From: Streptomyces sp. NBC_00162
GTDB lineage: Bacteria; Actinomycetota; Actinomycetes; Streptomycetales; Streptomycetaceae
Direction of reading: 5' to 3'
NCBI RefSeq assembly: GCF_024611995.1
Contig: NZ_CP102509.1
Span: forward strand, 806,001-870,000
Length of the DNA stretch: 64,000 nucleotides
The notes beneath the pieces are model-generated. The model was not told the DNA's origin and searched no databases. It saw nothing but the letters and a program-made list of their open reading frames with translations. How positions within the stretch are numbered: position 1 is the first letter of the stretch; every line of letters begins with the position of its first letter. Shown one piece after another: positions 1-64,000 of the stretch. The position numbers were made by a program, and so were the translations under genes.

Positions 1-559
1 CGCCGACAGCAGCGCCCGCAAGAACCTGGGCAAGGCTGTGGTCCTTCAGCTCGACCCGGGACCAGCCGACGACGGCGACCAGGGGGTAGGCGAGCAGCAG
101 CCAAGGCCCATGGGTCACCGCGAGCATGGCGACGCTTCCGGACGATACGGCTGCGTGCACGCTGATTTTCCAGGCAGGGGTCACCGCGAGGAGGGCCGCC
201 AGGGTGACCAGCATGGCGGTGATCAGCGCAATCATCGTCCGAGGGGCGCCGAGGGCCCACAGCAGAAGGATGCCGGTGGCGACCGAGACGACGATGAAGC
301 TCATCACGGTGATGCGCTGCTGCCTGTGGCCGACGTGCCGGTCAGCCCAGCGACCGCGGCGGATGCCGTACTTGATGAAGGCCAGGGGAATGACCGCAGC
401 GAACAGACAGCCGAGGAGGCCCCATCCGACCCCCGCGAGGCGGGCGGTGTGCCAGCCGATGAGGATCGTGTCGGCGATGATCCAGGTCTTGGGATCGAGC
501 CCATCGGTGATCAGTCGCGCGACCCGGGACTGGGTGGGCTGGGTGATCGTGGTCGTCAC
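1..559 (-). CDS. PAP2-like membrane phosphatase family protein, 3' end outside window
   Basis: About 186 residues are visible, starting at a GTG with an AGGAGG site 7 bases upstream; the frame runs off the left edge, so the C-terminus is missing. Several hydrophobic segments are seen (for example GVGWGLLGCLFAAVIPLAF and MLVTLAALLAVTP). The motif order resembles phosphatidic-acid phosphatase type 2: a His-containing KISVHAAVSSG near residue 133, where the family has its PSGH motif, then SRVELKDHSLAQVLAG at the edge, where the family has SRxxxxxHxxxDVLAG. The canonical first Arg motif is not obvious. A lipid or polyprenyl-phosphate phosphatase role is inferred from the family. It is the last gene visible of a leftward group. 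Confidence 0.6.
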   Translation of the reverse strand, partial: MTTTITQPTQSRVARLITDGLDPKTWIIADTILIGWHTARLAGVGWGLLGCLFAAVIPLAFIKYGIRRGRWADRHVGHRQQRITVMSFIVVSVATGILLLWALGAPRTMIALITAMLVTLAALLAVTPAWKISVHAAVSSGSVAMLAVTHGPWLLLAYPLVAVVGWSRVELKDHSLAQVLAGAAVG

Positions 560-733
560 GCCGTGGCCTCCTGGCTGGTCGCGGTGAGGATATTTTCAGC
601 CGCGGCAGCGTGGTGGATCCCGGCGAACTGGATGAGCTCAGGCCTCGGTGGTGAAGTCGAGGTCGTCGATTCCGACGGTACCCGGCTCCTGTGTGCTTCC
701 GACCGGCAGGGCACCGCGGGCCGCAGGCGACAT
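556..733 (-). CDS. possible small hydrophilic protein, frame broken once
   Basis: An ATG opens a 31-residue frame that ends GIDDLDFTTEA and then hits TGA. If one C is added to the CC just before that TGA, the frame continues as ELIQFAGIHHAAAAENIL... and stops at a TGA overlapping the GTG of the membrane protein downstream. The joined product would be about 59 residues, with a helical Ala-rich tail and no Cys. The stop/start overlap and the same kind of indel in other genes here favour a real small gene. The ribosome binding site is weak and no family was recognised. Confidence 0.25.
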
Positions 734-792
734 CCGATTCCGGATCGGCTCCCGCCTCGCCGGACCACCGCCCCAGCCCGCCCGCGTGAGGT

Positions 793-1320
793 TCAGCCGT
801 TCTCCTGGCTGGTGTCCGCCGTGGTCCGTGCCCGCCTGGTGACTACGGCTCCTGCCGCGACGGCGCTGGTGGCGAAGGCGAGCGCGAGCATCCATCGCTG
901 ATCGAAGGTGTGGCCGGTGGCGTGGTCGAGGGAGTAGCGGCCCGCGCCGGCGAGGCCGATGGCGGCTGCGGTGAACCCGAGGAAGGCCGGGTACTCGTAC
1001 CCGCCGCCTTGAGCGAAGAACCCGGCCGGGGCGTGGACCGCCACGGCGCCCGCCATGGCCCCCGCGGCTGCGGCACCGGCGGCCGGGGTGGCCAGGCCCA
1101 GCACGAGCAGTGCCCCTCCCCCGGTCTCCCCGAGTCCCGCGGCCAGGGCGCTGTGCCGGCCGGGCGTGAAGCCCATGTGCTCCATGGCAGCCGCGGTCTT
1201 GTCGAGCCCGGCCCCACCGAACCACCCGAACAGCTTCTGCGTGCCGTGCGCCATGAGCACCGCTCCGGTTCCGGCTCGCAGCGCGAGCAGAGCAAGGTCA
1301 CGTCGGTTGATGCAGCTCAT
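793..1320 (-). CDS. DoxX family membrane protein
   Basis: A 175-residue integral membrane protein with four hydrophobic segments and the DoxX N-terminal signature MAHGTQKLFGWFGG near residues 25-40. GGGALLVLGLATPAAGAAAA and YEYPAFLGFTAAAIGLAG are two later membrane helices. The ATG is preceded by GGGGAG. DoxX proteins act in the membrane and are linked to thiol or oxidative-stress balance in some actinobacteria; the substrate here is unknown. It is transcribed leftward with a 248-base gap upstream, so it probably has its own promoter. Confidence 0.85.
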   Translation of the reverse strand: MSCINRRDLALLALRAGTGAVLMAHGTQKLFGWFGGAGLDKTAAAMEHMGFTPGRHSALAAGLGETGGGALLVLGLATPAAGAAAAGAMAGAVAVHAPAGFFAQGGGYEYPAFLGFTAAAIGLAGAGRYSLDHATGHTFDQRWMLALAFATSAVAAGAVVTRRARTTADTSQENG

Positions 1321-1517
1321 CGAAGTCTCCCCGGAGGCGGCCTGGTCATGGTGCGGCGACAACATTCGTATCGCGTCAGGGCGACGGCGACCCGGCGCCC
1401 GGCCGCAAGTCCGCCGAACGAGCGTCCGTCCGGCGGCGCAGCAGCTGGGGAGCATCAGACGGTCTCCAGGTCGGGCTGCCGCCACACCGTGGCGGCTCGC
1501 GCTGCCTTCGGGTCCTC

Positions 1518-1560
1518 GCAAGGGTGCCCCCGGAGTCGCACGCGCCGGGGGCACCCTTGC
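1518..1560 (-). terminator. strong hairpin terminator
   Basis: A perfect 16-bp stem (GCAAGGGTGCCCCCGG paired with its complement at 1545-1560) with an 11-base loop lies directly after the stop of the leftward dipeptidase-like gene. There is no long T tract, as is common for high-GC actinobacterial terminators. Confidence 0.75.
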
Positions 1561-1568
1561 CTTCGCCG

Positions 1569-3701
1569 CTACGGCGCGGTCACTGGCATGGCGTAGCCGA
1601 GCAGGCCCTCCCTCGTGTACGGCCCCTCGCAGTCGGCTCGGGTGGAGACGAAGTGGTCGAATACGGATGGTATGTAGCACCGGTAGAGGGGCACCGAGCC
1701 CGGCACCGCCTTGGTGTACACGTATCCGACCGCGCCGAGGGGTTGTTGACCCTCGCACCCCGGGTCGGGGGTGAGCAGCGAGTGGTCGGCCACCTTGCAC
1801 TCGTAGAGCCGGACCGTGCCGGGCGCGGGGTCCCGCAGCACCTTCCAGACCCCCTCGTGGGTGAACCCGGCGGGCAGGGGGCGTGAGGAGGCCAGGTGCC
1901 CGGCGTGGGGGCGGTAGCCACGGACCAGGGGTGTGTAGGGGGTGGTGTGGCCGCGGGTGCGTTCCCAGGTGCGCAGGTAGCCGTCGGCGCCCTGCATGAG
2001 CTCGTCCACCACGTCCTGACCGCCGGTGACCCGGATGTCCTCGATCCAGTCCGGTACGAGGCCGTAGTGGGTGCCGCCACCGTCGGTGTTGACGTCCCAC
2101 ACGCGCGAGCCGGTGACCTGCCGGTCGAGGACAGAGCCGCCGTCGGGGCTGCGGAAGGGGTAGCGGACGGGGTTCCCGGCGTCGGCCCGGGGGCCGGGGA
2201 GCCAGGCGAAGCCGTTCATGTCGGTGCCGATCCCGTACCCGGCGCCGTACTTGGCGCGCAGGGCGGCGTGTCTGCGCGCCTCGGCGGTGAACGCGGGTGC
2301 CTCGTACATGTGGCCGGTGATGAAGCCGCCCAGGCCGTAGACCCGCTCGGTCCAGTTGTCGTCCATCCAGCCGTGGGTGGAGAGCACGCCGGAGTAGCGC
2401 TCGGATTCGAGCAACTGCAGTGCCCGGTCGGCCGCCTTGACGCTCATGTGGTCGATCTCGAGCATCATGTTGCGCTTCATCATGCCCAGCACCGCGTACT
2501 CGCCCAGCGCGGTCAGACCGCGGCGGTTGCACTGCGCCTGGAGTGAGGGGCCGTACTGGGGCAGTTCGGCCCCCTCCGGCAGGGCTGCGCGGATCCTGGC
2601 CTCGGCCTCCGCCGGCGAGGTGCCGGGATCCTCGGCCGCGCCGTGCTCGTGCGCCCCCTCGGCCGACAGTCCTGCGGCAAGTCCGAAGCCGATGGGGTTG
2701 TCGTGCTGGGGTCCGAGGCACGGCTCCGTGCTCCAGAACGTCCCGGTCGAAAGGAACTGGCCGGTGTTGATGGCCATGCCCTGGGTGCCCGAGTCGAACC
2801 GGACGCCGCACAGGGCGTTGTCGAACTTGTGGCACAGGAACATGCTGCGCACACCGAGGCGGTGCAGCTCGTCCAGGCCGCGGTCGATGTCGGCCATCGT
2901 GCACTGCGCTCGGTCGAAGACCTGCTTGCAGCCGAACGGTTCGGAGGTCTCCATTCCGAGGACGACCGCGAGCTTGCCCTCCTCGATCACCTTGCGCGCC
3001 TGGGCGGCCTCGGTGACGACCCGGAACCAGCCCTTGCCGGCGCCGCCGTACATGGCGTCGACGTAGTCCTGGAGTTCGTACGTCTTCTGGATCTGGAGCC
3101 GGATCGCGGTCATCTCGTCGCAGCCGCGGTCCTTGAAGAAGTAGAGCGAGCAGATGACTCCGTTGGTGACCATGTCGTTCACCAGGATCCGCTGGCCGCC
3201 CCGCCAGGCCCGTTCCACCCAGGCGTAGTAGGTCTGCTGGTGGGTGGCGGAGTCGTGGGCCGGCCAGTCGCGGAACGTCGGCCAGCCGTTCGGGTCGTGT
3301 CGGCCGTCACCGCCCTTGGTGATCATGTCGAAGAGGGCGAGGACGCCGTTCGGGTAGTGCTCGGGGCAGTCCTTGAGGGCGTCCGCGACCCCCGCCGCGG
3401 AGAAGACCTTTCCGCAGACCAGCCGTCCCCCGAAGCCCTCGTTGGACATCAGGTGGACGTGCGCGTCGACGTATCCGCGGACCCGGCCCTGGGCGTCGGT
3501 CCCGGTGAACGGCTCCCCCGTGACGTTGACCTGCGAGTCCGGGGCCGGGCGCGCCACGGGCTCCCACCACTGCGGGTCCGCCGCCGCGCCGGTGGCCGCG
3601 GGGCCGAGCAGCAGGGTGGCCAGCGCGAGGACCAGGCCGATTAACAGGTACCTGCCTCTGAACAGGTACCGGCCTCGTCCGAAGGCTCTTCGTCGATTCA
3701 T
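1569..3701 (-). CDS. secreted M19 (renal dipeptidase)-like metallohydrolase with C-terminal repeats
   Basis: A 710-residue secreted protein. Residues 1-42 are an Arg-rich signal peptide with a hydrophobic core ending AATGAAA. The catalytic part shows an amidohydrolase-type metal site: YVDAHVHL (His81, His83), [10 protein letters not shown] (Glu251), a later His in MLEIDHMS and another in VLSTHGW. This follows the HxD/H...E...H...H order of M19 dipeptidases. The last ~90 residues have two similar blocks ([15 protein letters not shown] and [18 protein letters not shown]), the pattern of DUF5648-like surface repeats. An extracellular peptide-hydrolysing role is inferred. An ATG 6 bases upstream is possible, but AAAGGG is better spaced for the chosen start. 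Confidence 0.75.
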
Positions 3702-3778
3702 CCCCATCCCTTTCACGATGCGTTCATGACAATTCGGAGATGGTTCTCGGTCGCCGGCCTGCGCGATGCGAGCCGGAC

Positions 3779-4552
3779 TCAACCCGACCGGGGCACCGCT
3801 CCCGCCGCATGGGCACGGACCAGGGCCAGGTAGTCCGCCGCCAGGCGGTGGCAGTCGCCGGGCCATCGCGCGGAGACGTAGTTGCCGTCCTTGACGGTGA
3901 ACCCGCGTCCGGGCCGGGCGGCGGTGTCGCGGAGGGGCAGCGGCGGGCCGGCGAGGAAGTGACCCGGATCGGCGAGCGCCGCGGTGACCTCCTGCTGCAC
4001 GGTGGTGCGGTACGTGCGGTAGTAGCGCCCCAGCCAGAACCGGGTGAGGTTCCATCCGGTCAACTCCAGCAGGGAGGTCAAAGCCGTCGTCCGCCGGCCG
4101 TGGAGGACCGAACGCCCGGTGACCGGATCCTTGGCCCGGGCGGCGAGCAGCACGCCGTGGCAGACGGCCCCCGCCGGCAGCCCCTGGGTGAAGACCCGGG
4201 CGAACAGCCCCTGGGCGGTGGGGTCCTCGAGCAGCGTCCGCATGCCCGTGGCGTGGCCACCGGGTACGAACAGGGCCGTGATGTCGGCCGGATCGACATC
4301 CGCGTACGAGGAGGGGGCGAGGAACTGGGGGTCCTCGGTGAGGCGCCGGTAGGCGGCCAGCTCGGCGCGGCGGGTCATCAGCCAGGGCGACAGCCAGGAG
4401 AAGCCGAGGTCCGTGAGCCGGGGGTCGGCGAGCGCGACCTTCCCGCCGGGGGTTGCGAACCGCACCTCGAAGCCGGCGTCCCGCAGTGCGGCCCAGGGCA
4501 CCGCCGCCTCGGTGGGGTCGTAGTCGCCTGCGGGGAGCAGGAAGAGAATCAC
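3779..4552 (-). CDS. DJ-1/PfpI family (type 1 glutamine amidotransferase-like) protein
   Basis: 257 residues, GTG start with AGAGGAG 7 bases upstream. The class I amidotransferase fold is indicated by the N-terminal strand [33 protein letters not shown] near residue 95 and the nucleophile elbow [10 protein letters not shown] with Cys131. Family members are deglycase/chaperone, protease or hydratase-like enzymes; the exact reaction is not predictable. It is divergent from an AraC-type regulator 219 bases away, an arrangement typical of a regulator and its target. Confidence 0.8.
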
Positions 4553-4771
4553 GGCGTACTCCTCTGAGCGGTGGCGATCAGGGCAGCACCGTCCCCCGGC
4601 ACTCCGTGGGCCCCTGATCCCCTCGGTGTCCGAAGGCCGACCTTAGGACCGGCTCGCGGCCCCGTCATTCACTTGGGCGGCCAATCCGTTGACTCTCCGA
4701 ACCGGCCTTTCCGGGCGGCCGTCCCACGGACGGTGTTGACGGGCGTGGTGCGCGCGCATTGACTGACCGAC
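4553..4771. promoter_or_regulatory. divergent promoter region, DJ-1 gene / AraC-type regulator
   Basis: 219 non-coding bases separate two divergent starts. A TTGACG element near 4736 and a second TTGACT near 4760 lie just upstream of the AraC GTG, which lacks a clear ribosome binding site and may be leaderless. No clear operator repeat was found by eye. Confidence 0.4.
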
Positions 4772-5791
4772 GTGTCAGCCATCGATCCGCCCTCCGTCAC
4801 CGCGTGCTACGCCCTCGCCGTCCTGAGCGCCACGGCTGAGGGCACCGGCGCGTCCGGCTCCTGGGCCTTGCCCACGGACCGGCTGGAGTTCGGCGAGATG
4901 CGCGCCCTGTGGGACGCGGTGCTCGGCGCCCAGGGCGCCGGCCCGCACACCGGGCTCCTCGTGGGCGACCGTATGCGGCCCGAAGGCCTGCACATCCTGG
5001 GTCACCTCATCCTCACCTGCGCCAGCCTCGCGGACGCCGCGCTGGCGGCCGAGCGCTACCACCCCCTGGTGAGCCAGGCGGGCACGGTGAACCTGGACCG
5101 CCGCACCGGCGTCAGCCGGATCTGCTACCGGCCGACCGTCGACCCGGCGGCCATGCACCCCCAGCAGGTGGAGGCGATCGTGAGCATCATGGTGCGGGCG
5201 GCCCGCTGGATCTCCGGCGACGACTGGGCGCCCCTGGCCGTGTCGTTCGCCCACCCCCGTACGGGCTCGGCAGAGCCCTACGCCCGCGTCCTCGGCTGCC
5301 CCGTCACCTTCGAGGCCGCGGAGAACGCGATCACGGTCGCCAACGAGGACCTCGACCGGCGCCGCCCCCTCTACGATCCGGCGCTCAACGCCCTGCACCG
5401 GGCCTACGCCGACCGGCTCCTGCGCCAGCTGTCCGCGGCCGGGACCGTCGCCGGGCGCGTACGCCAGTGGCTGGAACACGCCGTGCTCGAGGACGCGGGC
5501 CCCGAGGGTCCCGCCAAGGAGCTCAACCTCAGCGTCCGGACCCTGCGCAGGGCCCTGCACGCGGAGGGCACGTCGTGGCGCGCGCTCCTCGACACCGCCC
5601 GACACGGCCGGGCCAGGCGGCTGCTGGAGACCACGGCCCTGCCGCTGGACCGGATCGCCCCGCTCGTCGGCCTGAGCGGCGCGACGGCCCTGGTCCGTGC
5701 CTTCACCCGGTGGGAGGGCATGCCTCCCGGGGCGTTCCGCAGCCGGCACCGGCCCGCGTCCCCGGATCACGGCGGGGGCGGCGACGGGTGA
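4772..5791 (+). CDS. AraC family transcriptional regulator
   Basis: 339 residues, GTG start. The N-terminal ~200 residues look like the arabinose-binding-type domain of OruR/ArgR-like regulators (HILGHLILTCASLADAAL..., then CPVTFEAAENAITVANEDL). The C-terminal HTH pair occupies about 230-325: LNLSVRTLRRALHAEGTSW for the first helix-turn-helix and LPLDRIAPLVGLSGATALVR for the second, with RWEGMPPGAFR matching the AraC signature. It probably controls the divergent DJ-1/PfpI gene. The effector is unknown. Confidence 0.85.
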   Translation: MSAIDPPSVTACYALAVLSATAEGTGASGSWALPTDRLEFGEMRALWDAVLGAQGAGPHTGLLVGDRMRPEGLHILGHLILTCASLADAALAAERYHPLVSQAGTVNLDRRTGVSRICYRPTVDPAAMHPQQVEAIVSIMVRAARWISGDDWAPLAVSFAHPRTGSAEPYARVLGCPVTFEAAENAITVANEDLDRRRPLYDPALNALHRAYADRLLRQLSAAGTVAGRVRQWLEHAVLEDAGPEGPAKELNLSVRTLRRALHAEGTSWRALLDTARHGRARRLLETTALPLDRIAPLVGLSGATALVRAFTRWEGMPPGAFRSRHRPASPDHGGGGDG

Positions 5792-5968
5792 GGCACTTCA
5801 CCGCGGGCGCGGCCCCGGCCGGCCGCCTCCGTTGCTAGATTGTCCGGCGGCCGGATCCAAGGCCCCGGACGAGATGCGCCGTACCCGGTTACGCACGACG
5901 ACGCGCGAGGTGCTGCACGAGCAGCGCCTTCCGCTGTCCGCACCCGGGCAGCGTCCTCGTCGAGCAAG

Positions 5969-5986
5969 ATGGGCCGAACGCCATGA
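5969..5986 (+). other. five-codon leader ORF overlapping the ohr start
   Basis: ATG GGC CGA ACG CCA TGA opens 14 bases before the Ohr start and its stop overlaps that ATG (CCATGACC). The GAGCAAG before it is a better ribosome site than anything before the Ohr ATG. Translation by re-initiation is possible; this is inference from spacing alone. Confidence 0.3.
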
Positions 5987-6435
5987 CCGTGCCACTCACC
6001 CGCAGCCTGTACGCGACGACCGCACATGCGGCCGGGGGCCGTACCGGATCCGTCCGCACGGACGACGGGCGCCTGGACGTCCGCCTCGCCCCGCCGCGCA
6101 AGAAGGTGCCCGGGACCACCAACCCCGAGCAGCTGTTCGCGGCCGGTTTCGCCGCCTGCTTCACCTCCGCGCTCGCGGAGGTCGCCGCCGAGTTCGGGGC
6201 GGACGCCTCGGCCGCGCGCGTGGCCTGCGAAGTGCAGCTCGGCACCACGGACACGCCCGCGGGCTACGGCCTCGCGGTGGCCCTCACCGTCAGCCTGCCG
6301 GGGTGGCTGGCGGCGGACCTCCAGCCCCTGCTGCACCGGGCGGACGCGGTCTGCCCTTACTCGCAGGCAGTACGCGGCAACGTACCGCTGACGCTCCTGG
6401 CCGTGGACCACCCCGCCGCCGATGACCGGGCCTGA
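5983..6435 (+). CDS. ohr: OsmC/Ohr family organic hydroperoxide reductase
   Basis: 150 residues, a typical Ohr length. The two redox cysteines are present: Cys59 in GFAACFTSAL and Cys124 in ADAVCPYSQAVRGN. N-terminal LYATTAHAAGGRTGSV and KVPGTTNPEQLFAAG are Ohr-type. The enzyme reduces organic peroxides in the cytoplasm, usually recycled by lipoyl-dependent systems. No adjacent OhrR/MarR gene is present. It overlaps the next gene by 14 bases, so the two are probably co-translated. Confidence 0.9.
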   Translation: MTVPLTRSLYATTAHAAGGRTGSVRTDDGRLDVRLAPPRKKVPGTTNPEQLFAAGFAACFTSALAEVAAEFGADASAARVACEVQLGTTDTPAGYGLAVALTVSLPGWLAADLQPLLHRADAVCPYSQAVRGNVPLTLLAVDHPAADDRA

Positions 6436-6880
6436 GCCCGGGCCTGCGGGCCGCTTCCCGGGCGGCCCGGGCGGCCCCGGCGTCCCGGTGCCCGAGCACG
6501 GCGCCTGGCTGCGGCGCGGCATCAGCCGCAACGGCGGACCCCTTCTCGAGGACAGCGAAGTGGTGTGGCTGCAGGCCGGGCCGTACTACGCCGACAGCCG
6601 GGGTTTCGCCGGTACGACCTCCTTCGACGGCTCCGAGGTGCGCTTCCACCACCTCACGGGCGAGCCCGGCGAAGACGCCGGCACCTTCGGGTGGGAGGGT
6701 GCGAACCTCGTCGAGCGGGGCACCAACCCGGACGGCAGCACCTTCCTGGAGATCTGGACCCCACTGCCCGGCGCCGACGGCGCCACCGGCTCCTGGTCCG
6801 GTCCGGACCACCACGTGGTGCGCGTCGGCCGGCACGTGGTGCACGTCGATTCCCGTGCGGGTACGTACTGGCGGCTGTGA
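6422..6880 (+). CDS. conserved hypothetical, lipocalin/HRI1-like
   Basis: 152 residues, starting inside the 3' end of the Ohr gene. After a Gly/Pro-rich first 25 residues the sequence is beta-rich (VVWLQAGPYYADSRGF, SEVRFHHLTGEP, STFLEIWTPLPG), the pattern of a small beta-barrel; VVWLQAG..YADSRG resembles HRI1-like proteins. No catalytic motif is recognised. The overlap suggests it works with, or is expressed alongside, the peroxidase. Confidence 0.6.
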   Translation: MTGPEPGPAGRFPGGPGGPGVPVPEHGAWLRRGISRNGGPLLEDSEVVWLQAGPYYADSRGFAGTTSFDGSEVRFHHLTGEPGEDAGTFGWEGANLVERGTNPDGSTFLEIWTPLPGADGATGSWSGPDHHVVRVGRHVVHVDSRAGTYWRL

Positions 6881-6927
6881 CCTCCCTGCGGTGGGCGACG
6901 CGGTCAAGGGCGCGGCCGGGCGACGGG

Positions 6928-7530
6928 TCAGGCGTGAACCGGGAACTGCGATTGGAACGCCAGGCGATGGCCGGCGTCCTCCCCGAGTCGGGCGAACAGG
7001 TCGTCGAGCGCGAGGTACTCCTCCCAAGGCTGCCGCCCAGTCGCCCCGGCCAGCGCCGTGACGAGCCTGTCCTCGAGGTCGCGGACGCGCTTGTCCTTCC
7101 ACACTTTGTCGGCTGTGCTGACCAGGAGGTCCTCGATCGTCACGGCGGGGTCGTCCCAGCTGGCGTGGGTGGCGGCGAACCGGGCCAGGGCAGGCGCGAA
7201 ACCGCGGCTCAGCAGCAGGTCACGGCCGGCCTCCTCGTGGGCCGAGCCGGGCCCGACGAGCTCCTCGGGGTGCAGGGTCTTCCCCACGTCATGGGTCGCC
7301 GCACCGAAGAGGACGCAGTCACGGTCGACGGCCAGATCCGGGTAGCGGTCCCGCACCCAGTCGACCAGTTCGACCGCAACGTCGTGGACCGCCCGCAGGT
7401 GCGCCGCCAACCGGGGCGGGGCACTCAGGGAACGCAGAAGTTCCGCCACCACGGGCGGCAGCGGCCGCAAGGGGGCTCGCCCGGGGCGTCCAGGGCACGG
7501 GCCAAGAAGTCCGTAGGCGTCGCGGTCATC
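6928..7530 (-). CDS. HD domain phosphohydrolase, 5' end uncertain (one-base frameshift)
   Basis: The continuous frame from a TTG at 7470 gives 180 residues with an HD metal site: His60-Asp61 in GAATHDVGK, His78 in SAHEEAGRDLL and Asp in STADKVWKDKR. An ATG at 7530 opens a coding-like frame MTATPTDFLARALDAPGEP that joins the HD frame exactly if the GGGGG run at 7471-7475 (plus strand) had one more base. The true protein is therefore probably about 200 residues. Alternatively the TTG or a nearby GTG is the start. The nucleotide substrate is unknown. Confidence 0.75.
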   Translation of the reverse strand, partial: DDRDAYGLLGPCPGRPGRAPLRPLPPVVAELLRSLSAPPRLAAHLRAVHDVAVELVDWVRDRYPDLAVDRDCVLFGAATHDVGKTLHPEELVGPGSAHEEAGRDLLLSRGFAPALARFAATHASWDDPAVTIEDLLVSTADKVWKDKRVRDLEDRLVTALAGATGRQPWEEYLALDDLFARLGEDAGHRLAFQSQFPVHA

Positions 7531-7598
7531 CCGCAGACACTACTCGTGTGACCCGGCCGGGTTCGGCCTGTACGTCCAGCGCTCGTGGTCAACACACC

Positions 7599-7604
7599 TA
7601 GGCT
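7599..7604 (+). promoter_or_regulatory. -10 element TAGGCT, leaderless start
   Basis: TAGGCT ends 7 bases before the ATG at 7612, so transcription would begin at or next to the start codon; no ribosome binding site is present. Confidence 0.4.
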
Positions 7605-7611
7605 CGGGTTC

Positions 7612-8187
7612 ATGAGCACTGCATCCATCACCCGGACCTGGGAGATCCTCCCCGCCCGGGGCTACTCCACCGCCTGGGTCGACTTCGCACCCGACTCCCT
7701 CTCCGCCCGCGGACGCGCCGTCGGTCTGCTTCCCGAGCCGTACTGGGTCTCCTACGAGCTGGAGACGACCGGCGGCTACGTGACCACCCGTCTGGGGGTC
7801 ACCGTCGAGACCGCCACGTCGACCGAGTCCCTGGAGCTGCGGCACGACGGGGAGGGCCGCTGGACCGTGAACGGTGCCGAACGCCCCGATCTCGGCGGAG
7901 CGCTCGACTGCGACCTGGGCCTGTGCCCGCTCACCAACACCATGCCCGTGCTCCGGCACGCCCTTCACCGGAAACCGGGACCCGGCCCTGAGGTCTTCAC
8001 GATGGCGTGGGTCTCGGTCCCCGAACTGACGGTCAGCTTGAACCGGCAGACGTACACCCATCTGGCCCGCGCCGAGCACGGAGCCCGGATCCGCTACCAG
8101 TCCGGGGACTTCCAGAGCGACATCGAGGTCGACGACCGGGGCATGGTCCTCGACTACCCCTCGCTGGCGACCGCGCTCACCCACTGA
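7612..8187 (+). CDS. putative glycolipid-binding domain protein (DUF1089 type)
   Basis: 191 residues from the ATG at 7612; a GTG 27 bases earlier is in frame but lies upstream of the likely -10 element. The protein is beta-rich and ends RYQSGDFQSDIEVDDRGMVLDYPSL, which matches the C-terminal signature of the Glycolipid_bind (DUF1089) family. A central LCPLTNTMPVLRHALH is also family-like. Function is assigned by family only; no catalytic residues are known. Confidence 0.75.
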   Translation: MSTASITRTWEILPARGYSTAWVDFAPDSLSARGRAVGLLPEPYWVSYELETTGGYVTTRLGVTVETATSTESLELRHDGEGRWTVNGAERPDLGGALDCDLGLCPLTNTMPVLRHALHRKPGPGPEVFTMAWVSVPELTVSLNRQTYTHLARAEHGARIRYQSGDFQSDIEVDDRGMVLDYPSLATALTH

Positions 8188-8204
8188 GCCGCCAGCCGCC
8201 GTTT

Positions 8205-9110
8205 TCAGGGCGCGGCCCGGTCTGCCGCTTCTCGGGTGATGCCGGCGTAGAGACGCCAGAGGACCGGGCGGGCCTCGCCCTGTTCTCGGTCGTACAGGGC
8301 TGCCCAGCAACGGGCGACGAGCTCCCGGGCCTGGGTGCCGGGCCAGGGCTGGGGCAGGAGCTGCGGGGGCAGCAGCGGGTCGGGCTCCATGGCGCGTGTG
8401 AGTTCGGCGGCCAGTTCGACCCCGATGGTGAGCAGTGCGGACGGGGAGAGCGCGGCAGGGCCGGTGAGCCGGGCGAGGCGGGGCTGGGCGATACGGCTGA
8501 GGCGGTGGTAGCGGTCGGCGATCTCCTGCAAGGGCCACAGGAGACCGGCGAGTTCGTCAGGCTCCTGAGTGCCGCCCCTGCGCAGGTCCGCCGTGGTGAG
8601 GAGGGTGAGCGCGCCATGGGCTCCGAGGCGATGGGCCGCTTCTTCGACGTACGGCTCCCAGGCGTTGGCGCAGACGTACAGTCCGCCCTGGAGCGGAGCA
8701 CCGCCGAGGTGGACGAGGGTCTCGCGCAGGGAGTCCCGTACCGTGCGCGCCGATTCGGGCACCGCGAAGGCGGCCAGGTGCCAGACACCGTCCCAGGGCG
8801 CCAGCCCGGCATCCTGCTGGAATGCGTGCCGGAGGAAGTCCGCATTCGGGGCGAGGGCACGCGTGGTGTCCTCGGTCGCGTGCAGCTCCGCCTTGCGACC
8901 TCGGCCCTCGTGGGTGAACCGGCCTTCTGCCACGAGCCGTTTGATGCACAGCCGCACCTGCTGGTCGCTCATGCCCAGGGTGTTGGCGACGGTGTACAGC
9001 TCGTCGGCGCCGACGGTGCCGTCCTCGCGGATCAGCGCGTGGACGAGCATGCGGGTGGGGATCTCGACGCGGTCGGTCATCGTGTGGTCGGTCATCGTGT
9101 CGTCGGTCAT
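8205..9110 (-). CDS. PaaX family transcriptional regulator
   Basis: 301 residues. An N-terminal winged helix (MLVHALIREDGTVGADELYTV...SDQQVRLCIKRLVAEGRF) is followed by PaaX central and C-terminal domains (DGVWHLAAFAVPES, LRETLVHLGGAPLQGGLYV). The start overlaps the stop of the upstream acetyltransferase as ATGA, so translation is coupled. The first 15 codons are a threefold repeat of MTDxT/R with three in-frame ATGs 15 bases apart. PaaX proteins are repressors of aromatic-acid catabolism elsewhere; no such genes are nearby, so the target may be its own operon and the divergent hydrolase. Confidence 0.85.
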   Translation of the reverse strand: MTDDTMTDHTMTDRVEIPTRMLVHALIREDGTVGADELYTVANTLGMSDQQVRLCIKRLVAEGRFTHEGRGRKAELHATEDTTRALAPNADFLRHAFQQDAGLAPWDGVWHLAAFAVPESARTVRDSLRETLVHLGGAPLQGGLYVCANAWEPYVEEAAHRLGAHGALTLLTTADLRRGGTQEPDELAGLLWPLQEIADRYHRLSRIAQPRLARLTGPAALSPSALLTIGVELAAELTRAMEPDPLLPPQLLPQPWPGTQARELVARCWAALYDREQGEARPVLWRLYAGITREAADRAAP

Positions 9111-9757
9111 GGTGTGGACAGTCCTCTCGGCCCATTCGCCTCGACAGGGCGCCGCATGGTGGTCACCGCGCCGAACCCGAGCAGCCGGCGCAGGTAGGGC
9201 GTGGGCCGCGTCCGGACGGCCGTGAAGCCGCGCCGCTCGTACAGGGCCTTGGCGCGCGGGTTGGTGTCGATCACATCCAGTCTGATCTCCCGGCAGCCCT
9301 GCTCCGCCGCGACGGCGGCCACTTCCTCGATGAGCAGGCTTCCGACGCCGCGGCCGCGCATGCCCGGGTCGACGGCGATGCCGTCCATGACGAGCTGCCC
9401 GGGGGCCGGGTGCCGCTCGAACAGGGCGAGGAGCAGGAGTCGGTGCAGTCCTCGCAGGTGTCCGTACGTGCGCAGCACGGCGGAAGCCGATCCCCCGGTG
9501 AGGGCCCGGCCGCCGAGCTGGTAGCCGGCGAGGCCGACGAGCTGCCCGTCGAGCAGCGCGCACACCGCGCGATCGGCGTTCAGGTGGGCGGCCAGGAAGG
9601 CCACCGCCTTGTCCGGCGGGTTCAGGGCGGGGCCGAGTTTGCGGCCGAAGGCGTCCCAGTACAACTCGGCCGCCCGCCGCTCGGCTCCGGCCGGCACACC
9701 CCACCGGACTGTCACCGGTCCAGTGCCGGCGTCGGCGCCCGTCGCGTCCCGTCCCAT
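9107..9757 (-). CDS. GNAT family N-acetyltransferase
   Basis: 216 residues from the ATG at 9757, preceded by GAGGGGG. The acetyl-CoA binding motif A is clear: VDPGMRGRGVGSLLIEEVAAVAAEQG, followed by IRLDVIDTNPRAKALYERRGF (motif B). The substrate is unknown. First gene of a two-gene operon with the PaaX-type regulator, and divergent from a membrane-anchored alpha/beta hydrolase across a dyad-symmetric promoter. Confidence 0.85.
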   Translation of the reverse strand: MGRDATGADAGTGPVTVRWGVPAGAERRAAELYWDAFGRKLGPALNPPDKAVAFLAAHLNADRAVCALLDGQLVGLAGYQLGGRALTGGSASAVLRTYGHLRGLHRLLLLALFERHPAPGQLVMDGIAVDPGMRGRGVGSLLIEEVAAVAAEQGCREIRLDVIDTNPRAKALYERRGFTAVRTRPTPYLRRLLGFGAVTTMRRPVEANGPRGLSTP

Positions 9758-9794
9758 GCCGTACCCCCTCGCTCGCTGCAACCTCCACCCAAAT

Positions 9795-9830
9795 CTATCA
9801 CTCTCACGACGATCGTGGACTGAGTGATAG
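9795..9830. promoter_or_regulatory. 36-bp dyad, probable operator in divergent promoter
   Basis: Outer arms CTATCACTC (9795-9803) and GAGTGATAG (9822-9830) and inner ACGA/TCGT share the same centre; 14 of 18 positions pair. It lies between the GNAT-PaaX operon and the divergent hydrolase and is well placed to control both. The PaaX-type protein is the natural candidate binder. Confidence 0.55.
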
Positions 9831-9868
9831 CTTGCTGCGCAATCCCGAAACAGAGGCGGTCAGATCTC

Positions 9869-10954
9869 ATGTGCCCAAAGATCCAGCCCCGACGGCGCGG
9901 GCTCCGCATCGCCGCGTGGTCACTGGTCACGGTCCTGTTGGCAGCCGCCGGCCTCGTCGGTGTGGTGCTGTGGCAGAACTCCTACGCCATGGATGAGCAG
10001 CGGGTCTCCATCCGCAACGGCGGCCACACCCTCAACGGCGTACTGGCCACCCCCAAGGACGGCCGCAAGCACCACGGCCTGGTCGTTTACGTCCACGGCG
10101 ACGGCCCCGTCGGCGCCACCCACGACGATGGTTACAAGCCCATGTGGGAAGCGAACGCCAAGGCGGGGTACGCCTCCCTGTCCTGGGACAAGCCCGGCGT
10201 CGCGGGCGCACCCGGCAACTGGCTCGACCAGTCCATGGACGACCGGGCCGACGAGGCAGTCGCCGCCATCGCCTGGGCGCGCGCCCGCCCGGACATCGAC
10301 GGCGACCGGATCGGGCTCTGGGGCGCCAGCCAGGCGGGCTGGGTCCTGCCGAAGATCGCCGCCAAGACGCCCGTGAGCTTCGTCATCGCCGTCTCCCCCG
10401 CGATCAACTGGCTCCAGCAGGGCCGCTACAACCTCCTCTCCGAGCTGCGCGCCGACAACGCGTCGGCAGCCCGCACGGACGCCGCGATCGCCACGAGCAA
10501 CGCCAGACTCCGACTGCTGGAACGCCGCGCGACCTTCGAGGAGTACGTCAGGGCGATGGGCGACGACGCGAAGGGGATGACCGCCGATCGCTGGGGCTTC
10601 ATCTCCAAGAACTTCACCGCAGACGCCACACAAGACCTCCACGCCCTGCGCGGTATACCGGTGTTGCTGACCCTCGCAGGCCATGACATCAACGTGGACA
10701 CCGCCGACACGGAGCGCGTCTACCGCGAGGTGCTGGACGCGGGCGGTGCATTGACGGTCAAGCGCTATCCGGACGCGAGCCATTCCTTGCTCAAGCAGTC
10801 CATCGAGCAGTCGGAGCGCAGGACCAGCCTCACCGCGCTCTTCTCTCCCCGCTCGCTCTTCGCGGACGGATTCCTGGACGACCAACGACAGTTCCTCAAG
10901 GCCCCCGGCCGAGCGGGGCAAGCCGCGCTCTCTGTGGCGGAGGGGGTGCTGTAG
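9869..10954 (+). CDS. membrane-anchored alpha/beta hydrolase
   Basis: 361 residues from the ATG at 9869 (AGAGGCGG upstream). Residues 12-36 form one N-terminal transmembrane anchor (AAWSLVTVLLAAAGLVGVVLW), placing the domain outside the membrane. Hydrolase features: YVHGDGPVGATHDDG (oxyanion region), nucleophile Ser154 in LWGASQAGWV, an acid Asp in LTLAGHDINVD and the final His in DASHSLL. Resembles the dipeptidyl-peptidase/acyl-peptide hydrolase-like esterases; substrate unknown. Divergent from the GNAT-PaaX operon and likely co-regulated. Confidence 0.8.
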   Translation: MCPKIQPRRRGLRIAAWSLVTVLLAAAGLVGVVLWQNSYAMDEQRVSIRNGGHTLNGVLATPKDGRKHHGLVVYVHGDGPVGATHDDGYKPMWEANAKAGYASLSWDKPGVAGAPGNWLDQSMDDRADEAVAAIAWARARPDIDGDRIGLWGASQAGWVLPKIAAKTPVSFVIAVSPAINWLQQGRYNLLSELRADNASAARTDAAIATSNARLRLLERRATFEEYVRAMGDDAKGMTADRWGFISKNFTADATQDLHALRGIPVLLTLAGHDINVDTADTERVYREVLDAGGALTVKRYPDASHSLLKQSIEQSERRTSLTALFSPRSLFADGFLDDQRQFLKAPGRAGQAALSVAEGVL

Positions 10955-11094
10955 GCGGTGAGGCCGGGGGCGGGGTCGGATGACTGACACCGGAGTCGGC
11001 GAGCGGCTTGTCCGAGGGCGGTGCGAGGATGGCGGCGCGTCCGGGAAGCGACCGGGGCGAGGACGTGGACGGGTTTCGAGCGGTCGGAGGCGGC

Positions 11095-11529
11095 ATGGCC
11101 AAGGAATTTCAGGTGACTTACGACTGCGCCGATCCGGGCGCGCTGGCGGCGTTCTGGGCTCAGGCGCTGGGCTATCGCATCCAGCCGCCGCCCGAGGGCT
11201 TCCCCGACTGGACGGCTGCGCTGACGGCGTGGGGCGTGCCGCCCGAGCGCCACAACGACCGGTCGGCCATCACGGATCCGGACGGCAAGGGGCCGCGAGT
11301 GTTCTTCCAGAAGGTCCCAGAGGGAAAGACCTCGAAGAACCGCTTGCACCTGGATGTGCGCGCAGCACCCGGCCTGACCGGGGACGAGCGGATGGCCGCG
11401 CTGGAGGAGGAGGCCACCAGGCTGGAGGCGCTGGGAGCGAAGCGGCTGTACCGGCTCGAGCCCAACGACACGGACGAGGGGATCATCGTGATGACCGACC
11501 CGGAGGGAAACGAGTTCTGCCTGGATTGA
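11095..11529 (+). CDS. VOC (glyoxalase/bleomycin-resistance-like) family protein
   Basis: 144 residues; the ATG at 11095 has GGAGG at good spacing. Two beta-alpha-beta repeats typical of VOC proteins: FQVTYDCADPGALAAFWAQALGY at the N-terminus and EPNDTDEGIIVMTDPEGNEFCLD at the C-terminus, with HLDVRA in between. Actinobacterial proteins of this type are usually of unknown substrate. Confidence 0.85.
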   Translation: MAKEFQVTYDCADPGALAAFWAQALGYRIQPPPEGFPDWTAALTAWGVPPERHNDRSAITDPDGKGPRVFFQKVPEGKTSKNRLHLDVRAAPGLTGDERMAALEEEATRLEALGAKRLYRLEPNDTDEGIIVMTDPEGNEFCLD

Positions 11530-11630
11530 GGGCAGGGGCTGGCTTCAAGGGTGATGCCGCGTCGGAACAGGAGGCAGCGCACGGCCTCAGCCGCGGGACA
11601 CCAACCCGGTGAACCTACACGGTCAGAGCG

Positions 11631-12315
11631 CTAGCGAACGTGCGCCTTGACCTCGCCGTAGACAGTCTGGTCGGTCCGCAGGGCACTGTGGTTGAGACAG
11701 GCGGTAGTGCTGTTGACGGCACCTGAGAGGGCAACGCTGCTCTTCGGGCTGATGACGCTGTCACATGGTGAACCCCATGTGGCGTAGCGGGAGGAGCCTG
11801 GGGTTTCGTCACCGGAGTTGAGGGCGCTCAGGAAGTCGGATCCCGGTCGCATCTCGATACAAGGAGCGCCGCCGCACCACTGTGCGGTGTCGGTGCCGTG
11901 GTTCGGTCCTGCCAGGGAGACCCATGCATCGACCTTGGCAGCGCCGCCGAGGTTCTTGAGGTAGTAGCGGGAAGAGAGGGCGCCCATCGAATGGGCGATG
12001 ACGTCGACCTTGGTGGCGCCAGTGAGGTCCAGGACGCGCTCGACCTCGTCGGCAAGCCGTGCGGCGGTCGTGGCGTTGGGCTGTGTGGCGTTGTAGGTCC
12101 ACTGGTCGAGGTGACTGGTCGGCCAGCCGTCAGCCTCGAAGCGTCCGGCCATGGTCTCCCAGGGAGAGGCGTCGGGGTTCCAGCCGTGAACGAAGACGAT
12201 GGGGTCGGGGCGGACGGCCTCTTGTCGGCCGTTCGGCGGCGGACGCCGCAGTGGGAAGGAGAGACGTGGCCGCAAGAAGGGCCGCCAGGCAGCTCCGCAA
12301 CAGGTTCCTGATCAT
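11631..12315 (-). CDS. secreted triacylglycerol lipase/esterase, split by one-base frameshift after signal peptide
   Basis: The catalytic frame (11631-12275) has the lipase oxyanion motif DPIVFVHGWNPDAS, nucleophile elbow VIAHSMGALSS and LAGPNHGTD, with two Cys pairs, like Streptomyces class 2 lipases. A proper Sec signal peptide, MIRNLLRSCLAALLAATSLLPTAASA split over two motif halves, begins at the ATG at 12315 in another frame. Removing one base, for example from the GGGG at 12207-12210, fuses the frames into GRPPDPIVFVHGW. Without the fusion the enzyme would lack an export signal. An assembly error or a real inactivation are both possible. Confidence 0.75.
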
Positions 12316-12526
12316 CCGTGGTTTGTAGCGTCCCTGGCGGTAGAAGCCACAGGACTTGGGGCGCTCGCTCACCCGCGCGGGGGCAGTGTTTCACCGCAGA
12401 AACGTCACAGCTCACCAGGTGCCACGTACGGGCGGTGGGTCAGCGGTCGCGCTGAACACTCCAAGATCGATTGTCAGTGGTGGATGGGAGGATCGGAGCA
12501 TCAAGTCGGAAAGCGGGGGAGCCGTA

Positions 12527-13567
12527 ATGTCCGGAAACCAGAACTACATCAATCACGTTGCTCTCGTCTTGGACGCCAGTTCGTCCATGTCGCACCTGAG
12601 CCGTAAGGTCGTCGAAGTCGCCGACCAGCAGATTGCATACCTGGCCCGCCGATCGCAGGAACTGGACCAGGAAACCCGCGTCACGGTGTACGTCTTCGCG
12701 GACAAGGTGGAGTGCGTCATCTACGACAAGGACGTGCTGCGAATGCCGTCGCTGAAGCAGCTGTACCGGGCCGGTGGAATGACGGCTCTGCTGGCGGCCA
12801 CGCTGAAGTCACAGCGGGAGCTGGCGCAGACTGCTCAACTGTACGGCGACCACAGCTTCCTGACGTTCGTACTGACCGACGGGCAGGAGAACGCAAGTCA
12901 CCGCTGCCCGGATGCCCTTACCAGGGACCCTCGTGAACTGGTGCAGGCCGTGGCCACGATGACCGAAACGCAGGAGGACAACTGGACGCTAGCCGTCCTT
13001 GTCCCGGACCAGATGGGCAAGCGCGAGGCCATGCAGTGCGGCTTCCCGAAGGACAACATCGCCATCTGGGATGCCACGAGCACACAGGGTCTGGAGGAAG
13101 CCGGCCAGGTCATCCTGAAGGCCACCGAGAACTTCATGGTGGGCCGCAGCAAGGGCATCCGGGGATCGCGGGCGGTGTTCTCCACGGGTGGAGAGGCAGT
13201 CAACAAAGACACCATCGAGGCAGCCGGTCTCACCCCGGTCAATCCGTCGCAGTACCAGCTGATTCCCGTGGCTCGCGAAACGGCGATCCGGGACTGGGTC
13301 ACCGAATGCGGGCACACTTACCGAACCGGTTGTGCGTTCTACCAGCTGAGCAAGTCAGAAAAGATTCAGGCGCAGAAGCAGATCGCGGTGCTGGAGAAGA
13401 AGACGGACCAGGTCTACACGGGGCCGGAGGCCCGAGCCCTGCTCGGCCTGCCGAACACGGAAGTCCGCATCAAGCCGGACCACAACGACGACTTCACGAT
13501 CTTCGTACAGAGCACCAGCGTGAACCGGAAACTGGTGCCGAGCACGCGGCTACTGCTTATGGTCTGA
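12527..13567 (+). CDS. VWA domain protein
   Basis: 346 residues; GGGGGAG precedes the ATG at 12527. The von Willebrand A domain covers roughly residues 8-200, with a MIDAS metal site DASSS (16-20), a Thr in GGMTALLAAT and an Asp in LTDGQENAS. The C-terminal ~130 residues are Lys-rich and helical (KIQAQKQIAVLEKKTDQVY). There is no signal peptide, so a cytoplasmic metal-dependent protein-binding role is likely. The gene is less GC-biased than its neighbours and stands alone, which suggests horizontal acquisition. Confidence 0.8.
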   Translation: MSGNQNYINHVALVLDASSSMSHLSRKVVEVADQQIAYLARRSQELDQETRVTVYVFADKVECVIYDKDVLRMPSLKQLYRAGGMTALLAATLKSQRELAQTAQLYGDHSFLTFVLTDGQENASHRCPDALTRDPRELVQAVATMTETQEDNWTLAVLVPDQMGKREAMQCGFPKDNIAIWDATSTQGLEEAGQVILKATENFMVGRSKGIRGSRAVFSTGGEAVNKDTIEAAGLTPVNPSQYQLIPVARETAIRDWVTECGHTYRTGCAFYQLSKSEKIQAQKQIAVLEKKTDQVYTGPEARALLGLPNTEVRIKPDHNDDFTIFVQSTSVNRKLVPSTRLLLMV

Positions 13568-13576
13568 CGAGGCCTT

Positions 13577-13609
13577 GGAAGCCCCACCAGTCCCACTGGC
13601 GGGGCTTCC
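13577..13609 (+). terminator. hairpin terminator after VWA gene
   Basis: GGAAGCCCC...GGGGCTTCC with an inner CCAG/CTGG extension forms a nearly perfect 14-bp stem 10 bases after the stop. Confidence 0.75.
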
Positions 13610-13699
13610 GTCATATTCGTCTGCGCCACGACAACGGAGCGCGGAAGGGCCCCGAGGTCGCAGTTCTGGGATCGGTCGGGGTGTCGGTGATCCCGCTGG

Positions 13700-14146
13700 T
13701 CACTTGGCTTCCAGGTCGCTCTTGATCATGGACACGGCGGCTGCCAGTCGGCTGATGCCCTTCTGTACCTCGCGGATGCCCGCGGAGGCCTGGACCTCGT
13801 CCTTCTTGCCGGCCCCGGCGACGCACTCGTTGCCTCCGTGCTCGAAGGCGGTCAGGGCTTCCGTCCAGAAACCCCGGGCGTTTTCGCTCGGGAGGGTGTC
13901 GGACTTCTTGGCCTTCGCCACCTCTGCCAGTAGCTCCTGGCAGGCGGTGTCCCAGATGTCCATCGGGCGCGTGCTCACCTCGTTAACCCGGCCCGAGGTG
14001 TCGGAGAGCGCCTTGATCCTGCCCTCGCCCCCCGAGGACCACCAGTCCTCCAGCTCCTCGGCCGGGGTCGAACTGCACCCCGTGAGCAGCAACCCGGTGG
14101 CGACGGCGGTGGTGGCGAGCGTGAGTATGCGGACGCGCGACCGCAT
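13700..14146 (-). CDS. lipoprotein, unknown function
   Basis: 148 residues with a lipoprotein signal: basic n-region, hydrophobic core and lipobox LLTGC (Cys24). The mature part is helical and mildly acidic (EELEDWWSSGGEGRIKALSD) with two Cys that may pair. AAGGGGG precedes the ATG. Anchored on the outer face of the membrane; no domain was recognised. Confidence 0.75.
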   Translation of the reverse strand: MRSRVRILTLATTAVATGLLLTGCSSTPAEELEDWWSSGGEGRIKALSDTSGRVNEVSTRPMDIWDTACQELLAEVAKAKKSDTLPSENARGFWTEALTAFEHGGNECVAGAGKKDEVQASAGIREVQKGISRLAAAVSMIKSDLEAK

Positions 14147-14437
14147 GGAACCCCCTTGTTCGGTCGTGCTGATGCTGTCAGGAACCACCGGTCCCGGTAG
14201 GGCCAACGCTGGAACTTCGGGCCGGCCCCACCGTGCTGCGCACCGGCGACGACGTTCGCCGGCGTGTCGGCCACCGACCCGCCGATGAGGGTGGAGGCTT
14301 TCACCTGTTCGGGCCAAGCGAAGGCGGCCGACTGCCGCGAATGGCCCAGTATCGCGACACCAGACAGGCCGCGCATCAGATGAGATGCCTAACGTCATTG
14401 CCAGACACATCAGGTTCGCAAAGCTCGTGGAGGCGTC

Positions 14438-15456
14438 ATGTCCCATCGAGGCCGCTGGCTGGCGGGCGCCTGCGCAAGTACGGTCGCTGTCGGCCTGCTC
14501 GTCACCGGGGGCGCCCTCGCCACGCCGCCGCAAGAGAGTTCCGGCGGTGACCCAGGGACCGAGGTCGCAGTGGGTGCCTATCTCCACTACGGCTCGCCCG
14601 GCGTCGAGAGGATGCAGGAACTCTCGAGCTGGCTCGGGGGTACCGAGGTGCGCGCCGGGCACACCTACCTGCCTGGCGACACCTGGTCGAACATCGAGGA
14701 GCACCCGATTCCTTGCGCAGCTGGGCACGGTGGCGCAAGGCCAGAGCCGATCGGCTGTTCGTACTGAACGTGCCCATGCTGGAGCGCAACGAGGCCGGTT
14801 TCCCCGACGACCGGGTCGCCGAGCTGATCCGCTCCGGCGCGCGGGGTGAGTACGACCACCACTTCCAGCGGCTGGCCGAGCGTCTGGTCGCCCTCGGGGT
14901 GCCGGACACGGTTCTCGTGCTCGGCTGGGAGATGAACGGCTTCAACTACACCCACCGATGCCGGCCCGACCCCGAGAACTGGAAGAAGTACTGGCGGCGC
15001 ATCGTCGCCGCGATGCGCTCAGTGGACGGGCAGCGGTTCCGCTTCGACTTCGCTCCCAACCGCGGCGGTGACGCGATCGCCTGGACCAGGTGCTACCCCG
15101 GCGACGACGTGGTCGACGTCGTCGGCATGGACACCTACGACCAGCCTCCCGGCCACACCTTCGACGAGCAGGTCACACAGCCCTACGGACTCCAGCAGCA
15201 GGTCGACTTCGCGAAGGCGCACGGCAAGCGGATCTCGTACCCCGAATGGGGGCTGTTCCGCAACGGCGACAACCCCGAGTACATGCAGCGCATGCTGGCA
15301 TGGATCGCCGAGCACAAGCCGCTCTACCACAGCATTACCGACTACTGTCCACACGGCGTGTGGCAGTGCAGCCAGAACCCGAACTCCGCGCAAGTCTTCC
15401 GGGAGTTCCTGTCCAGCAATGAGGGCCACGGTTCGGCCTTCCGCCTTCGACCGTGA
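14438..15456 (+). pseudogene. secreted GH26-like glycoside hydrolase, frameshifted
   Basis: The first frame starts with a signal peptide (GACASTVAVGLLVTGGALA) and reads VGAYLHYGSPGVERMQELSS. A +1 shift near 14704 leads into a second frame carrying LGWEMNG (acid/base Glu) and KRISYPEWGLF (nucleophile Glu), the two-glutamate layout of GH26/clan GH-A enzymes. Adding one C to the CCC at 14704-14706 joins the halves as EEHPDSLRSWARWRKARAD with no loss. The restored protein is about 340 residues. A beta-mannanase-type activity is inferred from the family. Confidence 0.7.
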
Positions 15457-15488
15457 GGGCTACAAGGCCGTCGAGGGCGAAGGTGAGG

Positions 15489-16715
15489 TCAGCGTGTCTC
15501 GTCGTCGAACGTGACCTGCACCCCCGACGCACCGCGCAGCTCGGCGACGTGATCGGCCTCTTCGCGTAGTTGTTTGCGGAGCTCAGTGCTCAGCGACCGG
15601 AATGTCTCGACCGTCAGCGCCAGTTGGCGACCGCTCTTGCGCGGCCGCCAGATTCCGGCGATCGTTCCGTCGGCCAGTACCGCGCCGGGCTCACCGACGG
15701 ATTTCCATACGTGGCGATGGTGCTTCTTGTCGACGATGGTTTCCCGATCACGCATCTGCGTATAGGGGTCGCGTGGCGGCAGAAGCCGCACCCCGCGCGT
15801 TTCGGACGGCGATTGCAGGGCTTCCCGATCGTCGGCGAGGATCCACGCCCGGTGGCCGTCGAATTCGACGGGGATAAGCTCGTCCTCCAGGGTGGTCCAC
15901 CACGGGTCTACGTCACCGGCGTGAACACCGACCCAGGTGGCGAAATCCCTGCGGGTGGACGGGCCGTAGCAGTGCAGGTAGCGACGCAGCAGGCCGGCGC
16001 GGGCGCTGTCCGGGTCGACCTGCGGCAGGGGGCGGCCCAGCCATTCGTCGAACAGGACGAACGGGGCCTTGTTCTCGCTGCGCGGCGCGATGCAGACGAC
16101 GCCGCGCAGCATCAGCATCCGGATGCAGAAGTGCACGACGGCCTCGCCCAGCGGCTGGTTCGCGCCGTAGGGGCCCTTCGCCTGCCAGGTCTTGCGTTGG
16201 GCAGGTGACAGTCTGCCCGCGATACGATCGGCCAGTTCTTCCCCGAGTTCGTTGATCGCCAGCTGTCGCTCCGACAACACGGCCCCGATCTCCTCGGCGG
16301 TGATCTCGACCGCCTCGTCCAAACCCATCCCGAGCTTGTTCAGCGCCTGATCGATGCCGCTGATCAGATGCAGTCGCGCCGCCTCGGTGGCCGGCAGCAC
16401 GCCAGTGGTGAAGACAGGTGCGTCGACGGTCGGGAAATAGAAGGGCGCGCCGCGCATGCACCAGGTCTGCAACAGGCTCTTCTCCTCGCCGACGAGGTGG
16501 TCGACACGGTCTGGATTCACTTCCTCGATGCGGGAGTGCAGCGCGAGCAGCGCCGAACCCGGCGGACTGTTCTGAATGCCGCACGCACCCGCCACCCGGT
16601 GCAGGTCGGCGACCGGTTGCCGGTTCGTGAGATGGTGCGCGTTCAGTCGAAACGCGATGACGTCGCTGGTTCGCACCTCGGCGGCGGTGCCGCCGGTGCT
16701 CTTGCGAGCCGTCAT
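15489..16715 (-). CDS. winged-helix DNA-binding domain protein (HTH_42/YcaQ type)
   Basis: 408 residues, ATG preceded by AGGAGG. It begins with the family pattern VIAFRLNAHHLTNRQP and includes RGAPFYFPTVDAPVFTTGVLP, QPLGEAVVHFCIRMLMLRGVV and RYLHCYGPSTRRDFATWVGV, all typical of the winged-helix crosslink-repair glycosylase family (AlkX/YcaQ relatives). The QxQ-type catalytic motif of characterised glycosylases is not visible, so enzymatic activity is uncertain. Monocistronic. Confidence 0.8.
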   Translation of the reverse strand: MTARKSTGGTAAEVRTSDVIAFRLNAHHLTNRQPVADLHRVAGACGIQNSPPGSALLALHSRIEEVNPDRVDHLVGEEKSLLQTWCMRGAPFYFPTVDAPVFTTGVLPATEAARLHLISGIDQALNKLGMGLDEAVEITAEEIGAVLSERQLAINELGEELADRIAGRLSPAQRKTWQAKGPYGANQPLGEAVVHFCIRMLMLRGVVCIAPRSENKAPFVLFDEWLGRPLPQVDPDSARAGLLRRYLHCYGPSTRRDFATWVGVHAGDVDPWWTTLEDELIPVEFDGHRAWILADDREALQSPSETRGVRLLPPRDPYTQMRDRETIVDKKHHRHVWKSVGEPGAVLADGTIAGIWRPRKSGRQLALTVETFRSLSTELRKQLREEADHVAELRGASGVQVTFDDETR

Positions 16716-17064
16716 TGATCGCCTCCTGTCGAGTGAGCCCGAAGAGCGGAGTCACACTTGACGGACGTCACCACGTCGGCGGAGGCGTCGGGTTCACCAG
16801 TGCGAGCGGCGGTGCCCGGGGCGGGGCGGAACCGGCGCCGGGCTATCGCGGCGGCGGGCCGTGGCGAGGCCGCCGCCGGGTGAATGCTCTCCACCCGCCC
16901 ATGGAAACACGCCGCCCGTATGCCGCCCTTGCCATCGGCAAACCTGTTTTCCTGCCCGGCCGGTCGTTCACCCTTCGGAGTGGCAGATCGTCCGGACCGC
17001 TTCCACCAGCGGGCACGTTCGGTAGTTTCCCCTGCACTGGTGCCGTGGTGGGGAGTGGTGGGAG
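16716..17064. other. intergenic region, nothing recognised
   Basis: 349 bases between the divergent winged-helix gene and the DUF3558 lipoprotein. No convincing small gene, repeat or RNA was seen. GGGAG 10 bases before 17065 is the ribosome site of the lipoprotein, and TAGTTT near 17022 is a weak -10 candidate. Confidence 0.4.
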
Positions 17065-17634
17065 ATGCGGGTGGCGTCGGCGGCCGGGCTGGCCATCGCC
17101 TTGATGGTGGCCCTGTCGGGTTGCGGAAGCGAAGTGGGAAGCGGCGCGGCGGGACCCGACCGGGACGTCCCGCTGAAGGAGCGGACGAGCATCGCGCAGT
17201 TCGACGTCCCGCCGCTGCCGGTGGAGAAGGCCAAGCCGTGTGACCTGATCCGGCCGAAGGGCGAGGAGGAACTCGGGCTGGTCCCGCCCGACTCGATGCG
17301 GGCATGGGCGCCGCGCGGGGGCATGGCCCAGACGCCGACCAGCTGTTTCTGGCACAACCGCGTGAGCGAGGCGGTGGACCTCCGGGTACACCGGAAGCCG
17401 GAGAACGACAAGGACAACGCCATCCGCTTCGCCCTGATGGACGAGCACGTCGACCTGATCATGGGGTATCCGGCGGGCATGCTGCCCATCAGCTCATACT
17501 CCTGCACCGTCACTGTGGGCGTCTCCGACACCCACTACCTCACCTTCCAAGTCCAGTCGAGGAACCGGGCCGGGGCCTGCGCACTGGGCGTCCGGGCGGC
17601 CCAGGAGGCCCTTCGCAACATGCCCGCCCGCTGA
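17065..17634 (+). CDS. DUF3558-type lipoprotein
   Basis: 189 residues with a lipobox VALSGC (Cys20). The body matches the actinobacterial DUF3558 pattern: KPCDLIRPKGEEELGL, PTSCFWHN and a late Cys (RAGACALGVRAAQEAL), giving conserved Cys pairs outside the cell. Function unknown. It converges on the P450 gene 35 bases away. Confidence 0.8.
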   Translation: MRVASAAGLAIALMVALSGCGSEVGSGAAGPDRDVPLKERTSIAQFDVPPLPVEKAKPCDLIRPKGEEELGLVPPDSMRAWAPRGGMAQTPTSCFWHNRVSEAVDLRVHRKPENDKDNAIRFALMDEHVDLIMGYPAGMLPISSYSCTVTVGVSDTHYLTFQVQSRNRAGACALGVRAAQEALRNMPAR

Positions 17635-17668
17635 GCCGCCCTAGGGCTGTCCCGCACCGGGTTGGCGG

Positions 17669-18859
17669 TCACACGTCCCAGGTGACCGGGAGGCTCTTCA
17701 CCCCGTAGATGTCCGCGGTCTCCGGGCGCAGGCCGACTTCTTCGGCCGGTACGGCCAGGCGCAGCGTGGGGAAGCGGTTGAGCAGCGCGGAGAACGCGAT
17801 CCGCATCTCGGCGCGGGCCAGCTGCTGGCCCAGGCACAGGTGGGTGCCGTGGCCGAAGGCCAGGTGTCCGCCGTCCTGCCGGTGGAGGTCGAGCAGGTGG
17901 GGATCGGTGAAGCGGTCGGGGTCGCGGTTGGCGGTGTTGTACGACAGGACGACCGTCGTGCCGGCCTTGATCGTCTGGCCGCCCAGCTCGACGTCCACCA
18001 GCGCCGTCCTCATGAACGTCTTGGCGACGCTCAGATACCGCAGCAGTTCTTCCACGGCCCGGTCGGCGAGCGCGGGGTCGGCGCGCAGCGCGGCCAGTTG
18101 CGCCGGGTTCTGGAGCAGCGCGAAGGTGCCAAGGCCCAGCATGTTCGCGGTGGTGTCGAACCCGGCCGCCAGCAAAATCAGGCTGATCCCCTTCAGCTCC
18201 TCATCCGTCAGATCGCTGTCGGTGAGCTCGCTGAGCACGTCGTCGGTGGGGTTCGCACGCTTGGCGGCCACCAGCTCCGCGAGGTACTGCTGGGTCGCGG
18301 TGTAGGCCGCGATCAGCTCCTCCTCGCTCGGCTCCCCGTTCATGAACGAGTCGATCTGCTCCTGGAAGGAGTCCCTGTCCTCGTACGGCACCCCCAGCAG
18401 CTCACAGATGATGATGGTGGGGATGGGCTTGGCGAACGCGGTCACCAGGTCCGTCGGCGGGCCGGCCTTCTCCATGGCGTCCAGGCAGTTGGTGGTGATC
18501 TGCTCGATGCGCTCGGTGAGCAGTCGCATCCGCCGTGCGGTGAACTTGCCCACCAGCGGTTTCCGGTAGCGCCCGTGCTGTGGTTCGTCCATGAGGAGGA
18601 ACTCGCCGGGCGGCGCCGGCGGGATCTCGAAGTCGACCACGTTCAGGAGCTCTTTGCGCGAGCTGAACCGCGGGTCGGCCAGGACCGACCTGACCAGGTC
18701 GTATCCGGTGATCATCCAGCCGGGTTTTCCGCCGGGATGGGTGTAGCGGCTGATGGGCCCGTGCAGGCGGGCGTCGATCAGCTCTGCCGGCGGGTCGAAG
18801 GGGCAGCCGGGCGGGCGCGCCGTCGGCAGCGTCGTGACGGTGTGGAGGGATTCACCCAT
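17669..18859 (-). CDS. cytochrome P450
   Basis: 396 residues. All hallmarks are present: I-helix LLAAGFDTTANM, ExxR in EELLRYLSVA, and the heme loop FGHGTHLCLGQQLAR with the Cys ligand. MDEPQHGRYRKPLVGKFT is the usual helix-C region of bacterial class I P450s. An in-frame ATG 6 bases upstream directly abuts GAGGA, so the ATG at 18859, 6 bases after GAGGA, is preferred. No ferredoxin gene is adjacent. Divergent from a MarR-type regulator across palindromic sites that probably control it. Substrate unknown. Confidence 0.9.
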   Translation of the reverse strand: MGESLHTVTTLPTARPPGCPFDPPAELIDARLHGPISRYTHPGGKPGWMITGYDLVRSVLADPRFSSRKELLNVVDFEIPPAPPGEFLLMDEPQHGRYRKPLVGKFTARRMRLLTERIEQITTNCLDAMEKAGPPTDLVTAFAKPIPTIIICELLGVPYEDRDSFQEQIDSFMNGEPSEEELIAAYTATQQYLAELVAAKRANPTDDVLSELTDSDLTDEELKGISLILLAAGFDTTANMLGLGTFALLQNPAQLAALRADPALADRAVEELLRYLSVAKTFMRTALVDVELGGQTIKAGTTVVLSYNTANRDPDRFTDPHLLDLHRQDGGHLAFGHGTHLCLGQQLARAEMRIAFSALLNRFPTLRLAVPAEEVGLRPETADIYGVKSLPVTWDV

Positions 18860-18974
18860 GTCCATTCCTCATCTCGCGACCTTGCATGTTTGACACTTCC
18901 TGAAAGCTACGTTGCGTTCATAATTCCGTCAATCGACTGAAGGGCATAAGCCCAGGTACATGGCGGTAAATTGA

Positions 18975-19012
18975 TGCAATGACGGTGAGAGTAAATGCAA
19001 TGCTGCATTGCA
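18975..19012. promoter_or_regulatory. TGCAATG operator cluster
   Basis: TGCAATG-CTG-CATTGCA (18996-19012) is a perfect 7+7 inverted repeat overlapping the -35 box of the MarR-type gene. A further TGCAATG at 18975-18981 lies exactly 21 bases upstream of the first arm. It sits between the divergent P450 and regulator genes and is a likely autoregulatory operator. Confidence 0.6.
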
Positions 19013-19036
19013 ATGAATGGCAGTGAAGGCAATACT
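19008..19036 (+). promoter_or_regulatory. promoter of MarR-type regulator, leaderless
   Basis: TTGCAA (19008-19013), a 17-base spacer and AATACT (19031-19036), followed 6 bases later by the ATG. There is no ribosome site between, so the mRNA probably starts at the ATG. Confidence 0.5.
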
Positions 19037-19042
19037 GGCGGC

Positions 19043-19717
19043 ATGCCCGGAGGACGATTGACCCAGCAGGACCGCCAGCGCATCGCGGCCGGACTCGGCA
19101 GCGGGCTCTCCTACGCCGAGATCGCCAGACAGCTCGACCGGCCGACCTCGACGATCAGCCGTGAGGTCGCACGCAACGGCGGCCCCGGCGGCTACCGACC
19201 TCAGCAGGCGCACCAGGCGACGGTCCAGCGGGCACAGCGCGGCACACCTGCTCCCCCGCGCGCGGCCGGAGCGCCGGGTGGCCCGATGGAAGAGGAGATC
19301 ATCGAGCTGGCGGTCAGGTCGGGGCTTCCGAGGATGACCGCGCGCGTGCACGTCGACCTGTTGCTGTCCGAGAACGGCAGGCGGACCGCAGCCGAGCTGA
19401 CCCGCAGACTGAGGGTCAGCCCGGCCTCCGTCTCCGTGGCCGTGAACTTCCTAGTCCAGCAGGGGTACGTCCGGCGCGAGCGCGATCCGCAGCGCCGTCG
19501 CGACATCTACGTGGTCGACGACGACGCCTGGTACCACTCGATCGTGATCAGCTCACGGCAGACGCTCGCGTCGGCGCAGGCCGCGATGGCGGCGGCCGAA
19601 ACGCTCGGGCCGGACACGCCCGTGGGGCAGCGGCTGGCCAAGGTGGGGACGTTCCTGGAGCGAGTCATCGAGGACATGATGGAGTCGGCCGACCGCTGGC
19701 GCGCCCTCCTGAAGTGA
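19043..19717 (+). CDS. transcriptional regulator: N-terminal HTH_38 fused to MarR/GbsR domain
   Basis: 224 residues. Residues 5-50 (LTQQDRQRIAAGLGSGLSYA...TSTISREVARNGG) are the helix-turn-helix seen at the N-terminus of IS30-type transposases. Residues ~75-224 are a MarR/GbsR winged helix (RRTAAELTRRLRVSPASVSV, GYVRRERDPQRRRDIYVVDD) with a C-terminal helical dimerisation part. Two DNA-reading units in one chain suggest recognition of an extended site. It is divergent from the P450 and probably its repressor. ATGs at 19013 and 18995 lie upstream of or within the promoter and are rejected as starts. Confidence 0.8.
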   Translation: MPGGRLTQQDRQRIAAGLGSGLSYAEIARQLDRPTSTISREVARNGGPGGYRPQQAHQATVQRAQRGTPAPPRAAGAPGGPMEEEIIELAVRSGLPRMTARVHVDLLLSENGRRTAAELTRRLRVSPASVSVAVNFLVQQGYVRRERDPQRRRDIYVVDDDAWYHSIVISSRQTLASAQAAMAAAETLGPDTPVGQRLAKVGTFLERVIEDMMESADRWRALLK

Positions 19718-19754
19718 TGGTGGCCGCCACCCGACCTCTCTCCTAACTCGAGGC

Positions 19755-20867
19755 TCAGCCGGTGTGAAGGATCCGAAAGCGGTCGGGGTCCGCCGGATCT
19801 CGGTCAACGACTTGGACCGGCGTCCAAGCCCATTGCCACACGCTGATGCCAGGCGTGCGGGAGAAATGAATCTTCCCGCGGGTGCCTTCGACTGCAACGC
19901 GCGCCCAGGATTCGGCGATGCGCGCCCGGTCCGCGCCCTGAGAACGCAGCACATCGGCGAGGACGGTGACCGTGTCGTAGCCCTCGAACGCGACGAAGGA
20001 GGGCGCTTCGGCCAGCCGCTCGCGCAGGGCCGTCTCGACTCGTGCACCGAGTGGGCTGAGGCGCTCGGGCAGGTAGCGCAAGAACGGGACCGCGGCACTG
20101 TCGTCGCCCAGCAGGGTCGCCCATTCGGCGAACTCCGGTTGCCCGGCCGGAGCACCGATCATGATCTCGGCGAGGCGCTGGTCGCGGCGGACGGACTTGA
20201 CGATCGACACCGCCGGCTCCGGATGGCCGACCAGGAGAAGGAGGGCTGTCGCGCGATGGGTGACGAGTTCGTCGCAGAGGGCGGTGGGGGTGAGCTCGCG
20301 CATGTCGAGTTCGATGACGGTGCCGCCGCGTGGAGCGAGGTAGTCCCGCAGAATGCGGGCCCCCGATGCCCAGTAGACACTCGGCGCGGCTGCTACGGCG
20401 ATTCGAGTGTGGCCCGAGCCGAGGAGGAAGTCTGCGTAGATCTGCCAGCCGTGGGACTGCGCCGGGGCGAGGCGCGCGACCCATTGCGTCGGCTGATCGG
20501 TGAGCCCGTCGAGCACCGCTGACGAGCAGAGGAACGGCAGGCCGAGGGCGTCGGCCCTGGCGGCAGCGGCGCGAGCGACGACGCTGTGATACTCCCCCGC
20601 CAAGGCAGCCACGCCCAGGCCGGCCAATTCGTCTACGGCCGCCGCGGCCCTCTGTGGATCAGCCGCGGTGTCTCGGACCACCAGCTCGAGTGGTCTTCCG
20701 AGGATCCCGCCGGCGTCATTGACCTCGCGAACGGCCAACTCGAGTCCAGCGAGCAAGTGTTGGCCTGCCCCGACCCAGCCAGGCCGAGTCAGCGGGACGA
20801 GAGCGCCGATCTGGACGGATGATCCGTCAGTCCGCTCCGCTTCAGGTGACGATGGTGGCGTATTCAT
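19755..20867 (-). CDS. ABC-type substrate-binding (Peripla_BP_6) protein without signal peptide
   Basis: 370 residues. SVQIGALVPLTRPGWVGAGQHLLAGLELAV, then GGILGRPLELVVRDTAADP and GEYHSVVARAAAARADALGLPFL, are typical of Leu/Ile/Val- and urea-type binding proteins. The N-terminus (MNTPPSSPEAERTDGSS) has no signal peptide or lipobox, and no permease or ATPase genes are near. A cytoplasmic sensor role, as for AmiC, is plausible. GGGAG lies 11 bases before the chosen ATG. Confidence 0.8.
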   Translation of the reverse strand: MNTPPSSPEAERTDGSSVQIGALVPLTRPGWVGAGQHLLAGLELAVREVNDAGGILGRPLELVVRDTAADPQRAAAAVDELAGLGVAALAGEYHSVVARAAAARADALGLPFLCSSAVLDGLTDQPTQWVARLAPAQSHGWQIYADFLLGSGHTRIAVAAAPSVYWASGARILRDYLAPRGGTVIELDMRELTPTALCDELVTHRATALLLLVGHPEPAVSIVKSVRRDQRLAEIMIGAPAGQPEFAEWATLLGDDSAAVPFLRYLPERLSPLGARVETALRERLAEAPSFVAFEGYDTVTVLADVLRSQGADRARIAESWARVAVEGTRGKIHFSRTPGISVWQWAWTPVQVVDRDPADPDRFRILHTG

Positions 20868-21050
20868 GCGTTGGCGTCTCCCGTGTGACGGTTCGGTCGC
20901 GGTCTGCCCGGATCGCGACGGCCATTGCATCCACCACCATCCCCAACAGGCAACCGGATATTCGTTCGTCGGGCTGCCAGGCTTCAAGAAACCGTTGCGG
21001 CCTCACGGGATCAACCGGCCGGAATCCGATCAGCCTTCGGCCGCGCCCAC

Positions 21051-21093
21051 GCCACAGGCCACGAGCCACGAGCCACGAGCCACAGGCCACAGC
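21051..21093. repeat. 7-bp tandem repeat CCACGAG/CCACAGG
   Basis: About six imperfect copies of a 7-mer (GCCACAGGCCACGAGCCACG and onward) lie in the spacer between the toxin gene and the binding-protein gene. Likely replication-slippage sequence. Confidence 0.6.
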
Positions 21094-21110
21094 CTTGACG
21101 TCGCAACGGC

Positions 21111-21490
21111 CTACGCGGACACGCGCCAGGACCGGAGTCGATCAGCGATGTCGTACGCGTCCAGGCGCAGCGCGCGGATGTCGTTGATGAGGTCGCGCCA
21201 CAACTCGTACGTGGTGTCCACTCGTTCACCGGACGCTTCCAGGTAGGCGACGGCAACGCCGTAGCCGTACGCCTCGTTGCGGGCGGGGAGCGGGCGCAGC
21301 AGTACGCACTCATCCAGGAACACGGCGGCGCGCCAGAAGGGGTCCGGGTCGGTCTGGTCCAGGCGGGGGTGTTCACCCGGTGCCGGGCTGCCATGCCGAC
21401 GAGCACGGACAGATCGTTGACGGTGAGGTCAGTGCGCAGGATGTCTTCCTGTCGTGCCAGGAGCCATCGGTAGTCGACGAGCAGCTCCAC
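21111..21490 (-). pseudogene. Fic/Doc-type toxin of a toxin-antitoxin pair, frameshifted
   Basis: GTG start 4 bases after the antitoxin stop. The first frame reads LLVDYRWLLARQEDILRTDL...VGMAARHRVNTP. A shift then leads to a second frame FLDECVLLRPLPARNEAYGY...YELWRDLINDIRALRL ending at 21111. One extra base in the GGGGG at 21365-21369 joins them as NTPRLDQTDPDPFWRAAVFLDE. The order matches Streptomyces Doc-like toxins of about 126 residues, in which the canonical HPFxxGN motif is weak or replaced (here RPLPARNEAYGY). Fic proteins modify target proteins with nucleotides; activity here is uncertain. Confidence 0.65.
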
Positions 21491-21494
21491 AGGG

Positions 21495-21746
21495 TCAGGC
21501 CGCCCGCGGGGGCTGGTGGGCGGCGGCCGGCGGGAGCCCGCCGAAGTCTGCATCGAACCGGTCCAGGATGCCCGGCTCGCCGATGAGGCGGCGGAACGCG
21601 GCCGTCGCGGTGTCGAGGAGCTTCTCGTGCTCCTTCTCGGCGGCCACCTGGGCGAGGTAGTCCTTCATGGACATGCCCGCGCTGTCGGCCAGGGCCTTGA
21701 GGCGGTCCCGCGTGACATCGTCGATCTTGACGCTGGTGTCTGCCAT
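21495..21746 (-). CDS. antitoxin, MazE/RHH-like
   Basis: 83 residues. MADTSVKIDDVTRDRLKALA with GMSMKDYLAQVAAEKEHEKLL is the ribbon-helix-helix-like start of actinobacterial MazE7-type antitoxins; the C-terminal half (FRRLIGEPGILDRFDADFGGLP) would wrap the toxin. It precedes the toxin gene by 4 bases. Such antitoxins normally repress their own operon. Confidence 0.75.
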   Translation of the reverse strand: MADTSVKIDDVTRDRLKALADSAGMSMKDYLAQVAAEKEHEKLLDTATAAFRRLIGEPGILDRFDADFGGLPPAAAHQPPRAA

Positions 21747-21885
21747 GCTTCGAGTATGCCGAGTGGTACGCCACCGCCGCTACCCGTCCCCTGATCGCTG
21801 TGTGTGGGGGCGTAGCGCCGTGCAGGGTCGTTGGTCACCGGGTTCCTGGGAGGCCGCGACGGCTCCCGCGAGGCAGGCTGTTCCC

Positions 21886-23049
21886 ATGGGGTCACATCCT
21901 CGCTCGCCTTTTCGGCCAGGATCGTCGTCTCGAACAGGAGTGGGCGGCCACAGTCAGATCCTGTTCACACTGGCGAAATGCGCACCCTTCGCGATCGCGC
22001 TGGGTGTACTGGGTGTCGAGCTCTCGCCCGCTCACGATCTGGTCACCGGCCCCGTCCTGACCACGACGCCGGCTCTGGCCGCGCTGACGATGGGCCCGGT
22101 CGGCACACTGTCCGCGGCAGTCCTCGCCGCGTGTGTGAACGCGACCTCCGCGACCTACAACCACTCGTGGGGAACCCAGACCCAGCTGATCTTCGGCAAC
22201 TTCCTGGGGATCATCGTGGTGTCCGTGGCCAGTGTCATCCTGAGCAACGCCGTGCGCATGCGCAGGCAGAGCGAGCTCGACCAGGTCCGCAAGATCGCGG
22301 TGGCCGCTCAGGAAGTCGTCCTGCGGCCCGTCCCCGAGCTCCTGGGCCCGGTACGGGCCGCCAGTCTGTGCCTCGCGGCAGGGACAGGGGCGCAGATAGG
22401 CGGCGATCTGTACGAGGCCGTGCAGACGCGCTACGGCGTCCGCCTGATCGTGGGGGACGTCCGGGGGAAAGGACTGTCCGCCATACGCGCGGTCGCCGTG
22501 ACGTTGGGCGCGTTCCGCGAGGCCGTTCACTACGAGGCCGAACTGCAGGAGGTCATGAACCATTGCGCGGCCGCCCTGCGGCGAGAGTCCGCCGTACCGG
22601 GCACCTACTCCCAGGCAGAACTTCCCGAAGTCCTCCTGGAGGGATTCACCACCGCGCTCATCGCCCAGGTGCCGGGCGAACAGGTGGTGCAACTGGTCAA
22701 CCGCGGCCATCCCCCTCCGCTGGTGCTCCACCAGGGCGCGATTCAGACCCTGATGCCCAGCTCACCACTGCCGCCGCTCGGCCTCGAAGACCTCGTCGCA
22801 GGCCCTCCCCCCAAGCCCGAGAGCCACCCGTTCCTGCCGGGCGACCGCCTGCTGCTCTACACGGACGGTGTCATCGAAGCCCGCAACCGTGACAACGACT
22901 TCTTCCCTCTGCCGGAGACCATGGAGCACATTCCCGCCGGCACCTCCCCACAGGAGTTCCTGGACGAGCTCCACCGGGCATTGATCCGCCACGCCGAGGG
23001 GCGCCTGACGGATGACGTGGCGATGATCCTCATCGACCGGCTCGCGTGA
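21886..23049 (+). CDS. membrane PP2C-type (SpoIIE/RsbU) protein phosphatase
   Basis: 387 residues. Three membrane helices at about 25-115 (AKCAPFAIALGVLGVEL, AALTMGPVGTLSAAVLAA, FLGIIVVSVASVILS) precede a cytoplasmic SpoIIE domain. Metal-binding aspartates occur in QIGGDLYEAV, IVGDVRGKGLSA, RLLLYTDGVIEARN and LTDDVAMILI. These enzymes dephosphorylate anti-anti-sigma factors; no partner gene is adjacent. No PAS/GAF sensor is present, so sensing would be through the membrane part. The ribosome site is weak (AGGCAGG, far), so the start is tentative. Confidence 0.85.
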   Translation: MGSHPRSPFRPGSSSRTGVGGHSQILFTLAKCAPFAIALGVLGVELSPAHDLVTGPVLTTTPALAALTMGPVGTLSAAVLAACVNATSATYNHSWGTQTQLIFGNFLGIIVVSVASVILSNAVRMRRQSELDQVRKIAVAAQEVVLRPVPELLGPVRAASLCLAAGTGAQIGGDLYEAVQTRYGVRLIVGDVRGKGLSAIRAVAVTLGAFREAVHYEAELQEVMNHCAAALRRESAVPGTYSQAELPEVLLEGFTTALIAQVPGEQVVQLVNRGHPPPLVLHQGAIQTLMPSSPLPPLGLEDLVAGPPPKPESHPFLPGDRLLLYTDGVIEARNRDNDFFPLPETMEHIPAGTSPQEFLDELHRALIRHAEGRLTDDVAMILIDRLA

Positions 23050-23061
23050 ACCCGGCCGCCG

Positions 23062-23634
23062 CTATTGCGACGGCACGGTCTGTCCGCGGTGGGCTCGCCA
23101 TTCGGGGGCGAGGACGGCCCAGACCTGCTTGTCGTGGCGGACGCCGCCGAAGGGCCAGGCCTCACGTCGCACGCCTTCCAGGGTCATGCCGAGCCGCCGG
23201 GCCACCGCAGCGCTGCGCTCGTTGTCGGCCCGGCAGTGCCACTCGGCGCGGTGCAGGCCCCGGTCGGTCAGGGCCCAGTCCAGCAGCACCGTGCATGCCT
23301 CGGTGACCAGCCCGTGGCCCTCTGCGGCCGGCTCCAGCCAGCAGCCGACCTCGCAGGCTCCCCCGGCCGCGTCGAAGGCAGTGAACATGACACCGCCGAC
23401 GAGGGTGTCGTCCGCGCTCCAGATACCGAAGAGGCGGGCACCGTCCGCCGCCTGAAGCTCGGCGTACCGCAGGAGCGTGCCGCGCGCCCCGTCGACGCCC
23501 TCGGTGACGAACCCGGCGCCGACCCACGGCCGGATGTGCTCGCGCGCCCGGTCCAGGTGGGTGGCGAACTGCTCGGCATGCCGTAGCTCGAGCGGGCGGA
23601 GACGGGCGCCGTCCCGCAATGGGAGGGAGAACAT
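23062..23634 (-). CDS. GNAT family N-acetyltransferase (RimJ/RimL type)
   Basis: 190 residues from the ATG at 23634, preceded by TGAGGT. RLRPLELRHAEQFATHLDRAREHIRPWVGAG at the N-terminus and GCWLEPAAEGHGLVTEACTVLLDWA...NERSAAVARRLGMTLEGV match ribosomal-protein-serine acetyltransferase-like proteins. Divergent from a TetR gene only 47 bases away, which probably regulates it. Confidence 0.85.
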   Translation of the reverse strand: MFSLPLRDGARLRPLELRHAEQFATHLDRAREHIRPWVGAGFVTEGVDGARGTLLRYAELQAADGARLFGIWSADDTLVGGVMFTAFDAAGGACEVGCWLEPAAEGHGLVTEACTVLLDWALTDRGLHRAEWHCRADNERSAAVARRLGMTLEGVRREAWPFGGVRHDKQVWAVLAPEWRAHRGQTVPSQ

Positions 23635-23681
23635 CGTGACCTCATTCACACAACGACTGTTATGGCTATTACCGTAGCACC

Positions 23682-24269
23682 ATGCCACGCACCAAGGGAG
23701 ATCACGAAGCCCGCCGCCGCGACGTCTCGGAGGCCGTCTGGCGCGTGCTGTCGGCGCACGGCTTCGGCGGGCTGACGATGCGCGCCGTCGCCACCGAACT
23801 CGGCGCCACGACCGGTCTGCTCACCCACTACTTCGCCACCAAGCGCGACCTGGTCGCGTACGCCCTCGACCTGCTCGCCCAGCGGACCGCCGCGCGGCCA
23901 CGGCAGAGCGGCGGCCAGGGCCGTGCCGCCCTGCGGACCGCCCTGCTCGGCATCCTCCCACTTACCGCCGAGGCCACCACGAGCAACCGCATCTGGGTGT
24001 CCTCCTGGGACACCGCCCTGGCCGACCCGGCCCTGAGCGCGGATCACGCCGCCCGGTACGCGCAGGGCCGCGACCGGCTGGCCAAACTGGTCACAGCCGG
24101 GCAGGAGCGCGGAGAACTGCCTGCCGGCGACCCGGAGCGCATCGCGGCCGGCGCCCAGTCCTTCGTGCTCGGACTGACGGTGCAGGCCCTGCTCGACCCC
24201 GCGGCGTTCCCACCCGTGCGGCAGACCGAGCTCCTCGACGACTACCTGGACTCACTGAGCAGCTCGTGA
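23682..24269 (+). CDS. TetR family transcriptional regulator
   Basis: 195 residues. The HTH is at about 10-55: VWRVLSAHGFGGLTMRAVATELGATTGLLTHYFATKRDLV. The C-terminal part resembles BetI-type ligand domains (ANRIWVSSWDTALADPAL-like segment). TACCGT ends 7 bases before the ATG and could serve a leaderless transcript. Likely regulates itself and the divergent acetyltransferase. Confidence 0.85.
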   Translation: MPRTKGDHEARRRDVSEAVWRVLSAHGFGGLTMRAVATELGATTGLLTHYFATKRDLVAYALDLLAQRTAARPRQSGGQGRAALRTALLGILPLTAEATTSNRIWVSSWDTALADPALSADHAARYAQGRDRLAKLVTAGQERGELPAGDPERIAAGAQSFVLGLTVQALLDPAAFPPVRQTELLDDYLDSLSSS

Positions 24270-24481
24270 CGATGAAACTGCGGGCGCACCAGCGTGAGGC
24301 CGTCGCCCGACATCACGGCACGATCGCGCAGAGCGCCTTGTCACACGCCTGTGACAGTCGGCGGACACTCTCGCGAAGCCGCCCGGCCAGGCTCTTAAAC
24401 AGGAGACAAAAGGGGCATTGAGCCCGCTGCTTCCGAGGGTGCGAGCAGTGATGACCGAGCCGATCCGGCGGAGGAAATCGC

Positions 24482-24712
24482 ATGAGCCTCACACTGACCA
24501 TGCCGCACACCCAGGCCCCCGCAGCCGCGCTGGCCCCGCGTGAGAAGGAGGCCCTGCGACACATCGCCGCAGGCCGCACCTATCTGCAGACGGCCCGCCA
24601 CATGGGACTGTCCAAGCACACCGTCGACGCCTACCTCCGCCGCATCCGCGCCAAGCTGAACGCCCACAGCACTGCCGAGCTGACCCGGCTGGCCATCGCC
24701 CTGGGACTGTGA
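24482..24712 (+). CDS. small LuxR-type HTH protein
   Basis: 76 residues, GGAGGAAATCGC before the ATG. It is almost entirely a GerE/LuxR DNA-binding domain: LAPREKEALRHIAAGRTYLQTARHMG followed by LSKHTVDAYLRRIRAKLNAH. No receiver or sensory domain is present. Stand-alone HTH proteins of this kind are common in Streptomyces; the target is unknown. Confidence 0.85.
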   Translation: MSLTLTMPHTQAPAAALAPREKEALRHIAAGRTYLQTARHMGLSKHTVDAYLRRIRAKLNAHSTAELTRLAIALGL

Positions 24713-24998
24713 CCCTCGGCCATGTACTCGACACACCACGTCACCGCACCGGGCCTGCCGCCAGGCTGAGCGGCGCAAGCCGGCCGGATGCGCCCGCGGC
24801 ACTGTCCGGGCGGACATTCTGATGATCTGAAAGAAGTGGCCCAGGGATTGTCCTGGTGCATTGGAGCGAACTCCACTCCGAAGCCCGAGCCGTGATATCC
24901 GACCCGACATCCCTTGTGCTGATCTTTCTCCGTCACATCCGGCACACACTGCGGGCCTCCACCATGGGGCCCTGTCCGTCTTGAACGGTGAAAGGTGC

Positions 24999-26264
24999 AT
25001 GTTCGTGATTCGAGGAACAAAAAGGCCGAACCACGGAAAGCGGCGGCTGCGCGCGCTTTCCGCGCTGGGCGCGGTGGGTATCGTCGCAGGGCTCGCTACC
25101 AGCCTGCCGGCGTCACCGGCCGGTGCCGTCCCCGCCCCTGCGGCGGCTGTCGCGCAGCAGCAGCCCGACGGGAATCCCATTGCGTGCGACGGGCAGGTCT
25201 ACGTCTCGTTCGGCGACCCGGACCAGCTCTACACCGCCGACAGAGGGCCCGGAACGGTCCAGTTCACGCCGCTGGGCAACCCAACACCGTTCCTCTACAA
25301 CGCCATCGGCGTGAACCCGCACGATCGCTTCCTCTACGGGACCACCTTCGGCAACGCGAACAACGACCTGGTCCGCTTCGACGGCAATGGAGACTTCACC
25401 AACCTTGGTGCCATTGCCGGACTGCCGCCCGCCGTCTACATCTCGGGAACGTTCGACAAGGACGGCAACTACTACGTCCTGGCCGACAATACGGGTGAGA
25501 TCTACCAGATCGACGTCACCTCCCGCTCGGTCACGAATGTCATCAACGTCCCGGCGCTGGCCGACCCGGAACTCGATGTCTTCGACATCGCATTCCGTGA
25601 CGGATTCCTGTGGGGCTCGACCGACTCGGGCGCCATCACCCGGATCGACATCGCCGATGAAAGCGTGGACTTCTTCCCGGGTGTCCTTCCGGGGGGTGAG
25701 GACTTCGGCGGCGTCTTCACGTACGGCAACGGCGATCTCGGATTCTTCCGCAATTCCGGACAGCTCATCCGGGTACACGTGAAGAACGCGACCGGTTCCA
25801 ACCCGTCGTTCTCCGTGCTGTCGACGCAGACCACGACCCCGGCGACGAACCTCGACGCCACCTCCTGCTTCCTCGACTCGTCCGCCGACCTGGCGGTGCG
25901 CAAGCACGGCACCAAGCGCGTCGAGGTGGGCGGCGAAGTCACCTACCGCATCACCGTGAAGAACGAAGGGAAGGGCGACGGCTCCTCCGGCTGGTCGCTG
26001 ACCGACGACCTCCCGGCGAAGATCCTGTCGCCCACCACGCCGACCGAGGGGTGCGAGATCACCAACGGCCTCCTCTCCTGCACGGGTGGTCCGCTGGCGA
26101 ACGGCCACAGCGCGGAGATCGAGGTGACCGGCACCGCGGCCAACGTTCTGAAGCCCACCACCGTGAAGAACACCGCCAGGGTGTTCGGTGACGACGCAGA
26201 CCCGCGCAAGGGCAACAACACGGACACCGCGTTCACCCACGTCAAGCCGGGGAACAGCGACTAG
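24999..26264 (+). CDS. secreted beta-propeller-like protein with DUF11 domain
   Basis: 421 residues. A long basic signal peptide (KRRLRALSALGAVGIVAGLA, cleavage near AGA-VPAP) is followed by a DUF6923-like propeller (LYTADRGPGTVQF, FLYGTTFGNANNDLVRFDG, YYVLADNTGEIYQID) and a C-terminal DUF11/CARDB adhesin-like Ig domain (DLAVRKHGTKRVEVGGEVTY...NTARVFGDDADPRKGNNTD). A cell-surface or extracellular structural role is likely; no anchor or sortase signal is seen. AAAGG precedes the ATG. Confidence 0.8.
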   Translation: MFVIRGTKRPNHGKRRLRALSALGAVGIVAGLATSLPASPAGAVPAPAAAVAQQQPDGNPIACDGQVYVSFGDPDQLYTADRGPGTVQFTPLGNPTPFLYNAIGVNPHDRFLYGTTFGNANNDLVRFDGNGDFTNLGAIAGLPPAVYISGTFDKDGNYYVLADNTGEIYQIDVTSRSVTNVINVPALADPELDVFDIAFRDGFLWGSTDSGAITRIDIADESVDFFPGVLPGGEDFGGVFTYGNGDLGFFRNSGQLIRVHVKNATGSNPSFSVLSTQTTTPATNLDATSCFLDSSADLAVRKHGTKRVEVGGEVTYRITVKNEGKGDGSSGWSLTDDLPAKILSPTTPTEGCEITNGLLSCTGGPLANGHSAEIEVTGTAANVLKPTTVKNTARVFGDDADPRKGNNTDTAFTHVKPGNSD

Positions 26265-26280
26265 CCCGCTTCACCTTGCC

Positions 26281-26309
26281 GACCGGGGTCCCTTTCAGGG
26301 GCCCCGGTC
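26281..26309 (+). terminator. hairpin terminator after secreted protein
   Basis: GACCGGGGTCCC and GGGGCCCCGGTC pair over 12 positions (one G-T) with a 5-base loop, 16 bases after the stop. Confidence 0.75.
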
Positions 26310-26335
26310 GTGCTCGGCGTGGGAGAGGCATCTGT

Positions 26336-27030
26336 CTAAGGGCTGGAGGAGGGCCCGCCGGGGAAGCCGAAGGCGGGAGGCAGGGCCTGGTTGGTCGCGA
26401 AGCGGATGAAGGCCTCGGGCTTGTGGGCAAAAGCCGGCACTTGCCGGATGTCCCGGTGAGGGAGTCCCCCGTGAGGATCGTGGCCAGCGCCAGCCTGGCC
26501 ACCGCGGTCGCCGCGGCCAGCGGACGTAACGCCGGGCGCAGCACGAGGCCTTGGCCTGCTGCCACAGCTGCCCGCCAGAACGCGCCGCGCGCGCCGGGGT
26601 GTTCGGGCCTGCTCCTTCCCATGTGAGTGCTCCATGGGCTTGTTCGGCTGTCTGGCGGGCGCGGTGCAGGAGCTCGTCGGCATCGTGCTGGGCCTGAGCG
26701 CGTACGCGTACGGCTTCGGCTTCCACAGCGGCATCGTCCAGAGTCTGCCGCACGGTGGCGCGGAAGCGAGTGCGGGGGCGGCCCGAAACCCCGCTGCCGG
26801 CGGATCCGGATCCCCGGGTGTGGTGACGACCCGGACGAATTCGAGCAGTGCCTCGAGGGAGGCGAACCGCTTGCCGGCCAGCATCTCGTTGAGTCCGGCC
26901 TTCGTCAGCTTCGGTCTGACCGAGGCACTGACCATGGTCGCGTAGGACGGCGCGCCGTTGGCGATGTGGAGCCGGTTCAGCTCCTGCGTGAACTCGCGCA
27001 GCGCGTCTCCGAACGCGGCGAACCGGCACG
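26336..27030 (-). pseudogene. disrupted HTH/helical protein gene and small membrane-type ORF remnants
   Basis: A coding-like leftward segment reads FAAFGDALREFTQELNRLHI, then LTKAGLNEMLAGKRFASLEALLEFVRVV (an XRE-like small helical domain). One extra base in the GGGGG at 26774-26778 would continue it as RTRFRATVRQTLDDAAVEAEAVRVRAQ, a coiled helix. Its 5' end is lost near 27030. Further left, a frame starting at 26622 (LAAATAVARLALATILTG) joins DIRQVPAFAHKPEAFIRF, ending at 26336, if CCCCC at 26466-26470 gains one base. No single intact gene can be drawn. Confidence 0.4.
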
Positions 27031-27167
27031 AACACCGCGACGGCATCGTGCTGATCACCCTCCTCGGCACCTGCGCAGGCATCTACCTCGCCGTGGGGGA
27101 CGCCGGATTCGCCGGCGTCATCAGTGCCGTCGGCGGCCTCTACGGCACCTGGCGCATGCGCCGTTGA
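27030..27167 (+). pseudogene. C-terminal fragment of a small membrane protein
   Basis: A rightward frame ends HRDGIVLITLLGTCAGIYL...GLYGTWRMRR, a two-helix membrane segment with coding-like composition. No start codon or N-terminal part fits upstream, where the opposite strand carries the broken HTH gene. Both genes lose their 5' ends at the same place, indicating a deletion or inversion junction. Confidence 0.4.
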
Positions 27168-27314
27168 CTGACCGGTGGACCCGACCGGCCCGGCAGAACC
27201 CGTCGGGATTGGCCGAAATTCGTTTACCTCGGTGGAAATTGACGGAGCCGCAAATACGTTCGACGGTCTGTCAGAAGAATCAAGGAGTTCTGGTTCCACC
27301 CGAGGAGTAACACC

Positions 27315-28433
27315 GTGCGCATCCTGTTCACCGGCCCCGCTTCGGCGGGCCACCTGTTCCCGATGGTGCCGACCGCGCAGGCACTCCAGACCGCCGGGCA
27401 CCAGGTGCTGTTCGCCGGTTCGGCCCCGCTCGAGCAGCTTCGGCAGTCCGGCCTGCCCACCGTCGAGATCGGCGACGGCTCGACGCTGATGGAGGCTTTC
27501 CGGCGCGCCTCGGACGGCATCGATCCGCAGTTCGTCACAGACGGCAACAGCCCGGAGAACGCCGAGCGGCTGGCCGCAGCCGGTTTCGCCGAACACAGCC
27601 GGGTCACCATCGACGACCTGCTCGCGGTCGCCACCGCCTGGCGGCCGGACATCATCGTCCACGCCGCCTTCCAGGGCGCCGCACCACTGGTCTCGGCCGC
27701 ACTCGGCATACCCGCCGTAGTGCACAACTTCGGCGTGATGTCCGGCTTCAGCATGGTCGGCAGGCTCGCTGGCCTCCTGGCGGACGAATACCAGGCCCGC
27801 GAGATCGAAGGCCCGGCCACCCGCACCGTCCTCGACGTCGTACCCGCCTCCCTCGGCGGAGACGGCACCGGCTGGCGGGTCCGCTACGTCCCGTACAACG
27901 GCGGCGGCACGGTGCCCGGCGATCTCATAGCCCGTGGCTCGCGGCCCCGGATCGCCGTCACCCTCGGGACAGTGGTGACCACGTACGCGGGCGTCGGCCC
28001 GGTCGCCCGGCTGATCGCCGAGGCCGCCTCCGTCGACGCCGAGTTCCTGCTCGCCGTCGGCGACACCGACCTGAGCGCGCTCGGAACCCTTCCCGCCAAT
28101 GTCCGTCCCCTGCCCTGGGTGCCGCTGGCCCAACTGCTGGACACCGCCGACGCGGTCGTGCACCACGGCGGCGCCGGCACCATGCTCACCGCCGCCGCCC
28201 GGGGCGTCCCCCAGTTGATCCTCCCGCAGGGCGCCGACCACTTCATCAACGTCGATGCCGCGACGGGCCTGGGCTTCGCCCTCCGTGCGAGTGGTGACAG
28301 CGTGGACGCAGCCCTGCTCAGCCGCCTCCTCACGGACGAAGACCTCCGCAAGGCCGCCGCTGCCACCCAGGCCGACATCACCGCACTCCCCTCCCCCACC
28401 GACCTCGTCGCTTCCTTCGAGGCCCTCAGGTAG
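27315..28433 (+). CDS. glycosyltransferase, GT1/UGT-like (paralogue 1)
   Basis: 372 residues, GTG start after CGAGGAG. GT-B fold: N-terminal MRILFTGPASAGHLFPMVPTAQAL and a C-terminal nucleotide-sugar site VRPLPWVPLAQLLDTADAVVHHGGAGTMLTAAARGVPQLILPQGADHF, matching macrolide- and anthracycline-type antibiotic glycosyltransferases. It is closely related to the gene at 32109 (shared MRILFTGP, PYNGGGTVP, EAASVDAEFLLAVGD). No deoxysugar genes or aglycone pathway are seen in this window, so the acceptor is unknown. It converges on the kinase gene. Confidence 0.9.
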   Translation: MRILFTGPASAGHLFPMVPTAQALQTAGHQVLFAGSAPLEQLRQSGLPTVEIGDGSTLMEAFRRASDGIDPQFVTDGNSPENAERLAAAGFAEHSRVTIDDLLAVATAWRPDIIVHAAFQGAAPLVSAALGIPAVVHNFGVMSGFSMVGRLAGLLADEYQAREIEGPATRTVLDVVPASLGGDGTGWRVRYVPYNGGGTVPGDLIARGSRPRIAVTLGTVVTTYAGVGPVARLIAEAASVDAEFLLAVGDTDLSALGTLPANVRPLPWVPLAQLLDTADAVVHHGGAGTMLTAAARGVPQLILPQGADHFINVDAATGLGFALRASGDSVDAALLSRLLTDEDLRKAAAATQADITALPSPTDLVASFEALR

Positions 28434-28444
28434 GCAGCGGTGGC

Positions 28445-28522
28445 CCCAGGGGCGCGGAGAACTGCGCGACCAACCGCGCACGGCGGTGCATGGTTGGCAG
28501 CACGGCTCCCCGCGCCCCTGGG
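28445..28522. repeat. Streptomyces-type intergenic inverted repeat / bidirectional terminator
   Basis: Outer arms CCCAGGGGCGCGG (28445-28457) and its complement (28510-28522) enclose AACTGCGCGACCAACC. The GGGGCGCGGxGAACTGCGCGACC core is a repeat I recognise from many Streptomyces intergenic regions. It lies between two convergent genes, so it probably terminates both. Confidence 0.6.
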
Positions 28523-28535
28523 ATGCCCAGTACGG

Positions 28536-30016
28536 TCATACGGGCTCTTCGGCGGTCTCGGTCTCGGTTCCGGGCGCTGTCTCGGGTCCCGGGGCGGTCA
28601 GCGGCAGCAGCACCTGGAAACGGGTGTCGCCCGGTTCGGACTCGACCTGGAGGCTGCCGTGGTGCTTGTTGACGACGATCCGCCAGGAGATGTCCAGGCC
28701 GAGACCAGTGCCCTCGCCGACGGGCTTGGTGGTGAAGAACGGATCGAAGATGCGGCTGCGGATGTCCGCCGGGATGCCGGGCCCGGTGTCTCGGAACTCC
28801 ACCAGCAGCCGGTCCCCTTCCCGTGCCGTGCGGACCGTCAGCGTGCCGTCGCGGCCGGTGCTCCCGATGGCGAAGACGGCGTTGTCGATGAGGTTGGTCC
28901 ACACCTGATTCAGCTCCGCCGGGTAGGCGGGCACATCCGGCACGGAGCGGTCGTAGTCCTTGACCACCCGGACCCGCGGGCCGATCTTGCCGGACAGCAT
29001 CAGCAGGGTGCTGTCGAGGAGTTCGTGGACGTCGACGACCCGGTGCGGGGCGCGGTCGAGCTGCGAGTACTGCTTGGCGGCGTCCACGAGGTGGGAGATG
29101 CGGGTGGTGGAGTCGTCGATCTCGTCCATCAGCAGCTCGGTCTCGACGGTGTAGTTGAGCCAGCCGATCGCTCCCGGGAGGATGTCCTCGGCCACGGCCG
29201 CCGCGACCTGCTCCAGCCAGTCCGTGTCCAGCCCGGCCTGCACGAAGGTCGGTGCGATCCGCCAGCCCTCGGGGATGCCGTGGTCGTCGAGCCAGTCCGC
29301 GAGCTCGTCCTCCCGGTCGGACGCCTCCAGAGGACTCAACGCCGGTGCCTTCGCGACGCGTTCGGCGGTGCGCTCCTGGATCTCGATGAGGTCGGCGAGT
29401 GCCTCGCGGGAGTAGGGGCCATGCGCGATGACGGCCAACTTGTGCCGCATCTTGCCCACTCGTTCCCGCAGCGCCGCGGTGGCCCGGACGGCCGCCGCGG
29501 CCGGGTTGTTGAGCTCATGGGTGAGCCCCGCGGACAACGATCCGAGCGCCAGCAGCCGTTCGCGCTGTCCGATGGCCCGCTGGGTGTTCTTCGCGCCGAA
29601 GAAGAGCCCTTCCAGCAGGTGCGCGGCCATCGGGAACCATTCCTGCATGAAGTCCGCGAACGACTGCGCGGGCAGTACGAAGAACCGCGTCGGCTCGGTC
29701 ACCCGCATCGAGTTGGTGTACGTCTGCGGCACCCGGTCGCCCAGGTAGGCCTGCATGGCCCCCGCGTACACCCCGCGCTGTGAGGTCCGGCTCACCTCCA
29801 CGTCGTCGCCGCCGACCCGGCGGTACAGCACGACGGTGCCCTCGATCATCACGTAGAAGCAGGTCGCCGGGTCGCCCTCGGTGTACACCGGACCGGCCTC
29901 GAACCGCTCCACCCGCCCCTCGGCGCACAGCCGTCCGAGCTGCTCGGGGAGAGCTTTTCGAACAGGAACAGCGAGGCGATCTCCGGCGGGCTGCAGGGCA
30001 TCGCCTGCCCGCTCAT
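28536..30016 (-). CDS. sensor histidine kinase with N-terminal cyclic-nucleotide-binding-like domain, frameshift near N-terminus
   Basis: Residues ~20-140 form a cNMP-type beta-barrel (RFEAGPVYTEGDPATCFYVMIEGTVVLYRR), then the phospho-acceptor helix SLSAGLTHELNNPAAAA and an ATPase domain with N-box ELNQVWTNLIDNAVFA, G1 FRDTGPGIP and G2 GEGTGLGLDIS. The first 24 residues (MSGQAMPCSPPEIASLFLFE) start at an ATG overlapping the upstream stop (ATGA) but in another frame; one extra base in GGGG at 29946-29949 joins them as KLSPEQLGRL. It forms an operon with the regulator-reductase fusion and probably phosphorylates that receiver domain. Confidence 0.85.
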
Positions 30017-31689
30017 GACTGCTCCAGGTACCGGTGGACGAGCATGACGGCCATGGCTCCTTCTCCGACGGCGGACGCGACGCGCTTCGCGGACTCGGCG
30101 CGCGCGTCGCCCGCCACGAACACGCCGGGAATGTTGGTCTCCAGGTGGTAAGGCGGCCGGTCCAGCTCCCACTCGGCCGGCGGCCGGCCGTCCGGCGTGA
30201 GGTCCGGCCCGGCCAGGATGAAGCCGCGCTCGTCGCGCAGCACCGTGCCGTCCAGCCAGTCGGTCAGCGGAGCCGCGCCGATGAAGACGAACAGCCACTG
30301 TGCGTCGACGAGTTCGGTCCCGCCGCTCTCCACGTCCCGCAGCGTCAGCTGCTCCAGGTGCCCGTCGCCGTGGGCCGCCTCGACGACGGTCCGGGTCCGC
30401 ACCGTGATGTTCGGCGTCTCCTCGATCTGCTGGATCAGGTAGTACGACATTGACGCCCTCAGGGACTCCCCGCGCACCAGCAGCGTGACCGACTTGGCGC
30501 CCCGCGCCAGGTACACCGCCGCCTGCCCGGCGGAGTTGGCGCCGCCCACGATGTACACGTCCTGCCCCTGGCAGGAGGACGCCTCGGTGAGCGCGGAGCC
30601 GTAGTACACCCCGCAGCCGGTCAGGTCGTCGCAGCCCGGTGCCTGGAGCTGCCGGTACGACACCCCGGTCGCCAGGATGACGCTGTGGGCGGTGACCGAC
30701 GAGCCGTCGGAAAAGCGGACGACGCGCGCCGCGCCGTTGGCCTCCAGCCCCGTGACCTCGCGTGCGGTGAGGATCTCGGCGCCGAACCTGCCGGCCTGGC
30801 GGCGGGCGCGTTCGGTGAGCTGAGCGCCCGACACGCCGTCGGGGAAGCCCAGGTAGTTCTCGATGCGGGAGCTCTGCCCGGCCTGCCCGCCCGTCGCCGA
30901 CCGCTCGACCAGCACCGTCCGCAGCCCCTCGGAGGCCCCGTACACGGCCGCGCCGAGCCCGGCCGGGCCGCCGCCGATCACGACGAGGTCGTAGAAGTCG
31001 GCGACCGGCGTCGTCGCGAGCCCCACGTGGGCAGCCAGGTCGGGCGCCTCCGGCTCGATCAGCACGGTGCCGTCCGGAGTGATCACCAGGGGCAGTCGCT
31101 GTCCGTCGGTCCCGGCCGCCTCCAGCAGTCGCCGTCCCTCGGGCTCGTCGGAGGAGTACCAGCGGTACGGCACTTGGTTGCGGGCCAGGAACTCCCGCAC
31201 GTTCGAGGAACGCGCCGACCAGCGGTGCCCGACGACTTTGGTGGCGGGCACGGGCCGGTAGTCGCTGGAGCGCCAGGCCGTGAGCAGGTCGTCCACGACC
31301 GGGTAGAGCTTCTCCTCCGGCGGGTCCCACGGCTTGAGCAGGTAGTGGTCGAGGTCGACGACGTTGATCGCGTCAATCGCCGCGTTGGTGTCGGCGTACG
31401 CGGTCAGCAGCACGCGGCGCGCGCCCGGGTACACGTTGAGGGCCTGTTCGAGGAACTCGATGCCGTTCATCTGCGGCATGCGGTAGTCGGCCAGGATCAC
31501 GGCCACCAGGTCGCCCCGCAGCTTCAACTCGCGCAGCGCCTCGAGTGCGGACTCGCCGGACTCGGCGCGCACGATCCGGTACCCGGCTCCGTAGCGGCGC
31601 CGCAGGTCACGGGCGACGGCACGGGAGACTCCCGGATCGTCGTCCACGGTCAGGATGACGGTCCGCGCTGTGTCGGCGACCTGTGCCAT
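30013..31689 (-). CDS. response regulator fused to thioredoxin-reductase-like flavoprotein
   Basis: 558 residues. A receiver domain occupies 1-~130 (TVDDDPGVSRAV, phospho-Asp in ILADYRMPQMNG, conserved Lys in LLKPWDPP). Then comes a short glutaredoxin-like segment (FLARNQVPYRWYSSDEPEGR) and an FAD/NAD(P) disulphide-reductase fold: VIGGGPAGLGAAVYGASEG, GQSSRIENYLGFP, IVGGANSAGQAAVYLA, GVFVAGDARAES. The usual CxxC redox pair is absent; GCGVYYGSALTEASSC occupies that region. A phosphorelay-controlled redox or signalling role is inferred. GGGAG precedes the ATG. Confidence 0.9.
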   Translation of the reverse strand: MAQVADTARTVILTVDDDPGVSRAVARDLRRRYGAGYRIVRAESGESALEALRELKLRGDLVAVILADYRMPQMNGIEFLEQALNVYPGARRVLLTAYADTNAAIDAINVVDLDHYLLKPWDPPEEKLYPVVDDLLTAWRSSDYRPVPATKVVGHRWSARSSNVREFLARNQVPYRWYSSDEPEGRRLLEAAGTDGQRLPLVITPDGTVLIEPEAPDLAAHVGLATTPVADFYDLVVIGGGPAGLGAAVYGASEGLRTVLVERSATGGQAGQSSRIENYLGFPDGVSGAQLTERARRQAGRFGAEILTAREVTGLEANGAARVVRFSDGSSVTAHSVILATGVSYRQLQAPGCDDLTGCGVYYGSALTEASSCQGQDVYIVGGANSAGQAAVYLARGAKSVTLLVRGESLRASMSYYLIQQIEETPNITVRTRTVVEAAHGDGHLEQLTLRDVESGGTELVDAQWLFVFIGAAPLTDWLDGTVLRDERGFILAGPDLTPDGRPPAEWELDRPPYHLETNIPGVFVAGDARAESAKRVASAVGEGAMAVMLVHRYLEQS

Positions 31690-32108
31690 GCGTCTCCCAC
31701 GACCGGCTTGGACCAGCGGCGCGGCGAGCCGCCCGCGCCGGTTCCCGCCCATCGTACGTTCGTTCGTCCGGGTTCGCTCCGGGACGCCACAGATGCGAAT
31801 GTTCGCGGGGCACCGGCCGGCCCGGGGACCGTTCACGGGGTCAAGCCCGCCGTGGGGCTCCGGAGGGGCCGATGCGATCACCAGCCGTGCATCCGCGTCG
31901 GTGATCCCCTGGCGGTTCGCCGACAACCGATGGTTACCGGCCCGGTCCCGACCGGCTCGGCCCCCGCCCGGAAAGGGCCCTCGCAGAACGTCCGGTTATC
32001 GACCCCCCAGGGGGAACACAGCGCGCCTTCCCGTCAGTTCACCGGAGGGAACCGGGGCGAGCCAGCACGTCTCGTCCTCGACCGGCAGAACAACGGCAAG
32101 GAGAACCC
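31690..32108. other. long divergent intergenic region
   Basis: 419 bases between the divergent regulator-reductase gene and glycosyltransferase 2. No gene is supported. It should hold both promoters; CCCCCCAGGGGG near 32010 is the only notable short palindrome and AAGGAG at 32098 is the glycosyltransferase ribosome site. Confidence 0.4.
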
Positions 32109-33230
32109 GTGCGCATACTCTTCACCGGACCGGCCGCGGCCGGCCACCTCTTCCCGATGATCCCGACCGCGCAGGCCCTGCGCGCTGCCGGCCACGAGGT
32201 GCTGTTCGCGGGCTCGCAGCCCCTGAACCAGCTCCGCGAGGCCGGTTTCCCGATCGTCGAGATAGGCGACGGCCGCAGCATCCGGGACGTGTTCGAGCAG
32301 TCCACGGGCGAGGAGGTGCGCTACGTCGCCCCCGACATGACCCCGGACGAGATCCTCGACAGGGCGGCCCACGGCTTCGCGCTCGTTTCCCGCTCCACCG
32401 TGGACGGTCTGCTGGAGGCCGCCGACAGCTGGCGCGCCGACCTGCTGGTCTACGACTCCTTCCAGGCCTCCGCCCCGCTGGTCGCGGCCAAGCTCAAGAT
32501 CCCGTCGGTGATCCAGAATTTCGGCGTCACCTCCGGCCTTGACATGGCCGGCCGGCTCGCAGCCAACTTCACCGAGGCGTACGAGACATACGGGGTGGCC
32601 GGCCCCGCCGAGCCCACCGCGCTGAACATCGTCCCCGCCTCGCTCGGCGGCGACCCGGGCGGCCTGCGGATGCGCTACCTCCCCTACAACGGCGGCGGCA
32701 CCGTCCCCGCCGAGCTGCTCCGCCGCGGGACCCGCCCGCGCGTCGCCATCACACTGGGCACCGTGCTCACCGAGCTGGACGGCGTCCGCGCCATCGTCCG
32801 TCTGATCGAAGCCGCCGCCTCGGTGGACGCCGAGTTCCTGCTCGCCGTCGGCGACGCCGACCTCACCCCGCTCGGCACCCTCCCGGACAACGTCCGCCCA
32901 CTGCCCTGGATCCCGCTCGCGGAGCTGCTGACCGCCTCCGACGCGCTGATCCACCACGGCGGCTCCGGCACCCTGCTCACCGCCCTGCAGGCCGGCCTGC
33001 CCCAGCTCCTGCTCCCCCAGGGCGCCGACCACTTCACCAACGCCGACGCCCTCACCAAAACCGGCGCCGCCCTGCGCTCCGCCTCCGACGACGTCGACGC
33101 CACACTCCTCACCCGCCTCACCGTCGACCCGGCCCTGCGCGAGGCCGCCGCCCGTCTCCGGGCAGAGAACGCCGCCCTGCCGACCCCGGCCGAAACGGTC
33201 CCTGCCCTGGAGGCCCTGGCCGCCTCCTAG
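32109..33230 (+). CDS. glycosyltransferase, GT1/UGT-like (paralogue 2)
   Basis: 373 residues, GTG start after AAGGAG. Same architecture as the gene at 27315: MRILFTGPAAAGHLFPMIPTAQAL at the start and VRPLPWIPLAELLTASDALIHHGGSGTLLTALQAGLPQLLLPQGADHF at the donor site. The two differ most in the acceptor half (residues 60-130), suggesting duplication followed by change of acceptor. The pair flanks the redox-signalling operon. Followed by a strong terminator. Confidence 0.9.
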   Translation: MRILFTGPAAAGHLFPMIPTAQALRAAGHEVLFAGSQPLNQLREAGFPIVEIGDGRSIRDVFEQSTGEEVRYVAPDMTPDEILDRAAHGFALVSRSTVDGLLEAADSWRADLLVYDSFQASAPLVAAKLKIPSVIQNFGVTSGLDMAGRLAANFTEAYETYGVAGPAEPTALNIVPASLGGDPGGLRMRYLPYNGGGTVPAELLRRGTRPRVAITLGTVLTELDGVRAIVRLIEAAASVDAEFLLAVGDADLTPLGTLPDNVRPLPWIPLAELLTASDALIHHGGSGTLLTALQAGLPQLLLPQGADHFTNADALTKTGAALRSASDDVDATLLTRLTVDPALREAAARLRAENAALPTPAETVPALEALAAS

Positions 33231-33237
33231 GGGTTCG

Positions 33238-33288
33238 GGCACCACGGCGGCGCTCCACGGGACCCACAGGAGCTGCCGCCGTGGTGCC
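33238..33288 (+). terminator. strong hairpin terminator after glycosyltransferase 2
   Basis: GGCACCACGGCGGC pairs perfectly with its complement at 33275-33288; five more pairs (GCTCC/GGAGC) follow after a one-base bulge. Confidence 0.8.
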
Positions 33289-33625
33289 GTATGTCGATCG
33301 AACGTACGGCCGAGGCCAAATCGAGCCTGATGGGGCCGGCCCGACAGTGCCGGCAGCCACGGGACCGCAGTTCCGGACACCACCCGCGCCCGGCTCCCTG
33401 CCGGCAGCCGCGACGGTGCGCCCGTGGATCTTGGCCCCAAAGATCAAGGAACGGCGCCCCCGGGGGACACCCGTCAGATCCGGGAACGCCGCCGCCCTCA
33501 TGTGATCAAACGCCTGGTCAGCGGCATCTGTCCGGTTCTCACCAAGTGGCGAGTTCGGCCCGATGATCTTCCGCCGTCGGATGCGTAGCGTCACCGGTCT
33601 GCGACGCAGGGAGGGTCTGAAGAGC
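33289..33625 (+). other. upstream region of pore-former-like gene
   Basis: About 340 bases without a convincing gene. TAGCGT near 33586 is a -10 candidate; GGGAGGG near 33610 is the probable ribosome region for the ATG at 33626, although the spacing is long. Confidence 0.35.
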
Positions 33626-34689
33626 ATGGGAAACAGCAGTGCAAGGAACGATGTGGGAACGGCCTACATCAACGACGTATTCATGCGCCATCCGCTGACC
33701 ACGCGGAATCAAGAGGAACTCGAAATCGCCGCCAGGGCCGCCGGCATCCTGCAGCGGAACCAACTGCGGAACGTACTCAAGCGGCCCCCTCAGGGAGGGG
33801 GTGAGCCGGTCGCCCCGATCGGGTTCTCCCTGAACAAGGTGCGCTACGGCGGCTTCCCGCCGGAAGAGAAGACGGCGCACGAACGCGGCTGGCGCGCCTT
33901 CATGAACGTCGGCGTACCGGTCGTCGAAGAACGCAGCGACATCCAGCAGCCCCCTCCCGACATGATCTCCAAGCAGACGTACGTCAATGGCACGGACCCG
34001 ATCAAAATCACTGTGACGGACACGGTCGAATTCTCGATTTCGAACACGATCAGCTGGTCGCTCCAAGGGAGGTGAAGCTCACCTTCGGGGCGAAGTCCAT
34101 CGCATCGCTCCAGCAGCAGCTCCAGAAGAGCATGGAGATGAAGCAGTACCAGAAGACCACCCTGCTCAACAGCAAGGACAACCAGGGCGTCAACACGGAG
34201 TCCCAGACCGAGGCGACGAGCAACACCACGTCCACGAGTTCCGTCACCGGCACCGGGGAGTTGTGGGGAGAGCTCCTCCTCGGGATCACCGGTTCCGTCA
34301 GTGGTTCGCTGACCACCGAATGGAAGCACCAGTCGTCGGTCAGTTTCGAAATCATGAGCCGGGCTGACGTCATGGCCACGACGCGGCGCCAGATCCGCCA
34401 GTTCGACTATGAATTCCCCGTCACCTTCGGCGGCTGGGTCGCCTTGTACTATCCCGAGCCGGTCGCGGTCAAGGAGACTCCGCCGCAGGCCGCCGACCCG
34501 AAGTTCTCCCGGGTCATCGCGTGGAAACTCGGCGAGGCCTCCTTCGATTCCAGCCATTTCGACCTGGCCGACGAAGGAAAGCGGTCCATGCAGAAGGGGA
34601 CGGCCGAAATCGTCGCCGTCCGTACCGGAGAACACCGGGTTTTCCAGCCTGAAGTACTCGACTACCAGAACCAGAAGCAGCCCCTCTAG
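33626..34689 (+). pseudogene. aerolysin/ETX-MTX2-like pore-forming protein candidate, frameshifted
   Basis: The first frame (33626-34075) ends VEFSISNTISWSLQGR then TGA; the second resumes at 34072 as VKLTFGAKSIASLQQQLQKS. One extra G in GGG at 34067-34069 gives WSLQGEVKLTFGAKS, a continuous ~354-residue protein. The GTG at 34072 has no room for a ribosome site, so two separate genes are unlikely. The middle is a Ser/Thr-rich, alternating stretch (TESQTEATSNTTSTSSVTGT, then a hydrophobic turn ELLLGITGSVSGSL) flanked by long strands, as in the insertion loop of aerolysin-type toxins. No signal peptide. Family assignment is by pattern only. Confidence 0.5.
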
Positions 34690-34710
34690 AAGGGGTCAGG
34701 AGGAAAGCCC

Positions 34711-35868
34711 ATGTCCTTCAAGAACATCTTCGACAACGGCGGGGACGAAGCAGGTTCCGCCGAAAAGTCCGCTCAGGCGCTCAACAAGGACACTCCGGGA
34801 GCAGGTGACGTCTCGGAGGCCGTGCGCAAGCTGGAGAGCGAGCGCGACCCGTGGCTCGTGCGCCAGACCGCGCACGGGGCGTTCGACGTCATGGGTTTCC
34901 TGGGCCCGCTCTTCCAGAGCGCCCAGGGCGTGGCCGCCGCGCAGCGCCAGGCCTCCGAAAACCCCGGTTCGGTATCCGGCATGGCCTCTGCGACCAACAA
35001 GGCGTTCGGACCGCCGAAGGTGAGCATCGGCGACGAAGACATGCCGAAGCTCGAAGACCTCTCCAAGCTCATCGCCAACAGGCGGAGCTACGCCCTCATC
35101 GCGACGAGTCTGGGGACGTCCGAAGGCGTGGCGGTCGACCCGTCGCTGAACACGGCGTACGTCGCCGACCGGGGCGGCGTGAAGCTGTCCGCGGTGAAGG
35201 TCGACACCGGCGCCCAGCGCACGGCAGCGAGCGCCTTGGGTGACATCGGCGAGGTGCAGTTGGGCGGCCAGGGCACGGCCTACTCCACCGACTACGGCGG
35301 TGCGCGCCTGCTCGAGGTGAACCTGGCCGACGGCTCGTCCCGCAAGATCGCCGACGTGGCGGGCGCGTACGGCGTCGCACTCGACGCAGCGGGCACGGCC
35401 TACGTCGCCAGCTGGCTCGACGGGCAGCTGATCGCCGTCGACCTGCCGGGCGGACAGAAGCGCACGATCGTCACCGGCCTGGGGCAGGGCATCGGCGGAG
35501 TGGCGCTGGACGGGCGGGGCAAGGCGTACATCGGCCGGAAGGACGGCGGCGGCCACCTGTACGAGGTCGACCTGGCCGCCCGTACCCACCGCGTCGTGAC
35601 CACCCTTTCCGGGGCGAGCACCATCCGCGTGGCCCTCGACGGCGCCGGCCGGGCGTACACCATCGACCACGTGAACGGGCGCCTGTACGAGATCACTCTC
35701 GCGGACGGCGCGCAGCGCGTGGTGGCCAGCGGCCTGGGGACGTGCGAGGGCCTCGCGCTGGACACCGTCAACGGCTGGATCTACGTCAGCAACCGTGACG
35801 GCCAGCTGTGGCAGATCAACCAGCGTGCCACCCAGGCGCTGGGCGGCGTCGGCAAGGTCGTGCCCTAG
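34711..35868 (+). CDS. beta-propeller (NHL/SMP-30-like) protein with helical N-terminus
   Basis: 385 residues, AGGAGG before the ATG, 21 bases after the pore-former-like gene, so probably one operon. Residues 1-110 are helical and charged (SAEKSAQALNKDTPGAGDVS, FDVMGFLGPLFQSAQGVAAA). From ~115 there are six or more propeller blades with the repeat VALDxxGxAYVxxxxxGxLxxVDL (for example VALDAAGTAYVASWLDGQLI). No signal peptide or membrane anchor. It may bind or guide the partner upstream; function unknown. Confidence 0.7.
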   Translation: MSFKNIFDNGGDEAGSAEKSAQALNKDTPGAGDVSEAVRKLESERDPWLVRQTAHGAFDVMGFLGPLFQSAQGVAAAQRQASENPGSVSGMASATNKAFGPPKVSIGDEDMPKLEDLSKLIANRRSYALIATSLGTSEGVAVDPSLNTAYVADRGGVKLSAVKVDTGAQRTAASALGDIGEVQLGGQGTAYSTDYGGARLLEVNLADGSSRKIADVAGAYGVALDAAGTAYVASWLDGQLIAVDLPGGQKRTIVTGLGQGIGGVALDGRGKAYIGRKDGGGHLYEVDLAARTHRVVTTLSGASTIRVALDGAGRAYTIDHVNGRLYEITLADGAQRVVASGLGTCEGLALDTVNGWIYVSNRDGQLWQINQRATQALGGVGKVVP

Positions 35869-35918
35869 TGCTGGAATCCTCGGGGGGTGGCCTGGGCTGT
35901 GACTCCGCCCACCCTCCC

Positions 35919-35948
35919 TTGACCAGGGAAAGAAGGGTTACCTAAGTT
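35919..35948 (+). promoter_or_regulatory. promoter of DUF6400-like gene, leaderless
   Basis: TTGACC (35919-35924), an 18-base spacer and TAAGTT (35943-35948), then 7 bases to the ATG at 35956, with no ribosome site. Confidence 0.5.
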
Positions 35949-35955
35949 CGGTGCC

Positions 35956-36240
35956 ATGGCACCCCACGACCCCATCCCTTCCCCGGACGAGCCCGACGCC
36001 TCCGGTGCGTCCGCGCTGGTCGACTTCGAGGTGGACCTCACGTCTCAGGAGGTGCTCCGGCGCGCCCAGGTGATGGAAGCCCTCGGCCCGGACTGGGATC
36101 CGGTCGAGGTGCTGCTCGGCGAGGAGGCCGCGTACGACCTCCTGTACTCCGGACTCGACGCGGAGCAGCAGCGCCTCTACGACAACCTGGTCGCGGCCGG
36201 TGTGCTGCCCGCGAGGGGAGACGGCCGTGCTGCCGCTTGA
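35956..36240 (+). CDS. DUF6400-like small acidic protein
   Basis: 94 residues, rich in Asp/Glu and Leu (ALVDFEVDLTSQEVLRRAQV, VEVLLGEEAAYDLLYSGLDAEQQRLYDNL). It looks like a small helical cytosolic protein of the DUF6400 type found in Streptomyces. Overlaps the next gene by 14 bases. Function unknown. Confidence 0.7.
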   Translation: MAPHDPIPSPDEPDASGASALVDFEVDLTSQEVLRRAQVMEALGPDWDPVEVLLGEEAAYDLLYSGLDAEQQRLYDNLVAAGVLPARGDGRAAA

Positions 36241-36484
36241 CCCGCAGGCCGACCTCGGGCGCCGCGCCTGGGTGGCCTGCCCGAATTGCGACGACGCCCA
36301 GGGCTGCGAGCCCTGCGAGCAGCGCCGGACCTGCTCCACCCACTGGCGCTACCTGCTCACCAACACCGGCAGCCTGCTCCACCTGCAGTGCCCCGCGTGT
36401 ACCCACGTCTGGGTCCACGAGAGCGGTTTCGGTGCCACCCGCTCCGTGTGGGACCGCATCGTCGGCGCTCTGCCCCGCTTCTGA
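36227..36484 (+). CDS. small Cys-rich zinc-ribbon-like protein
   Basis: 85 residues from a GTG with GGGGAG upstream, overlapping the preceding stop. Cysteine pairs CPNC...CEPC, then CST and CPAC (VACPNCDDAQGCEPCEQRRTC, LQCPACTHVW) suggest two zinc knuckles. Co-translated with the DUF6400-like gene. Function unknown. Confidence 0.65.
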   Translation: MLPLDPQADLGRRAWVACPNCDDAQGCEPCEQRRTCSTHWRYLLTNTGSLLHLQCPACTHVWVHESGFGATRSVWDRIVGALPRF

Positions 36485-36490
36485 ACCTGA

Positions 36491-36546
36491 ACGCGCGCGG
36501 GCCCCCGCTCCAGCCGGTGATCCGGCGGACGGGGGCCTGCGCGCGT
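36491..36546. terminator. bidirectional hairpin between convergent genes
   Basis: ACGCGCGCGGGCCCCCG and CGGGGGCCTGCGCGCGT pair over about 16 positions with one mismatch; an inner GCCGG/CCGGC extends the stem. Confidence 0.7.
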
Positions 36547-36578
36547 CTGCTGTGTGGGTCTGCTCTGCCGCTGGTGGC

Positions 36579-36983
36579 TTAGTACCAGTGGTTGGCGGAC
36601 CAGAAGTTCCAGGCGTCGACGGGGCTGCCGTAGCGCTCGTTCATGTAGTCCAGGCCCCACTTGATCTGGGTGGCCGGGTTGGTCTTCCAGTCCGAGCCCG
36701 CCGAGGCCATCTTCGAGGCCGGCAGGGCCTGGACCAGGCCGTACGCACCAGAGGAGGAGTTCGTGGCGGTGTAGTCCCAGCCGCTCTCGTGCGAGATGAT
36801 CTTGTCGAAGGCGGCGAACTGGGCCGGGTCCTTGATCATCTGCTGGGCGATCGCCTTGGCACTCGACGGGGCGGCCTGCGCGGGAACCGCGGCCAGCATG
36901 GAACCGGCGACGCCCAGGGCGAGGACGGTACCCGCGAGGGTCTTCTTGGAAGCGGCGATGCGGCGGATGACAGCGTTGGACAC
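36579..36983 (-). CDS. secreted SLT-type lytic transglycosylase-like protein
   Basis: 134 residues. GTG start 6 bases after GGAAGG. Signal peptide to about residue 38 (KTLAGTVLALGVAGSMLAAV, cleavage AQA-AP). The mature part is a minimal SLT/Rpf fold: FDKIISHESGWDYTATNSSS with catalytic Glu66, GAYGLVQALPASKMASAGSDW, and a C-terminal YMNERYGSPVDAWNFW. Cleaves peptidoglycan glycan strands outside the cell, as shown for relatives. Confidence 0.85.
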   Translation of the reverse strand: MSNAVIRRIAASKKTLAGTVLALGVAGSMLAAVPAQAAPSSAKAIAQQMIKDPAQFAAFDKIISHESGWDYTATNSSSGAYGLVQALPASKMASAGSDWKTNPATQIKWGLDYMNERYGSPVDAWNFWSANHWY

Positions 36984-37108
36984 GGATTGACCTTCCGAAG
37001 GGAACAAGGACGGTCGCGGCACGCCGAAGCATGCGTGAGCCACTCACGCGGAGGAGAGGGGTTCGTCGGCGGCGGGTGAACAACCCCTGCCGCCCTGCGA
37101 CTCATCCA

Positions 37109-37137
37109 GTTCTACAGACCCCCCGGGGCCCTCGCAA
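37109..37137 (-). promoter_or_regulatory. promoter of the SLT-type wall hydrolase
   Basis: On the minus strand TTGCGA (37132-37137), 17 bases and TAGAAC (37109-37114) form a well-spaced promoter, leaving a leader of about 120 bases. Just upstream of the -35 lies the inverted repeat CTCCTA-C-TAGGAG (37144-37156), a possible operator. Confidence 0.5.
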
Positions 37138-37156
37138 TGACCCCTCCTACTAGGAG

Positions 37157-37478
37157 CCCTCGCAGTCAGGGACCGACGCCCCTCCGGCGGACCCGGAGGG
37201 ATCCGTGCAGGTGGGAGCCGGTACCAGGCAGCGGGATCGGGCATTGGGAAGCTACTAGCCCGGTTCGTACGTGACGTGGGTCCTATGGGGCGAGTCACCT
37301 CCAGGGCCCCTGAATCTCACCGAGTGTCATCGCTCGTACCCGACTGCAGGAACGGGGTGGCAGACGGGGCGGCTCCCCCATCCGGGCGCCATCCGAACCC
37401 GTCCGGCATGGCGCCGGGGCCCGCGGCGACCCGCGGCGGATGCTGATGCCGATGCCTCCAACCCTGCAGGAGGGGCCC
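37157..37478. other. intergenic region upstream of the wall-hydrolase promoter
   Basis: About 320 bases. One hairpin, CCTCCGG/CCGGAGG near 37181-37199, is seen. No gene was supported; the AGGAGGGG at 37468 serves the next gene. Confidence 0.35.
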
Positions 37479-38120
37479 GTGAACGACCCCAGCCCTCGAG
37501 GAACCCGCAGGCCTGCATCCACCGGGGAGCGCGATGGCGCCGCCGGTCAGGCCGGGGTCATCGGCATTGGACTCGCCGCTGTACTGACGTTCGCACTCGC
37601 CCAGGGTTCCTGGCAGTGGTTCGCCACGTTCATCGGGGTGACGCTTTTCGCGGTGATCTTCGCCTTTCAGGTGCGGCCGGCATGGACGCCCGGCTTCCGA
37701 TCGGCATACATGCGCGCTCTGGTCGCGTATTCGCTGGTCGTCGGCCTGTGCGTAGCGATCGCGCTGGCCCCCATGCTGCAGCGCTGGTCTTGGCTGTTTC
37801 CGATGCCGGGCACGCGCAGCGGGTGCGATGGGCAGGGCAGGTACGAGGTCATCCGGACGAGGGCAGCGGTGGCGGATCTGGCTGGTAGCGACAGCGCTGC
37901 ACTCGCGTACGCGCAAGAGGCCCAGAGGCGTAAAGCCGTCGCCGACTGTCTGGCAGCCACGACGACTCTGTGGCTGCCCTTGTACGGGGCCGGGGCAGCC
38001 GTGCTGGTGGGTGCGGGTGCGTGGTCGCGCGACCGGAGTCGGGCGAGGAAGGGTTCGCAGCCGAGCTCTGCCTTGCCGGGGCCGGTAGCCGCGGGAGGGC
38101 GACAGGACTGCACGAAGTAG
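37479..38120 (+). CDS. integral membrane protein, unknown function
   Basis: 213 residues from a GTG with an ideal AGGAGGGG 4 bases upstream. Four membrane helices: AGVIGIGLAAVLTFALA, WFATFIGVTLFAVIFAF, ALVAYSLVVGLCVAIALAP and LWLPLYGAGAAVLVGAGAW. A hydrophilic loop between helices 3 and 4 contains two Cys (SGCDGQGRYE and ADCLAATT). No family recognised. Confidence 0.65.
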   Translation: MNDPSPRGTRRPASTGERDGAAGQAGVIGIGLAAVLTFALAQGSWQWFATFIGVTLFAVIFAFQVRPAWTPGFRSAYMRALVAYSLVVGLCVAIALAPMLQRWSWLFPMPGTRSGCDGQGRYEVIRTRAAVADLAGSDSAALAYAQEAQRRKAVADCLAATTTLWLPLYGAGAAVLVGAGAWSRDRSRARKGSQPSSALPGPVAAGGRQDCTK

Positions 38121-38158
38121 CTGCCGGGAGATCGCCCGTCATTTCACGAAGCGGTACT

Positions 38159-38752
38159 TCAGGTGGGTGGCGAGGGGGTGCCGACCACACTGACCGGCTC
38201 GAGGTCCTGCCGCCCGGCGCCCGGTCCCTCGAAGAGCCGCAGCCCCGCTCCGAGGAGCGCGGGCACGACGTGCAGCTGTAGCTCGTCGATGAGCCCCTCC
38301 CTCAGGTACTGCTGCACCGTGCTCGCTCCGCCCGCGATGTCGACGTTCCTTCCCCCGGCGGCGGCCTTCGCCTGGTCGAGGGCGCTGTGGATGCCGTCGG
38401 TGACGAAAGTGAACGTGGTGCCGCCCTCCTTTGCCAGGGACGGCCGGGGGCGGTGGGTGAGCACGTAGACCGGGCACCGGAACGGCGGGTTGTCGCCCCA
38501 GAACTCCTCGCCCGTGTCGTACATCATCCGGCCCATGACCACTGCTCCGGTGGCGTCGAACCACTCGCGCATCAGCTCGGAGTCGCGGTTCTCCTCCCCG
38601 CCGGTCATGCCCTGCCGCTCCCGCCAGCTCGCCAGGTTGTGGATCCACTCGAAGAGCGGCTCGGCGCCGTCGCCTCCCGGGTTGTCGATGGCCACGTCGG
38701 TGCCGGCGATGTAGCCGTCGAGGGAAATCGCCAAATCCGCGGTAACGGTCAC
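38159..38752 (-). CDS. dihydrofolate reductase-like (RibD C-terminal) protein
   Basis: 197 residues; GTG after AGGAGGACCCCATC. DLAISLDGYIAGTDVAIDNPGG at the start, VVMGRMMYDTGEEFWGDNPP and FTFVTDGIHSALDQAKAAAGGRNVDIAGGASTVQQYL are typical of the RibD_C/DHFR-like reductases of actinobacteria. NADPH-dependent reductase fold; true substrate unknown. Confidence 0.85.
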   Translation of the reverse strand: MTVTADLAISLDGYIAGTDVAIDNPGGDGAEPLFEWIHNLASWRERQGMTGGEENRDSELMREWFDATGAVVMGRMMYDTGEEFWGDNPPFRCPVYVLTHRPRPSLAKEGGTTFTFVTDGIHSALDQAKAAAGGRNVDIAGGASTVQQYLREGLIDELQLHVVPALLGAGLRLFEGPGAGRQDLEPVSVVGTPSPPT

Positions 38753-38889
38753 GATGGGGTCCTCCTGGAGTGCTGGGATGTACTGCCTTCACTCCCACGT
38801 CGATCGGGGACCGGTGTATTCGACATGCCCAGCGACATGCGGCGGTCTCCGCCCGGGGTCCGGTCCAGATGGACCGCCGGTGGCCTACG

Positions 38890-39489
38890 TCACGGGGATG
38901 TCGGAGGTGTCCAGCCCGGTTCGCGCCCGCTCAGCCCTACCGCCCGGTCCAGCAGCGGGGCGTCGTCCGGTACGGGCACGACAGCGCCGAAGATGCCCCC
39001 GCGGTCCTCGTCCTCGGCGGCCGCCAGGAGGAACGTATGCGAGGCGCGCAGCGCGGCCTGATCGGGTGCGTAGTCCTGGCCGGTGGCCCGGGCCAGGTCC
39101 CAGCCGTGGATCACCAGTTCGTCGACAGCCACCGCACCCGCGATTTCGCCGGGCAGGTCCACGCCGCCCGCGCGGGTCATGCCGGTCCAGGCGGCCGGGT
39201 CCCTCCAGGCCTCGGCCAGTTCACCGAGGACCCGGGGCAGTTCCTCGCGCCAGCCGGCGGGGAGGGAGGGCACGGCTGTGTCGGGGGCCGTGTCCGTCGT
39301 GGGGCCCAGGTTCTTGCGGGCGGCGTCACGGAAAGCCACGGCGAGGCCTGCGAGGTGGCCCAGCAGATTGCCGACCGCGTACTCGGGGCAGGGTGTCGGG
39401 TCGGCGAGCCGGCCGTCCGATACGCCCGCCGCGAGACGGGCCACGATCTGGGCTTGTGGTCCGAGGTCGAGAGTCGTCGTATCGGTCAT
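38890..39489 (-). CDS. TIGR03086/mycothiol-dependent (DinB-like) metal-binding protein
   Basis: 199 residues, GGAGCGG upstream. DPTPCPEYAVGNLLGHLAGLA contains the first metal-ligand His, and VAVDELVIHGWDLARATGQ the second motif of the TIGR03086/maleylpyruvate isomerase N-terminal family. These are four-helix metalloproteins, some using mycothiol as cofactor; substrate unknown. Confidence 0.85.
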   Translation of the reverse strand: MTDTTTLDLGPQAQIVARLAAGVSDGRLADPTPCPEYAVGNLLGHLAGLAVAFRDAARKNLGPTTDTAPDTAVPSLPAGWREELPRVLGELAEAWRDPAAWTGMTRAGGVDLPGEIAGAVAVDELVIHGWDLARATGQDYAPDQAALRASHTFLLAAAEDEDRGGIFGAVVPVPDDAPLLDRAVGLSGREPGWTPPTSP

Positions 39490-39628
39490 CTGCCGCTCCT
39501 TCCAGGCGATGTGTCTGAAGGGTAGACCGGCGGCGGAGCCCGTACTCATCGCAACACGGGCAGGAGATTCACCCAGGCGGACCGGCTCTGCCAGTGCCCG
39601 GACGAGATCACCTGCTACGGCCGGCCGG

Positions 39629-41611
39629 CTACGGGGCCGGGGACGGTCCGGGGTGGGGTTTGAGCTGGCGGAGGGTGTAGCCGTTGGTTGTCAGGTCGAG
39701 GGGCTTGGTGGTCTCTTTGAAGAGGTACTCGGCCCGCTCGTAGGACAGTCGGCGGCGGCCCGTGTCCGGGCAGAGATCGGCAGGTCCGGGTGTCCGGGCG
39801 GGTCCGGGTCGCCGGTCGGAGAGGAACACCGGCCCCCGGGTCCGGCCGGCCAGCAGCTCGGGCAGGAGCCGGGCGGTCCCGGAGCGCCAGGTCACCCACG
39901 TGTGGCCCGTGCGGGCCCGGCGGTCGTCCAGGTCCAGGTCCTCGACGTTCAGCGACAGGACGGCCTTCACCCCGGCCTCCGACTCGTGCAGGAGCCGCCA
40001 CAGCGTCTGTTCGCGCAGCGGCAGGTCCGGGCGGCTCCAGAGCGCCTCGAGCTGCACGGAGCCCAGCGCCTGCGTCCGGGAGCGGGTCTCGGCACGACGG
40101 TCCAGACCGGCCGCGAGGTCGCTCAGGGACGCCCACGCACAGAAGGACCGGACGGCCGAGCGGTGCCGGTTCCAGGTCGCGGCCGCTGCCTCGCCCCAGG
40201 CGGTCGCAAACACCCGCGCCACCTGGTCGGCCGTCAGCGAGGCCGGCGGCAGCTGGCCGCCGAGGGCCAGGCACAGGCGCCGGAGGGTCTGTCCGTACGA
40301 GCGGACCGTGGCCGCGTCCAGATCGTCGCGGCTCAGGAAGTCGTGGGCGGCCTGACCGAGCGTGGGACCGGGCGGGCCGGTGACCGTGATCTCGTCCGCG
40401 CGTCGGTGCAGAAAGGCGCGCTCGGCGGCGTTCCTCGTGAGGGACGCCGCCCGATGGAACTCCACCCGCGCTTCTTCGTGCCGGTCCAGGCGGGCCAGCA
40501 GGTCGCCCCTGACGCTGGGGAGGAGGTGGTAGTCGCGCAGTGCGGGATCGGTGGTCAGGGAGTCGACCAGGTCGAGGCCCTCCTGCGGCCCGTACGCAAA
40601 CCCGAGCGCCACCGCCCGGTTGAGCTGGACGATCGGTGTCGGCAGCAGCCGCGCCAACGCCCCGTACAGGGCTGCGATCTGGGACCAGTCGGTGTCCTCG
40701 GCGGTACGCGCCTGCGCATGGCACACGGCGATGGCCGCTTGCAGCAGGTACGGGCCGGGCGTGCCGCCGGCTTCCCGTGCCCGCAGCATCGCGGTGAAGC
40801 CGCGGCTGATGAGCAACTGGTCCCAGCGTCCCCTGTTCTGCTCGTGCAGCTGGACCGGCTCGCCCGACGGGCCGGTGCGCGCGGCCGAGCGGGAGGCCTG
40901 GATCTCCATCAGTGCGACCAGTGCGTGCACCTCGGCTTCCTGAGGTGCCAGCTCGGCCAGCAGCCGGCCCAGCCGCAGTGCTTCGAGGCAGAGCCCGGGC
41001 CGCATCAGGTCGTCGCCGGAGGTCGCCGAGTAACCCTCGTTGAAGATCAGGTAGATGACCTCCAGCACTGACGAGAGGCGCTCGGCCAGTTCCGGGCCCT
41101 CCGGCAGGTCGAACGGCACGCGCTCCTCGGCCAACGTCCGCTTGGCTCCGGCGATGCGCTGGGTGATCACCGTCCCGGTGACGAGGAAGGCCCGCGCGAT
41201 CTCCTCGGCCGTAAGACCGCCGAGCAGCCGGAGCGTCAGTGCTGCTCGGGCCCCGGTCGGCAGTACGGGGTGGCAGGAGATGAGCATCAGCCGCAGGACG
41301 TCGTCCTGTTCGGGGTCCTGCTGCTGTTCCAGCTCGTGGGCGAGCTGCTCCTGCTTGTGCGTCAGCCGCTGGGAGCGCCGGATGTGGTCGACGGCCCGCC
41401 GCTTGGCGGTGGTCGTCAGCCAGGCGCCGGGGTTGTCCGGGACGCCCGTGCCGGGCCACTGCTCGAGCGCGGCGACGAGCGCGTCCTGGGCCAGCTCCTC
41501 GGCGAGGCCGACGTCGCGCACCATCCGCGTGAGCGCTGCGATGATTTTGGCCGACTCGAGCTTCCAGACCGCGTCTATCGTGCGATGGGTATCCAGCACA
41601 GGGACGATCAC
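39629..41611 (-). CDS. ECF42-type sigma factor fused to a degenerate tyrosine recombinase
   Basis: 660 residues in one open frame. Residues 1-~180 are sigma regions 2 and 4 (LAEELAQDALVAALEQWP, GGLTAEEIARAFLVTGTVITQRI); 180-408 is the DUF6596/TPR-like C-terminal extension diagnostic of the ECF42 group (VIYLIFNEGYSATSGDDL, AALYGALARLLPTPIVQLNR). Residues 412-505 are an integrase core-binding domain (AHDFLSRDDLDAATVRSYGQ) and 515-660 a catalytic-domain relic (LLHESEAGVKAVLSLNVEDL). The first catalytic Arg is Lys549 and the protein stops at YTLRQLKP, before the HxxR and Tyr motifs, so no strand exchange is expected. The adjacent DGPF gene is the usual ECF42 partner. Confidence 0.85.
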   Translation of the reverse strand: MIVPVLDTHRTIDAVWKLESAKIIAALTRMVRDVGLAEELAQDALVAALEQWPGTGVPDNPGAWLTTTAKRRAVDHIRRSQRLTHKQEQLAHELEQQQDPEQDDVLRLMLISCHPVLPTGARAALTLRLLGGLTAEEIARAFLVTGTVITQRIAGAKRTLAEERVPFDLPEGPELAERLSSVLEVIYLIFNEGYSATSGDDLMRPGLCLEALRLGRLLAELAPQEAEVHALVALMEIQASRSAARTGPSGEPVQLHEQNRGRWDQLLISRGFTAMLRAREAGGTPGPYLLQAAIAVCHAQARTAEDTDWSQIAALYGALARLLPTPIVQLNRAVALGFAYGPQEGLDLVDSLTTDPALRDYHLLPSVRGDLLARLDRHEEARVEFHRAASLTRNAAERAFLHRRADEITVTGPPGPTLGQAAHDFLSRDDLDAATVRSYGQTLRRLCLALGGQLPPASLTADQVARVFATAWGEAAAATWNRHRSAVRSFCAWASLSDLAAGLDRRAETRSRTQALGSVQLEALWSRPDLPLREQTLWRLLHESEAGVKAVLSLNVEDLDLDDRRARTGHTWVTWRSGTARLLPELLAGRTRGPVFLSDRRPGPARTPGPADLCPDTGRRRLSYERAEYLFKETTKPLDLTTNGYTLRQLKPHPGPSPAP

Positions 41612-41657
41612 AGCACTTGCCCCGACTCGCTCGCAAGCCGGGGCAAGTGCTCTTCGC

Positions 41658-41690
41658 GGTTCAAGGTTCAGGGTTTGGGGTTCAGGGTTC
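41658..41690. repeat. telomere-like GGTTCAGGG short repeats
   Basis: Four degenerate copies of GGTTCA(A)GG/GGGTTT in the 90-base gap between the ECF42 gene and its DGPF partner. Confidence 0.5.
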
Positions 41691-41701
41691 GTACTGCTGA
41701 C

Positions 41702-42025
41702 TCACGGACCAAAAACCTGCTGAACCACGCTCTCGCCGTCACCAACGATCCTGCGGAAGCGGCGGGCCAGCTCGATCGCCTCCTCCTTGGAGCGGACCTC
41801 GATCAGCGCGAAGCCGGCCACGGCCTCCTTGGCCTCGGCGAACGGCCCGTCCGTCACCGTGATTTCGTCGCCGGCCGAGGTCACCAGGACGCCGACCGGC
41901 TCCAGACCACCCGTGGCCAGCAGAACACCGGCCGCCGTCAGCTCCTCGATGAACTTGCCCATTTCGACGTACAACTTCTCGTCGGGCGCGGTGTCGGAAG
42001 GCCTGGTCGTCATCAGGTAGCGCAT
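41702..42025 (-). CDS. YciI-like DGPF-domain protein
   Basis: 107 residues, AGAGG upstream. MRYLMTTRPSDTAPDEKLYV and the motif TDGPFAEAKEAVAGFALIEV define the DGPF/YCII-related family. In actinobacteria such genes are the usual neighbours and targets of ECF42 sigma factors. It lies upstream of the sigma gene on the same strand. Biochemical role unknown. Confidence 0.9.
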   Translation of the reverse strand: MRYLMTTRPSDTAPDEKLYVEMGKFIEELTAAGVLLATGGLEPVGVLVTSAGDEITVTDGPFAEAKEAVAGFALIEVRSKEEAIELARRFRRIVGDGESVVQQVFGP

Positions 42026-42084
42026 GGGGTTGCCTCTTCTCGTCGTGCAGTGCTTCTGCCTTGCCTACACGTCGAACAAGGACA

Positions 42085-42116
42085 TGTGACAGGGAACGCA
42101 GCCGTTCCCTGTCACA
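42085..42116. promoter_or_regulatory. perfect 14-bp inverted repeat in the DGPF/DUF998 divergent promoter
   Basis: TGTGACAGGGAACG (42085-42098) and its exact complement (42103-42116) separated by CAGC. Its position between divergent starts makes it a probable operator rather than a terminator. Confidence 0.55.
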
Positions 42117-42177
42117 TTGCCGGATCGACGTGCAGGCAAGAACCGAACACGACGAACGAACCCGAGAGGCACACACC

Positions 42178-42867
42178 ATGACCACCCGGACCCCCACCAG
42201 CGCGGCTATCGCCGCTTCCCCCGCCGCGACCGGAACCCCGGCCCGGTCCGCCACCCGCTCCCTGCTCACCTGCGTGGTCGTAGCGTCACCGCTGTGGGCG
42301 GTCGTCTCCCTGACCCAGGCCGCCGGCCGCGACGGCTTCGACATCACCCGCCACCCCCTGAGCGCGCTGAGCAACGGCTCCCTCGGCTGGCTCCAGATCG
42401 CCAACTTCCTGGTCGCCGGAGCCCTGCTCGCCATCGGGGCGACCGGTCTGCGCAGGGCTCTGCACGGCACCCCGGGGAGCACCTGGGCACCCCGACTTGT
42501 ACGGATCAGCGGCATCGGCATGATGGCCGCGGGACTGTTCGTCATGGACCCGGTCGACGGCTTCCCCGCAGGCACCCCCGCCGGGGAAGCCGCCGCACTC
42601 ACCTGGCGCAGCTACGCCCACTTCGGCGCCGGATCGATCACCTTCACCTCGCTGATTGCCGCCTGCTACGTCCTGGGCCGTCACTTCAGCCGCATCGGTC
42701 ACCGCGGTTACGCCATCGCCTCCCGCGTGGCCGGCACCACCCTCCTGATCGGCAACGGCTGGGCGATGGGCGGCGGTAAGGCCGGCACCCTGACCCTGGC
42801 CGTCGGTGCCATCACCGCGATGCTCTCGATCTCCGTGATCGCCAACCGGTACCGTCGCATCCACTGA
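42178..42867 (+). CDS. DUF998 membrane protein
   Basis: 229 residues, GAGAGG upstream. Six hydrophobic segments and the DUF998 signature GFDITRHPLSALSNGSLGWLQIANF near residues 52-76, then GLFVMDPVDGFPAGTP. Members are multi-pass membrane proteins of unknown function, often next to ECF or TetR regulators. Divergent from the DGPF gene across the perfect palindrome. Confidence 0.85.
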   Translation: MTTRTPTSAAIAASPAATGTPARSATRSLLTCVVVASPLWAVVSLTQAAGRDGFDITRHPLSALSNGSLGWLQIANFLVAGALLAIGATGLRRALHGTPGSTWAPRLVRISGIGMMAAGLFVMDPVDGFPAGTPAGEAAALTWRSYAHFGAGSITFTSLIAACYVLGRHFSRIGHRGYAIASRVAGTTLLIGNGWAMGGGKAGTLTLAVGAITAMLSISVIANRYRRIH

Positions 42868-42896
42868 GCCCACCCATCAGGCTCCGGCGGTGTGGC

Positions 42897-43124
42897 ATGA
42901 CCGAATAGGACACCGACAAGATTCTGCGGTCGCTTCTGGCGAAGATCACCATCACCGGTTGGGCCACGCTCACCGAGGATGTGAGCAGGGCCCATCCGGC
43001 GCGACCGGGGCATGGACAGCCTCGCCTGGCCAGTTGGAAACCCCGACGACATCCGCCGCTTCGTGGAACCGCTCACTCCGCGGCGACCACGATCCCCCGC
43101 ACCCGAAGGACCCCACGAGTGAGC
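42897..43124 (+). pseudogene. decayed small gene overlapping the fabV start
   Basis: ATG ACC GAA is followed by TAG, then a coding-like run DTDKILRSLLAKITITGWATL. Further on, a different frame reads PIRRDRGMDSLAWPVGNPDD and stops at a TGA overlapping the FabV GTG. A CAG-to-TAG change plus a frameshift in one former gene would explain both parts. Confidence 0.35.
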
Positions 43125-44324
43125 CTCCGCGAGATCAAGCCCGCCAACCGCGGCTACCTCTACGTCAACAGCCATCCGACCGGCTGCAAAGCGGTGGTCG
43201 ACCGCATGTGGCAGCGGACACCGGACCCTGTCGGCGACCGGCCCGGCCCGGTCGCCCTCGTCATCGGCTCCAGCGCCGGCTACGGACTGGCCGCGACCCT
43301 GGTCGGCCTTCGCGCCCACCGGATGCGCGGACTCGGCATCGCCTTCGAGGCCGCCGCGACCGAGCGCCGCACCGCCAGCGCGGGCTGGTACCGCACCGCG
43401 CGGACCGCCGAACTCGCCGCCGAGGCCGGGGCTGACTTCACCTTCCTCAACGGCGACGCCTTCTCCGACGGCGTCAAGGACGAGGCCGCCGACCAACTCG
43501 CCGCCCGCTTCGGCAAGATCGACCTGCTCATCTACAGCATCGCGGCCCCGCGTCGCACGGACCCGCTGACCGGCGAGGTCCACCACTCCGTCATCAAGCC
43601 GCTCGGCACCGACTACCGGGCCAAGACCCTCGTGTTCGAGGACGGCGTCCCGCAGATCGGCGAGTTGCACCTGCGGGCCGCGGACGAGGCCGAGCGCGAC
43701 GCGACCGTGCAGGTCATGGGCGGCGCCGACTGGCAGATGTGGATCGAGGCCCTGCAGTCCAAAGACCTGCTCGCCGACGGCTTCCAGACCGTCGCCCTCT
43801 CGTACGTCGGATCCGACATCACCGCCCCCATCTACCGGGCCGGTACCATCGGCGCCGCCAAGCAGCACCTGGAAGACACCGCCCGCGCCATCAACACCCA
43901 GCTCAAGGGCACAGGCCACGCCTACACCGTCGTCGCGGGCGCGGCCGTCACCCAGGCCTCCACCGCCATCCCGAGCATCGCGCTCTACACCAGCATCCTG
44001 CACCGCATTACCGGTGACAGCTGGCAGTCCACCGTCGACCAGGCAGCGGCCCTGTGGAACCGGCTCGGCGGTGACGCCGAACCCGGCCTGGACGACCAAG
44101 ACCGCATCCGGCTGGACGACTGGGAGATGAATCCCGGGGTTCAGGCTGCCGTCCGCGCCACGTGGGACCAGGTCGACGCCGACACCATTGCCACCAGCGC
44201 GGACACTGATTGGTTCCGCGACCAGGTCGGCCAGCTCTACGGCTGGGACGTTCCCGGCGTCGACTACGAGGTCGCAGCCGAGACCACCGTCCCGTGGCCC
44301 GCTTCCCCGTCGTCCGACGCCTGA
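43119..44324 (+). CDS. fabV: trans-2-enoyl-[acyl-carrier-protein]/CoA reductase
   Basis: 401 residues, GTG with AAGGA upstream. N-terminal IKPANRGYLYVNSHPTGC, cofactor loop VIGSSAGYGLAATLVGLRAH and the Y-x8-K active site in PIYRAGTIGAAKQHLE are diagnostic of FabV; LYSIAAP-like LIYSIAAPRRTDP is also present. It reduces enoyl thioesters with NADH in fatty-acid synthesis and can confer triclosan tolerance. Usual length for the family. Confidence 0.95.
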   Translation: MSLREIKPANRGYLYVNSHPTGCKAVVDRMWQRTPDPVGDRPGPVALVIGSSAGYGLAATLVGLRAHRMRGLGIAFEAAATERRTASAGWYRTARTAELAAEAGADFTFLNGDAFSDGVKDEAADQLAARFGKIDLLIYSIAAPRRTDPLTGEVHHSVIKPLGTDYRAKTLVFEDGVPQIGELHLRAADEAERDATVQVMGGADWQMWIEALQSKDLLADGFQTVALSYVGSDITAPIYRAGTIGAAKQHLEDTARAINTQLKGTGHAYTVVAGAAVTQASTAIPSIALYTSILHRITGDSWQSTVDQAAALWNRLGGDAEPGLDDQDRIRLDDWEMNPGVQAAVRATWDQVDADTIATSADTDWFRDQVGQLYGWDVPGVDYEVAAETTVPWPASPSSDA

Positions 44325-44496
44325 CCCGAAGAGCTGAGGAGCTCGTCCGCCGGGCGGGGCACACAGGCAGGGCCTCGTCCTCGTTGAAGATGGGAACCAC
44401 GATCGGAGGTTCGCGCGCGAGAGCTCTGTGTCCTAGGGGGTTGGAGTTCGACCAGGCCGCGACCGAACCCCAGCACTTCTATCGAACGGAAGAACG

Positions 44497-45348
44497 ATGC
44501 AGCAGGTCACCCTCAACAGCGGCGTCCAGATGCCCATCCTCGGATTCGGCGTCTACCAGATCCCGCCGGAGCAGACCGAACAGGCCGTCACCGACGCCCT
44601 CGCCGCCGGCTACCGCCTCCTCGACACGGCCGCCGCTTACGGCAACGAGCAAGCCGTCGGCCGCGCGATCAAGAACAGCGGCATCCCGCGCGAGGATCTG
44701 TTCGTCACCACCAAGCTCTGGGTACAGGACGCCCCCGCCCAGGACAACGCCAAGCGCGCCTTCGAGGCCTCGCTGGCCAAGCTCGGCCTGGACTACCTCG
44801 ACCTGTACCTGATCCACCAGCCGTTCGGCGATGTGTACGGCCAGTGGCGCGCCATGGAGGAGGTGTACCGCGAGGGCCGGGCCAAGGCGATCGGCGTCGC
44901 CAACTTCTACCCGGACCGGCTCGTGGACCTCATCATCAACAACGAGGTCACTCCCGCGGTCAATCAGATCGAGACCCACCCGTTCTTCCAGCGCACGGCC
45001 GACCAGGTGCTCATGCGCGGGCACGGGGTGCAGATCCAGTCCTGGGGCGGGTTCGCCGAGGGCAAGAACGGCCTGTTCACCAACCAGCTGCTGAGCCAGA
45101 TCGGCGAGAAGCACGGCAAGTCCGTCGCCCAGGTCGTACTGCGCTGGCTTACCCAGCGCGGCGTCGTCGCGATCCCCAAGTCGGTCCGCGCCGAGCGCAT
45201 GGCGGAGAACATCGACATCTTCGACTTCGAACTCACCGACGGGCAGATGGCTGCCATCTCCACCCTCGACACCGGGTCGTCACTCTTCTTCGACCACCGC
45301 GACCCGCAGATGGTCGACCGGCTCGCCAAGCACCGCGTGGACGCCTGA
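44497..45348 (+). CDS. aldo/keto reductase
   Basis: 283 residues, GGAAGAACG before the ATG. The catalytic tetrad is complete: Asp43 and Tyr48 in [11 protein letters not shown], Lys73 in VTTKLW and His107 in LYLIHQPF. The C-terminal NADPH site is [22 protein letters not shown]5-like (2,5-diketo-D-gluconate reductase type); substrate unknown. Follows FabV on the same strand after 172 bases. Confidence 0.95.
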
Positions 45349-45371
45349 CCCCTGGGCGTGCACCGGCATGA

Positions 45372-45411
45372 CAGAGCCCGGCCGGGTGACTACGGGCCCG
45401 GCCGGGCTCTG
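45372..45411. terminator. bidirectional terminator between convergent genes
   Basis: A perfect 15-bp stem, CAGAGCCCGGCCGGG with its complement at 45397-45411, and a 10-base loop. Confidence 0.85.
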
Positions 45412-45436
45412 CGTACGTGGACGAGCGGTGCCCTGG

Positions 45437-45634
45437 TCAGAGCCCCTCGTCGTGCAGGTCCTCTTCTCGCAGCAGGTCGTCCTCGCGGCGGCGCGAGGTC
45501 TCCTTCTGCCCCTGCTTCTCTCCCTGCTCCCGGCCCTTGCCCGGCTGGGGGCGCGCGGGGTCTCCAGGGCGGTGGTGTTCCTGCTGCTCACGACCCTTGC
45601 CCTGCTCCTGGCGCTTGTCCTGCCTACCGCCCAT
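45437..45634 (-). CDS. small disordered hydrophilic protein
   Basis: 65 residues; AAAGGAG lies 5 bases before the ATG. Composition is almost entirely Gln, Glu, Lys, Arg and Gly (DKRQEQGKGREQQEHHRPGD, GEKQGQKETSRRREDDLL), as in hydrophilin or stress-induced disordered proteins. Convergent with the aldo/keto reductase. Function unknown. Confidence 0.65.
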   Translation of the reverse strand: MGGRQDKRQEQGKGREQQEHHRPGDPARPQPGKGREQGEKQGQKETSRRREDDLLREEDLHDEGL

Positions 45635-45836
45635 GACGGCGACTCCTTTGACGCGGGGTACAGATTTCCTCGCCCTCACGCTCACACGAACAGTCACAAA
45701 CTGCACCATTTCGGCTATGAACCGTGGCGCAAGAGTGAAGTCCGCTCCCGGGGTGGCTGCGTCGCATGCCCGTTCCGCGGCTCATGCGAAGGATGGGCGC
45801 CATCCACCCGACTTCCGCCGTCAGGAGCCCACTCTC

Positions 45837-46112
45837 ATGCTGGAGCGCAAGCCGCGCAAGAACCGCACCGAGGTCACCTTCGTCCTGCCCGCCGACGCCC
45901 CGCCCGGACCGGTCAGCGTGGTGGGCGATTTCAACGACTGGCAGCCCGGCGCCCACACCCTGGTGCCCCGCCCTGATGGCACCCGTGCGGTCACGGTCAC
46001 GCTGCCCGGCAAGACCGAGCACTCCTTCCGCTACCTGGCGACCGGCGACCACTGGTTCGATGACGAACACGCCGACAGCCACGACGGCACCAATGGCCGC
46101 CTCCACACCTGA
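45837..46112 (+). CDS. CBM48/isoamylase early-set domain protein
   Basis: 91 residues, AGGAG upstream. NRTEVTFVLPADAPPGPVSV then VGDFNDWQPGAHTLVPRPDG is the glycogen-binding AMPK-beta/CBM48 fold, here standing alone without an enzyme domain. Cytosolic glycan binding is inferred. Confidence 0.85.
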   Translation: MLERKPRKNRTEVTFVLPADAPPGPVSVVGDFNDWQPGAHTLVPRPDGTRAVTVTLPGKTEHSFRYLATGDHWFDDEHADSHDGTNGRLHT

Positions 46113-46318
46113 CCACCCGGCGACATCCGCCCGCCCCACCCTGGCCGGCCTGTCGGCCAGGTGGGCGGTCGGCCCCTTGGCCGCCGCGCGCCACCGGGGG
46201 TCGGTAGATGCTAAATTTGGATCGGTTGTCCTGTTTTCTTTCCGACCTCCTCGGCCCTGCCGCACCACCCCCGACCGTGCGGTACCGGACCGCCGAGCAC
46301 GAGGGCTGTGACGCCGAC

Positions 46319-47623
46319 ATGTGGAATTCCCGAGCCGCCTCCCGTCGCACGCTTCTGCTGACGCCGTGCGCGGCCCTGCTGGTCGCGGGGTTCGCACTGC
46401 CCCCAGGAAGCGCGCCCCCGGTCCAGCCCGGCGCACAGACCGCACCCACGGCTACCGTCAGCGCACCCGACCCCAGCGCGTCGGCGCTCAAGCGCATTGA
46501 TCCGGCCGCGCTCCAGTCCGCCGTGGAACGTGCGGCGAAGGATCTCATGGTTCCCGGCGCCGTGGTCCTGCTCCGCACCCCGCAGGGAACCTTCCGGGCG
46601 ACCGTCGGCACGACGGAGCTGGGCACCGCCGAACCGCCCACCGCGCGCGACCACTTCCGGATCGCCTCCAACACCAAGACCATGACGTCGGCCCTGATCC
46701 TCCTCCTCGCGCAGGAAGGCAAGATCCGGCTGGACGACCCCGTGTCCGACTACGTCCCCGGGGTGCCGAACGGCGAGAACATCACCATCGCCCAGCTGCT
46801 GAAGATGCGCAGCGGGCTCTACAACTTCACCGACGCACCCGAACTCGCAGAGTCCATGGACGCCGAGCCGGGCAAGGCCCGGACACCGCAGGAGATGCTG
46901 GCCATCGCCTTCAAGCGCCCGCCGAACTTCAAGCCCGACGCGTCCTACGAGTACAACAACACCAACTACGTGCTACTGGGCCTCGTCGCCGAGAAGGCCG
47001 GCGGCCGGCCGCTGGCCCGGCAGTTCCAGGACAGGCTGTACGGCCCGCTGGGCCTGAGCGGTTCGTCCTTGCCCGGCCTCCGCGACACCTCCCTCCCCAC
47101 GCCGTACTCACACGGCTACATGTACGGCGGATCGGCCTACGCGCTGGTGGACGAGCCCTACCCGGCCGACATGCAGGCGCAGATGCGGTCCGGGAAGCTC
47201 AAGCCGGTGGACTACACCCACCAGAACTCGTCCTACTCGGCCGGCGCCGGCGCCGCCATCTCCACCGCGGACGACATGGCCACCTGGATCCGCTCCCTGA
47301 CGACGGGCAAGGTGCTGGACCCCGCGTTCCAGAAGCAGTGGCTGGACAGCCCGCAGGCCGAGGACCCGGACGCGCCCGAGGGACAGAAGTACGGGTACGG
47401 CATCGCCTACCAGCGCTTCGGCCCGAAGGCCGCGATGTACTACCACGGTGGCGAGTTGCCGGGCTTCAATTCCTTCATCGGCCACGACCCCGACAACGAC
47501 GTCACGCTCATCATCTGGACGAACCTGACGCTGTCGCCGGACGGCCGGACCACGGCCCAGGCCATGCTGCCCACCGTCCTCAACCAGATCTACGCCGGCC
47601 TCTCCCTCCCCGGCGCCTACTGA
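46319..47623 (+). CDS. secreted serine hydrolase, beta-lactamase/D-Ala-D-Ala carboxypeptidase family
   Basis: 434 residues with a Tat-like signal (SRAASRRTLLLTPCAALLVA; twin Arg). Active site Ser-x-x-Lys in FRIASNTKTMT, Tyr-x-Asn in YEYNNTNYVL and HGG in YYHGGELPGF. Class C beta-lactamase-like fold, acting outside the membrane on peptidoglycan peptides or esters. No strong ribosome site; the ATG at 46319 fits the signal peptide best. Confidence 0.85.
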   Translation: MWNSRAASRRTLLLTPCAALLVAGFALPPGSAPPVQPGAQTAPTATVSAPDPSASALKRIDPAALQSAVERAAKDLMVPGAVVLLRTPQGTFRATVGTTELGTAEPPTARDHFRIASNTKTMTSALILLLAQEGKIRLDDPVSDYVPGVPNGENITIAQLLKMRSGLYNFTDAPELAESMDAEPGKARTPQEMLAIAFKRPPNFKPDASYEYNNTNYVLLGLVAEKAGGRPLARQFQDRLYGPLGLSGSSLPGLRDTSLPTPYSHGYMYGGSAYALVDEPYPADMQAQMRSGKLKPVDYTHQNSSYSAGAGAAISTADDMATWIRSLTTGKVLDPAFQKQWLDSPQAEDPDAPEGQKYGYGIAYQRFGPKAAMYYHGGELPGFNSFIGHDPDNDVTLIIWTNLTLSPDGRTTAQAMLPTVLNQIYAGLSLPGAY

Positions 47624-47649
47624 GCCGCAGAACAGGGCTGCTGCCCGCG

Positions 47650-49086
47650 TCACGGCTGCTGCCGGCCCGCTTCCTGCCCGGCGTCACCGCGTGCCCGCAT
47701 CGACAGGGGCGGGATCCTGCCGAGCACCACGAGCCGGTGGCGTACGGCCATGACGACGACCGCCGTGGCGAGGATGACCACCCCGCCCAGTCGCAGGATC
47801 GCGTCGTAGGCCTCCTCGGGCGGCCGCTGCGGCGTCATCGCCGAGATCCCCGCCGCCGTCCCTGCCAGGGCGATCGCACCCAGCGTGACCAGGAACGTCA
47901 GCAGTACGCCCGATGCCTCCCCCGCCCTGGCCGGCGGGACGACCTGCTGGGTCGCCACGCTGGAGAAGGTCCAGCCCAGCCCCAGGCCGAGGCCGCACCA
48001 CGCGAACACCGGCACGTACAGCCACCAGGCCGTGACCAGCGTCAGCGCGTACATCCCCGTGCCCGCGACGGCCCCGGCCAGCGCCATCACCGCGGTCGGC
48101 CGCATGTGCTGGGCCAGCCGCGCCCCGAGCGGCCCGCTGAGCGCCACCAGCAGGGCCGGGGCCAGGAAGACCGTGCCCGCCAGGAGCGGTGAGAGCCCGC
48201 GTACGCCCTGGAGGTAGAGCGTGGCGAGGAAGACGGTGACGGCGTAGCCCATGTTCGAGAGCGAGCCCATCCCGGTCACCAGGACGTACGGGACGTTGCG
48301 GAACAGCCGCAGATCGATCAGCGGGTGGCTGGCCAGCCGCTCCCGCACCAGGAACAGCCCGCCGGTCACCACGGCCACCGAGAAGAAGCCGAGAGTGCGA
48401 GCGCTGTCCCAGCCCCAGGCGTCTCCGCGCTCCACGGCCATGGTGAGGGTGGCCAGCGAGCAGACGATCAGGGCGCAGCCGAGGAGATCGAGCTCGCGCG
48501 GCGCCGACGTATCGCGCGAGTCCGGCACGTAGACGAGAGCGATGAGCAGCGATATCAGGCTCAGCGGCGCCATCAGCCAGAAGATCCAGCGCCAGCCGGG
48601 CCCCTCGGTGAACCCTCCGCCCACGAAGGGCCCGAGCGCGGTCCCGATGTTGGCGACGCCGAATACCCCGCCCAGGGCTCTTGCCCGGGTCCGCTCGGGA
48701 AAGGTGTTGGTGATCACGGACACGGACACCGGGAAGACGAACGCCGCGCCCACGCCCTGCGCGATCCGGGCCGCCACCAGCAGACCGAGACCAGGAGCCA
48801 GCGCGCAGCCCACGGAAGCCGCCGTGAACAGGGCGATCCCGGCCAGCAGGGTGCCCCGCCGCCCGAAGACGTCCCCCACCCGGCCACCGACGATGAAGAA
48901 GCAGCCGATGGCGAGCATGTACGCGGACAGGGTCCACTGCGCGGCCGAAACCGTGATGCCCAGCTCCGCCGACATGCCGGGAATGGCGAGGTTGAGGGCG
49001 AAGAAGTCGAGCTGGATGCAGAACAGGGCGACGGCGACCGCAACGAAAGCCCCCGTCCGCGCCGCCGCCGAAGACTCAGCGCGCAT
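47650..49086 (-). CDS. MFS transporter, DHA2 (14-TM) type
   Basis: 478 residues, GAGGA upstream. First helix ends LDFFALNLAIPGMSAELGI; motif A GGRVGDVFGRRGTLLAGIALF and motif C region ALGGVFGVANIGTALGPFVGG mark a drug:proton antiporter. About 14 hydrophobic segments. Proton-driven efflux is inferred; no regulator adjoins. Convergent with the serine hydrolase. Confidence 0.9.
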   Translation of the reverse strand: MRAESSAAARTGAFVAVAVALFCIQLDFFALNLAIPGMSAELGITVSAAQWTLSAYMLAIGCFFIVGGRVGDVFGRRGTLLAGIALFTAASVGCALAPGLGLLVAARIAQGVGAAFVFPVSVSVITNTFPERTRARALGGVFGVANIGTALGPFVGGGFTEGPGWRWIFWLMAPLSLISLLIALVYVPDSRDTSAPRELDLLGCALIVCSLATLTMAVERGDAWGWDSARTLGFFSVAVVTGGLFLVRERLASHPLIDLRLFRNVPYVLVTGMGSLSNMGYAVTVFLATLYLQGVRGLSPLLAGTVFLAPALLVALSGPLGARLAQHMRPTAVMALAGAVAGTGMYALTLVTAWWLYVPVFAWCGLGLGLGWTFSSVATQQVVPPARAGEASGVLLTFLVTLGAIALAGTAAGISAMTPQRPPEEAYDAILRLGGVVILATAVVVMAVRHRLVVLGRIPPLSMRARGDAGQEAGRQQP

Positions 49087-49150
49087 GAGGGCGTTCCTCT
49101 CAGCCGACGCGTTCGGGGACAACGCGGATGGCCGCACGGTAGGGCGGCTG

Positions 49151-49405
49151 TCACCGCCTGGCCCGGCGGCGGGCGATGAACAGGCCGAGCACCATGCCCA
49201 CCAACAGCGTCACCGTGAGGACGCACCACAGGGGGATCACGACCGTGGGGATCCACAGCCTGATGGTGACGGACCCGGTATTGGCGGCGATGAACCAGAT
49301 GACGACGGCGGCCACGACGACCAAACCGAGGGTGCGCAACCGCATGTCCCGGCCCTTGACGGTCAGCGTCGAGGGGCGATGTGGCGTACCACCCTTCTGC
49401 GTCAT
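49151..49405 (-). CDS. LapA/DUF1049 family membrane protein
   Basis: 84 residues with two helices (LRTLGLVVVAAVVIWFIAAN and PLWCVLTVTLLVGMVLGLFI) and the DUF1049 pattern NTGSVTIRLW between them; ends in a basic RRRARR tail. Just upstream of the MFS gene on the same strand. The start could also be a nearby upstream ATG. Confidence 0.8.
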   Translation of the reverse strand: MTQKGGTPHRPSTLTVKGRDMRLRTLGLVVVAAVVIWFIAANTGSVTIRLWIPTVVIPLWCVLTVTLLVGMVLGLFIARRRARR

Positions 49406-49710
49406 ACAGCCCATTATCAACCCGCATGCGCGATTGATCGACCGATGCCGGGAAGGCAGGCGGTCAGCGCCGCAAGCTCCGCGTCGGCGCGCTCGGCGAC
49501 CAGGGCGAGGACGCGGCCGACGGCGGCAAGGTCCTCGGCGGGTATCCCGCCCCGGCTTGAGCCCCGACCATTCCTCCTGGTCAGCGGCGCGCATTGGTCT
49601 TTCTGCTGATCAAATTCAGCGTCCATGGTCTGGACAGCACATTGCGCATAGGGGTGTTGGCGGATTGGGTTGCCAAGGTCACGCATTGCGACGTTGGAGA
49701 ACGGAAGCGA
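49406..49710. other. divergent spacer with a possible small leftward ORF
   Basis: 305 bases. On the minus strand MRAADQEEWSGLKPG starts at 49571 after a weak context; dropping one G would continue it as IPAEDLAAVGRVLALVAERA and stop at 49417. This may be a small protein or a regulator remnant. Promoters for both flanking genes must also lie here. Confidence 0.3.
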
Positions 49711-51087
49711 ATGGCATCCATGCTCAAGGGCTGCACACCCTGGCCCGAGGAGTTCGTCGACCGCTACTGGGCGGCCGGGCACTGGCGTGGCAATACGCTG
49801 GACAACCTGCTGCGCGACTGGGCCCTGCAGTACGGACCGCGGACCGCGCTGGTGCACGGCGGCACCCGCATCACGTACGCGCACCTGAACCGGCGCGTGG
49901 ACCGCATGGCCGCCGGATTCCGGCTGCGCGGCCTGCGGGCCGGGCAGCGGGTCGTCGTCCAGCTGCCGAACGTTCCCGAGTTCGTCATCAGCGTGTTCGC
50001 GCTGATGCGCGCCGGCGTGGTCCCCGTGTTCTGCCCCATCTCGCACCGCGCGTCCGAGGTGTCCCAGCTCGTGCAGGTCACCCAGGCCGTCGGCTACGTC
50101 GGCCCCTCGGCGTACCAGGGCTTCGACCACACGGCGATGACCGCGGACATCGCGGCCCGCGGGCCCTTCTTGAGGCGGGTGTTCACCCTTGAGGCGCCCG
50201 GCTCCTCGTCCCCGTACGGCGGCCTCACGACCGACCCGGCGGGCTGCCAGTACAGCCCGCTGGGCTCCATCGACGCCCCGCCCGAGCCGGCGCTTGCGCA
50301 GCGCGCGGACCAGGTGGCGTTCTTCCTGCTCTCCGGCGGTACCGCCGAGGCGCTCCAGCTCATTCCGCGCACTCACAACGACTACGCCTACCAGGCGCGG
50401 GCCGCCGCCGAGCTGGTGTCGCTCACCGAGAACGACGTGTATCTCGCCGCGCTGCCCGCCGAGTTCAACTTCACCTTCGGCTGTCCCGGCATCGTCGGCA
50501 CCCTCTCCGTCGGTGGCACCGTCGTCCTGGTCGAGGACCCGCGGCCCGCCGAATGCCTTGCGGTCATCGGACGAGAGCGGGTCACCATCACGTCGGTGGT
50601 GCCTGCCGTCGCCCGGCTCTGGCTCGAGGCGCTTCCCACGGTCCAGGCCGACTTGAGCAGTCTGCGTCTCGTGCAGATCGGCGGCGCGCCCTTGGACCGG
50701 GCGACCGCCGAACGGGTGGGCCCCGAACTGGGCTGTCGCCTGCAGCAGGTCTTCGGCACGGCCGAGGGGCTGCTCACCCTCACCCGGCCCGCCGATCCGG
50801 ACGAGACCGTGCTCACCACGCAGGGCCGCCCGCTCTCGCCCGACGATGAGATCCGCATCGTCGGCGTCGACGGCGAGGACGTGCCCGACGGGGAGCCCGG
50901 CGAACTCCTCGCCCGCGGTCCGTGCACCCTGCGGGGCTACTACCGGGCCCCCGACCACAACGCACGTTCGTTCACCGCCGACGGCTACTTCCGCACCGGC
51001 GCCCTCGCGCGGCGCACCCGGGACGGCAACCTGGTGGTGACCGGCCGCCTCAATGGCCCTCGCTCTCGGTCGACTTCCACGACCTGA
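49711..51087 (+). CDS. EntE-like AMP-binding protein, C-terminally truncated and degenerate
   Basis: 458 residues against ~540 for 2,3-dihydroxybenzoate-AMP ligases. The N-terminus (PWPEEFVDRYWAAGHWRGNT) and LQQVFGTAEGLLTLTR are clearly EntE/DhbE-like. However the phosphate loop reads LSGGTAEALQLIPRTHNDYA, lacking the TTGxPK residues; the A7 motif is FRTGALA instead of YRTGD; and the chain ends at VVTGRLNG, losing the entire C-terminal lid with the catalytic Lys. Adenylation is unlikely. No other siderophore genes are present. Confidence 0.8.
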   Translation: MASMLKGCTPWPEEFVDRYWAAGHWRGNTLDNLLRDWALQYGPRTALVHGGTRITYAHLNRRVDRMAAGFRLRGLRAGQRVVVQLPNVPEFVISVFALMRAGVVPVFCPISHRASEVSQLVQVTQAVGYVGPSAYQGFDHTAMTADIAARGPFLRRVFTLEAPGSSSPYGGLTTDPAGCQYSPLGSIDAPPEPALAQRADQVAFFLLSGGTAEALQLIPRTHNDYAYQARAAAELVSLTENDVYLAALPAEFNFTFGCPGIVGTLSVGGTVVLVEDPRPAECLAVIGRERVTITSVVPAVARLWLEALPTVQADLSSLRLVQIGGAPLDRATAERVGPELGCRLQQVFGTAEGLLTLTRPADPDETVLTTQGRPLSPDDEIRIVGVDGEDVPDGEPGELLARGPCTLRGYYRAPDHNARSFTADGYFRTGALARRTRDGNLVVTGRLNGPRSRSTSTT

Positions 51088-51138
51088 CGCGGACGTAGAC
51101 GCGGAGCCGGAAGCTGTGCCTGCGTTTTCGTGCGTCGG

Positions 51139-51756
51139 TCACAGGCTCGTGAGGAGGTCGTCGAGCGGGGCCGGTACCTGTCCGGGGTCGAGGGCCTCCA
51201 CCAGGAGCTGGCCGTAGCGGATCTTGCGCCCCTTCTTCGTGCCGAGGAAGCGCCGCAACTGCCGCTGCCGGGGCCGACCGTGGTGTGCGGGCTGGTGCAG
51301 GAAGGTCTGCCAGGCCCGCAGGTCGCCCTCGGCCCGGATGATCTCCTCGACCCGCGCCGTGCCCAGCGCGCGGATGAGTTCGTCCTCCAGGTCCGCCACG
51401 CACACGAAGAAGCCCTGGTGCGGCGCCCGGGCCCGCTTCAGGCCTTGGTCGTAGAAGCGCTGCTCGCGCTCGTCACACAGTCCCCTCAGACGAAGGCCAA
51501 GACCGGGCGGCCCGAGAAGACCGGCGTAGCGGCCGATGCTCATCGCCCCGCCCATCGGCACGACGCACACCCCTTCGGCCGCCAGGTCCCGGCCGCGCCG
51601 CGCGGCCAGCGCCTCGACGGCCGCGAGGTCGCTCGCTCCTTCCACCAGCACCGCCGTCCGCAGCCCCAGTTGCACAGCCAGATCCTTCGCCGGTTCGCCA
51701 GGACCGCCGGCTGCCCAGCGGCTGACCGCATCCCGGAATGCGCACATGTTCGCCAT
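51139..51756 (-). CDS. TOPRIM domain (OLD-type nuclease-like) protein
   Basis: 205 residues. TAVLVEGASDLAAVEALAAR carries the TOPRIM Glu, VPMGGAMSIGRYAGLL the nucleotide-like loop and VCVADLEDELIRALG the acidic DxxD motif, as in OLD-family endonucleases, but without the ABC ATPase half. The start is chosen by fit; the ribosome site is weak. A nucleic-acid cleaving or binding role is inferred. Confidence 0.8.
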   Translation of the reverse strand: MANMCAFRDAVSRWAAGGPGEPAKDLAVQLGLRTAVLVEGASDLAAVEALAARRGRDLAAEGVCVVPMGGAMSIGRYAGLLGPPGLGLRLRGLCDEREQRFYDQGLKRARAPHQGFFVCVADLEDELIRALGTARVEEIIRAEGDLRAWQTFLHQPAHHGRPRQRQLRRFLGTKKGRKIRYGQLLVEALDPGQVPAPLDDLLTSL

Positions 51757-52004
51757 GGAGCGAGTCTGCACTTCCACCGACCGGCACGGCACGGAATATT
51801 CGATGGCGGCACACCATCGGACCGGCGACCTCCGTCACTACCCACCTGACCAACGGCTACGTCCGGTTCGGTGTCTCGCCGACGGGGATCTCGGGCTCCG
51901 GGTAGAACCGAATGGTGGGATCCTGCCAGAAGGGGAACTAAAGCCGCCTGCCGGTGAGTAGCATCCGGCAGCAACACCGTGAGGTACGAGGAAAGTGAGC
52001 CGCA

Positions 52005-52760
52005 ATGGCCAACGAGCCCGACACCACGCCCATCCATAACCTGTACGCGCAGCGGTTCGCCGCCGATCTCGAGACCAACCGCAAGGAGCAGGAAGTCGTC
52101 TCCTCGCAGATCGCGGAACTCGATGTACGCCTGAAGCAGTTGAAGCAAGACGAGAGTTGGCTGTGCGGCATCCAGGGCGCGCTGCCTGCAGCCGCCGCGG
52201 AGGCCACCACAGCCCAGTCCCCCGCCGAAGACACCGCCGCCGTGCCAGCCGCATCGGCGGAGGCCGCCGTCGCCGGGACCGTTCCCAAGCCGCGCCGGGC
52301 GAGGCAGGCGAGCGGCGGGACGGCGCGCGGCAAGAAGGCGACGCAGTCGAAGAATCCTTCCGGCTCCGCCGCCCCGGCTGATGCGAAGGCGAAGGCCAAG
52401 ACCACCACGCGCAAGCCCGCGACAGCGGCGGCGCAGAAGGCCACCGAGCCGGCAGCCTCGCCCAAGGCCGCGGAACCGCCGCTGCGTGAGCTCGTTCTGG
52501 CCCTTCTGGTCAGCGCGGGCGAGCCCCGCCTGGTCAGCGAGGTCGCCACCGAACTGGCCCAGGCCCACCCCGCCCGGCCCGCCTCCACTCAGGTGGTGCG
52601 CAACACCCTCGAAGCCCTGGTCAAGAAGGGGGCCGTCGAGAAGGAGCACAAGCAGGGCTCGGTGATGTACACCGTGCCCCAGCCCGCGGCGGCCGAGCCG
52701 ACGGGCGAGGCCGTCCCGGCCTCCGACGCGACGGAGGAGAAGGTGTCGGCGGACGTCTGA
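52005..52760 (+). CDS. coiled-coil / Lys-Ala-rich linker / winged-helix protein
   Basis: 251 residues, GAGGAAA upstream. Residues 20-58 form a coiled coil (DLETNRKEQEVVSSQIAELD), 60-160 an Ala/Lys/Thr/Pro-rich linker resembling histone H1 tails (AKAKTTTRKPATAAAQKATE), and 160-225 a winged helix (ELVLALLVSAGEPRLVSEVA, VVRNTLEALVKKGAVEKEHK). A DNA-binding, possibly nucleoid-related protein. Followed by a strong terminator. Confidence 0.7.
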   Translation: MANEPDTTPIHNLYAQRFAADLETNRKEQEVVSSQIAELDVRLKQLKQDESWLCGIQGALPAAAAEATTAQSPAEDTAAVPAASAEAAVAGTVPKPRRARQASGGTARGKKATQSKNPSGSAAPADAKAKAKTTTRKPATAAAQKATEPAASPKAAEPPLRELVLALLVSAGEPRLVSEVATELAQAHPARPASTQVVRNTLEALVKKGAVEKEHKQGSVMYTVPQPAAAEPTGEAVPASDATEEKVSADV

Positions 52761-52822
52761 TCCGTCATCGGCGCGCCACAGGCCGCGCGACGCTTGCCGA
52801 CCGTTTCGTGGCCGAGCAGAAC

Positions 52823-52848
52823 CGCCGCCCCCCTTCGTGGGGGCGGCG
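52823..52848 (+). terminator. hairpin terminator
   Basis: CGCCGCCCCC and GGGGGCGGCG form a perfect 10-bp stem with a 6-base loop 62 bases after the stop. Confidence 0.8.
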
Positions 52849-52986
52849 CGCGTCATGCAACGAGACCCGGTGGGTGATGGTCGGCGTACGACCGCATCAA
52901 CATGTCACCACCGCCGTTCAGGACATACGCTCACCAGCAACGACGACGACAAACTCACACGCGGCGTCGCAAAGGCGGGATTGAGC

Positions 52987-55647
52987 ATGGTACGGATGGA
53001 GCTTCGGCCGCATCAGCGTGAGGCCGTGGACGCGGTACTCAAGGCACTGGAGATGCCGGCTTCGGGCCGGCTCCCGGGCCAGGGGCTGCGCACCCAGGTG
53101 GTCATGGCCACCGGCTCGGGCAAGTCCCTGGTGGCGGCCAGGAGCGCGGCGGAACTGCGCGCACGCCGGGTGCTGGTGCTGGTGCCGTCGCTGGATCTGC
53201 TGACCCAGACAGAGGCAGCCTGGCGGGCGGGTGGTCGTACCGGCCCGGTGCTGGGGGTGTCGTCGCTTCGCGAGTCCGAGGCCGGATTCGCGAACACCAC
53301 CGCCCCGGACGAGCTCGTACGCTGGACTGCGCACCTGGAGCAGATCACGGTCTTCTCCACATACGCCTCACTCGGACTCGGGACCCTGGAGCGCGCACAC
53401 CACGCAGGTCTGCCGGCCTGGGATCTGATCGTGGTGGACGAGGCGCACCGGACGTCCGGGCGGATCGGCAAACCCTGGGCAGTGGTGCACGACAACGCCC
53501 GGATCCCGGCCGCCCGTCGGCTGTACATGACCGCGACTCCGCGGTTGTGGCAGGACGGGGAGGCCGAGCAGGATCAGGGCACGCCCGGTGAGCTCGTCGC
53601 GTCGATGGAGGACGACGAGAACGGCACCTTCGGTGCCCGCTGCCACACCCTGACCCTGTCGGAGGCCATCGACCGGAAGGTCGTCGCCCCCTACCAGGTC
53701 ATCGCCGTCGACGTAAGCGACCCGGGCCTGCAGACCACACAGCTCCTCGGCGTCGAGCAGCGCTCCGACCAGGTCCGCGGTGCCCGGCTCGCCGCCCTGC
53801 AGACCGCCCTGGTCAAGGCCGCCGCCGGTGGGAAGTTCCGCCGCACGCTCGTCTTCCACCACCAGGTCAAGGAAGCCGAAGCCTTCGCCGCCGGCCTGCC
53901 CGATGTCGCCGCGCAGCTCCACGCCCTCGACCCCGGACTGTATCCGGCGTCTGTGTGGGCGGACTGGGTGTGCGGGGAACACCCGCCCCTCTACCGGCGC
54001 CGGGTCCTCGAGGACTTCGCCGACGGCACCGCGGCCGACGGGACGGAGGTCGACAAGACGTTCCTCAGCTCCGTTCGGGTACTCGGTGAGGGTGTCGACA
54101 CCGCCACCTGCGACAGCGTGTTCTTCGCCGACCTGCGCGGTTCCATGCCCGACCTCGTCCAGGCGGTGGGCCGGGCGCTACGCATGCAGCCCGGCGAAGG
54201 GAAGACCGCCTCCCTCGTCGTCCCCGTCCTGCTGGGGCCCGGCGAGACGCCGGACGACATGCTCACCTCCCGCTCGTACGCCGACCTCGTAAAACTCCTC
54301 GAAGCACTGCGCGCCCACGACACCCGCATCGTCGAACGACTCGCGGAACCCCAGGCACCCAGCCGCTACACGCCTCTCTCCGAAGCCGAAAAGCCGGTGG
54401 AGTGGCACCCGGACGCCGGAGGCATCAGCGGCCCCGCCCATGCACTCCTGCGCTTCTCCACGCCCCGCAACCCCGCCAAACTCGCGGCTTTCATCAAGCT
54501 GCGCGTGCTCGAGCCGGAGAAGACGCACTGGCTGCGCGGGCTCGAAGCCGCGATGCTCTATCGCCAGGAACACGGCGATCTCCGCGTCCCCTTCACGTGC
54601 AAGGCCCCCACGTCCGAAGAGCAGGAGCAGGACCAGAAGCAGAGGACCGAAGCGGCTCTCGACGCACTGGAACACGCAGTCGTCGCGGACGAGCAGGAAG
54701 CGATCGACGAGACCCTGCTCGAGGCGGCGGCGGACGCCGAGGAACACCCGGTACGGTGGCCCGCCTCACTCGCCGGGTTCCCCCTCGGTCAGTGGATCGC
54801 CGACGCCCGCCGCAACCGCGCGGCCGGCCGTCTCGAACCCGGCAGGGTCAAGGCACTCGACGAGCTCGGCATGGTGTGGTCCGAACGCGACACCGCCTGG
54901 GAGGAAGGCATCACCGCGGCACGGGGGTGGGCCCAGGAACACGGGCACCTCCTCGCACCCGTCGATGCCGTCTGGCACGGGCAGCCCGTCGGAATCTGGC
55001 TCAAGAACGCGAGGGCGGCGGCACGGCGGATCATCCAGAACCAGCAGCGTGAAGCCGAGGGGCTGGAGCCCCTGCCGTTGGCGTGGTCGATGTCCCCGGA
55101 ACGGCGCGAGCAACTGGACGAGATCGATCCGGCCTGGTGCGCCGTCTGGCCGGTCGCCTGGCAACGCTGCTTCACCCTCGCACGCCGTCACCTGGAAGCC
55201 GGCGGACAGCTGCCTAGGGCACCCGGCGAGGCCACCGTCCAGGGCGAGGACCTCGGCCAATGGGTGACGGCGCAGCGCTACGGATGGGACAACCTCGCGG
55301 TCGGGCAGCAGTGGATGCTGGAGAACATCCTCGGCGTCCAGCCGGCCACCCCGCAGGAGAAGGCGAAAGCCGTGGGGCGGATCAGCCAAGCCGACAAATG
55401 GACCGTGAACGTGACGGCGGCCGCCCAGTTCTATGAACGGGAGGGCCACCTCACGGTCCCCCGCAAGCACGTCGAACCCGTGGCAGTCGACGACCGGGGA
55501 CTGCCCACGGGAGAGCCCGGACGTGGTCAGGAAGTACGCGACATCAAGCTCGGCGCCTTCATCGCCAACTGCCGGGTGAGAAGGGCTTCGCTGAGCGAGG
55601 AACGCATCGGACAGCTCGACGCCATCGGGATGAGATGGGCCGCCTGA
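52987..55647 (+). CDS. DEAD/DEAH-box helicase with helicase-associated (HA) repeats
   Basis: 886 residues. SF2 helicase core: Q-like RPHQREAVDAVL, Walker A VMATGSGKSLVA (41-47), DEAH in IVVDEAHRTSG, TAT in MTATPRLW and motif VI DLVQAVGRALRMQPG. From about 500 there are four HA repeats with the pattern YxxHGHLxxP...LGxWIxxxR (FPLGQWIADARRNRAAGRLE; VGIWLKNARAAARR; DLGQWVTAQRYGWDNLAV; KLGAFIANCRVRRASLSE). HA helicases are frequent near the ends of Streptomyces linear replicons and on plasmids, though also elsewhere. ATP-dependent nucleic-acid remodelling. Confidence 0.9.
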   Translation: MVRMELRPHQREAVDAVLKALEMPASGRLPGQGLRTQVVMATGSGKSLVAARSAAELRARRVLVLVPSLDLLTQTEAAWRAGGRTGPVLGVSSLRESEAGFANTTAPDELVRWTAHLEQITVFSTYASLGLGTLERAHHAGLPAWDLIVVDEAHRTSGRIGKPWAVVHDNARIPAARRLYMTATPRLWQDGEAEQDQGTPGELVASMEDDENGTFGARCHTLTLSEAIDRKVVAPYQVIAVDVSDPGLQTTQLLGVEQRSDQVRGARLAALQTALVKAAAGGKFRRTLVFHHQVKEAEAFAAGLPDVAAQLHALDPGLYPASVWADWVCGEHPPLYRRRVLEDFADGTAADGTEVDKTFLSSVRVLGEGVDTATCDSVFFADLRGSMPDLVQAVGRALRMQPGEGKTASLVVPVLLGPGETPDDMLTSRSYADLVKLLEALRAHDTRIVERLAEPQAPSRYTPLSEAEKPVEWHPDAGGISGPAHALLRFSTPRNPAKLAAFIKLRVLEPEKTHWLRGLEAAMLYRQEHGDLRVPFTCKAPTSEEQEQDQKQRTEAALDALEHAVVADEQEAIDETLLEAAADAEEHPVRWPASLAGFPLGQWIADARRNRAAGRLEPGRVKALDELGMVWSERDTAWEEGITAARGWAQEHGHLLAPVDAVWHGQPVGIWLKNARAAARRIIQNQQREAEGLEPLPLAWSMSPERREQLDEIDPAWCAVWPVAWQRCFTLARRHLEAGGQLPRAPGEATVQGEDLGQWVTAQRYGWDNLAVGQQWMLENILGVQPATPQEKAKAVGRISQADKWTVNVTAAAQFYEREGHLTVPRKHVEPVAVDDRGLPTGEPGRGQEVRDIKLGAFIANCRVRRASLSEERIGQLDAIGMRWAA

Positions 55648-55696
55648 ACCCTTGGGTACGCCAGGACTTCGACGACAGAGACCGGGCGGGGCCCTG

Positions 55697-56887
55697 CTAC
55701 CCGGGGAGGCGGAAGCCGTTGAAGAGGTCGTCCATGCCGCGCAAGGCCAGGCGGGCGGGGGTGACACGGACCGCGAGGTCACGGGCCGCCACCGCGAGCG
55801 GGTTGCGGAGGGCGCCCAGGCGGCCGACCCGGCGGGCGCGGACGCGTACGGCGTCGGTGCGGTCGCGGCGGGCGGCGGTGTACGCGGCGAGGGCGGCCGG
55901 GACGGAGTCCGTGCTGTCTCCGCCCTCTCCCCTCTCCCCGGCGGGAAGCAGGTGGGCGAGGACCGCCGCGTCCTCGATGGCCTGGCAGCCGCCCTGGCCG
56001 AGGTTGGGCGCCATGGCGTGGGCGGCGTCGCCCAGCCAGGCGATCCGGCCGTGGTGCAGGCGTGGGAGCGGGGCGGCCAGGTCGTAGAGGTCGTTTTGGA
56101 GGACGTCGGCGGGGTCGAGGCGGCCGACGCGGTCCAGCAGGGCCGGAATGGGGTCGTGCCACGAGCCGAAGCGGTGGCGGAGTTCGGCGCGGGGGTCGGC
56201 TGACCGGGTGCCTGCCGGGACGACCGCGGTGGCGTAGAGGTAATACCGGCCGTCGGAGAGCGGGGTCACGCCGAACCGCTCGCCCCGCCCCCAGGTCTCG
56301 CTCATGGCCGGTATACGGAGGTCCGGGGCGTCCACGACGGTCCGCCAGGCGGTCTCGCCGACGTAGTGCAGGCCGGGGTGGGCGGGGAAGTACGCCCGGC
56401 GCAGCGGGCTGTGGATGCCGTCGGCGGCGACGACCAGATCGGCGGGAAGGGCCGGGCCGGCTGCCGTACGGACGGTCGGGCGGCCCGCTGCGTCGTCGAC
56501 GGCGGTCACGGCGGTGCCGTAGCGAAGGGCGTCCGACGGCAGTGCGGCGGCCAGGGCGGCGGTGAGGGCCGGGCGCGGAACGGCGATCGGAGGCATGCCG
56601 TAGCGAGCCGCCATGTCGGCGGTGGCGCTCCGGGTCAGCCACTGGCCGTCGGAGCGGCGCACGCCCATCGTCGTGGGTACGGCGCTGCCGACGGCGCGGG
56701 CGGCGTCGACGCCGATGGTGTCGAGTGCGCGCAGGGCGTTGGGGGCGAGGCCGATCCCGGCGCCCGTGGTGGGGGGTTCGGGGGCGCGTTCGCAAACGGT
56801 GACGTGCCAGCCTCGGCGGTGCAGTGCGATGGCGGCCGTGAGGCCGCCGATTCCGGCCCCGACCACCACCGCGTGACGTTTCGGCAT
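55697..56887 (-). CDS. FAD-dependent monooxygenase
   Basis: 396 residues, GAGAGG upstream. GxGxxG in VVVGAGIGGLTAAIAL, the DG motif in DLVVAADGIHSPLRR and the GD motif in IAWLGDAAHAMAPNLGQGG define a PHBH-fold aromatic hydroxylase. Uses NAD(P)H and O2; substrate unknown. Its promoter carries two palindromes and it follows a truncated MarR gene. Confidence 0.9.
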   Translation of the reverse strand: MPKRHAVVVGAGIGGLTAAIALHRRGWHVTVCERAPEPPTTGAGIGLAPNALRALDTIGVDAARAVGSAVPTTMGVRRSDGQWLTRSATADMAARYGMPPIAVPRPALTAALAAALPSDALRYGTAVTAVDDAAGRPTVRTAAGPALPADLVVAADGIHSPLRRAYFPAHPGLHYVGETAWRTVVDAPDLRIPAMSETWGRGERFGVTPLSDGRYYLYATAVVPAGTRSADPRAELRHRFGSWHDPIPALLDRVGRLDPADVLQNDLYDLAAPLPRLHHGRIAWLGDAAHAMAPNLGQGGCQAIEDAAVLAHLLPAGERGEGGDSTDSVPAALAAYTAARRDRTDAVRVRARRVGRLGALRNPLAVAARDLAVRVTPARLALRGMDDLFNGFRLPG

Positions 56888-56916
56888 GGAACACCTCTCC
56901 GTTCGGTTTGGGCGTC

Positions 56917-56954
56917 CTCTACAGCTGCAGAGCCCTCACTCTACAGCTGTAGAG
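56917..56954. promoter_or_regulatory. two 16-bp operator palindromes before the monooxygenase
   Basis: CTCTACAGCTGTAGAG (56939-56954) is perfect; CTCTACAGCTGCAGAG (56917-56932) has one mismatched pair. Centres are 22 bp apart, so both lie on the same DNA face. Confidence 0.7.
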
Positions 56955-56978
56955 CGAGGGTGCTGCGCCGACGCCGGC

Positions 56979-57248
56979 TCACGGAGCGGTGACGGCCTGC
57001 TCCAGCAGGCCGTGAAGCGCGCGATGCTCCTGCGAAGTGAGGCCGGAAAGCCGGGAGTCCACGGCAAGGAGTGCGAGGAAACGTGTCCGCAGTGCGGCGC
57101 CCTCGGCAGTGAGGACGAGGTGCTTGGCGCGGCGGTCCGTGGGGTGCGGGTGGCGCTCGACCAGGCTCTGCTTCTCCAGCTTGTCGACGACGAAGGTGGT
57201 GTTGGAGGGCTCGCAGCTCATGCGTTCGGCGAGCTCCCGCATGGTCAC
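56979..57248 (-). pseudogene. MarR family regulator, N-terminus missing
   Basis: About 89 residues against ~145 for the family. Retains the recognition helix and wing (TMRELAERMSCEPSNTTFVV, VERHPHPTDRRAKHLVLTAE) and the C-terminal dimer helix, but the first ~55 residues are absent; a TGA lies 9 codons upstream. Normally it would be the partner of the monooxygenase operators. Its 5' part seems lost at a junction with the transporter gene. Confidence 0.65.
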
Positions 57249-57302
57249 CGGCTCTGCGATGACGACTCACAGGAGAGAACCCATGGCTGACTTGACGGTG
57301 GC

Positions 57303-59581
57303 TCAGGACGGACGACTGCGCCGGCCGGCGGGAATCCGCTCGATACGGCTGGGCGACACGAAGGTGTCGTCGGTGCCGACCGGGCCGCGGGGAAGCATCC
57401 AGTCCAGCCACTTCGGCAGCCACCAGTTGGTCCGGCCGAGGAGTGTCATGGTCGCCGGTACCAGCACCATGCGTACGACCGTGGCGTCGATGAAGATCGC
57501 GGTGGCCAGGCCGAGCCCGAACATTTTGGTGGAGGGGTCCTCGGCGACGGCGAAGGACAGGAAGACCGCCACCATGATGAGGGCGGCCGAGGTGATGATC
57601 CGGGCGGTGCCCGAGACGCCCTCAACGATCGCCGTGCCGTTGTCGCCGGTGCGCAGGTACTCCTCGCGTACGCGGGAGAGGAGGAACACCTCGTAGTCCA
57701 TCGACAGGCCGAACAGGATGGCGAAGAGGAACATCGGGATGAACGACACGATCGGAACCGTCGCTTCCAGCCCGATGAGTGCGCCTCCCCAGCCCCACTG
57801 GAAGACCGCGACCATGATGCCGTAGGCCGCGCCGATGCTCAGCAGATTCAGCAGTACCGCCTTGAGCGGTACGAGTATCGAGCGGAAGACCAGCATCAGC
57901 AGCAGGAACGACATCGCCAGCACGACGGCGACGACCACCGGCAGGCGTTGGCTGGTGCGTTGGCCCACATCGGACAGGCTCGCGGCGGCGCCGCCGACGT
58001 GGGCCCTGGCCGGGCCGTGCCCGATCGCCGTGGGCAGCACGTCGGTGCGCAGCCGGGCGATGGTGTCGGCCGTGGCCTTGTCCTGAGGGCTGGTGGTCGG
58101 GAACACCACGAGGGTCGCGATGCCGGTGGCCCGATCGATGTGCGTCGGCGCGACGGATGCGATGCCCGGATCCGCCGCGACCGTTGCGACGAGTCGGTCC
58201 AGCACTCCCGGATCACCGGTGGGGTCCGCGGCGATGACGAGGGGACCGTTGATGCCCGGGCCGAACCCCTCGGCGACGAGGTCGTAGGCCCGGCGCTCGG
58301 TACGGCTGTGGGGCAGTGAGCCGTCGTCGGGCAGACCGACGCGCAGGCCTAGCACGGGAAGCGTCACGGTCAGCAGCAGCCCCGCCGCGCCGACCGCGTA
58401 CGGCACCGGATGCCGGCTGACGTGCCCGATCCAGCGCCACCAACCGGCGGCGTCGGCGGCGCCCGCCACCGTGTCCCGCTGCCGTGCGAGTCGGCCCGGC
58501 TTCCCGGTCTGCAGAGCCCGGCCGATCCGGCCGGCCCGGGCCAGGCGCGGGCCCGCCGCGCCGAGGAAGGCTGGCAGCAGCGTCACCGACGCGAGCACCA
58601 TCGTCAGGACGACGATCGAGACGGCGAGCCCGCCCACCGTCATGAACGGCACGTTCGCGACCGCCAGGCCGAGGATCGACACGACGACGGTGCCGCCAGC
58701 GAAGACCACCGGCCGCCCCGCCGTTGCCACCGCTCGTCCGGCCGCCGCCTGCGGATCGAGCCCGCACGCGAGGTACTCCCGGTGCCTGGCGAGCACGAAC
58801 AGCGCGTAGTCGATGCCCACTCCGAGCCCGACCATGCTGCCCAGGACCGGTGCGAAGGTGGGGACCTCCGTCACCCCCGCCAGTACCGTCATCGTGGCGA
58901 CCCCTACGGTCAGCCCGAAGACCGCCATGCCGATCGGCAGCGCGGCGGCGACGAGCGAACCGAACGCCAGGAACAGGATCGCGGCCGCGGCGAGGAGGCC
59001 GATCAGCTCGCTCGCGCCGCCGTCGGGGTCGGAGAAGGCGTAGAAGAGGTTCCCCCCATCTCGATGCGCAGCGGCAGCTCGGCGCGCAGCCGGTCGCCGA
59101 GATCGACGAGGGCGTCGAGGTCTTCGGCCGACAGCCGGCTCTGGTCGGGGTACTGCACCCGGACGACCGCGATCCGCCCGTCGGCCGAAACGAGGCCGCC
59201 GCGCACGGTGGTGTCCCCGCCCGTGTCGAGCGCCCCCGCCGGGTCGCTCGTGCCGAGCACGTGCGGCAGCCGCTTCACCTCGGTCTGCAGCCGCGTGAGA
59301 GCGGTGCGCGCGCTGTCGTGGTCGAAGAACGTCGCACCGTCGTCGAGGGGTGTGACGACCACTTGGGCGGTCATCCCCTCCTGGCCGGTGCCTGCCCGCT
59401 CGATCAGTTCCGCGGCCCGTTGGGAGTCCAGTCCCGGAGCGGTCATCGAGTCCGCGGTCCGCCCGCCGAAGGCGACCGCTGCCAGGACGGCGAGCGTGGC
59501 GGCGATCAGCCATGCCGCGATCACCCGCCAGGGATGGCGGGCGGCGCTTGTGCCCAGGCGCAACAGGGCTTTCGAGAGCAT
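57303..59581 (-). pseudogene. MMPL/RND-type transporter, frameshifted
   Basis: About 759 residues when repaired. The N-terminal frame starts MLSKALLRLGTSAARHPWRV after GGAGGACCCG and breaks at LRIEMGG; the remainder begins NLFYAFSDPDGGASELIGLL in another frame. One more base in CCCCCC at 59052-59057 joins them. Two sets of membrane helices with GLGVGIDYALFVLARHREYL and FGLSMDYEVFLLSRVREEYL mark the duplicated MMPL core. Export of lipids or drugs is inferred. Divergent from a two-component system that may control it. Confidence 0.8.
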
Positions 59582-59743
59582 CGGGTCCTCCAACCACCTC
59601 GTCGGCCGTCCTTGTACGGCCGCCGATCCCGAGGCTCGTCGCCACGGCGCTGCGCGGCATCGGCCCGCGGGCCGCAGATCCGTCGGCCCCCGGGCGGAGT
59701 GACGACCCGTCCTTTCGGCCGATGCGCGGCACGCCGCGGTCCC

Positions 59744-59749
59744 TAAGCT
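59744..59749 (+). promoter_or_regulatory. -10 element TAAGCT of the two-component operon, leaderless
   Basis: TAAGCT lies 7 bases before the GTG at 59757, with no ribosome site between. Confidence 0.45.
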
Positions 59750-59756
59750 GAGAACC

Positions 59757-60929
59757 GTGCTCCGAGACGACCTGCGAACCCTGTGGACCGAACCCCGGCC
59801 GCCCGCCGCGCCCGCCCGGGTGCGGCGGGACTGGGCGCTGCTCGCCGCGGGCCTTGCCGGTGTGGCGCTGGAGGCCACCCTGCGCGAGAACGTCGTGTGG
59901 CGGCCGGTGGCGGTGGTGGTCACCGTATGGCTGTGCCTGCTGCCCCTGTGGCGCCGGACCCGCCCGCTGGCGATGGTGACGCTGGCGTTCGGCTCGGTGA
60001 TCCTGCTTCCGGTGGCCTCGCTCGTCGCCGCACCGCGCGAACCCGTCGGCCTGTACACCGGCGCGGTCGTGCTCGTGCTGGTGTACGCGCTGCCCCGGTG
60101 GGGATCGGGACGCGAGATCGTGCTGGGCGGCGCGGTGATCCTCGCGACCGGCGCGCTGTGTGTCGTCACGGACGGGACCCCGGTCGTCGAAAAGGTCGTG
60201 GGCTTCGTCTTCCTGCTGCTGCCCGGCGTGCTCGGGGCTGCCGTCCGGTTCCGGGTGACCGCTCGCGAGCGGCAGTTGGAGCAGGTGCGCTCCCGCGAGC
60301 GCGAGCAGCTCGCCCGGGAACTGCACGACACGGTGGCCCACCACGTGTCGGCCATGGTGATCATCGCCCAGGCGGGCCGGGTGCTCGCGGGCACCGACCC
60401 GTCCGCCGCCGTCGAGGCGCTGGAGGGGGTCGAGGAGGAAGGGGCGCGCACGCTGGAGGAAATGCGCGCCATGGTCGCCGCGCTGCGCGACCTCGGGGTC
60501 GGCGCCGAGCTGGCGCCCCCTGCCGGAGTCGCGGATCTGGAGCGCCTGGTGCGCACCCCTGGTGGCCGCCTCAGGGTCGACCTGGGGCTCGACGGCGAAC
60601 TGGACGCACTGCCCCCGGCCGTGGACGCGGCCGTTTACCGGATCGTGCAGGAGTCGGTGACCAACGCGCTGCGCCATGCGGTCGACGCGACCGAGCTCGT
60701 CGTTCGGGTCACCGCGGAACGGCACACGGTACGGGTGAGCGTGCGCGACAACGGCCGGCGCACCGGCCGGGGTCGCGACGGATACGGACTTACCGGACTG
60801 CGCGAGCGCGCGACCCTGCTCGGCGGCACACTACGAGCCGGGCCGGGTACCGACCGGGGCTGGGATGTCGAAGCCGAACTGCCGAGAGCGAGGAGCGAGA
60901 GCGGTGTCCATTCGCGTCCTCGTCGCTGA
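59757..60929 (+). CDS. two-component sensor histidine kinase (HisKA_3, NarL type)
   Basis: 390 residues. Four to five membrane helices in the first 160 residues, then the dimerisation/phospho-acceptor helix REQLARELHDTVAHHVSAMV with His190, and an HATPase with AVYRIVQESVTNALRHAVDA and GYGLTGLRERATLLGG. Senses through the membrane and phosphorylates the overlapping response regulator. Operon with the next gene. Confidence 0.9.
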   Translation: MLRDDLRTLWTEPRPPAAPARVRRDWALLAAGLAGVALEATLRENVVWRPVAVVVTVWLCLLPLWRRTRPLAMVTLAFGSVILLPVASLVAAPREPVGLYTGAVVLVLVYALPRWGSGREIVLGGAVILATGALCVVTDGTPVVEKVVGFVFLLLPGVLGAAVRFRVTARERQLEQVRSREREQLARELHDTVAHHVSAMVIIAQAGRVLAGTDPSAAVEALEGVEEEGARTLEEMRAMVAALRDLGVGAELAPPAGVADLERLVRTPGGRLRVDLGLDGELDALPPAVDAAVYRIVQESVTNALRHAVDATELVVRVTAERHTVRVSVRDNGRRTGRGRDGYGLTGLRERATLLGGTLRAGPGTDRGWDVEAELPRARSESGVHSRPRR

Positions 60930-61566
60930 CGACCAGACGATCATCCGCACCGGGTTGCGGATCATGCTGAACGCCCAGCCCGGCATCGAGGTGGTCGGCG
61001 AGGCCGCCGACGGGCGGGAAGCGGTACGCCTGGCCCGCGAACTACGCCCCGACGTCTGCCTGTTCGACATCCGCATGCCCGTACTCGACGGGCTCGAGGC
61101 CACCCGGCTGATCGCCGGCCCGGGCGTCGCCGACCCGCTGGTCGTGGTCGTCATCACCACGTTCGACCTCGACGAGTACGTCTACGGCTCACTGCGTGCC
61201 GGCGCCCGCGGATTCCTCCTCAAGGACACGGGACCGGACCTGCTGGCGCAGGCCGTACGGTCGGCGTCCGACGGTGAGGCGCTCATCGCGCCCAGCGTCA
61301 CCGTCCGTCTGCTCCGGGCATTCGCGGACCTGCCCGCCGGCCGGCCCGTGGCCCAGCCGGTCTCCCCCGTCACCGCCCGGGAGGAGCAGGTGCTCCTCGC
61401 CGTCGCTCGCGGGCTGACCAACACCGAGATCGCCGATGCACTGCACATCAGCCTCAGCACGGTGAAGACGCATCTGGCCAGCCTGATGGCCAAACTCGGC
61501 GCCCGCAACCGGGTCGAGATCGCGATGTGGGCCTACGAAACGCGCCGTATCCTCCCCGGAACCTGA
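60904..61566 (+). CDS. NarL/LuxR-family response regulator
   Basis: 220 residues, GTG with GAGGAG upstream, overlapping the kinase by 26 bases. Receiver domain with DD at 9-10, phospho-Asp55 in CLFDIRMPVLDG and Lys in FLLKDTGPDLL; LuxR HTH in PVTAREEQVLLAVARGLTNT and HISLSTVKTHLASLMAKLGA. Likely targets include its own operon and the divergent MMPL gene. Confidence 0.95.
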   Translation: MSIRVLVADDQTIIRTGLRIMLNAQPGIEVVGEAADGREAVRLARELRPDVCLFDIRMPVLDGLEATRLIAGPGVADPLVVVVITTFDLDEYVYGSLRAGARGFLLKDTGPDLLAQAVRSASDGEALIAPSVTVRLLRAFADLPAGRPVAQPVSPVTAREEQVLLAVARGLTNTEIADALHISLSTVKTHLASLMAKLGARNRVEIAMWAYETRRILPGT

Positions 61567-62119
61567 GCCGGGTGCCGGGCCATGTCCCATGAGTCCCCGC
61601 CGGGACATCAGTGAGGGCGACGGCGGCGGCCAGGTTGCCTCCGGCGCTGTCGCCGGCCACGGCGAGGCGGTCGCGGCGGCCGCCGTAGTCGTCGATGTGG
61701 TCGGCGACGTGGTGGGCGGCGGCGAGGCAGTCGTCGTAGGCGGCGGGGAAGGGGTGCTCGGGGGCGAGGCGGTAGTCGACGGCCACGACCACGGTGTGCA
61801 CGTCGCGGCACATCCGCCGGGTGACGTCGTCGTGGGTGTCGAGGTCGCCGGTGAGCCAGCCACCGCCGTGGAAGAAGACCACCGTGGGAACGGGTCCGCC
61901 GCCTTCGGGCCGGTAGACGCGCACGGGGATCTGCCCGGCAGGGCTGGGGACGGCGGTGTTCTCCACCGAGCCGACCTCGATCGGCTCCCGCAGTGCGACG
62001 CCGGCGCCCATCCGGCGGTTCGCCTCGCGCAGCACCTCGGGGTCGGTGTCGATGACCCGGGGGACGGGGTGGGCGTTGACCTGGTCGAGTATGGCCGCGA
62101 TGGACGGGTCGACGGGCAT
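61454..62119 (-). pseudogene. HSL-family alpha/beta hydrolase, C-terminally truncated
   Basis: The first ~180 residues are a normal hormone-sensitive-lipase-like esterase: VVFFHGGGWLTGDLDTHDDV (oxyanion HGGG) and nucleophile LAVAGDSAGGNLAAAVALTD. After this the frame continues into sequence antisense to the response regulator and stops at 61454. The Asp and His of the triad, ~120 residues, are missing. No frameshift rescue exists because only ~40 bases separate the break from the neighbouring gene, so this is a true truncation. Confidence 0.75.
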
Positions 62120-62223
62120 GGGAGGCACCTTTCCTTCGTGGGGTGCGCCGAGGGGCACGTGGGGACGTGGCAGTCCGCGTCTTTGCTTCGCATCGTGCGC
62201 GCGCGGCGCGGATGCTGCTGAGG

Positions 62224-63233
62224 TCAGGGGCGCAGGATCAGCCGGATCGGGTCGCCTTCCTTGGTGTGCAGGCGCTGGACGGCCTTGGCGGCTTCCTCGA
62301 GCGGCAGCACGTCGGTGATGGAGCGGGAGAAGTCCAGCCGGCCGCCTTCGGCCAGGGCGATCAGCTGCGGGACGGCGTTCCCCTCGGAGCCGTAGTGGCC
62401 GAGGATCTGGTGCTGCAGATAGCTGAAGAGCGTGCCGTTGGCGACCGTGAGCGGCTTGTCGGTCAGTCCGACCAGGACCAGCCGTCCCTTGGCCGCGAGG
62501 ACGCTCAGGGCCTGCTCACGGACGGCGGCGACGCCGGCGAAGTCGAAGGCGACCTCCAGTGCCCGGTCGCCGGTGGCGGCCAGGACCTGCTCGCGCAGCC
62601 GGGGGTCGGCGGGGTCCAGGGCCAGGTCGGCACCGAAGTCCAGGGCACGCCGGCGGGCGGCCGGTGCCGGGTCGACGGCGATGATCGGATAGGCCCCGAC
62701 AGCGCGCAGCAGCTGGACGGCGTGGGCACCCAGTCCCCCGATGCCCCAGACTCCGACGGACTGAGCCGGGCGGACCCCGGCGGTGGTGGTGACGGCTCCC
62801 CAGGGGTGGAGACCGCGTCCGGGATGATCGCTCCCTGCTCGAAGGGGATCGAGTCGGGCAGCGCGCACAGGGTGTCGACGCCGGCCTGTGCGTACTCAGC
62901 CCAGCCGCCGTCGTAGTCGACGCCTCGAGTGAGGAGGCGGCCGTCGCGGACCTCGCCCGCCTGCAGCACGACCCGCTGCCCGACCGCCCAGCCGGTCGCC
63001 TCCGGTCCGAGCCGGGCGATCGTCCCGGCGACCTCGTGCCCCAGGGTGACGGTGTCGCTCTGCAGGTGGGCCGGTGTGAGGGTGCCGTCGATCAGGTGGA
63101 CGTCGGACAGGCACACGCCCGCCGCCTCGACCTTCACCAGCACCTGCCCGACACCGGGCACGGGCCTGGGCACGTCCTGGACGGTCAGTGTGCGGGAGGG
63201 GAGGTGCAGCCGTGCGGCGCGCATGAGGTCCAT
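62224..63233 (-). pseudogene. zinc-containing alcohol dehydrogenase, frameshifted
   Basis: The first frame (MDLMRAARLHLPSRTLTVQD; zinc motif GHEVAGTIARLG; VCLSDVHL catalytic Cys) breaks at PDAVSTP; the second carries the Rossmann fold VGVWGIGGLGAHAVQLLRAV. One more base in GGGG at 62813-62816 gives STPWGAVTTTAGV, a complete ~336-residue MDR enzyme. The structural-zinc four-Cys lobe is absent, as in several MDR subgroups. Divergent from a TetR regulator with two operators between. Confidence 0.8.
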
Positions 63234-63268
63234 GGCGGTTCGTCCGTTCCGGTCGGCGGCCTGCGCAC

Positions 63269-63334
63269 TATCGCAAGACATCTTGCTTTATAACGTACGC
63301 CCGCCGGTTTCGTATCGCAAGAGCTCTTGCGATA
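63269..63334. promoter_or_regulatory. paired TetR operators between ADH and TetR genes
   Basis: A perfect 22-bp palindrome with half-site TATCGCAAGAG at 63313-63334, and a second copy at 63269-63290 with half-site TATCGCAAGAC and a weaker right arm (ATCTTGCTTTA). Centres are 44 bp apart. The first overlaps the likely start region of the TetR gene; the second overlaps the ADH promoter. Confidence 0.8.
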
Positions 63335-63346
63335 TGCTGCTGTGCC

Positions 63347-63928
63347 ATGACGGGCGAGAGAGAAGCACCACCGCTCAGGCGCCGCGGTGAGCGGATGCGG
63401 CAGGCCGTCCTGGCCGCCACCGTCGACCTGCTCACCTCGCAGGGCCTGGCCGCGACCACCGTGGCCGCCGTCGCGCGCGCGGCCGGCGTCCACGAGACCT
63501 CCGTCTACCGGCGCTGGAAGACCCGCGAGAACCTCGTCTTCGACGCGCTCGCCACTCACTCGGACACGGCGCTCCCGGACCCGGACACGGGCGACGTACA
63601 CATGGACCTGTCCCTGCTGTTCACGGCGCTTGCCCGGTACCTCGCGACACCGGTCGGCGCCGCGCTGCTCCACCTCGGCACGGTCCGCGGTGAGAACGAC
63701 CTGGAGGAGGGGCGGCGCTCCTACTGGAACGCCCGCCTGGAGCGCGGCGAAGCCCTCGTCCGGCGCGGCATCGAACGGGGCGAACTGCCCGCCGGAACCG
63801 ACCCCCACCTGCTGGTCGAGGCCATCACGGGTCCCCTCCTCGCCCGGGTACTGCTCACCGGCGAACCGCTGGAGGACACCCTGGTCCCCCGCCTGGTCGA
63901 CCTGATTCTCGACGGCGCACGCGCCTGA
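63347..63928 (+). CDS. TetR family transcriptional regulator
   Basis: 193 residues. HTH at about 15-60: AVLAATVDLLTSQGLAATTV, ARAAGVHETSVYRRWKTREN. The C-terminal part (TetR_C_11-like: ARYLATPVGAALLHLGTV, RGIERGELPAGTDPHLLVEA) binds the effector. TATGCT ends 8 bases before the ATG, so the mRNA is probably leaderless. Expected to repress itself and the divergent dehydrogenase through the paired palindromes. Confidence 0.9.
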   Translation: MTGEREAPPLRRRGERMRQAVLAATVDLLTSQGLAATTVAAVARAAGVHETSVYRRWKTRENLVFDALATHSDTALPDPDTGDVHMDLSLLFTALARYLATPVGAALLHLGTVRGENDLEEGRRSYWNARLERGEALVRRGIERGELPAGTDPHLLVEAITGPLLARVLLTGEPLEDTLVPRLVDLILDGARA

Positions 63929-63950
63929 CCCGTCGCCGACGATGGCGGGG

Positions 63951-63976
63951 GCCGGGCCGCAAGGCTGCGGTCCGGC
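63951..63976 (+). terminator. hairpin terminator after TetR gene
   Basis: GCCGGGCCGC and GCGGTCCGGC form a 10-bp stem with one G-T pair and a 6-base loop. Confidence 0.7.
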
Positions 63977-64000
63977 TCAACTCTCAGCGGGTGCGCGGTC

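Follow-up and report, generated by a model that had tools for sequence, protein, structure and literature searches.

Sequence comparison indicates that an ECF42 sigma factor encoded in the window (the whole stretch of 64,000 nucleotides of Streptomyces sp. NBC_00162 DNA analysed here) has probably acquired the DNA-binding body of a Xer-like tyrosine recombinase from actinobacteria, along with the 13-bp half-site that this body would bind. Sigma factors are thought to pick promoters via sigma2 and sigma4. In this lineage, the balance tips modestly towards recognition of the −35 region having passed from sigma4 to the recombinase-derived clamp, with the half-site captured as a promoter element; as part of the same modestly favored reading, relatives that have a separate upstream box and a TGTCGA-type promoter would preserve an intermediate of the hand-over. 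On this view, the dead recombinase domain would at first have assisted sigma4 in recognizing the promoter and later have taken over most of that task. The fusion protein and its parts are as follows.

39629..41611, minus strand: coding sequence of the ECF42 sigma factor–dead tyrosine recombinase fusion (660 aa, GTG start)
40379..41611, minus strand: ECF42 part, residues 1–411, with sigma2, sigma4 and a DUF6596/TPR extension
41141..41182, minus strand: degenerate sigma4 recognition helix VTGTVITQRIAGAK, residues 144–157, including Ala154 and Gly155
39632..40378, minus strand: recombinase-derived domain, residues 412–660, comprising the core-binding domain and the N-terminal half of the catalytic fold

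The minus-strand frame 41611..39629 runs through all 660 codons with zero interruptions, and homologues have the same architecture, confirming the in-frame fusion proposed by a first-pass annotation; since homologues carry the same fusion, an assembly error is excluded. Pfam places Sigma70_r2 at residues 23–82 (4.1e-11, above cut-off), Sigma70_r4_2 at residues 108–159 (1.2e-05; 25.2 bits against a curated cut-off of 25.7) and DUF6596 (PF20239) at residues 178–278 (1.9e-35, above cut-off). The parts that define ECF42 are therefore present: sigma2, sigma4 (0.5 bit short) and the C-terminal TPR/DUF6596 extension, a part for which protein interaction is proposed in the accessible sections of two papers (PMC8999054, PMC9023288). 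The expected end of such proteins near residue 410 is borne out by all 73 unfused ECF42 proteins measured, which stop at window-equivalent residues 407–435 (median 411); because this includes an unfused paralog of the same genome (L112), the extension past residue ~411 is genuine. The window’s genome has two more ECF42 paralogs lacking a recombinase part (L112 and L113, at G000:C1:7623464-7624720 and 7949118-7950227), and the review PMC8999054 names Sven_0747, Sven_4377 and Sven_7131 as ECF42 sigma factors of S. venezuelae.

Beyond the ECF42 part, the predicted 250-residue integrase-like portion with a core-binding and a partial catalytic domain was recovered, with Phage_int_SAM_1 above cut-off at residues 433–494 and the core-binding and catalytic-domain fold of tyrosine recombinases recognizable across residues 412–660. 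The full-length fusion was modeled with a pLDDT of 82.2, and the predicted structural neighbors of the recombinase-derived domain include recombinase-fold repressors, although the alignment behind the domain model contained full-length recombinases and may favor their fold. The R-K-H-R-H/W-Y set of active recombinases is incomplete in the window’s protein. The first catalytic Arg, initially read as Lys, aligns instead to Gly547 (Gly in 99 of the 112 complete fusions aligned, that is, 111 listed homologues of 600–720 aa and the window’s own protein), and Lys549 lies two residues further. The protein was also thought to end before both HxxR and Tyr; the β-hairpin Lys and the catalytic Tyr are indeed missing in 112/112 complete fusions, but the end lies inside box II, where HxLRH has become R648-Q-L-K651-P (H to R648, R to K651). 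Despite this catalytic loss, the core-binding motifs are invariant across the aligned fusions.

The fusion is real and is not an integration scar, as had been considered, for it is conserved, grouped in the sigma tree and under purifying selection. With residues 405–660 as query, at least 630 proteins were retrieved at E ≤ 1e-3, and 111 of the 120 matches listed are 600–720 aa long. Many actinobacteria carry such fusions; hosts include Streptomyces, Streptosporangium, Microtetraspora, Planomonospora, Amycolatopsis, Actinoplanes and others. A quick, midpoint-rooted sigma tree, computed without the too-short L113, separates 31 fused rows (30 distinct) from 73 unfused rows by a branch with SH-aLRT 98, and the fused group adjoins two unfused Actinomadura rows. 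In the tree of the recombinase part, restricted to fusions of 600–720 aa, 61 of these are likewise set apart by one branch (SH-aLRT 99). The dN/dS values, from 15 of 16 sequences (L107 left out), indicate purifying selection on the fusion and on the recombinase remnant, the recombinase-derived domain lying slightly above the TPR part (0.13–0.31). Among 246 genomes sampled from the genus, at least 10 carry the fusion, pointing to a patchy distribution; carrier counts are lower bounds, since the genome searches scored few candidates per genome. A linear plasmid of Streptomyces sp. NBC_00250 (L188) carries the module in its entirety, from DUF998 through the inverted boxes and YCII to the fusion, and such plasmid-borne copies may help explain the patchiness. 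In public records, the recombinase-derived part is often annotated as a separate ‘site-specific integrase’ of ~250 aa (P0125, P0126, P0128 and similar), by which the family may be undercounted. By eye, a 362-aa protein from Catenuloplanes (P0233) seems to be devoid of sigma2 and of a large share of the TPR extension while keeping sigma4 and the recombinase-derived domain.

Upstream of the fusion, the window contains the following features.

41702..42025, minus strand: YCII-domain gene directly upstream of the fusion, presumed to share its operon
42071..42074, minus strand: putative −10 element CGAC of the YCII-fusion operon
42084..42117, no strand: inverted pair of recombinase-type half-sites, ATGTGACAGGGAA-N8-TTCCCTGTCACAT
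42084..42096, minus strand: half-site oriented towards YCII and the fusion, located in the −35/spacer region
42105..42117, plus strand: half-site facing DUF998
42126..42129, plus strand: putative −10 element CGAC of DUF998
42178..42867, plus strand: divergent DUF998 gene, a candidate target

The YCII gene, which we take to be the ECF42 neighbor labeled DGPF, lies just upstream of the fusion in 31/31 distinct fused loci and beside unfused ECF42 in 60/73 loci. (Thirty-two fused loci were collected, of which L110 is the same locus as L010; L105 and L188 have a 300-base stretch in common and are not fully independent.) The divergent DUF998 gene accompanies 25 of the 31 distinct fused loci versus 1 of 74 unfused loci, with flanks of varying length. 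From the unfused loci, we derived an ECF42 promoter of the form TGTCGA-N~17-CGAC; in its strict form, TGTCGA-N15..19-CG[A/T]C, it precedes YCII in 51 of 60 unfused operons, and the promoter of the paralog L112 is of this type. In the window’s subclade, the TGTCGA promoter is missing in 24/24 loci while the −10 CGAC is retained, and an alignment anchored on CGAC places the 13-bp box where TGTCGA and the adjoining spacer would be. The first fused set yielded 29 distinct TTCCCTGTCACAT boxes from 17 distinct loci; each of the 13 columns carries at least 1.79 bits (31 boxes, duplicate locus included), followed by a variable gap of 8–9 nt and then by CGACG at 2.0 bits. At most loci, two boxes form an inverted repeat with 8–9 bp between its arms, one arm per divergent promoter, and in L170 both arms show the identical base change (TTCCCTGCCACAT).

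In the window’s genome, the exact 13-mer has only two copies, both at the fusion locus. Of the 246 genus genomes, 9 have the strict composite motif, all of them fusion carriers, and each of its 17 matches belongs to the fusion module (for G399 next to DUF998, ~3 kb from YCII); the tenth carrier, G611, has boxes with one mismatch (L108). The exact palindrome was found in 5 of 394 genomes of the class, four times at fusions and once at a free recombinase operon. Two other roles for the box were considered and set aside. A terminator or hairpin was ruled out by the presence of the box in single and tandem direct copies. An ordinary sigma4 −35 element (TGTCAC) with a short spacer was judged unlikely, as only 10–11 nt would then separate it from CGAC, versus ~17 nt.

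A second sub-type of the fusion, found in five genomes (L163–L166, L169), has a recombinase that runs full length through the Tyr position, with Arg I replaced by Pro in 5/5 and Tyr by Phe in four and Leu in one; other fusions, the window’s included, stop at box II. The hosts are probably Microbispora, given that the M. hainanensis protein P0199 is nearly identical to the C-terminal part of these fusions. P0195, P0199 and P0218, classed as free recombinases, are probably C-terminal parts of fusions of this type, so that catalytic counts for the ‘free’ class are slightly understated. In the sigma tree, the five form, with L168 (G911), a subclade next to the 25 other fused rows. There, the boxes are separate: a single box or a tandem pair precedes a TGTCGA-type promoter, whose −35 is exactly TGTCGA in 3/6 and GGTCGA, CGTCGA or TGTCTG in the rest; in L164, L166 and L168, the boxes lie 28–41 bp before the −35. 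L168 is cut off at box II, yet it groups with the full-length type, its tandem boxes are separate and its sigma4 helix is canonical. Truncation of the recombinase thus does not track sigma4 decay exactly, and truncation and hand-over were not one event; the recombinase may have been truncated repeatedly, or before the hand-over.

The sigma4 recognition helix changed in the lineage that has the box at the −35, so that the loss of sigma4 reading coincides with the replacement of TGTCGA by the half-site. Unfused ECF42 proteins have V-R-A-K in this helix (Arg in 73/73, Val in 69/73), and both Val and Arg are kept in the six rows of the separate-box subclade. The window’s protein has Ala154 and Gly155 in their place; among the 24 rows of its subclade, Val has become Ala in 24/24, and the Arg position holds Gly (7), Ala (7), Asp (4), Lys (2) or, once each, Glu, Thr, Ser and Arg. 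Variability was compared between these 24 rows and 32 actinobacterial unfused proteins, with L110 left out here and from the matrix scoring below: the window’s subclade has the lower mean variability (0.655 vs 0.765 bits for the unfused set), and the five highest of 378 overlapping 14-residue windows by excess variability all overlap the sigma4 helix.

These observations suggest how the module might work. The recombinase-derived clamp would bind the TTCCCTGTCACAT half-site and position the sigma factor and RNA polymerase at two divergent promoters, those of the YCII-sigma operon and of DUF998; as polymerase would be placed at the fusion’s own promoter as well as at that of DUF998, the switch would be local and self-reinforcing. 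In the separate-box subclade (the five full-length fusions and L168), the clamp would sit on the upstream site and sigma4 on the TGTCGA-type −35. In the window’s subclade, the recombinase domain probably took over −35 reading, given the half-site in the −35 region, the loss of TGTCGA and the decayed sigma4 helix, and sigma2 would still read CGAC. The earlier suggestion that the remnant serves as an additional DNA-binding module and redirects the sigma factor is thus strongly supported by the invariant core-binding motifs, the half-site in fused promoters and the decayed recognition helix; the binding as such we infer.

The same box position would also suit an autorepressor akin to MrpR, in which the recombinase-derived domain binds the box and blocks the promoter while sigma4 reads an altered −35. 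The overlap of the box with the −35 region in the window’s subclade fits this alternative, as does the existence of MrpR, a known recombinase-fold repressor lacking recombinase function as far as the accessible part of its description goes, whose kind appears among the structural neighbors of the domain. We regard it as unlikely, because the boxes of the other subclade lie upstream of the promoter, an activator-like position, and because the sigma4 helix has become variable rather than uniformly re-specified.

Half-sites of this type also precede free recombinases. In L177, an intact free recombinase (9032-9979; PF00589 and PF02899) is 57% identical to the window’s domain and belongs to an apparent operon headed by a 13-7-13 palindrome, ATGTGACAGGGAA-TAGCCAA-TTCCCTGTCACAT. 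The palindrome lies ~0.9 kb upstream of the gene; two frames lie in between, a 116-aa ORF and a broken one resembling ParA. In this region of L177 (8504-9979 and 10605-11867), the recombinase adjoins a frameshifted ParA-like ORF and a reverse-transcriptase-like ORF (both identified by eye), which suggests a decaying plasmid-derived element. In the free relatives L142, L143, L146, L148 and L151, TTCTCTGTCACAT-like sites stand just before the recombinase gene, and all but the first have an inverted pair and one more copy standing alone; an S. longwoodensis plasmid (L185) has the same kind of sites before its recombinase gene, and more distant free relatives have TTATCTGCGATA-like sites. Altogether, the half-site pattern was seen in 13 of 19 regions upstream of free relatives, five of them of the TGTCAC type, and not in the other six. 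The layout in L142, L143, L146, L148, L151, L152, L155, L156, L159, L160, L185, L186 and L187 seems often to be an inverted pair, then a solitary half-site after GACTC, then the gene. Across this family of plasmid and chromosomal recombinases, the half-site differs by group (TTCTCTGTCACA, TTATCTGCGATA and others), possibly reflecting a recombinase-site recognition code. Residues R445, W480, H483, E628 and K632, which separate TGTCAC-type from TGCGAT-type free recombinases and are common to the fusions, are candidate readers, from sets of only 7 sequences and of 4 out of 9, which are confounded by phylogeny.

A matrix built from 13 sites of five free loci (L177 excluded, one loose L143 match left out), picked with the box already known, scores 14 or more in 6/6 promoters of the separate-box subclade and in 23/24 of the window’s subclade, but in 1/73 unfused promoters. 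The exceptions to the pattern of box and helix are L105, with its box pair ~3 kb away beside DUF998 and not at YCII; L009 and L025, with a box only toward the divergent gene; L171, a member of the window’s subclade that retains the recognition-helix Arg (two others have Lys); L168, described above; and the unfused L033, which scores as box-bearing. Further points against the proposed reading are the ~0.9 kb between palindrome and recombinase gene in L177, the six free-relative regions in which the pattern found no half-site, and the slightly raised dN/dS of the recombinase-derived domain. Co-occurrence alone proves little, because box and fusion are of one ancestry; the case leans on three things: boxes that stand apart in one subclade, a free recombinase operon headed by the identical 13-mer, and the decay of sigma4.

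The same points bear on the idea that sigma4 itself was re-specified to read a longer box, the recombinase remnant only stabilizing or regulating the protein. Helix and −35 did change in the same lineage. We nevertheless find this improbable: the conserved 13-bp box is far longer than an ECF42 −35, the helix is variable versus a nearly invariant box, the box stands apart from the −35 where sigma4 is canonical, and the identical 13-mer heads a free recombinase operon. That the box is the operator of an unrelated regulator and the remnant a neutral relic, as the terminator-like flag that a consensus scan gave the palindrome could hint, is very improbable indeed, since the remnant is under purifying selection with invariant core-binding motifs, a hairpin is at odds with the single and tandem direct copies, and, in an ORF comparison of seven free-relative loci, the matches that could be placed by eye fall on the recombinase gene, on overlapping frames or on the stretch directly before it.

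If capture and hand-over took place as proposed, promoter specificity would be replaceable by domain capture, with a recombinase site that started out next to the promoter and ended up within it, and the lineage would have left natural intermediates. This would suggest a new bacterial mode of promoter choice and a sigma factor whose promoter code is long and very specific, the exact composite motif occurring only at the fusion module among the 246 genus genomes. In the literature searched, much of it accessible only in part, we found no description of −35 recognition by a recombinase-derived domain, nor of a sigma–recombinase fusion, although the key ECF42 papers may mention the latter.

Compared with known systems, the fusion resembles ECF42 in its sigma2/sigma4 regions, TPR-type C-terminal extension, YCII neighbor and CGAC −10 element, all as in unfused loci; it differs in the additional recombinase-derived domain, in the 13-bp half-site that replaces or supplements the TGTCGA −35 and, in the window’s subclade, in the decayed sigma4 recognition helix. 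With Xer-like tyrosine recombinases encoded on actinobacterial chromosomes and plasmids (L177 9032-9979, L185 and the pFAJ2600 integrase), it shares the core-binding domain, the catalytic-domain fold and the type of half-site, but it lacks Arg I, the hairpin Lys and Tyr, has an altered box II and is joined to a sigma factor. The use of a recombinase fold for transcription control has parallels in MrpR/YopR of SPbeta and, judging by PDB titles alone, SroF of phi3T. MrpR, which has lost recombinase function and controls transcription according to the available portion of PMC10516654, offers the clearest earlier example of a dead recombinase that regulates transcription, and the fusion likewise has the fold without the catalysis. 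However, MrpR/YopR and SroF are stand-alone phage repressors, whereas the domain described here is part of a sigma factor and is probably activating.
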